In this document: piece by piece, positions 1 through 24,288 of the stretch
How the letters are laid out: each line of letters begins with the position of its first letter
Position numbering within the stretch: the first letter of the stretch is position 1
Source: a virus
Strand: one strand, 5' to 3'
IMG/VR virus record: IMGVR_UViG_3300048837_000101
Span: 1 to 24,288 of that record
DNA: 24,288 nucleotides
Made by a program: the position numbers and the translations under genes
The notes under the pieces: generated by a model
Database searches by the model: none
Seen by the model: only the letters and a program-made list of their open reading frames with translations
Told to the model about the DNA's origin: nothing

Positions 1-66
1 TCTCTCAACTTCCAAGACCTTATCCGCCGCACGAATCAAGTCACTTCGCCTAGCGTGGGGTACTGA
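1..66 (+). CDS. C-terminal end of an upstream tail gene (partial)
   Basis: Frame 1 is open from the window edge and ends in TGA at 64-66, giving a 21-residue tail ending SPSVGY. The stop overlaps the next start in a TGATG arrangement, the coupling used elsewhere in this genome, which supports it as a real gene end. Position just before the Dit-like and baseplate genes suggests a tail protein such as the tape measure or a LysM-type tail protein, but the visible part is too short to assign. Confidence 0.5.
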   Translation, partial: SLNFQDLIRRTNQVTSPSVGY

Positions 67-926
67 TGTCGCTCGTTACCGTACTGATGGGGATTCCGCT
101 CAAAGGGACACGGATCAGCCGTACCTTGGATAGAGCCGGTATCGAAGCGTCGATCATCCTTGACGCCACCGTGAAGGAAAGCTTCTCGGCGCCGTCAGAG
201 GTCACGCAGCATCCGGTGGAGGAAGGTCCGGACATCTCGGACCACATCATCCTTCGCCCGCAGAAGCTGACTATCGAAGGCATCATCACCGAAACGCCGT
301 TCAGCCTTCGCAGCCAGGCTGCCGGCATTGCGTCTACCGTGGCGTCTCAGATCGGTATGGGACTCGGTAAGGCGGCAGGAAACAACTCGTCATACAGGAA
401 CGTACTTGGTGGGCCAGGCAACGGTGGTGCCATAGGCGGTGCCGCACTTACTGCTGTCGCTGCCAAGTCCCTGGCCGGCGTTCTATCGCCATCGTCCGTT
501 ACAGGCAAGCGCCTTAGCGAAGACGACGCTAACGAGATCATCGACGAGGACACAGGTCTAAGACGTAGCGACGTGAAGCTTCCGACAGACAACGTTCGTC
601 TGCGTGACGCCGTTGACGAGTTCATGCTGATCAGAGCGTCTCGCGCTCCAGTCAACATCATCACTGGGCTTCGGAAGTATCAGAACTTCGTGATGACTGG
701 CTTCGACGTCACCAGAGAGACGGTGATCGGGAAGACTCTGCGTGTCGTTCTCGAGTTCCAAGAAGTCCAGTTCGCTGTGATCGGAGCAGAGATCGCCTTT
801 ACCCCTGCGGTGAAAAAGGCGCTTCCGAAGACCGAGCAAGGCCGGAAGTCTCCTGAATCTGTGACCGGGGATAAAGAGAAGAACGGCTCTATCCTTTACG
901 AAAACTTCGGCGGCCGTTTCGAGTAG
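66..926 (+). CDS. Dit-like baseplate/tail tip protein
   Basis: A 286-aa protein at the head of the baseplate cluster. The N-terminal ~80 residues and the C-terminal part (about 190-260, around ASRAPVNIITGLRKYQNFVMTGF) look like the beta-rich domain of Dit-like tail proteins of myophages. The middle (about 85-155) is Ala/Gly-rich and low in complexity. In contractile phages this protein links the tail tube end to the hub. Start is the ATG at 66, overlapping the preceding stop, with a GTGGGG-type ribosome site before it. The family call rests on remembered sequence style and gene order (Dit-like, plug, hub, spike) and was not checked by a search. The next gene follows after 7 nt. Confidence 0.6.
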   Translation: MSLVTVLMGIPLKGTRISRTLDRAGIEASIILDATVKESFSAPSEVTQHPVEEGPDISDHIILRPQKLTIEGIITETPFSLRSQAAGIASTVASQIGMGLGKAAGNNSSYRNVLGGPGNGGAIGGAALTAVAAKSLAGVLSPSSVTGKRLSEDDANEIIDEDTGLRRSDVKLPTDNVRLRDAVDEFMLIRASRAPVNIITGLRKYQNFVMTGFDVTRETVIGKTLRVVLEFQEVQFAVIGAEIAFTPAVKKALPKTEQGRKSPESVTGDKEKNGSILYENFGGRFE

Positions 927-933
927 GACACCC

Positions 934-1257
934 ATGGCGATCAAGCAAATCCCGGTAACGAACTCGAACATCGACCACCAGTTCTCGATGGAGCTGGAGC
1001 GGGTAGTCTACGTCTTCCGGATCAAGTGGAACTTCCGAGCCGAGCGCTGGGTCATGGACCTTCTGGCGGAGGACTCGACGCCGCTTCTAACAGGGCTTCC
1101 GCTCGTTACTAGTTGGCCACTGCTCGCGAAGTTCAACGACATCCGGCTTCCTCCCGGAGAGCTGTTCGTTTTCGACAGTACAAACCTGAACTCTGAACCT
1201 GGCGAAGAGTCCTTCGGAGTAACGCACTTCCTGCTCTACAGAGAGTCCACCACCTAA
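934..1257 (+). CDS. Baseplate plug-like protein (Pam3 gp18 type)
   Basis: A 107-aa protein resembling the short baseplate plug proteins described for the minimal myophage Pam3. It has an N-terminal basic/hydrophobic segment (IKQIPVTNSN), a central beta-rich region with VYVFRIKWN and WVMDLL, and a conserved-looking PPGELFVFD stretch near 74-82. Such proteins seal the tube-hub junction. It sits between the Dit-like protein and the hub, the expected place. Its stop overlaps the next start (TAATG), so translation is probably coupled. The exact family name is from memory of the sequence pattern. Confidence 0.6.
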   Translation: MAIKQIPVTNSNIDHQFSMELERVVYVFRIKWNFRAERWVMDLLAEDSTPLLTGLPLVTSWPLLAKFNDIRLPPGELFVFDSTNLNSEPGEESFGVTHFLLYRESTT

Positions 1258-2198
1258 TGGCGTTTGACGACGGCTTACAATTTAACCGGAACTACAGCCT
1301 CGCCATCGGTGCGGCTAGTCCGATCCATTTCGGTAGGCTGATCGATAACCTGCGCGTCACGTTCGACATCTCCAAATCGCTCGAGCAGTTCCCGAACACG
1401 GCGACGTTCGACGTCTACAACCTCAGCTTCAACTCCCGGAAGCAGCTCGAGGAGACTGTCCGGGACGTCGCGAAGGAGCCGCGCGACCGTGGCATCATCG
1501 TTCCGTCTCTCCAGTTTCAGGCAGGCTACCGGGACAACATCAAGAACATCTTCACTGGCAACATCACGAGTCTGACGACCAGAAAAGAAGGTCCGGACAT
1601 CGTCACGACGTTCGAGGCTGGTGACGGCATCGCGCCGTTCAAAGATACGAAGCTGGACATCTCGTTCAAGCCAGGCGCTACCGCAGCAGAGATCGTCAAC
1701 GAGATCCTTATCTCGATGGGGCTGACCAACGGCGCGATTGTCGGATTCAATCCGGCTGACCAGTATCTTCAGGGTCTGACGTTGACTGGATCAGCGAAAG
1801 ACCACCTGACGAAAGTGCTGAAGAAGCAAGGTCTCGAGTGGTCGATCCAAGACAACCAAGTCCAGATCCTTAAGCCTAGAGAGACGACGCCAGATACGGC
1901 GCTGATCCTCAACAGGGCTAGTGGCCTTATCGGTACGCCGTTCCGGACTCAGTACCTGAGCAATGGCCCTACGGACACGAAGAGCAGCAAGGATTTCGCT
2001 GCTGGTGTCCATGCTACGGCTCTGCTCAATCCGGACATCAGACCTGGACGAGTCATCCTGCTGAGTAACTCTATCAGCGTCTCCAGCACGTCGATCAAGA
2101 CGAGTAAGACGATCTACGATCTATTCCGTGTCGTGAAGCTTCGCCACTACGGCGATACGCACGGAAACCCTTGGTACACCGACATCATTGCGGAGTAA
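1257..2198 (+). CDS. Baseplate hub protein (gp44/gpD-like)
   Basis: A 313-aa protein with the layout of phage hub proteins (Mu gp44, P2 gpD, T4 gp27 superfamily). An N-terminal beta domain has an LEQFPNTATFDVYNLS segment. A middle part reads AGYRDNIKNIFTGNITS, the 'induced flow' style common to hub proteins. A central alpha/beta segment (about 135-205) contains ATAAEIVNEIL and LKKQGLEWSIQDNQVQIL, and a C-terminal beta domain ends RHYGDTHGNPWYTDI. The trimeric hub sits at the tail axis and holds the spike. The ATG overlaps the plug gene stop, and the spike gene follows immediately. Confidence 0.75.
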   Translation: MAFDDGLQFNRNYSLAIGAASPIHFGRLIDNLRVTFDISKSLEQFPNTATFDVYNLSFNSRKQLEETVRDVAKEPRDRGIIVPSLQFQAGYRDNIKNIFTGNITSLTTRKEGPDIVTTFEAGDGIAPFKDTKLDISFKPGATAAEIVNEILISMGLTNGAIVGFNPADQYLQGLTLTGSAKDHLTKVLKKQGLEWSIQDNQVQILKPRETTPDTALILNRASGLIGTPFRTQYLSNGPTDTKSSKDFAAGVHATALLNPDIRPGRVILLSNSISVSSTSIKTSKTIYDLFRVVKLRHYGDTHGNPWYTDIIAE

Positions 2199-2202
2199 AG
2201 CA

Positions 2203-2847
2203 GTGTCCTCCCAGACACCATCAGCAAGCCTTGAACGCACTATCGACGAAGCGGTAGAGCGCAGGCTGTCTGACGTTCACACCTTCCTACCAGGCAAGGT
2301 GGTGTCGGTGGATGTAACGCTCGGACTCTGCGCTGTACAGCCTCTCCTGAAACGGAAGTACGTTGACGGCGAAGTCGTAGAGATCCCGGTCATCAGCAAC
2401 GTCCCGATCATGAACTACCGCGCGGGGGACGCCTTCATCTCGCTGCCGCTCAAGCGCGGTGACTACGTTGGGCTGCTCTTCAGCGAGCGCTCTCTAGACA
2501 TCTGGCTTGCGACTGGTGGGACGGTAGACCCGAAAGACCCGCGCAAGTTCGACATCTCTGACGCTGTCGCCTACCCAGGGATCTACCCGTTCTCGATGCC
2601 ACCTGTGGGCGCCGATGCCGACAACATCGTCATCCGGAACGGACTCGGTAGTCTCGAGATCACGCCTCTCGGGAAGTTCCTGTTCCAGGGCTCCATCTTC
2701 AACATCGTCGATACGTTGATTAGCTTAGTGGAAGTACTCCAGGCAGGCACGGTGGCTGATCCGGTGTCCGGCGCTAACCCGTTCACGGCAGCCACCATCG
2801 CCTTGTTCGAGAACGTGAAGCTACAGCTCCAGAGTCTCAAGAAGTAG
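2203..2847 (+). CDS. Central baseplate spike (Gp138 N-terminal domain family)
   Basis: The N-terminal ~130 residues match the Gp138_N OB-fold of membrane-piercing spikes: the start of the domain (HTFLPGKVVSVDVTLGLCAVQP), then a PVISNVPIM segment, RAGDAFISLPLKRGDYVGLLFSERSLD, and the DPRKFDISDAVAYPG stretch. The remaining ~80 residues would make the C-terminal beta-helix or tip. A TTG at 2188 in the same frame gives a longer ORF (219 aa), but the GTG at 2203 is preferred. GGAG at 2192-2195 lies 7 nt before it, and the start then falls just after the hub stop at 2198. That gives 214 aa. In the family the trimer forms the puncturing tip held by the hub. Confidence 0.8.
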   Translation: MSSQTPSASLERTIDEAVERRLSDVHTFLPGKVVSVDVTLGLCAVQPLLKRKYVDGEVVEIPVISNVPIMNYRAGDAFISLPLKRGDYVGLLFSERSLDIWLATGGTVDPKDPRKFDISDAVAYPGIYPFSMPPVGADADNIVIRNGLGSLEITPLGKFLFQGSIFNIVDTLISLVEVLQAGTVADPVSGANPFTAATIALFENVKLQLQSLKK

Positions 2848-2853
2848 GAAGCC

Positions 2854-3093
2854 ATGGCTCTAAACGCAACAACGACAGCAACAGCCATTGTAGACGCGAT
2901 CCACGCCGTCAAGCCGATGTCCGACGAAGAAAAGGCTGCTGCTAACACCATGTGGGGCGCTATCGTCGGAGCACTCTACACGCGCATCAAGGCTGACATG
3001 GTCGTAGCCTCCGCTGTCGCCAGCGTCTCCGGCGTGACGACTGGTGTTGGCGTCTCCGGGCCAGGTACCGCCACTAGTAGCTCCATCACCTAA
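2854..3093 (+). CDS. Small putative virion protein
   Basis: A 79-aa protein with a good ribosome site (AGGAAG) 6 nt after the spike stop. Residues 1-55 look helical and Ala-rich (DEEKAAANTMWGAIVGAL, HIKAD-like end), and the tail is a Gly/Ser/Thr/Val-rich beta-like stretch (VSGVTTGVGVSGPG). Small proteins of this style commonly follow the spike in phage baseplate clusters. A structural or spike-associated role is inferred from position only, and the function is unknown. Confidence 0.65.
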   Translation: MALNATTTATAIVDAIHAVKPMSDEEKAAANTMWGAIVGALYTRIKADMVVASAVASVSGVTTGVGVSGPGTATSSSIT

Positions 3094-3107
3094 AGAGGCG
3101 CCGCCGT

Positions 3108-3752
3108 ATGCCGCTAGTTGACCTAGGTCTAGACGACGACACAGGGGATCTTGGTGACCTCAACGGCGACATTGCGCTTGCGACGGGTGACGTGGCCATC
3201 GGCCAGTACCTGAAGCAGCGTCTCCGGCTTTTCCTTACAGAGTGGTTCCTAGCAGAGAACGCAGGCATCCCGTTCCACGACGAAGTCTTCGTCAAGAACC
3301 CGCGCCTTCTCGTCATCGACGCCTTGTTCAAAAACGAGATCTTATCGGCGCCTGGCGTAGTGGAGCTAGTCCGCTTCGGCATGGCGCTCGACGGCCGTTC
3401 TCGTGTGCTCACCCTGGACTTTGAAGTCAGGACCGAGAACGGAGTCTTCCTCGAGATCAGCGAAGACATCGGGCCAGGCGTAATCAATCCATTCCCAGAT
3501 GGGGGAAGCGGGGGCGGTGTGGCAGGCAAAAACCTTCTGGTGGAATTCATCAACGAGACCACCAAGGACATCAACGTAGCAGTGTACGACTTTGACGCGC
3601 AGATGTGCGACGTAACTGTCCTCGATGTCGCGAACGACTACCGCCCGGCAGAAGTGGACATCTCGGCGCCAACAACGTCCACCATCAGGCTCACGTCAGG
3701 TACGTCGATCTCGAAAGTGTTTCGTGTTCTTATTACGCCTACGGAGGATTGA
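3108..3752 (+). CDS. Baseplate wedge protein, gp25-like, with C-terminal extension
   Basis: Residues 1-130 have the gp25/gpW-type pattern: DGDIALATGD-style opening (NGDIALATGDVAIGQYLKQR), then LRLFLTEWFLAENAGIPF, an NPRLLVIDALFKNEILSAPGV stretch and a beta-rich C-terminal part (LDFEVRTENG). Gp25-like proteins join wedges to the sheath and nucleate sheath assembly. The protein is longer than usual for the family. After a Gly-rich linker (about 135-145, DGGSGGG) comes a further ~70-residue beta-rich domain (LLVEFINETTKDINVAVYDF) of unknown role. A GAGG ribosome site precedes the ATG. The next gene is the fibre, not gpJ, which is an unusual order. Confidence 0.75.
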   Translation: MPLVDLGLDDDTGDLGDLNGDIALATGDVAIGQYLKQRLRLFLTEWFLAENAGIPFHDEVFVKNPRLLVIDALFKNEILSAPGVVELVRFGMALDGRSRVLTLDFEVRTENGVFLEISEDIGPGVINPFPDGGSGGGVAGKNLLVEFINETTKDINVAVYDFDAQMCDVTVLDVANDYRPAEVDISAPTTSTIRLTSGTSISKVFRVLITPTED

Positions 3753-3753
3753 G

Positions 3754-6700
3754 ATGTTTAGGTGGTACGTCGCTTTCCTATTGTCCTTCTTCGCAGCGTA
3801 CACAGCGACTGCCGATGTAGTCGTTCCGTCTACAGCGAAACAGCAGTTCGTCGGCACCGACATGAACAGGAATTCGATCTACAAGGTCGGAAGCCTGTAC
3901 ATGGCGGACAGCTCCGGGAACACCATCAGGGTCATGGCGCCCAGTGTCTCGAACGACCTCTACACCTGGAAGTTCCCCGGCTCTGACGGTGACGCCGACC
4001 AGTGCCTTGTTACGGACGGAGACGGAAACCTTAGCTGGGCTTCCACTCTCCAGACCGGTAACGAAAGCATCGTCAACGCTGACATCAGCCCGACAGCTGA
4101 AATTGAATACGGAAAGCTGGATCTGACCGGCGAGATCGTTAACGCCGATATCAACGCCAGCGCGGCTATCGCCTACAGCAAGCTGAACCTCGGCACCAGC
4201 ATCCTCAACAGCGACATCAATGCCAGCGCGGCTATCGCCTACAGCAAGTTGAACCTCGGTACCAGCATCCTCAACAGCGACATCAACGCCAGCGCGGCTA
4301 TCGCCTACAGCAAGCTGAACCTGTCTGGCGCCATCCTCAACGCGGATATAGCGAGCGGCGCAGCTATCGCCTACAGCAAGCTGAACCTGGCCAGCAGCGT
4401 AGCGACATCGGATCTTGCGTCTGGGTTACTCGTACCGGCGAGCAAAGGCGGTACCGGCGTCTCCAACAACGACGCAGCGACTTTGACGCGAAGCGGTAAC
4501 CACGCTTTGACGCTGACCACAAATGGCACGACTGGTGTCACGTTGCCAACAACGGGGACGCTGGCAACACTCGCCGGAACGGAAAGCCTTAGCAATAAGA
4601 AGCTGATCGTCGCTAACGGCGCCGTGATCGCTGAGTCAGCAAGCGGCACCGGGCGCCAACTCAAAATGAACTGGGCGGGTAGCGTTGACAACAAAGCTGC
4701 GACGTTTAACTTCCAGCAGGCGGATAACGCCACCTACAACTTCCCGGATGTGTCCGGGACTCTGGCGACTACAAATCAGCAAGAGACGTTCACGAACAAG
4801 ACGCTGACCGCAGCGACCCTCAACGACTATGTAGACGTTAACGAAGAGTCAGCTCCGTCTTCCCCGGCTGCCGGCGCAGTTCGCCTATACGCGAAGTCTG
4901 ATAAGAAGCTGTACACGAAAAATAGCGATGGCTCCGAAGCCGAACTCGGCGCAGGCGCTGGCGGCGCAGGCGAGCTAAACCTTATCGGTAACCCGTCAGA
5001 TTCCGGAAACTGGTCGGTAACGGGATGGCCCGGCGGCACATCCGGTGGCGTGGTGACGCACTCGACTACAGGCGAACTGCCTCTAGAAGGGATCATCGAT
5101 ACTGCACTTGCCATCTATTCGGATGCCTCTGCTGCTGCTGAGACGTCTGAATACGTCAGCTATGCCTTCACCACGCCTCCCGGTCTTGGCGTCAAGCTGA
5201 AGGTAGAGTTTTACATCTTCCCGACGGCTATCACTCACTTGAACAACGAGTGGACGGTCTCCGTCTACAACACTGCGGGTCCTACGCGTCAGCCGCTAAG
5301 CACGGATAACAGTACTCCGCTGACCTACGTCCCACCGATGAACGGCAAGTTCACTACGACGTTCGACGCAGCCCCGTCTACGAGCTACACGCTTAGGTTT
5401 GCTCGGCCGACAAACGCCGCTGGTAACGGCGGACCATTGGTGGTGTCCAACATCATCGTCGGGCCGGGCATCCAGCCTCAAGGCGCTGTGATTGGCCCGG
5501 TGGTGTCGTTCACGCCAACTGCATCTACGACCTTCATCAGCGGCGGCACAGTCACGCCTACTGGCAAGTGGTGGCGTGAAGGCCAGTTCATGTGGATCGA
5601 CTACGAGCTGGCATTTGGTGGCGCCGCTGGTTCCGGAAACCTCGTGCTGAACCTCCCCAGTGGTTACACCATTGACACCACGGCGATTAACTCGACGACC
5701 AGCCGAATCGTCCTCAGCGTAGACGGCATGGCGTGGGATGGCGTCTCAGCACAGCACGACGTCTACGCTTCCTACAACAGCACGACGAACGTGACTGTTA
5801 GGACTCGCTCCGGGGGCAGTGACGCCATCGTCACGTCAGCAGGTCCGTTCACGTTTAACAGTGGCGACTATCTGTGGCTGCGTTGCAAGGTTCCTATCGC
5901 GGCATGGGCCGGGTCTGGCACAACCAATCTCGCGCAGAACGATGTTCAGTACTTAGCCTGGGACGGTTCCGCAACAACATACGGGCCGGCTGGCGCAGTC
6001 ATGCCGACCATCGCTGCTTCAGCGACCAACACCCTGACGACGCATACGCTCACTCCGATATACCCGGTTCAGGCTAGCGACTCTATGTGGGTGGAGTACC
6101 AGAAAGCAGGCGCAGGGCCTTGGGCTCCTGTGGCTACTGGTGGCGAATACGACTACACCACGCTGCTACGGCAAAACACGGGGTCGGGCGCTCGGTACTA
6201 CGGTATCGGCCTTGGGCCTACGTCAGGAGCGTCTACTCTACGAGTAGTTTTCGGGAATGCAGGCGCGCAGACGACTGGAACATCTTACGGCGCTACCGGG
6301 TCAAGCTTCCCGACTGCGGCTGGAGACCGCTATCGCGTTGTCGTTGCAAAGAGCGGCCAAGCTGTCAGCTTCGGCGCTGCAACAGCTACTGCCTCTGGAC
6401 TTGTTTCGTCGACGGCGCAAACATTCGGTGGCGCTAAAACTTTTAACGGAGCTATCGCTGCTAGCGGTGGCTTCGCTGCTGACACTGGCGCTTACGCCAC
6501 TGTCTCAGCCCCAGGCATTGTGTCTACGACCACGCAAACGTTTAACGGCGCAAAGACCTTTGACGACGGATTTAGCGCAGGCGCGGGAGAGACGATCACC
6601 TATACAGGCGTCTATGAAGCTAGCCACACTTTCACCGATGGCGGCACTTGGTCTAAGAGCGGGCTAGTTAGCGCGCGGCGATTCGGCGACATGGTCTTTC

Positions 6701-6978
6701 TCTCAATCCGGGCTCTCGGTTCAGGCGCGTCAGCGTCCTCTACAGACATTGCTACGGCGGCTAACCTGCCGTCAGGATCAGGTATGAGACCATCCGGCAC
6801 TAGGGCGTTCCACACGGTGTTTTACGACAACGGCGCCTACATCGAAGGCGTTGTACAGATTAACGCCTCTGGACAGATCAAATTTTTAAAGGGCCTGTCC
6901 GGCGGGTCCAACGCTTGGACGGCCTCAGGTACTAAAGGCATCATCCGGGATCAGATGCTGATTTACTCGATCAACTAG
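3754..6978 (+). CDS. Long tail fibre protein with apparent signal peptide
   Basis: A 1074-aa fibre-like protein. The frame is open farther upstream (from 3625), but the ATG at 3754 has a near-ideal GGAGGA site at 3743-3748, 5 nt before it. From this start the first 20 residues form a sec-type leader: Arg3, a hydrophobic run (WYVAFLLSFFAAY) and an Ala-Thr-Ala cleavage motif at 18-20. Next come five 22-residue repeats (residues about 108-217, core INASAAIAYSKLNL). Fibre motifs follow: a KGGTGVSNND stretch, LPTTGTLATLAG, ETFTNKTLTAA, and an APSSPAAGAVRLYAKSDKKLY segment. The rest is Gly/Ser/Thr-rich beta domains. Near the C-terminus a Q-T-F-x-G-A-K-T-F motif occurs twice (nt ~6392-6448 and ~6511-6561). 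It probably forms a trimeric fibre for receptor contact. It lies between gp25 and gpJ. Confidence 0.8.
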   Translation: MFRWYVAFLLSFFAAYTATADVVVPSTAKQQFVGTDMNRNSIYKVGSLYMADSSGNTIRVMAPSVSNDLYTWKFPGSDGDADQCLVTDGDGNLSWASTLQTGNESIVNADISPTAEIEYGKLDLTGEIVNADINASAAIAYSKLNLGTSILNSDINASAAIAYSKLNLGTSILNSDINASAAIAYSKLNLSGAILNADIASGAAIAYSKLNLASSVATSDLASGLLVPASKGGTGVSNNDAATLTRSGNHALTLTTNGTTGVTLPTTGTLATLAGTESLSNKKLIVANGAVIAESASGTGRQLKMNWAGSVDNKAATFNFQQADNATYNFPDVSGTLATTNQQETFTNKTLTAATLNDYVDVNEESAPSSPAAGAVRLYAKSDKKLYTKNSDGSEAELGAGAGGAGELNLIGNPSDSGNWSVTGWPGGTSGGVVTHSTTGELPLEGIIDTALAIYSDASAAAETSEYVSYAFTTPPGLGVKLKVEFYIFPTAITHLNNEWTVSVYNTAGPTRQPLSTDNSTPLTYVPPMNGKFTTTFDAAPSTSYTLRFARPTNAAGNGGPLVVSNIIVGPGIQPQGAVIGPVVSFTPTASTTFISGGTVTPTGKWWREGQFMWIDYELAFGGAAGSGNLVLNLPSGYTIDTTAINSTTSRIVLSVDGMAWDGVSAQHDVYASYNSTTNVTVRTRSGGSDAIVTSAGPFTFNSGDYLWLRCKVPIAAWAGSGTTNLAQNDVQYLAWDGSATTYGPAGAVMPTIAASATNTLTTHTLTPIYPVQASDSMWVEYQKAGAGPWAPVATGGEYDYTTLLRQNTGSGARYYGIGLGPTSGASTLRVVFGNAGAQTTGTSYGATGSSFPTAAGDRYRVVVAKSGQAVSFGAATATASGLVSSTAQTFGGAKTFNGAIAASGGFAADTGAYATVSAPGIVSTTTQTFNGAKTFDDGFSAGAGETITYTGVYEASHTFTDGGTWSKSGLVSARRFGDMVFLSIRALGSGASASSTDIATAANLPSGSGMRPSGTRAFHTVFYDNGAYIEGVVQINASGQIKFLKGLSGGSNAWTASGTKGIIRDQMLIYSIN
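4075..4404 (+). repeat. Five tandem 66-bp repeats inside the fibre gene
   Basis: Five in-frame units of 66 bp begin at 4075, 4141, 4207, 4273 and 4339. Units 2-4 are nearly identical at the DNA level; units 1 and 5 are diverged. Each encodes 22 residues with the pattern N-(A/S)-D-I-N-A-S-A-A-I-A-Y-S-K-L-N-L plus a short linker. The regular length fits a repeated shaft element of a trimeric fibre. Close DNA identity of the central copies suggests recent expansion. Confidence 0.9.
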
Positions 6979-7003
6979 TCGTTACGAAAAGGCGGGACAG
7001 CGA

Positions 7004-8485
7004 ATGGCCGGATTGACCGAAGCAGGGTTTGAGAAGAAGACACTCGCCGAGATCAAAACAGAACTGGAAGACATGTTCCGGACTCTGTTTGGCCCGTTCA
7101 TTAACCTGCTGCCTGGATCGGTCTTCACCACGCTGATCGGTATTTTTGCCGACCGCCTGAGCGAAGTCTGGGACGTGATGGAGGAGACGTACAACTCCGC
7201 TTACCCGGACACGGCGCAAGGCGTCAGCCTTGATCAGATCGGCGCCATCAACAACATCCCGCGCCTTGGTGCCACACGCTCGACGGCTACTGGTGTCCTG
7301 CTCTTCGGCGACGTCGGCACTAACGTAACGACCAGCCTTCAGGTCTCCGTTCAAGGAAACCCAACGTCAGTCTTCAGCCCTGACAATGACGTGACCCTCG
7401 TTGCCGGCGCGAACTCTATCCAGACTCTTGAGTTCAGCGCAGCACCAGATGCTGGGACTTTCACTCTGTCGTTCGGCGACGAGACTACGCCTGCGCTTAC
7501 GCATACGGCCGATAACGAAGACATCCAAGACGCGCTTAACGACTTCGACGCTCTATCTGGTGTTGTCGTTACCGGTAACTATGCGAGTGGTTTTGACATC
7601 GAGTTCGATGAACTTGACGGCCTTCAAGAGCAGACGTCGATTACCTGCGAGAGTAACTTAACGGCTTCCGCTGTGCCTGTGACTCCGACCGTTACTCAAA
7701 CGCAGGTAGGTGTCCCGCAAGGCCAGGTCAACATGACAGCGACAGCGACTGGCCCGAAAGACGCTCCGTCTGGCACCATCAACGTCATCGATACCCCGGT
7801 TTCCGGTCTGACGCGGGTCACCAATCCTGTGGACGCGGAGGCTGGAAGAAACCGGGAGACTGACGCCGAGTACAGGACTCGTCGTGGTATTTCGCTTTCG
7901 ATCTCCGGGAGCACGTCTGTCGATGCCATCCGGGCGAAGCTTCTGGCGCTTGACGACGTGACGGCTGTGGCCGTGCTCGAGAACGTCGAGATCACCGAGG
8001 TAGACGGGCGCCCTGCCAAGTCCTTTGAGGCGATCATCGACGGCGGTAACGAAGAAGAGATCGCTCAGACGATCTGGGACAACAAGCCAGCGGGTATCAA
8101 GGCCTACGGGAATACGTCGCAAGAGATCGCTGACTCGCTCGGACAGGCGCAAGAGATAAGTTTCTCGCGCGCTGTCGATGTACCGATCTTCCTCTCTATC
8201 GACCTAGAGACGGACAACGCGTTCCCTGCGAACGGCGCAGACACAGTGCTAGAGGCGATCCTCGACTACGCCGATACGATGACTATCGGACAAGACGTCG
8301 TCGTGTACCCTACGCTTATCGCTCAGCTCGCTACTGTCCCGGGCATCATCGACATCACCATCCGGATTGACACTTCGGCTGTCTCCACGACTCCAGGCGC
8401 TGCGGCTGTAGACGACAACGTTAGCATCGGCTACGCGGAAAAAGCGGAGTTCTCTGCTCCGAACATCAACATCAACGAGGTCTAA
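7004..8485 (+). CDS. Baseplate wedge protein, gp47/gpJ-like, with inserted domain
   Basis: A 493-aa protein. The N-terminus (LTEAGFEKKTLAEIKTELE, then the VSLDQIGAINNIPRLGATRSTATG segment) and the part after residue 255 (SGTINVIDTPVSGLTRVTNP, RNRETDAEYRTRR) are typical of the baseplate J/gp47 family. The C-terminal third has the family's conserved-looking VDVPIFLSIDLETDNAFP. Compared with the usual ~350-400 residues it carries an extra domain at about 138-238. That domain resembles a virion-protein module with a TFTLSFGDETTPALTH start, a helix (EDIQDALNDF) and a closing beta part. Gp47-type proteins are core wedge components that hold the fibre attachment. The gene is closely spaced with the fibre before and gpI after. 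Confidence 0.85.
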   Translation: MAGLTEAGFEKKTLAEIKTELEDMFRTLFGPFINLLPGSVFTTLIGIFADRLSEVWDVMEETYNSAYPDTAQGVSLDQIGAINNIPRLGATRSTATGVLLFGDVGTNVTTSLQVSVQGNPTSVFSPDNDVTLVAGANSIQTLEFSAAPDAGTFTLSFGDETTPALTHTADNEDIQDALNDFDALSGVVVTGNYASGFDIEFDELDGLQEQTSITCESNLTASAVPVTPTVTQTQVGVPQGQVNMTATATGPKDAPSGTINVIDTPVSGLTRVTNPVDAEAGRNRETDAEYRTRRGISLSISGSTSVDAIRAKLLALDDVTAVAVLENVEITEVDGRPAKSFEAIIDGGNEEEIAQTIWDNKPAGIKAYGNTSQEIADSLGQAQEISFSRAVDVPIFLSIDLETDNAFPANGADTVLEAILDYADTMTIGQDVVVYPTLIAQLATVPGIIDITIRIDTSAVSTTPGAAAVDDNVSIGYAEKAEFSAPNININEV

Positions 8486-8490
8486 AGCCG

Positions 8491-9066
8491 ATGGCCTTTG
8501 AAGAAGATGACGAGCATGTAGTCAAGGCTCTGGACCGGCTGCCAGAGCAGTACCGAGGGAAGGAGCGGCTGTCAGCGATGATCGCCGTTCTCGGTAACCA
8601 CACGCAGATCATGGAGAGCGTCTTAGCCGACGTCCAGTCTGGGCGCGCAATGGACTCAGCAGTCGGCGCGCAGCTAGACGGCCTAGGACAGATTGTCGGT
8701 CTCGAGCGAGTGGCCGGTCAAAGCGACGAAGACTACCGGGAACTTCTCTACATCCAAGTCATTCAGAACAATAACAGGGGCACTCCTGAAGAGATTATCG
8801 CTGCTGCAAAATTCTTCATCGGTACGACCGAGCTGACCTACTATGAGCTGTACCCCGCAGCAGTCAGTATCTTCGCGCCGAACACGCTCACGACGGACGA
8901 GCAAGAGGTAGCCGGCGCGAAGATTCGGGCGCTCATGCCGGCTGGCGTAAAGCTTGCCGAGTTCGGGCATTACGACGCTGACGCTTTCCTATTCGACGAA
9001 GAGCCAGGTCTCGGTGACACGGATGACATTAACGTTGGCGGACTTCTCGCTGATCTCTATCCCTAA
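8491..9066 (+). CDS. Baseplate protein, gpI / DUF2612-like
   Basis: A 191-aa protein with the pattern of the tail protein I/DUF2612 group. It has a helical N-terminus (LDRLPEQYRGKERLSAMIAVL), the segment AVGAQLDGLGQIVGLERVAGQSDEDYR, and FFIGTTELTYYELYPAAV before a C-terminal LMPAGVKLAEFGHYD. These are the same features seen in phage proteins that follow gpJ. In P2/Mu-like systems the equivalent protein completes the wedge and links to the fibre network. Start ATG at 8491, 5 nt after the gpJ stop, with GAGG just upstream inside gpJ. Confidence 0.75.
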   Translation: MAFEEDDEHVVKALDRLPEQYRGKERLSAMIAVLGNHTQIMESVLADVQSGRAMDSAVGAQLDGLGQIVGLERVAGQSDEDYRELLYIQVIQNNNRGTPEEIIAAAKFFIGTTELTYYELYPAAVSIFAPNTLTTDEQEVAGAKIRALMPAGVKLAEFGHYDADAFLFDEEPGLGDTDDINVGGLLADLYP

Positions 9067-9078
9067 AGGAATTTTGCG

Positions 9079-9552
9079 ATGGCTACACGTCCTTCAGAAG
9101 CTACTCCCGGCTGGGCGCCTGCTGACGTAGCGGATCGGGTAGAGCCGGACGGCGCACGAAAGCTGTCAGGTTACGCGCCAGGCGAGCCTCTGCCAGCGCA
9201 GATCCTGAACTGGCTTCTTTACAGTATCAGCCTGTGGCTGGCATACTTTGCTGGCTTCAACGAAAAAGTGAACGTCACTGGAACACGGCCTATCACAGCG
9301 GCTGATGACGGACGCCTCCTACGTCTGGATAGCTCTGGCGGCGCGTTCAACCTTACGCTCCCAGACCCAACGACGGTGTCTGGACTAAGGCTACAGCTGA
9401 AAGACATCGGTGGTGTTCTATCCACCCACGCTGTCACTCTTGTCAGGTTCGGCTCTGAGCAAATCGAAGGCCTAGCGGCAAACTTCGTTCTAGACGCGAA
9501 CAGAGGGACCTGGGTCCTCTACTGCAACGGCACCGGCTACGAATTCCACTAG
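9079..9552 (+). CDS. Short tail fibre/receptor-binding type protein
   Basis: A 157-aa protein. The N-terminal ~50 residues (ATPGWAPADVADRVEPDGAR... LPAQILNWLLYSISLWLAYF) look like the baseplate-attachment segment often found at fibre N-termini. The rest is a beta domain starting VTGTRPITAADDGRLLRLDSSGG, a motif common in phage fibre C-terminal modules, and ending GTWVLYCNGTGYEF. It may be the anchor for the RCC1 protein encoded next or a short fibre in its own right. Good AAAGGA ribosome site. The function is inferred from sequence style and position. Confidence 0.6.
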   Translation: MATRPSEATPGWAPADVADRVEPDGARKLSGYAPGEPLPAQILNWLLYSISLWLAYFAGFNEKVNVTGTRPITAADDGRLLRLDSSGGAFNLTLPDPTTVSGLRLQLKDIGGVLSTHAVTLVRFGSEQIEGLAANFVLDANRGTWVLYCNGTGYEFH

Positions 9553-9564
9553 ACGAGGCGTAAC

Positions 9565-10908
9565 GTGGGACGAAATTTTGTTCGGAAGATCTTCACGGTA
9601 GACGGCTCATGGGTTTGCCCTGCCGGTGTCACCAGCGTTAGGGCTGTTGCGCTCGCAACGAACAACCTCCGCATAGCCGGCAAAGGGAACGCTCTCGTAG
9701 GGCTTACGAGCCTGGGGGCTGCTTACGCGGTGGGGGCGAACTCCTTCGGGCAGCTCGGGGATGTCTCGATCACGTCTAAGTCCGCCCCAGTCGAAGTAGT
9801 CGGCGGGAAAGTACTTAGATCGCTATCGGCACGGAACCATGTCGTCGGCCTCGACGGAGAAGGTCTCGCCTGGGCCTGGGGCGCTAACGCGGCTGGTCAG
9901 CTAGGGGACGGCTCCATTACGCTTAGGTCATCCCCGGTAGCCGTGGCTGGTGGCCGGCACTTCCGTTGCGTCTCTGCCGGCGAGCAGCACACAGCAGCCA
10001 TCCGGATGGACGGAATAGCGTTCTGCTGGGGACTCAATTCGCTTGCCAACAGCATCCCCGGTGGAGCATTGGGCACCAACAACGTTACCGACCGGTCCTC
10101 GCCTGTTGCCGTAACCGGTAGCTACACGTTCAAACAGATTAGCGCTGGCAAGCGCTCGACCATCGCTCTTACCACCGCTGGAGCTGCGTACACCTGGGGT
10201 GGGAACGCTGGCGAGTTCGATGCTTCTGGCCAATTAGGAGACGGGACGACGAACCCGCGTTCGTCGCCTGTAGCGGTAATCGGTGGGCGGACGTTCGTTC
10301 AAGTAAGCATGGGGGACACCCATGCTGCCGCGATCGATTCGAACGGCGCAGCTTACTGCTGGGGCGAAGGGACCAACGGCCAGCTAGGTACCGGAAACAC
10401 GACCTACAGGTCTTCCCCGGTCGCTGTAATTGGCGGGAAGGTGTTCACTAAGATCCACGCCGGCCAGTACCGTACTTTAGCGATCGATACGGCTGGCGCT
10501 GTCTGGGCCTGGGGTTTTAACGGCGGCGGCCAACTTGGTGACGGGACGATCACGCAGCGGTCTTCGCCTGTCGCAGTAATCGGTGGACGTGTGTTCACTG
10601 ACGTGTTTTCAGGAGTTCGTCCAAGCGGCGGCATCACGACGGAAGGTGAAGCCTACGCTTGGGGCGACAACACAGACGGCGCTCTGGGTACTTCATCGCA
10701 GACGAATCGGTCGTCCCCTGTACTCGTTCTGGGCGGAAGAGTCTGGAACACGCGCAACACAGAAGTCCTAGGCTCTACTGTGCTGACCGTTGTCCCTGGC
10801 ACCACCTACCCAGTGGTGCTGTTCAGCGAGACAGTGCGCCTAGGGATTGAGACGGTGAGTCCTTCATACGGGACACCGTCGAGCCTTGTGCTCGAATACT
10901 TCATCTAA
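9565..10908 (+). CDS. RCC1 seven-blade propeller tail protein, putative receptor binder
   Basis: A GTG start at 9565 has GAGG at 9555-9558, 6 nt before it; the product is 447 aa. Residues about 33-394 are seven RCC1-type repeats of about 50 residues, each with an A-Y/W-x-W-G-x-N turn, a G-Q-L-G-D-G-type turn and an R-S-S-P-V-x-V-x-G-G closing motif. Seven is the full count for a closed propeller. The flanks look like the two halves of a phage glycine-rich receptor-binding fold: residues 8-31 (KIFTVDGSWVCPAGVTSVRA) and 398-447 (VLTVVPGTTYPVVL ... SSLVLEYFI). Only the first blade is degenerate. Position after gpI and a fibre protein fits an adsorption role; this is inference. Confidence 0.75.
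   Translation: MGRNFVRKIFTVDGSWVCPAGVTSVRAVALATNNLRIAGKGNALVGLTSLGAAYAVGANSFGQLGDVSITSKSAPVEVVGGKVLRSLSARNHVVGLDGEGLAWAWGANAAGQLGDGSITLRSSPVAVAGGRHFRCVSAGEQHTAAIRMDGIAFCWGLNSLANSIPGGALGTNNVTDRSSPVAVTGSYTFKQISAGKRSTIALTTAGAAYTWGGNAGEFDASGQLGDGTTNPRSSPVAVIGGRTFVQVSMGDTHAAAIDSNGAAYCWGEGTNGQLGTGNTTYRSSPVAVIGGKVFTKIHAGQYRTLAIDTAGAVWAWGFNGGGQLGDGTITQRSSPVAVIGGRVFTDVFSGVRPSGGITTEGEAYAWGDNTDGALGTSSQTNRSSPVLVLGGRVWNTRNTEVLGSTVLTVVPGTTYPVVLFSETVRLGIETVSPSYGTPSSLVLEYFI
9661..10746 (+). repeat. Seven RCC1-type repeats (propeller domain)
   Basis: Seven in-frame units of roughly 145-165 bp; the two longest (blades 3 and 4) have loop insertions (SLANSIPGGALG and GEFDASGQLG). The most constant part at protein level is RSSPVAVxGG(R/K), followed by F/V-x-x-(I/V)-x-A-G and an aromatic-rich W-G turn. 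Blades 5-7 are the most alike. The first copy has KSAPVEVVGG instead of RSSPVAV. Confidence 0.85.
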
Positions 10909-10919
10909 GGGGAGCAACG

Positions 10920-11180
10920 ATGCCATCAGCAGAGCAGCTCGCAGCGCTAAAAGAACTCATCATGCCGGTACTCGGTACGATCTCGGCGCTGGTCACTGCT
11001 CTGCTGGCCTTCTACCAGAGCAAGTGCCGGCGGGATCTCGACATCGCCTACGGTGAAATCCGTTTCCTCAAGACTGGCAAACGCACTGTCAGAAAGCCGG
11101 GTCAGATCCTCAGGAAGAAGAAAGACCGGGAAATGGTCGAAGCGCCCGAAGGCATCAAGGATCACGACCAAAGCGCTTAA
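10920..11180 (+). CDS. Small one-TM membrane protein, possible holin or lysis protein
   Basis: An 86-aa protein with one clear hydrophobic segment (about 12-32, ELIMPVLGTISALVTALLAFY) and a strongly basic, charged C-terminal half (SKCRRDLD..., RKPGQILRKKKDRE). The strong GGGGAG site lies 12 nt after the RCC1 gene stop. Size and topology, and its place at the border of the lysis region, fit a holin- or spanin-like role. No family is recognised, and the amidase is more than 3 kb downstream with the glycosyltransferase block in between. It could equally be an unrelated membrane protein. Confidence 0.6.
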   Translation: MPSAEQLAALKELIMPVLGTISALVTALLAFYQSKCRRDLDIAYGEIRFLKTGKRTVRKPGQILRKKKDREMVEAPEGIKDHDQSA

Positions 11181-11193
11181 AGGCTTGCGGTAA

Positions 11194-11248
11194 AACGACA
11201 TCCCCACTAGACCTTTCTGTAAAGAAAATCTAGTGGGGATGTTCCGTT
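11194..11248 (+). promoter_or_regulatory. Long hairpin covering the ribosome site and start codon of the first glycosyltransferase gene
   Basis: A perfect 14-bp stem (ACATCCCCACTAGA at 11198-11211 pairs with 11229-11242) is extended inward by TTTCT/AGAAA (11214-11218 with 11223-11227). It is extended outward, past a 2-nt bulge, by AACG/CGTT (11194-11197 with 11245-11248). The GGGG ribosome site (11235-11238) and the first two bases of the TTG start (11247) are inside the structure. There is no T-run after it, so a simple intrinsic terminator is unlikely; it looks like a translation-control hairpin or a moron boundary. Confidence 0.75.
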
Positions 11249-11894
11249 GAAAAACGTGTTCGTACTGCGGGTCAACGACTACCGCCCGGACCTCTGCCGC
11301 TACACCATCCCGACCGTCAAGCTGTGGGCGAGTCGCATAGGCGCGCGCTACACCGAGATCACGACGCGCGTCTTCCCCGAATGGCCGGTCACCTACGAGA
11401 AGCTTCAGGTTCACCGGCTTGGCGTTGGTGCCGACTGGAACATTCTCGTGGACGCTGACTTCATGCTCCATCCGGAGCTACCGGACTTCACTGAGACGCT
11501 TGACCGTAACACCGTAGGGATGCACTACGGCTTCAACGCTTCGACGATGTTCATGAACGACATCTACTTCGAGCGCGACGGTAGGGACCTTGGCATCGCT
11601 GGCGGCTTTGTCATCACGTCCCGGCTGACCCACGACCTCTGGACTCCGCTCGAGTTCGACTGGCAGACGGCGCGGCAGAGGCTGCGCCGAGAGTTCATCG
11701 TTGACGAGTACTGCCTGTCGCGGAACTTGGCGAAGTTCGGCCTCTACCACTCAGGCGTGGAGCGCGGACCAGAGATCGCCGAGAAGATGATCCACATCGG
11801 CAACGAAGAGAAGACCGACACAGAGCGCGCCTTAGACGTAGAGACCGCAAGACGCATTTACCTAGACTGGTTCGGACGGGAGCCCGAAGAATGA
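11247..11894 (+). CDS. GT-A type glycosyltransferase
   Basis: A 215-aa protein with a Rossmann-like opening (KNVFVLRVNDYR), a DAD metal/nucleotide-sugar motif at residues 69-71 within ILVDADFMLHPE, a mid-protein GGFVITS segment, a DEY motif near 153-155 and a late MIHIGNEEKT with a His that may complete the metal site. This is the pattern of small GT-A enzymes, in the broad GT8-like style. Donor and acceptor are unknown. The start is TTG at 11247; its GGGG site is locked in a hairpin. Its last four bases overlap the next start (ATGA), so the three glycosyltransferase genes form one unit. Confidence 0.75.
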   Translation: MKNVFVLRVNDYRPDLCRYTIPTVKLWASRIGARYTEITTRVFPEWPVTYEKLQVHRLGVGADWNILVDADFMLHPELPDFTETLDRNTVGMHYGFNASTMFMNDIYFERDGRDLGIAGGFVITSRLTHDLWTPLEFDWQTARQRLRREFIVDEYCLSRNLAKFGLYHSGVERGPEIAEKMIHIGNEEKTDTERALDVETARRIYLDWFGREPEE

Positions 11895-13462
11895 AACTTG
11901 CCGTGGTGACACTTTGCGAAGGCGAACTCTACGAAAAGGTCGCTGAGATCTCGCATCCAACGATAAGGGCATACGCCAAGAAGATCGGCGCTATCTTCCA
12001 CACCATCAAGGGGCAGGGTAACCACATCAGCATGGGCTGGCGGAAGCTAGACCTACCGGCGATGCTCAGGGACTTCGACCGAGTCCTCTACGTTGACACC
12101 GACATCCTGATCTCGCCTGACGCTCCGAACATCTTCGACATCGTTCCGCCGACCCACGTCGGCTTGTTCGATGAAGGCCAACTTGTAGACCGGCGACCGG
12201 CTAAGCAGGCGCTAAGTCAGAACCCGGCCTTCTGCGGCGACACGACCTACTACAACACCGGAGTCATGGTCTTCTCGAAGCAGCACGTCAACGAGCTGTT
12301 CTTTGCTCCAGCAAAGGAGGTAGACAACTTCTACGAGCAGACACACTTAAACTTCAACATCCACAGGTTTAACATTCCGGTGGCGAAGCTGCCGTACCGT
12401 TTCAACCGGATGCTGATGGTTGGCCCGATCACTGGTGAAGTACGGCTCGACTCCTTCTTCCTCCATTTCGCCGGCCAGTTCTCCCACACCGACAAGACGA
12501 TCATCGACATGACCTTAAGCGTCATGGCTGAAGACGTAGAGACCTGGGCGCGCGGAGACTGGAGTAAAGCGCGGAACATCTATGTCGAAGTAGGCGGCGG
12601 ACTTGGCGATGTAGTCGCCAACGAGCCGGTAGTCCGCTACCTCGCCGAGACTCTCTACAAGGGTGACCACGTTGTCGTGAAGACCGACTACCCAGCGGTC
12701 TTCACGCATCTTGAAGCTATCGTCCTAGGGCCTGGGCAGACGACAGCAGACCTTGGGCACTACCGCATAAATCTGCTGCCGAAACCCGGCGACATCTCGG
12801 AGAACCTGATCACGCACTCGCTGTGCCACCCAACTGACTATGCTTCGATCATGGCGTTCCGAGGTCAGCTCCCACCGTCTAAAAAGACGATCAGGCTATA
12901 CGCGAAAGAGATGCAACTCAGCTTCAAGAAGACTCCAGTGGCTGTCCACGCCGGCAGAGGCTGGCCGTCAAAAACCTTTCCACGCCAATGGTGGCAGGAC
13001 GTCATAGACGGATTGATCAGCTATGGCTTGCTGCCTGTGCTGATCGGCCATACATCAGCTGACGGGACTCAAGGCACAGTGAAGGGCTTAAGCGCTGAAG
13101 GCTGCTTTGACCTTAGAGAGCAGCTATCGCTTCCGGAGCTGTTCGGCATCATCAAGCAGTGCCCCGTTCTTCTGACCAACGACAGCGCTCCGCTTCACAT
13201 TGCAGGCGCCTTCGACAACTTCATTTGCTACCTGGCGACATGCAAAGCCTGGCATTTGATCGCTCCGTACCGCCACCAGAGTCAGCTCTATAAGACGAAG
13301 AACCTAGCGAAGGGCCTGATACCGAGAAGGTCGGAGCCGAACCAGCTCGACCCGGTCAGGCTCGACCACTGTTCCGAAGAAGAACTCGCAGCCTGCCTGC
13401 CTTCGCCTGGCGAAGTGGCCAGCGAAATTGCCATGGTTGCAAGCCACGAAGTCGGAGCGTAA
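11891..13462 (+). CDS. Fused glycosyltransferase: GT-A domain plus GT9 heptosyltransferase-like domain
   Basis: A 523-aa protein with two enzyme domains. Residues 1-~215 are a GT8-like GT-A domain: LAVVTLCEGELY opening, DTD at 69-71 in VLYVDTDILISPD, and NTGVMVFSKQH near 122-132. Residues ~228-500 are a GT-B domain of the GT9 (ADP-heptose:LPS heptosyltransferase) type. This has GGLGD at 236-240, VHAGRGWPSKTFP at 352-364, DLREQLSLPEL at 407-417 and TNDSAPLHIAGAF at 429-441. The GT9 half resembles the next gene product. Both metal and GT9 motifs look intact, so two reactions are likely. The ATG overlaps the previous gene's stop; GGGAG lies 8 nt upstream. Substrates are unknown. Confidence 0.8.
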   Translation: MKLAVVTLCEGELYEKVAEISHPTIRAYAKKIGAIFHTIKGQGNHISMGWRKLDLPAMLRDFDRVLYVDTDILISPDAPNIFDIVPPTHVGLFDEGQLVDRRPAKQALSQNPAFCGDTTYYNTGVMVFSKQHVNELFFAPAKEVDNFYEQTHLNFNIHRFNIPVAKLPYRFNRMLMVGPITGEVRLDSFFLHFAGQFSHTDKTIIDMTLSVMAEDVETWARGDWSKARNIYVEVGGGLGDVVANEPVVRYLAETLYKGDHVVVKTDYPAVFTHLEAIVLGPGQTTADLGHYRINLLPKPGDISENLITHSLCHPTDYASIMAFRGQLPPSKKTIRLYAKEMQLSFKKTPVAVHAGRGWPSKTFPRQWWQDVIDGLISYGLLPVLIGHTSADGTQGTVKGLSAEGCFDLREQLSLPELFGIIKQCPVLLTNDSAPLHIAGAFDNFICYLATCKAWHLIAPYRHQSQLYKTKNLAKGLIPRRSEPNQLDPVRLDHCSEEELAACLPSPGEVASEIAMVASHEVGA

Positions 13463-13466
13463 CGCT

Positions 13467-14513
13467 ATGATAGAAGACCTGATGCCAACGCCGAAAATCA
13501 ATCCGTTCGACAGCCGTAACCACAGGAACGTGGTGGCGTCTGTGCCGGCGCAGTTCATTCCGTCCTACAACATCGGCGAAGCTTTCAAAGCAGGCACAGC
13601 CAACAGCTTCATGGTGAACTCCTGGGGCGGACTCGGTGACCAGATCTGCGCCGAGCCAGCAATCCGTTTCGGGATGCGTACCTTCAAAGGCGTCTCGTGG
13701 CATCTCGCTGGACGCTGCCCATCGATCTATAGCCACCTGAAATGGGACAGCGTTACTGACACGCGGAAGAAGGAGCCAGACTGGAACTCGCACCTTGTCT
13801 TTCAGACCATCGTCTCGCCAGACCACCTGATGTGGGAATTTTTCTCGCACCTTCTCGTGCAAGCTGTGGACTACGCCTCCATGTGCATGTTCCGGATGGC
13901 GCTCCCCGTCGCCGACAAAGAGATCCAGCTCCCAGACTTCAAGACCGGGAACGCCGATGTAGAGCGTGTGCTCGCGCTCCGTCATAGCTCTGTCGTCATC
14001 CACGCGGGGAAATCTTGGCCGTCGAAGACGTTCCCAAAGGCGTGGTGGGACGAAGTCGTGAAGGCTCTCACGGCAAAGAACTTCACTCCAGTCTTAGTCG
14101 GTGCCTCTGTGAAGGGTGACGTCGGTTTCGTTGACGTTGATCCAGCTGGGTGTATTGACCTCAGAGACAGACTCAGCATCCCCGAATTCATCGAGCTGCT
14201 GAAAGGCTGTAAGCTGCTCCTGTCGAACGACTCCAGCCCTATCCATGCTGCTGCTGCCGGCGATGCCTTCATCGGGATGATCGCCACCTGCAAGCATCCG
14301 GACTTCATCACGCACTGGCGCCAAGGGAAGTTCGGTTACAAGACAAAGAACTTCGGCCTGGACGGCGCCTGGAACTACGACAACTACTCGCCGGCTCAGG
14401 AGGAAGGGTCTTTCTGCGACAATCTGCCAGCTGGCGTTATGGAGAAGATCCTACCTGAGCCGGCGCGCATCGCTGCCGAGTACGAAACGCTGACCCGGAT
14501 GTGGTACCCTTGA
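13467..14513 (+). CDS. GT9 heptosyltransferase-like glycosyltransferase
   Basis: A 348-aa GT9-type protein. The open frame begins earlier, but ATG 13467 has GGAG at 13454-13457 (9 nt spacing) and follows the previous stop by 4 nt. Motifs: SWGGLGDQICAEPAIRF near 51-67, IHAGKSWPSKTFP around 174, DLRDRLSIPEF around 230, and SNDSSPIHAAAAG near 251-263. These match the C-terminal half of the upstream fusion, so the two probably arose by duplication. In LPS synthesis GT9 enzymes add heptose. Here the donor is not shown by sequence, and the target could be host LPS or a phage surface protein. The stop lies inside a second hairpin. Confidence 0.8.
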   Translation: MIEDLMPTPKINPFDSRNHRNVVASVPAQFIPSYNIGEAFKAGTANSFMVNSWGGLGDQICAEPAIRFGMRTFKGVSWHLAGRCPSIYSHLKWDSVTDTRKKEPDWNSHLVFQTIVSPDHLMWEFFSHLLVQAVDYASMCMFRMALPVADKEIQLPDFKTGNADVERVLALRHSSVVIHAGKSWPSKTFPKAWWDEVVKALTAKNFTPVLVGASVKGDVGFVDVDPAGCIDLRDRLSIPEFIELLKGCKLLLSNDSSPIHAAAAGDAFIGMIATCKHPDFITHWRQGKFGYKTKNFGLDGAWNYDNYSPAQEEGSFCDNLPAGVMEKILPEPARIAAEYETLTRMWYP

Positions 14514-14533
14514 TGTATCTTTACATAAAGGGT
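14506..14533 (+). promoter_or_regulatory. Hairpin at the end of the glycosyltransferase block
   Basis: ACCCTT-G-ATGTA (14506-14517) pairs with TACAT-A-AAGGGT (14522-14533) with one G/A mismatch and a TCTT loop. It spans the stop of the third glycosyltransferase gene and includes the AAGGG ribosome site (14528-14532) of the small gene starting at 14541. No T-run follows. Together with the hairpin at 11194-11248 it brackets the three-gene block. Confidence 0.65.
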
Positions 14534-14540
14534 AACCCGC

Positions 14541-14699
14541 ATGACTCCCGTCGAATGGGGATACGTCGCTGGCGTTTGCTACGTCGGTATCGAGTACTGG
14601 CTTGGCAAGACGAACAAGGTCAAAGCAGGGTCTACGCTCGAGCTAGTGCTAAACGGCGTAAAGACCGTCTGTAGCGTGTTCATGCGTAAGCAGCCTTGA
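14541..14699 (+). CDS. 52-aa small protein of the lysis region
   Basis: A short ORF: ATG 14541, stop TGA 14697-14699. The product opens with a partly hydrophobic stretch (VEWGYVAGVCYVGIEYWLGK) and ends with a moderately hydrophobic segment with few charges (STLELVLNGVKTVC, then MRKQP). An LGKTxKVKAxSTLELVLNG-like pattern is familiar from small phage proteins encoded beside endolysins. AAGGG lies 8 nt before the start. The stop overlaps the amidase TTG start, so expression is probably coupled. A lysis accessory or membrane-associated role is inferred only. Confidence 0.65.
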   Translation: MTPVEWGYVAGVCYVGIEYWLGKTNKVKAGSTLELVLNGVKTVCSVFMRKQP

Positions 14700-15160
14700 G
14701 CCGGATCACGCGCATCGTCATCCACTGCTCGGACTCCCCCGATACGATGAACATCGGAGCGGAGGAAATCCGGAAGTGGCACATGGACCCTCCGCCGAAA
14801 GGCCGAGGGTGGTCTGACATCGGCTACCACTACGTCGTGACCCGCAGCGGCACCATCGAAGCCGGGCGCTACCACGACGGGGACAGCATCCTCGAAGGCA
14901 GCGAGATCGGCGCCCACGTCGCCGGCCAGAACAAGGACTCGCTGGCGATCTGCTGGGTGGGCCGGACAAAGCCGTCTGCCGCTCAGTACCAGTCGCTGAT
15001 CGTCCTCGTCTGCCTGCTCTGCGCGTCCCATGGGGTGGCGCTCGAGGGTGTCTACGGACACTACGAGCTAGCGGCCGGAAAGACCTGTCCCAACCTCGAT
15101 ATGGCCAAGGTCCGCCTGGACATCGCAGCTTCGCCCGGATGGCTGGAAACGCCCGCCTAG
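14696..15160 (+). CDS. Endolysin, N-acetylmuramoyl-L-alanine amidase (T7 lysozyme type)
   Basis: A 154-aa Amidase_2 protein that cuts the bond between MurNAc and L-alanine in peptidoglycan. The T7 lysozyme pattern is complete. Zn ligands are His10 (VIHCSDS), His122 (GHYEL) and Cys131 (TCPNLD); catalytic Tyr44 is in GYHYV and Lys129 in GKTC. Length and absence of a cell-wall binding domain fit a single-domain enzyme of phages of Gram-negative hosts. No signal peptide or SAR segment is seen, so it should need a holin for release. The start is a TTG overlapping the preceding stop (TTGA). The gene ends the + arm; its end is overlapped in antisense by a doubtful - strand ORF. Confidence 0.9.
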   Translation: MSRITRIVIHCSDSPDTMNIGAEEIRKWHMDPPPKGRGWSDIGYHYVVTRSGTIEAGRYHDGDSILEGSEIGAHVAGQNKDSLAICWVGRTKPSAAQYQSLIVLVCLLCASHGVALEGVYGHYELAAGKTCPNLDMAKVRLDIAASPGWLETPA

Positions 15161-15331
15161 GCCTCCAGGCGCGATGTTCTTGGTGTACCTCCGGGCGCGC
15201 CGTACCGAGCGCAGCAGGAGGACCGGCCACACCGTCGCCAGCGTTAGAAAGACTATGACCGCTATAGCGCCCATAGCCTCTCCAAAGCCGACAAAGAACA
15301 CGACTATAGAGCTGCTTAGAATGTCAGGCAT
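15068..15331 (-). CDS. Possible small membrane protein at the convergent junction
   Basis: An 87-aa ORF on -, ATG at 15331, overlapping the end of the preceding - gene by 16 nt, as last gene of that operon. Residues 8-42 form one long or two short hydrophobic segments (SIVVFFVGFGEAMGAIAVIVFLTLAT... split by charged EAM), followed by RSVRRARRYTK. The C-terminal ~31 residues are antisense to the amidase. Only a weak GAAG-type ribosome site is seen. The hydrophobic pattern in otherwise non-coding DNA supports it; the overlap with amidase counts against it or against its full length. It might be a holin, but there is no direct evidence. Confidence 0.45.
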   Translation of the reverse strand: MPDILSSSIVVFFVGFGEAMGAIAVIVFLTLATVWPVLLLRSVRRARRYTKNIAPGGLGGRFQPSGRSCDVQADLGHIEVGTGLSGR

Positions 15332-15903
15332 TTCACGCTTCTGATGTTCTCTAGCTTTACTTCCGAACAGTCGATCACCAGCAGCTCCGGGCCACGCAGC
15401 CGGTCAAAGAACGCGACCACGGCTGACGTCGGGATGACGAAAGTCCCGATGCACCCAGACCCTAGCTCTTGCGCGTGGCGATACGCCGTCTTCTCGTCGA
15501 GACAGAAGATGAACGGGTGAAGACCGCCGACCTGAACCTGTGGCCGGTAGGCTACCACCGTGTCGTGGACGTGAAGGACGGTGTACTCGTCCAGCTCTTC
15601 GTCCTTCATCAGGAAGAGCCGGCGGTGGGGGCGCTTGGACGCAAAGTGTTTCAGCCAGAGTGCGTTGTGCGTCATCAGAGCATTCCGGCTCCAAATGACA
15701 CCAAGCAGAAACCAGAAGGCTGCGTCCGACAGCTTCTCGTGTGACTTGTCGAAGATCAGCAACAGCTGCTGGACGTTCGTCTTTCGGTCGAGCTGAAGCA
15801 GCTCTTCAGCTAGCGCCTCGTCGAACCTCGTCCACCTAGGCTCGACAGCGTCGATATGGATCAACGGGATTACGTTGTCTGGCGCGGCTTCTTGTTCGGT
15901 CAT
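15316..15903 (-). CDS. Hypothetical protein downstream of the polymerase
   Basis: A 195-aa protein of unknown family. It is mixed alpha/beta in appearance, soluble except for a short hydrophobic patch (AAFWFLLGVIW, ~61-71). It has recognisable blocks: LAEELLQLDRKTNVQQLL, a KRPHRRLFLMKDEELDEYTV segment, and a C-terminal FFDRLRGPELLVIDCSEVKL. No catalytic motif was recognised. Start ATG overlaps the previous gene stop by 4 nt (ATGA), so it belongs to the polymerase operon. A replication accessory role is only a guess from location. Confidence 0.7.
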   Translation of the reverse strand: MTEQEAAPDNVIPLIHIDAVEPRWTRFDEALAEELLQLDRKTNVQQLLLIFDKSHEKLSDAAFWFLLGVIWSRNALMTHNALWLKHFASKRPHRRLFLMKDEELDEYTVLHVHDTVVAYRPQVQVGGLHPFIFCLDEKTAYRHAQELGSGCIGTFVIPTSAVVAFFDRLRGPELLVIDCSEVKLENIRSVKCLTF

Positions 15904-16241
15904 GGTCCTTCAGCCTCCGAGAATTCGATACAGCGGAGTGACGTCGGCTTGTCGATGTAGAGACGAGCCTGACAGCGCCACTTGATGCCGTGGGTGACGA
16001 CGGGGAACTTCAGCACAGTGGTACCCTTCGGCGCCTCCTGCGCCGCTGTGATGAATCCGTTCAGGATGGTGACGGTGGCGCCGTAGGCGACGTCTTTTCC
16101 TGGAACGTGAAGACGACGCTGAAACATCTTGTAGTCGCAGTCGATGATGTCGGCGTCGATCATCATCTTCTCGCGCACAGCGATCAACCCGCATTCCACG
16201 AGTTCGTTGTTCTCCATCCTCTCTGTTCTAGACTTTCCCAT
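15900..16241 (-). CDS. Hypothetical protein directly after the polymerase
   Basis: A 113-aa protein of unknown family. Sequence is rich in beta-type segments (DVAYGATVTILNGF, GTTVLKFPVVTHGIKWRCQARLYID), with Cys17, Cys35 and two later Cys residues, not clearly arranged as a metal site. ATG at 16241 starts 4 nt after the polymerase TAG. A second in-frame ATG at 16217 (MENNEL) has AGAGAGG but almost no spacing, so the upstream start is preferred. The end overlaps the next gene by 4 nt (ATGA). Function unknown. Confidence 0.7.
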   Translation of the reverse strand: MGKSRTERMENNELVECGLIAVREKMMIDADIIDCDYKMFQRRLHVPGKDVAYGATVTILNGFITAAQEAPKGTTVLKFPVVTHGIKWRCQARLYIDKPTSLRCIEFSEAEGP

Positions 16242-16245
16242 GGTT

Positions 16246-18273
16246 CTACTTTCTGTAGCGTGTCGTGGTGAAGCCGGCGACTTTGATAGGCAGACCTTCC
16301 GCCCACCAAGGCAAGGTCGCCATCAGCTCGCAGAACTCTTCAATCCCAGGATTCGGGAAATCGTCGGCAGCTCGCTCGGCGATCAGTTCGTCATGTACAG
16401 TCAGGACAGTCTGCCAGTGGCCGGTGGCTTCGATACGGAGCATCGCTGCTGCCATCAGGTCACGCGAGACAGCCTGCGAGATGTTCTCCGTCAGGCGCCC
16501 GCCGTAGGTCTTCTGGAGAGACCACTGACGGGTCTTGCTGTCCACGCCTTGGTAACGGATGACCCGGATCTTGTCCTGGCCTCCCCAGGGTGCGCGTTCC
16601 CAGCCGACAGACGGCTTGTAGTAGCAAAGCTTCCGTCCGCTCGGTAGCTCGGCGCAGAGGTAGTCGCCTTGCATAGACCACGCCACTCGATTGACCGTGT
16701 ACTTCTTCCCTCTGTTCTCAATCGCTGCCATCGCTGCCTTGGAGTAGTTGCTCCACAGCTTGACCACAGGCGAGTGAACCTGGCGGTACGTCCTGACGGC
16801 AGCTATGGCTAGATCTTCGCTGATCTTCTGCCCAAGGTTCTCGCAGGACGCGCGGAACTTCTCGGCGCCCATCTGGTAGCCACAGCCGAGAGTCGCCGTC
16901 TTCCCGACGAAGCGCTGGTCCTGTGTCACGTCAGCCAGATCAACGCCGAAGATCTCGGTCGCCAGCTCTTCGTAAAGAGGCTTGTTGTCCCTGAAGGCTT
17001 GGAGCCCTGCCTCGTGTCTCGCAAGCCAGAAGAGGACACGCACTTCGATGGAGGCGTAGTCGGCAACGTCTAGAACCTTACCCTTCGGTGCAACGATCAT
17101 CCCGCGAAGGCAGGACGAGAAGAAGGACATCGGATCGCCGTAGCAGAGCCTGATCATCTCGAGGTCGAGATCCTTGATCATGGCGATGGCTTGATCGGTG
17201 TCCTTGATCTTACCGCGCGGGAAGTTCTGTGGCTGGACACCAAGTCCGCCCCATCTTCCGGTACCGGCTGCGTGGTACATCAGGATGTCGCGGAGCCGGC
17301 TGTCCGTTCTGCTGCGCTTCTCGAACGCCATGTACTTCGCCGTGGACGTCTTCGAGATAGCTTGCCGTATCTCGAGAAGGCGCTTGGCCTTCCCTTCGAC
17401 AAGACCAGCTTCGATGGCACCAGAGATTGTCTTTGCCTGGGTGTTGAGAAGGACGGCGCCGTTCGCCTTGAGCCAGCTGAGCGTAGCGGCTCGCTGGTTG
17501 GTGGACTGGACCTGTCCTCCCGTCAGCTTCCTCGTCTCGTTGGTCAGAGCGACAGTCTCTTCTTCGATAAGCTTCAGCGCGCACTTGACGGCTTTCCGGT
17601 CAACGTGGAACCCGCGCATGTTGATGGCTTGGTCGAGAAGCCAGACGTCGCGCTCGGTCTGGTGGAGCGGCGGCAGCTTGAGGAAGAGCCCGGTCTCGGC
17701 GAGTACGTCCTTCACGCAGTACTCGATGATTTTCCGTAGCTCGTCTTCGTCCGTGTGGCGGGTCTCTGGATTGTTCTTTGTCGGCTTCCTCGGCTTGCAA
17801 TGCTTGAGCATCAGCCGATGGCCTTCCTTGTCCTTCTGATGCGGCAGCTTCAGAACCTTGCACGCGCCTTCGAGGTTTCGCGGAAGGGAGCGCGCAGCAG
17901 CCATGGACGCGGTACATATCCATCTGTCGGTGGGGATCTCCCTGATGTCGTGCATCAGACATTTCCGGCCAACGACGTAGCGAGTGATCAGCTGCTCGAA
18001 GAGTGCGTTGTGCGCCACGAGGACCGTCGTTGGCTCTTGAAGCGCATCAAGGAACTCGAGGAAGTCTCCAGCGGACTCTTCGTGCGTGATCGTCGGCGAG
18101 TAGGAGCGAACGCGCACAGCTGTCCCAGCGGCAAGTTCTTCCTTGGTGCCGATGACCCACGCTACGCAGAGGAGCTTAGTAGACGGGTGACGCGCGTACT
18201 CGTAGGCGCCCACCTTCTTCAGGTCTGCCTCTGAGAAGGTCTCGTAGTCCATGATCATGTAACGTATAGCCAC
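16246..18273 (-). CDS. DNA polymerase, family A, with 3'-5' exonuclease
   Basis: A 675-aa replicative phage polymerase of the PolA family. Exonuclease motifs: Exo I D9-Y-E11 (DYET), Exo II Asn89 (HNALFEQ), Exo III Tyr185-xxx-Asp189 (YCVKDV). Polymerase motifs: A with Asp405 (DYASIEVR), B around Lys458 and Tyr466 (FVGKTATLGCGYQ), C His627-Asp-Glu (VHDE). All key residues are present and there is no N-terminal 5'-3' exonuclease domain, typical of this phage group. The start is GTG at 18273 with AAGG 8-9 nt upstream; ATGs at codons 6 and 8 are possible but have worse sites. A structured RNA region lies just upstream. Neighbours DUF2815, DUF2800 and SNF2 form the usual phage cassette. Confidence 0.93.
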   Translation of the reverse strand: MAIRYMIMDYETFSEADLKKVGAYEYARHPSTKLLCVAWVIGTKEELAAGTAVRVRSYSPTITHEESAGDFLEFLDALQEPTTVLVAHNALFEQLITRYVVGRKCLMHDIREIPTDRWICTASMAAARSLPRNLEGACKVLKLPHQKDKEGHRLMLKHCKPRKPTKNNPETRHTDEDELRKIIEYCVKDVLAETGLFLKLPPLHQTERDVWLLDQAINMRGFHVDRKAVKCALKLIEEETVALTNETRKLTGGQVQSTNQRAATLSWLKANGAVLLNTQAKTISGAIEAGLVEGKAKRLLEIRQAISKTSTAKYMAFEKRSRTDSRLRDILMYHAAGTGRWGGLGVQPQNFPRGKIKDTDQAIAMIKDLDLEMIRLCYGDPMSFFSSCLRGMIVAPKGKVLDVADYASIEVRVLFWLARHEAGLQAFRDNKPLYEELATEIFGVDLADVTQDQRFVGKTATLGCGYQMGAEKFRASCENLGQKISEDLAIAAVRTYRQVHSPVVKLWSNYSKAAMAAIENRGKKYTVNRVAWSMQGDYLCAELPSGRKLCYYKPSVGWERAPWGGQDKIRVIRYQGVDSKTRQWSLQKTYGGRLTENISQAVSRDLMAAAMLRIEATGHWQTVLTVHDELIAERAADDFPNPGIEEFCELMATLPWWAEGLPIKVAGFTTTRYRK

Positions 18274-18299
18274 GACGAATACCTTCTACGAAGGAGACA

Positions 18300-18382
18300 C
18301 CAGAAGGCCGGATTGGGTACCGACCGGCGCTTCCCCTGTCCCGAAGGACAGCATCCCTACCGCGTGTAGGGAACGCTTCTGG
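18300..18382 (-). ncRNA. Predicted four-way-junction RNA upstream of the polymerase
   Basis: The stretch can fold completely on the - strand. A 7-bp closing stem pairs CCAGAAG (18382-18376) with CTTCTGG (18306-18300). It encloses three hairpins: TCCCTAC/GTAGGGA with a 5-nt loop (18372-18354), CTGTCC-TTCG-GGACAG with a UUCG-type tetraloop (18351-18336), and GCCGG/CCGGC with a 12-nt loop (18328-18307). The UUCG tetraloop, closed by C-G, occurs in the - strand sense, the direction of transcription of the operon. It lies between the DUF2815 stop (18393) and the polymerase GTG (18273). It is not a tRNA: spacing and loops do not fit. Function unknown; a cis-regulatory leader or processed small RNA are options. 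Confidence 0.55.
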
Positions 18383-18392
18383 CGATCGAACT

Positions 18393-18995
18393 CTAGAAGC
18401 CTTCTTCGCTGTCACCGTCTTCGTCGTCTTCACCGCTATCGTCGTAGTTGTCTTCGTCCTCTGACTCGTCTTCAACCTCGTCGAAGACTTCCTCAGCGGG
18501 ACGGGCGCCGCTGAACGGATCACCGTCCCGCAGCTTTTGGATGTTCTTGAGACCGAACGCCACGCCTTTGTTGCCCTTGGTGTCGTAGGCATAGGCCAGC
18601 AGCTCAGCGCGAGCGTAACAGCCAGCGTAGAACTCTTCGTCGGTCGAGAGCCTGTTCTTCTTTCCGTCGATCAAGCCTGGCTTCGTCTTGCTGGTCGCAG
18701 CAACGAAGATGACGTTCTCGCCATAGCCGTCAGTGCCTTCGCGCTCGGCGCCGTCACGGAAGGGGGAGCGAAGCTTCTTCGGCCACTTCGTCTTGTCGGC
18801 TCCCCACTTCTCCACCTTTGCACTGAAGGCTGCCTTTTTGAGCGCCGTCAGATCAGTCTTTTTGCTGAAGAGCATCGTCAGGCCGAACTTAGCTTCCTGC
18901 TCGTCGAAGGACTTGGCCTTGAACACAGCCGGGTAGCTGACGCGGAACTCTGGCGTAAGGCACTTCTTCTTCTCGATGTCCATCTTCTTTGCCAT
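18393..18995 (-). CDS. ssDNA-binding protein, DUF2815 family
   Basis: A 200-aa protein with the DUF2815 (phage SSB-like OB-fold) pattern: TPEFRVSYPAVFKAK near 14-28, FGLTMLFSKKTDL, and the block FYAGCYARAELLAYAYD...GVAFGLKNIQKLRDGDPFSG (122-162). The C-terminal 33 residues are almost all Asp/Glu/Ser and end EEGF, like the acidic tail with terminal Phe that bacterial SSBs use to recruit partners. It should coat ssDNA and recruit the polymerase and recombination enzymes. AAGGA is 10 nt before ATG. Three TCGAGAG repeats lie just upstream of that site. Confidence 0.82.
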   Translation of the reverse strand: MAKKMDIEKKKCLTPEFRVSYPAVFKAKSFDEQEAKFGLTMLFSKKTDLTALKKAAFSAKVEKWGADKTKWPKKLRSPFRDGAEREGTDGYGENVIFVAATSKTKPGLIDGKKNRLSTDEEFYAGCYARAELLAYAYDTKGNKGVAFGLKNIQKLRDGDPFSGARPAEEVFDEVEDESEDEDNYDDSGEDDEDGDSEEGF

Positions 18996-19012
18996 GACTT
19001 GTCGTTCCTTTT

Positions 19013-19037
19013 TCGAGAGTGTCGAGAGTTTCGAGAG
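19013..19037 (-). repeat. Three direct TCGAGAG/CTCTCGA repeats before the SSB gene
   Basis: TCGAGAG occurs at 19013-19019, 19022-19028 and 19031-19037, exactly 9 bp apart. On the coding strand the last copy ends two bases before the AAGGA ribosome site of the DUF2815 gene. Nothing else in the 84-nt gap is evident. It could be an operator or an RNA site for autoregulation by the SSB itself, as T4 gp32 does; this is a guess from position. Confidence 0.5.
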
Positions 19038-19079
19038 CGTTGCTGCCTGGGCGGTTTGACCCTCCTTCTGGTAGCCTTC

Positions 19080-19775
19080 CTACTTCCGACGTTTAAGGAC
19101 TCTACCGCTTCTCGCGCCAGCTGCTTTACGGCGGCTGGCGCCTTTAGCGACTGCTCTGGCCTTCTTCTTTTTCTTCCCGGCCACTCGACGCGCAGCTTTC
19201 TTCTTCGTCTTCTTTTTCACCTTGTCTTTCCTCCCTTGAAGCTTAGCAATCCGGCGCTCGGTATCACTGATCGACTTGGTGAAGTCGATCTTTCTTTCAC
19301 GCAGCTTCTGCTCAGCTGTCGCGATTGTCTTCTTCGTCTCTTGCTCGAAAGCCTTCAGCGAAGCCTTGTCCTCTTTGATCCCTTGCTTCATGTCGGCGAC
19401 TTGCGACCTAACAAAGCCTTTGCGTCCCCCAGGTGTAGCGTTGTGCTCAGCGACGATCTTAGGTCCGTCGTCAGACCATTCATCGCCGAAGACGTCAGAC
19501 GCTTTGATGGCGGCGATCTGCTCGCCGTCGAGTAACTGGCCCGGCGTCACATCGTCGGCGACGAGGTCAGCCGTTCGCTCTGCTGTCACGACGTCTGGGT
19601 ACACCACAGCCTTGTTGAGCAGGTCGGTGACAGACGAGGACTTGTTCATCTCCTCGACGGAGACGAAATGCCCATCCGCTAGAAGGTGGATCTTCCCTTC
19701 CCGCGACACGCCGAGGAGCGCTCTCTTCTTGAATTGAGCCGCAGACTTGAAATCGCCTAGATGCATCTCGGTCAT
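19080..19775 (-). CDS. Lysine-rich protein of the recombination operon
   Basis: A 231-aa protein of unknown family. Residues 1-115 are a mixed-charge domain without known motifs (SREGKIHLLADGHFVSVEEM, VTAERTADLVADD). Residues ~124-185 look like a charged coiled coil (KEDKASLKAFEQETKKTIATAE...). Residues ~160-231 are dominated by Lys, Arg and Ala (KKKTKKKAARR, GKKKKKARA, KGASRRKAAG), similar in composition to histone H1-like bacterial and phage tails, so DNA or RNA binding is likely. Start overlaps the DUF2800 stop (ATGA). Placement between the nuclease and SSB suggests a recombination or DNA-condensing helper. Confidence 0.7.
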   Translation of the reverse strand: MTEMHLGDFKSAAQFKKRALLGVSREGKIHLLADGHFVSVEEMNKSSSVTDLLNKAVVYPDVVTAERTADLVADDVTPGQLLDGEQIAAIKASDVFGDEWSDDGPKIVAEHNATPGGRKGFVRSQVADMKQGIKEDKASLKAFEQETKKTIATAEQKLRERKIDFTKSISDTERRIAKLQGRKDKVKKKTKKKAARRVAGKKKKKARAVAKGASRRKAAGARSGRVLKRRK

Positions 19776-21034
19776 GGCTTCTTTGCCTTTCGCTTCTTGG
19801 TTTCGGTCAACGGCTCGGTGCCGTCTTCAGTTAGCTCGGGGAGATCTGGGAACGCAGCTTCGGCTGGGTTTACTGCGGGACGAGGATCGTCTTCTCGGAC
19901 CATCGTCAGACCGCTGCTCTCTTTGGTGACGTGTTCTTTCAGCCACGCCTGCGATTCGGTGGGGAACAGCTTCTTTAGCTTCACCTCGAGCTGAGCCGGC
20001 GAGAGAAGCTTCGGCTCTGTAAAGGCGACCATACCGAACTTCTTCTCAGCCTCGTACTCGGCGCGCATCTCGTCTGCCCACTTCCGAGACGCTCTCTTCT
20101 GAACCAGCTTATAGCCTTCGATCGTCTCGCCTCGTTGGAGCGCAGCAGCTGCGTAGTCCTCTACCTGGGAGATCCAGCTCTTTAGCTTCCCGGCAGCTTG
20201 AAGGATCTGCGCCAGCTTCGGCACCGTCCTAGGCTCTGGCAGATTCCCTTGGATCTGGTAGTCATCGTCGAAGACGATCTCTGCCTCCCTCGCAGCCTCC
20301 GTCGAGATCTGCGGACAGATGACGGCAGCCGGGCAGTAGCGGCAGTGCTTGCCTGTCGCGAGAGGAGCGTCCTTCTCCTTGGTGGCGAGAGCACCGTCGG
20401 TGAAGATGAAGCGCCAGATCTTGAGCGTGTCGATGTCGGTCGTCCAAGACCTAATGAACTCGCCTGACTCGTGGTGGGCGCGAGGCTGGATGATGACCAG
20501 CTCGACCGAGTCGAAGGCATAGTCGTAGGTGTGCGCGATGCCGAGCGCATAGTAGAGAAGCTGAGCGTTGTTCTCTGGGTCTACCGCGATTCCGGCGCCA
20601 TGCTTGTAGTCGATGACGACGAGACGAGGCTTCTTCGTCAGCATCGAGTCTTCGGCAAGCGCGACGTCAAGCGTCCCGAACATTTCTGGTCCGACGAAAG
20701 TCAGGTCTACCTTCGTCTCGATCAAGACCTCAGCTTCCGGCATCTCCTCGATGCGTCCGAGGATGTAGTAGACCGCTGTCAGGCAGTGATCGACCATATC
20801 GGCCGGATACTTCTCCTTCGCCATCTTGACAGCGATCTTAAGCTTCTTCCTGTTGCCGAGTAGGAACTCCAGACACTCGTGTGCCAGGGTGCCTTCTTCT
20901 GCGTAGGAACTCGAGACCGAGGGGGGAGCTAGCTCGGACAAGGCGATAGAGCCTGGACACGAGAGCCACCGCTCGGCTCCGGACGCCGAGAGTACCGCGT
21001 GTTCCCTGTCTTGATGCTTGTCCGAGCTAGCCAT
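19772..21034 (-). CDS. PD-(D/E)XK nuclease, DUF2800 family, probable Fe-S type
   Basis: A 420-aa RecB/Cas4-like phage nuclease. Motifs: His52 in EGTLAHE, Asp123 in GTLDVAL, Asp142-x-Lys144 (VVIDYKHG), then Gln158 in QLLYYALG. Four Cys residues sit as in iron-sulphur nucleases (AddB/Cas4): Cys26 (SCPGS) far from a C-x2-C-x5-C group at 231, 234 and 240 (HCRYCPAAVIC). This suggests a 4Fe-4S fold-stabilising cluster. The C-terminal ~100 residues are Lys/Glu-rich and end with a basic KKRKAKKP. It probably resects DNA ends for phage recombination with the SSB and SNF2 protein. GAGG lies 10 nt before the ATG. Confidence 0.85.
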   Translation of the reverse strand: MASSDKHQDREHAVLSASGAERWLSCPGSIALSELAPPSVSSSYAEEGTLAHECLEFLLGNRKKLKIAVKMAKEKYPADMVDHCLTAVYYILGRIEEMPEAEVLIETKVDLTFVGPEMFGTLDVALAEDSMLTKKPRLVVIDYKHGAGIAVDPENNAQLLYYALGIAHTYDYAFDSVELVIIQPRAHHESGEFIRSWTTDIDTLKIWRFIFTDGALATKEKDAPLATGKHCRYCPAAVICPQISTEAAREAEIVFDDDYQIQGNLPEPRTVPKLAQILQAAGKLKSWISQVEDYAAAALQRGETIEGYKLVQKRASRKWADEMRAEYEAEKKFGMVAFTEPKLLSPAQLEVKLKKLFPTESQAWLKEHVTKESSGLTMVREDDPRPAVNPAEAAFPDLPELTEDGTEPLTETKKRKAKKP

Positions 21035-21060
21035 GTGGAAGCGCCTCTAGCGGGTGGGAG

Positions 21061-21621
21061 CTAGACCTTGAGCATCTTCGCGACAAGGCCGTACTGCGAA
21101 GGCTTGAGGTCGGAGACGTTGGTGACATTCATCTTCTTGAGGACTTTGACAGCCTCCGGACGACCATGCTTTTTGCCATAGGCACGGAACATGCCGATCA
21201 GGTCTTCCTTCGAGATGTCGCCTTTGGCGGCGGCACCAGCTTTGCTCTTCTTCGCCTTAGGCTCTTCCTCTTCTTCAGCCTCGTCGTCGTCCGACTCTTC
21301 CGTCTCGTCCTCGTCGTCCGACTCTTCTTCGGTGTCCTCGTCGTCGTCCGACTCTTCCGTCTCGTCCTCGTCGTCAGACGCTTCTTCGGTGTCCTCAAAG
21401 TCCTCGTCGTCTTCCGGCTCGGCCTCTTTCTTCTTACGGCCTGGCTTTTTCTTAGCAGCCGGCTCTTCGACGGCTTTGGCCTTTGCAGCCTTCGCCGGCT
21501 TTCCGCCTTTCGTAGCAGCGCCCGCGCGAAGGAGCGCAGCCGCTTGTTCGAGCGTGTCGGCGCCTGCGAGGGTGAACGGAACGCTGACGGTAACGATCGA
21601 CCTGGATGCTTGGGTTTCCAT
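21061..21621 (-). CDS. Acidic repeat protein with C-terminal helical domain
   Basis: A 186-aa protein in three parts. N-terminal 30 residues look beta/alpha (SIVTVSVPFTLAGADTLEQA). A low-complexity middle is basic at 38-66 and then very acidic at 67-120. The C-terminal ~50 residues (SKEDLIGMFRAYGKKHGRPE... KPSQYGLVAKML) form a small helical domain resembling a domain in other phage proteins where a short 'K-x-x-G-x-x-x-A' helix pattern ends with S-x-L-x-P-x-x-Y. The acidic part has a 19-residue repeat (82-100 and 101-119). It is encoded just upstream of DUF2800 and may bring together DNA-bound proteins. Function unknown. Confidence 0.7.
   Translation of the reverse strand: METQASRSIVTVSVPFTLAGADTLEQAAALLRAGAATKGGKPAKAAKAKAVEEPAAKKKPGRKKKEAEPEDDEDFEDTEEASDDEDETEESDDDEDTEEESDDEDETEESDDDEAEEEEEPKAKKSKAGAAAKGDISKEDLIGMFRAYGKKHGRPEAVKVLKKMNVTNVSDLKPSQYGLVAKMLKV
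21293..21406 (-). repeat. Two tandem 57-bp units encoding an acidic repeat
   Basis: Two imperfect 57-bp copies (21293-21349 and 21350-21406) encode SDDEDETEESDDDEDTEEE and a diverged copy. It is in-frame, low-complexity Asp/Glu/Ser coding DNA, prone to slippage. Confidence 0.8.
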
Positions 21622-21668
21622 TACTACCTGATCTCCACTTGGTTAAACGCTCTCACTGCGAAGGCGTT

Positions 21669-21968
21669 CTAGATTGAGCTGCTTGATGGCTTCGGGAGTC
21701 CTAGGCTTCGGCACCATGCTTGGTGTGTTTTCGACTCGGCTTCTGGCGGGTCGGTCTTCCACTCGCCCTTGACGTACCTGTTGTAGCTCGTCCGCGCCTC
21801 GAGATGGACAGGGCAGGCTCGGTTTGCCGGCGAGCGGAAGTTGAAGCCGAACTCGGTGCAGTACGCCTCGAACGACATGCGCGGAACTGCCTGCGGCTTG
21901 TGGTCTTGGACCGTCGTCGATGCCAAGACATCAGCTTCCGGTGGCGTTTGGTCTTCCGTCTCTGACAT
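21669..21968 (-). CDS. Hypothetical protein after the SNF2 helicase
   Basis: A 99-aa protein. The first ~28 residues are polar and probably disordered. The central part has two Cys-containing blocks (YCTEFGFNFRSPANRACPVH) that look like a small domain, followed by ARTSYNRYVKGEWKTD and a Ser-rich end. A metal-binding role for the Cys/His residues is possible but not clear. It starts in a TGATG overlap with the helicase stop, supporting co-translation. No family recognised. Confidence 0.65.
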   Translation of the reverse strand: MSETEDQTPPEADVLASTTVQDHKPQAVPRMSFEAYCTEFGFNFRSPANRACPVHLEARTSYNRYVKGEWKTDPPEAESKTHQAWCRSLGLPKPSSSSI

Positions 21969-23560
21969 CAGATGTGCCTCATGGTTTCAGATTTCCGAAG
22001 GAGTTCCTGCATCACGGCAGCGTCGAGCGAGTTTCTATGAACGACGTGTTGAACGAGTACCGGCTCTGTCTGACCGATCCGGTGTGCCCTGTCTCCCGCT
22101 TGCTTGTTCTCGCCGGGAGTCCACATGTCCTCGTGCATGATGACGCGCCTTGCCTTTGTCAGAGTCAGCCCCACGCCAGCAGCCTGGATGTTCCCGATGA
22201 AGAGGCGAAGATGCTTGCTCGTCTGAAACGCTTTGACGAGAGCGTGACGCTTTGCTGTCGGGACGTCGCCTGTAATGACAATTGGATCGTAGTCGTAAAG
22301 CTTTTTTACGAGTTCCGCAATCGCTTCCTTGTGGATGCCGAACAGAAGAACGCTCGCGTTTGTCGTGTCAAGGATGTCGCTGACATACTCGGCCGTGAAG
22401 CCGACCTTGTGGAGCGCAAGCATCCTTCGGTACGTCGCCATCGGTAGCGCCGTCTCGAAGACGCCGAGCTGACCGGCGATGACCTGCTTCATCAGGTCTG
22501 CCGGGGAATACTTCCGAAGGATCTGCCGGCTGATCCCGGCGAGTGACGGTGGCATGTCCTCGCCGACGAAGAGCAGCTCTTCGGTCTTCGGTGGAAGGTC
22601 TAGCTTGTCCTTTCGGAGACGGTACATGAACGGACCTGTCGGATGCTTCACCCGCTTGGCCAGCTCTTTCATGTTGGAGGCGCCGCTGAAGTCCCAGCCG
22701 TAGGCCGAGCGGAAGCCGGCGCAGTACTTCTCGCCGAAGGCTTGTTCGGTCATGAATTCGATCGTCTCTGGCGCTACACGAGACAGCGTGTGGAAGAGTT
22801 CGATCGGCCTGTTCGGCATTGGTGTCCCAGACAGGAGTACCGTCTTGTCGAAGATCGACGTCAGACCGTACTTCCGCGTGAAGCTTCCGTAGCCACTACC
22901 GTAGAGAGCCTTTGAGCGCTTCGCAGCCTTCGTCTTGAAACGCTGAGCCTCGTCGATGAAGAGAACGGCTCGCCTGTGGGAGCAGACGTGACGCTCGACC
23001 ACCTCGACGACCTTGGGCCTCGTCATGACGCTGTCTGAGACGATCAGCACTTGAGCGTCGCTGAAGTAACGCTTGTCGGTAAGATCGGTCTTCGCTGACA
23101 CCACAGCTGTCTGGAGACCGGGCGCCCACTTCTTGAACTCTTCTTCCGTGTTGAGCGTCAGGAACTGTGGGCAGATGTAGACGACGCACCACGTCTTCAA
23201 GGTGGCAGCGACGACGGCGGCAACGACCGTCTTACCGAGACCTGGGTCAAGCGCTAGGTAGGACTTGTTGCGCTCGAGCGCGAACTTGCACGCCTTAGGC
23301 TGAAACGGTTTCAGCTCGAGATCCCTTGGGAGCTGTAGCGGCTTAGACCAAGGAGATACTGTGATTAGGACTTTGTCGATTTCATCTCTGGTCACTTGAT
23401 CGGCGTAGGCTCGGAGTCTAGCCGCTACAGCAGGATTGTAGGTCGTCCAACAGCGCCGCTCCTTCACGAACCTGAAGCCAGCTTCCTTCGGGACATGCCT
23501 GTCCTGAAAGTTCGTCCGGCAGACGAAGAGCGGGGACTCGAATGTCAGAGCGACTGTCAT
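21968..23560 (-). CDS. SNF2-family DNA helicase/translocase
   Basis: A 530-aa superfamily 2 protein of the phage SNF2 (SMARCAL1/HARP-like) type. Walker A is at 105-111 (DPGLGKT), the Walker B box is DEAQ at 203-206 rather than DEAH, motif III is SGTP (244-247), a later AAGVGLTLT is near 460, and motif VI is QAGDRAHRIGQ (487-497). The N-terminal ~50 residues (PLFVCRTNFQDRHVPKEAGFRF... ) are the short DNA-binding module usual in these phage proteins. It probably remodels or anneals forked DNA during replication and recombination with DUF2800 and DUF2815. The ATG lies 3 nt after the preceding stop with no clear ribosome site, so it is likely coupled. Confidence 0.88.
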   Translation of the reverse strand: MTVALTFESPLFVCRTNFQDRHVPKEAGFRFVKERRCWTTYNPAVAARLRAYADQVTRDEIDKVLITVSPWSKPLQLPRDLELKPFQPKACKFALERNKSYLALDPGLGKTVVAAVVAATLKTWCVVYICPQFLTLNTEEEFKKWAPGLQTAVVSAKTDLTDKRYFSDAQVLIVSDSVMTRPKVVEVVERHVCSHRRAVLFIDEAQRFKTKAAKRSKALYGSGYGSFTRKYGLTSIFDKTVLLSGTPMPNRPIELFHTLSRVAPETIEFMTEQAFGEKYCAGFRSAYGWDFSGASNMKELAKRVKHPTGPFMYRLRKDKLDLPPKTEELLFVGEDMPPSLAGISRQILRKYSPADLMKQVIAGQLGVFETALPMATYRRMLALHKVGFTAEYVSDILDTTNASVLLFGIHKEAIAELVKKLYDYDPIVITGDVPTAKRHALVKAFQTSKHLRLFIGNIQAAGVGLTLTKARRVIMHEDMWTPGENKQAGDRAHRIGQTEPVLVQHVVHRNSLDAAVMQELLRKSETMRHI

Positions 23561-23563
23561 GGC

Positions 23564-23818
23564 TCAGTGGACGCTTGTGCTTTCCATGGCGTCCACGCTC
23601 TCCATGAGGCAGATGGCGTGGATCTCGGACTTGATCAGGTCAGCCGTCCTTCGCGCGTCAACACGCGCGAGTTCTTCTGACGCAAAGACGGACTCGGACA
23701 ACATGGTCTTCTCGGTCTCGTCAGGATAGGTGACACGCACGGCACCACGCCAGCCGTTTTCTTTCGTGTCGAAGCCGACGCCGACTGAAAGCTTTACGTC
23801 GATGTGGAGAACCTCCAT
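23564..23818 (-). CDS. Hypothetical protein upstream of the helicase
   Basis: An 84-aa protein, beta at the start (LHIDVKLSVGVGF, WRGAVRVTYPDE) and helical after residue 45 (SEELARVDARRTADLIKSEI). No motif recognised. Its ATG overlaps the previous stop (TGATG) and its stop is 3 nt before the helicase start, so it is firmly part of the operon. Confidence 0.68.
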   Translation of the reverse strand: MEVLHIDVKLSVGVGFDTKENGWRGAVRVTYPDETEKTMLSESVFASEELARVDARRTADLIKSEIHAICLMESVDAMESTSVH

Positions 23819-24024
23819 CAGTCAATCACCTGTAGACGGAGCAGCGAGAGCCGGCGCTTCTCTAGGTACTCAGCCTTCAGACGCAGCTGCTCGATGTACT
23901 CGGTGTGACGGCGGTGGCCGTGATGCTTGAACGGAGGCGAGCGCTCTTTTACCGCGATGGTCGAGCGTATCGTGATGATCTGCTCAGTCAGCTTGTTCAT
24001 CCTCTCAACGTACATCAGATTCAT
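23818..24024 (-). CDS. Small helical hypothetical protein
   Basis: The open frame extends up to 24156, but the ATG at 24024 overlaps the stop of the upstream gene as ATGA, the coupling seen throughout this operon. The product is therefore taken as 68 aa starting MNLMYVERM. It is largely helical and basic (LTEQIITIRSTIAVKE, then HHGHRRHTEYIEQLRLKAEYLEKRRLSLL), likely a coiled coil. A 112-aa form from 24156 would overlap the upstream gene by about 136 nt and has an Arg-rich N-terminus of antisense-like composition. No function known. Confidence 0.6.
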   Translation of the reverse strand: MNLMYVERMNKLTEQIITIRSTIAVKERSPPFKHHGHRRHTEYIEQLRLKAEYLEKRRLSLLRLQVID

Positions 24025-24227
24025 CGCTTCACCATTCGCTTTGCGGCCATTGCCGCGCCACCTTGGGCCAGAATCCAGTACTTGACCATCAGCTTGGAGT
24101 CTTTGCCGAGCACGCTGTCTAGCTGTCTGTGATGGCTTACGCAGAGATAAGCCCAAACGGCTCCGTTAGCGTCTACCTGCGGTACAGCAGCAGGCTCATC
24201 ACAATCTTTCCAAGTACACGTCCTCAT
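24021..24227 (-). CDS. Small putative zinc-binding protein
   Basis: A 68-aa protein with Cys4-x4-Cys9 and, later, Cys29-x2-His32-His33 (CTWKDC ... YLCVSHH), a plausible single Zn site like a small zinc ribbon. The C-terminal half is basic and helical (ILAQGGAAMAAKRMVKR). ATG at 24227 has AAGG close by, 4 nt spacing or less. Its stop overlaps the next start (ATGA). DNA or RNA binding is a guess from size and charge. Confidence 0.6.
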   Translation of the reverse strand: MRTCTWKDCDEPAAVPQVDANGAVWAYLCVSHHRQLDSVLGKDSKLMVKYWILAQGGAAMAAKRMVKR

Positions 24228-24288
24228 CCCCTTGGTGCCCTAGGCAACGGATCGCCTCCACCGTTCCACAGTCTGACGGCGTCTGGCC
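24224..24288 (-). CDS. C-terminal end of an upstream gene (partial)
   Basis: One of three open frames at the window edge ends with TGA at 24226-24224, overlapping the next ATG as ATGA, and would encode a tail ending DPLPRAPRG. A second frame ends with TAG at 24242-24240 (tail ending RRSVA) and a third runs on into the next gene. The first is favoured only because of the ATGA arrangement that is common in this operon. Confidence 0.3.
   Translation of the reverse strand, partial: PDAVRLWNGGGDPLPRAPRG

What the first reader, a model, noticed from the sequence alone, without database searches (positions are those of the whole stretch)
18300..18382. Compact four-way-junction RNA just before the DNA polymerase gene
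Nearly every base of an 83-nt stretch can be accounted for by one closing stem and three hairpins, one with a C(UUCG)G tetraloop in the transcribed sense. The only gap of more than 100 nt in the replication operon is here, between the SSB and polymerase genes. Structured RNAs have been reported beside DUF2800 and DUF2815 phage genes, but I know of none exactly here with this shape.
Basis: partly seen in the sequence, partly recalled or inferred. Interest (0 to 1): 0.8.

Follow-up and report, generated by a model that had tools for sequence, protein, structure and literature searches.

The report
Folded RNA between two phage genes
The stretch between the phage's single-strand DNA-binding protein gene and its DNA polymerase gene can fold into a four-armed RNA, as claimed, but no relative was found; in related phages the same spot carries many unrelated hairpins, terminators or tRNAs, so this is most likely one local version of a common folded spacer that sets how much of each protein is made.

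Summary
On the transcribed (minus) strand, 18298-18384 folds into an 8-9 bp closing stem enclosing three hairpins, one a C(UUCG)G tetraloop, in the only gap over 100 nt of the replication operon (119 nt, SSB to DNA polymerase A). Its stability is only moderately unusual: z about -3.4 for the 87-nt core and -2.3 for the whole gap. Shuffled gaps give a comparable layout in 1.5% of cases, and about 2% of windows in this contig have z below -3. No homologue was found in Rfam, by ARAGORN, by blastn, or by a single-sequence covariance model over about 320 loci, so the covariation test cannot be run. What recurs is the site. In 31 gaps (30 related phages and the window) the SSB-polymerase gap is far more structured than random segments or other gaps (median z -2.8 against -0.24 and -0.44; p = 5e-6), but with unrelated structures: terminators, perfect hairpins, tRNAs, branched stems. 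Best reading: an idiosyncratic intercistronic RNA structure separating SSB from polymerase expression. It is not shown to be a conserved RNA class. A better-supported structured RNA, with covariation, sits before the polymerase gene of Roseobacter phages and is reported in passing.

The parts
18376..18384 (-). P1, 5' strand of the closing stem (CGCCAGAAG)
   Evidence: pairs with 18298-18306
18352..18375 (-). P2 hairpin (CGU-U-CCCUAC ACGCG GUAGGG-AUG), one bulged U
   Evidence: upper stem probability 0.99
18336..18351 (-). P3 hairpin CUGUCC-UUCG-GGACAG, C(UUCG)G tetraloop
18326..18335 (-). mostly unpaired linker GGGAAGCGCC between P3 and P4
18306..18325 (-). P4 hairpin; alternative register 18307-18328 has near-equal energy in the isolated core
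   Evidence: -41.1 vs -41.0 kcal/mol
18298..18306 (-). P1, 3' strand of the closing stem (CUUCUGGUG)
18282..18294 (-). small hairpin CCUUC-GUA-GAAGG containing the polymerase Shine-Dalgarno (GAAGG); the P1 3' strand region CCUUCU is also complementary to it
   Evidence: MFE of the isolated gap; not the preferred fold with longer downstream context
16246..18273 (-). DNA polymerase family A gene, GTG start, Shine-Dalgarno GAAGG 8 nt upstream
   Evidence: PF00476, E 1.7e-18
18393..18995 (-). single-stranded DNA-binding protein gene (PF10991 Enc34_ssDNA-bd), acidic C-terminal tail ending in F
   Evidence: E 6.2e-44
18274..18392 (-). 119-nt SSB-polymerase intergenic gap holding the structure; no promoter-like or U-tract terminator-like site

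Best explanation
The element is an intercistronic RNA structure in the SSB-polymerase messenger. Shown: the sense-strand gap can fold into a closed four-arm structure; related phages often place some strong but non-homologous structure (terminator, hairpin, tRNA, branched stem) in the same gap; here there is no U-tract and no promoter-like site. Inferred: the fold works by being a stable roadblock just after the SSB stop codon. It pauses RNA polymerase or marks a processing point, and it protects the 3' end of the upstream SSB message from 3'-5' exonucleases. The phage then makes much SSB and little polymerase from one operon. A small hairpin over the polymerase Shine-Dalgarno may add translational damping. 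The exact four-way shape is probably not itself under selection across phages.
For: SSB-polymerase gaps of 39-160 nt (31 distinct, the window included) have fold z median -2.81, against -0.24 for 124 same-length random segments and -0.44 for 99 other gaps of the same loci (Mann-Whitney p 4e-9 and 5e-6). Contents vary: 9 of 31 with a U-tract terminator, 15 of 31 with a perfect hairpin stem of at least 9 bp, 4 of 31 (window included) with a long stem closing a wide loop; tRNA-Thr in L076, a tRNA in Croceibacter phage P2559Y, a tmRNA-like piece in L059. Hairpins also lie in this gap or just after the SSB gene in phiSa2wa, Mae-Yong1326-1 and MW202496. The flanking order DUF2800-SSB-polA is shared. 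No homologue of this particular shape was found. The T4 precedent is that SSB (gene 32) mRNA is the most stable of its phage and is cleaved by RNase E near its stop codon (PMC3014915).
Against: No transcript data exist. The window structure has no U-tract and is not a recognisable intrinsic terminator. About half of the 31 gaps have z above -2, so structure there is frequent, not universal. The statistic pools different structure types and uses approximate gene ends. A translational operator would occupy the same place. Thermodynamic excess of the window's own gap is modest (z -2.35 for the whole gap), so part of the fold could be chance.
Confidence: 0.5

Rival explanations
1. Translational operator or leader of the polymerase gene: the junction binds a phage protein (polymerase or SSB) or switches between P1 and an anti-Shine-Dalgarno pairing, repressing polymerase when it is in excess.
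For: The structure ends 25 nt before the GTG start, the Shine-Dalgarno GAAGG can pair in CCUUC-GUA-GAAGG, and the P1 3' strand CCUUCU is complementary to AGAAGG, so mutually exclusive folds are possible. T4 polymerase gp43 and SSB gp32 repress their own translation through leader RNA structures (PMC3014915).
Against: No conserved loop or homologue. With downstream coding sequence included, the Shine-Dalgarno hairpin is no longer the predicted fold. The purine-rich/pyrimidine-rich complementarity is short and easily met by chance.
Confidence: 0.17
2. Largely chance: a GC-rich 119-nt spacer that happens to fold well.
For: 1.7% of shuffles of the gap are as stable and 1.5% have a closing stem of at least 8 bp with at least 3 branches. 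2.4% of 90-nt windows in the contig have z < -3.
Against: It sits exactly in the one gap position that is significantly structured across relatives. Sense-strand G-U wobbles are used in three helices.
Confidence: 0.2
3. tRNA-like or decayed tRNA element, possibly an RNase P or RNase Z processing signal.
For: The cloverleaf topology has three arms with P4 directly abutting P1. tRNAs or tRNA-like pieces occur in the same gap in L076, L059 and P2559Y.
Against: ARAGORN and Rfam find none. There is a 4-nt UUCG loop where a 7-nt anticodon loop should be, a 9-10 bp arm where the 4-bp D stem should be, no T-loop consensus and no CCA.
Confidence: 0.05
4. DNA-level element such as a single-strand initiation site or replication origin formed on the displaced strand.
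For: Lies between replication genes; both strands fold.
Against: Three G-U wobbles favour RNA sense. No iterons or long inverted repeats and no GC-skew switch at this point.
Confidence: 0.04
5. A genuinely conserved but rare structured RNA (riboswitch or sRNA) whose relatives are simply not in the collections searched.
For: Nearest polymerase relatives held are only about 45-56% identical, so close relatives that could show conservation are missing.
Against: Moderately related phages have other structures or no gap in this position. Single-sequence model hits never exceeded chance level (best E 0.23).
Confidence: 0.04

Closest known systems
Intrinsic terminators and 3'-stabilising hairpins after SSB genes in phages with the DUF2800-SSB-polA gene order
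   Same: Same position immediately after the SSB stop codon, strong sense-strand pairing, precedes polymerase
   Different: The window has a closed four-way junction and no U-tract
T4 gene 32 and gene 43 leader operators and gene 32 mRNA processing (PMC3014915)
   Same: Structured RNA adjoining SSB and DNA polymerase genes, used to set their levels
   Different: T4 uses a 5' pseudoknot and a small hairpin operator; no four-way junction; no sequence relation tested or expected
Structured RNA before DNA polymerase of Roseobacter phages (L062, L073, L088, RDJL3 = L397), unnamed
   Same: Multibranch RNA with long closing stem directly upstream of the polymerase gene
   Different: Conserved with compensatory changes; its model does not match the window
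DUF2800 and DUF2815 RNA motifs (Weinberg et al. 2017; recalled, original not held)
   Same: Reported beside the same gene families; DUF2815 is the older name of the SSB family (own knowledge)
   Different: No Rfam family matches the window at gathering score; at E up to 10 in 18200-18500 only two chance-level hits, neither on the element

Membership tests
Intrinsic (Rho-independent) terminator | GC-rich stem-loop | tested here: met
   P2, P3 and P1 are strong stems
Intrinsic (Rho-independent) terminator | U-tract directly after the stem | tested here: not met
   0 terminator-like sites in 17900-19100; sequence after P1 is UCUCCUUCG
tRNA | Scores as tRNA; T-loop, anticodon loop, CCA | tested here: not met
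Known Rfam family (including riboswitches and phage motifs) | Match at gathering score | tested here: not met
Conserved structured RNA class | Homologues with the same fold | tested here: not met
   R1 over about 320 loci, 2.59 Mb: best non-self E 0.23, none in an SSB-polymerase gap
Conserved structured RNA class | Compensatory base changes | not testable with these tools
   No homologous sequences available
Intercistronic structured element of the SSB-polymerase gap | Strong sense-strand fold between SSB stop and polymerase start | tested here: met
   z -3.1 for the window's gap in the pooled run (-2.35 with 4000 shuffles); median of the 31 gaps -2.81
Intercistronic structured element of the SSB-polymerase gap | Effect on SSB:polymerase expression ratio | not testable with these tools
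   needs transcript and protein data
Roseobacter phage polymerase-leader RNA (model R2) | Match to covariance model | tested here: not met
   no window hit at E up to 5

The most novel reading that the evidence does not exclude
The four-way junction is a specific, so far single-member regulatory RNA that folds into a compact three-dimensional shape and binds a phage replication protein or metabolite to control DNA polymerase synthesis, with P1 and the anti-Shine-Dalgarno pairing as alternative states.
Probability: 0.08. Interest if true: 0.6.

Novelty: new member of a known kind. Interest (0 to 1): 0.3.

Why it matters
The individual structure is one idiosyncratic instance and would matter little on its own. 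The pattern behind it is more useful: across phages with this replication module, the junction between SSB and DNA polymerase is often occupied by strong but unrelated RNA structures. That suggests convergent selection for an insulator between a protein needed in large amounts and one needed in small amounts. It is testable with term-seq in cultured members such as Staphylococcus phiSa2-type or Roseobacter RDJL phages.

Tried and rejected
Near-homologue searches of IMG/VR with the polymerase, SSB, DUF2800 and SNF2 proteins and with polymerase and SSB profiles gave relatives but none close; the DUF2800 and SNF2 queries gave nothing. Two degenerate DNA patterns of P1 with and without the tetraloop gave about chance numbers of hits, and none scored with the model. 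The first SSB profile was too diverse to use. Gap blastn against phages and plasmids gave only 20-35 nt chance matches. The L005 leader looked like a homologue at first (11-bp closing stem, z -4.45), but the model did not find it and its arms differ. tRNA, Rfam, direct-repeat and GC-skew checks were negative. A 22-codon ORF inside the gap (ATG in P2 to the UAG in the Shine-Dalgarno hairpin loop) was considered as a leader peptide and set aside for lack of a well-spaced ribosome-binding site. No structure prediction of proteins was needed.

Full report
What is there. The window is a 24,288-base virus record. The minus-strand replication operon runs, in transcription order, SNF2-type helicase, two small proteins, DUF2800/Cas4-like nuclease, a 231-aa protein, SSB (PF10991), DNA polymerase A. 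The SSB stop codon at 18393 and the polymerase GTG at 18273 leave a 119-nt gap, the only one above 100 nt in that operon; the next largest is 84 nt. SSB ends in an acidic tail with a final phenylalanine, and the polymerase GTG has a GAAGG Shine-Dalgarno at 8 nt, so both gene ends look right.

The fold. On the transcribed strand 18298-18384 gives P1 (8-9 bp), P2 (about 10 bp with a bulged U in the predicted fold), P3 (5-6 bp, UUCG loop) and P4 (5-6 bp), at -43.1 kcal/mol, z -3.38. P1 and the upper parts of P2 and P3 are near certain in the ensemble; P4 has two registers of equal energy in the isolated core (one dominates in the longer fold), and a linker of about 10 nt is loose. Three G-U wobbles in P1, P2 and P4 favour the minus sense. 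Downstream, CCUUC-GUA-GAAGG can sequester the polymerase Shine-Dalgarno, but with the start of the coding region included another pairing is preferred.

Is it more than chance. The core gives 1 of 200 shuffles as stable; the whole gap gives z -2.35, 68 of 4000 shuffles as stable, and 59 of 4000 with a closing stem of at least 8 bp and at least 3 branches. In a sliding scan 2.4% of 90-nt windows have z below -3, and several stronger structures exist elsewhere in the contig. So the thermodynamic case taken alone is moderate.

Homologues. No Rfam family and no tRNA. A covariance model from the single sequence found itself and nothing above chance in 87 sources (the window plus polymerase- and SSB-bearing loci), 72 further SSB and genome loci, and two sets of 80 loci fetched with stem patterns. 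Blastn of the gap found only short chance matches in phages and plasmids. The nearest polymerases are about 45-56% identical, and those phages mostly have a small ORF or other genes before polymerase, with little or no gap. Hence the covariation test is not available, and the structure is at best private to a narrow lineage.

The site, not the shape, recurs. In 145 loci both SSB and polymerase were located. For 31 distinct gaps of 39-160 nt (window included) the fold z-score has median -2.81, against -0.24 for random segments and -0.44 for other gaps in the same loci (p 4e-9 and 5e-6). Contents are heterogeneous: U-tract terminators in 9, perfect hairpins of at least 9 bp in 15, long stems closing a wide loop in 4 including the window, a tRNA-Thr (L076), a tmRNA-like piece (L059), and in named phage records a hairpin (phiSa2wa), two hairpins (MW202496), stems after the SSB gene (Mae-Yong1326-1) or a tRNA (P2559Y). 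This pattern is expected if selection wants some stable barrier between SSB and polymerase and is indifferent to its form.

Mechanism. Shown: position, sense-strand fold, recurrence of structure at the site, absence of U-tract and promoter-like sites. Inferred: the fold stabilises the upstream SSB message and/or attenuates or separates polymerase expression. T4 gives a precedent for heavy post-transcriptional control of both genes: gene 32 mRNA is the most stable T4 message and is cut by RNase E near its stop codon, and both gp32 and gp43 repress their own leaders (PMC3014915). A polymerase-leader operator is the main mechanistic rival; chance is the main null.

A contrast case. Directly upstream of polymerase in Roseobacter phage RDJL3 and three IMG/VR relatives (L062, L073, L088) lies an RNA that does pass the tests the window fails: it is conserved, with 39 pairs of which 5 show changes on both sides among four sequences, strong model matches to its own members (expected by construction) and no Rfam match at gathering score. 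It does not match the window.

Verdict. The structure is present as described and probably functional in a generic sense. It is a new example of a common kind of intercistronic element, not evidence of a new RNA class.

Noticed in passing
L397 (RDJL3, OK283305) 2502-2640; L073 2740-2880; L062 2757-2911; L088 2773-2900: Conserved multibranch RNA directly before DNA polymerase in Roseobacter phages, 5 pairs with changes on both sides among 4 sequences, no Rfam match at gathering score; followed by two more strong hairpins (about 2635-2712 of L397). A better structured-RNA candidate than the window's.
   Followed up: partly
L397 2400-2497 and the same region of L088: A further branched element with a long closing stem (GCUGCCUCUCA...UGAGAGGCAGC) just upstream, so the gap before the RDJL3 polymerase appears to hold an array of folded modules.
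   Followed up: no
L059 2908-2989: 82-nt stretch matching Rfam tmRNA over gathering (56.4 bits; not recovered when a short stretch was rescanned) yet without room for an mRNA-like domain: a mini tmRNA or tRNA-like piece between SSB and polymerase.
   Followed up: partly
L036 2560-2691 (identical in L037): 14-bp closing stem with 4 inner hairpins just after the SSB gene: the nearest thing in shape to the window element, without sequence similarity.
   Followed up: partly
L242 4082-4190: tRNA-Leu-like sequence in the SSB-polymerase gap that neither ARAGORN nor Rfam accepts: possibly a decayed tRNA.
   Followed up: partly
L076 2908-2982; L400 (P2559Y) 2598-2685: tRNA genes placed between SSB and polymerase; the P2559Y gap is about 720 nt and its tRNA has a 4-base anticodon call.
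   Followed up: no
window 11161-11280: Strongest structure of the contig (z -8.3), between the ORF ending at 11180 and the next at 11247.
   Followed up: no
window 15196-15300: Strong structure (z -6, minus strand) between convergent genes where the plus-strand and minus-strand blocks meet, probably a shared terminator region.
   Followed up: no
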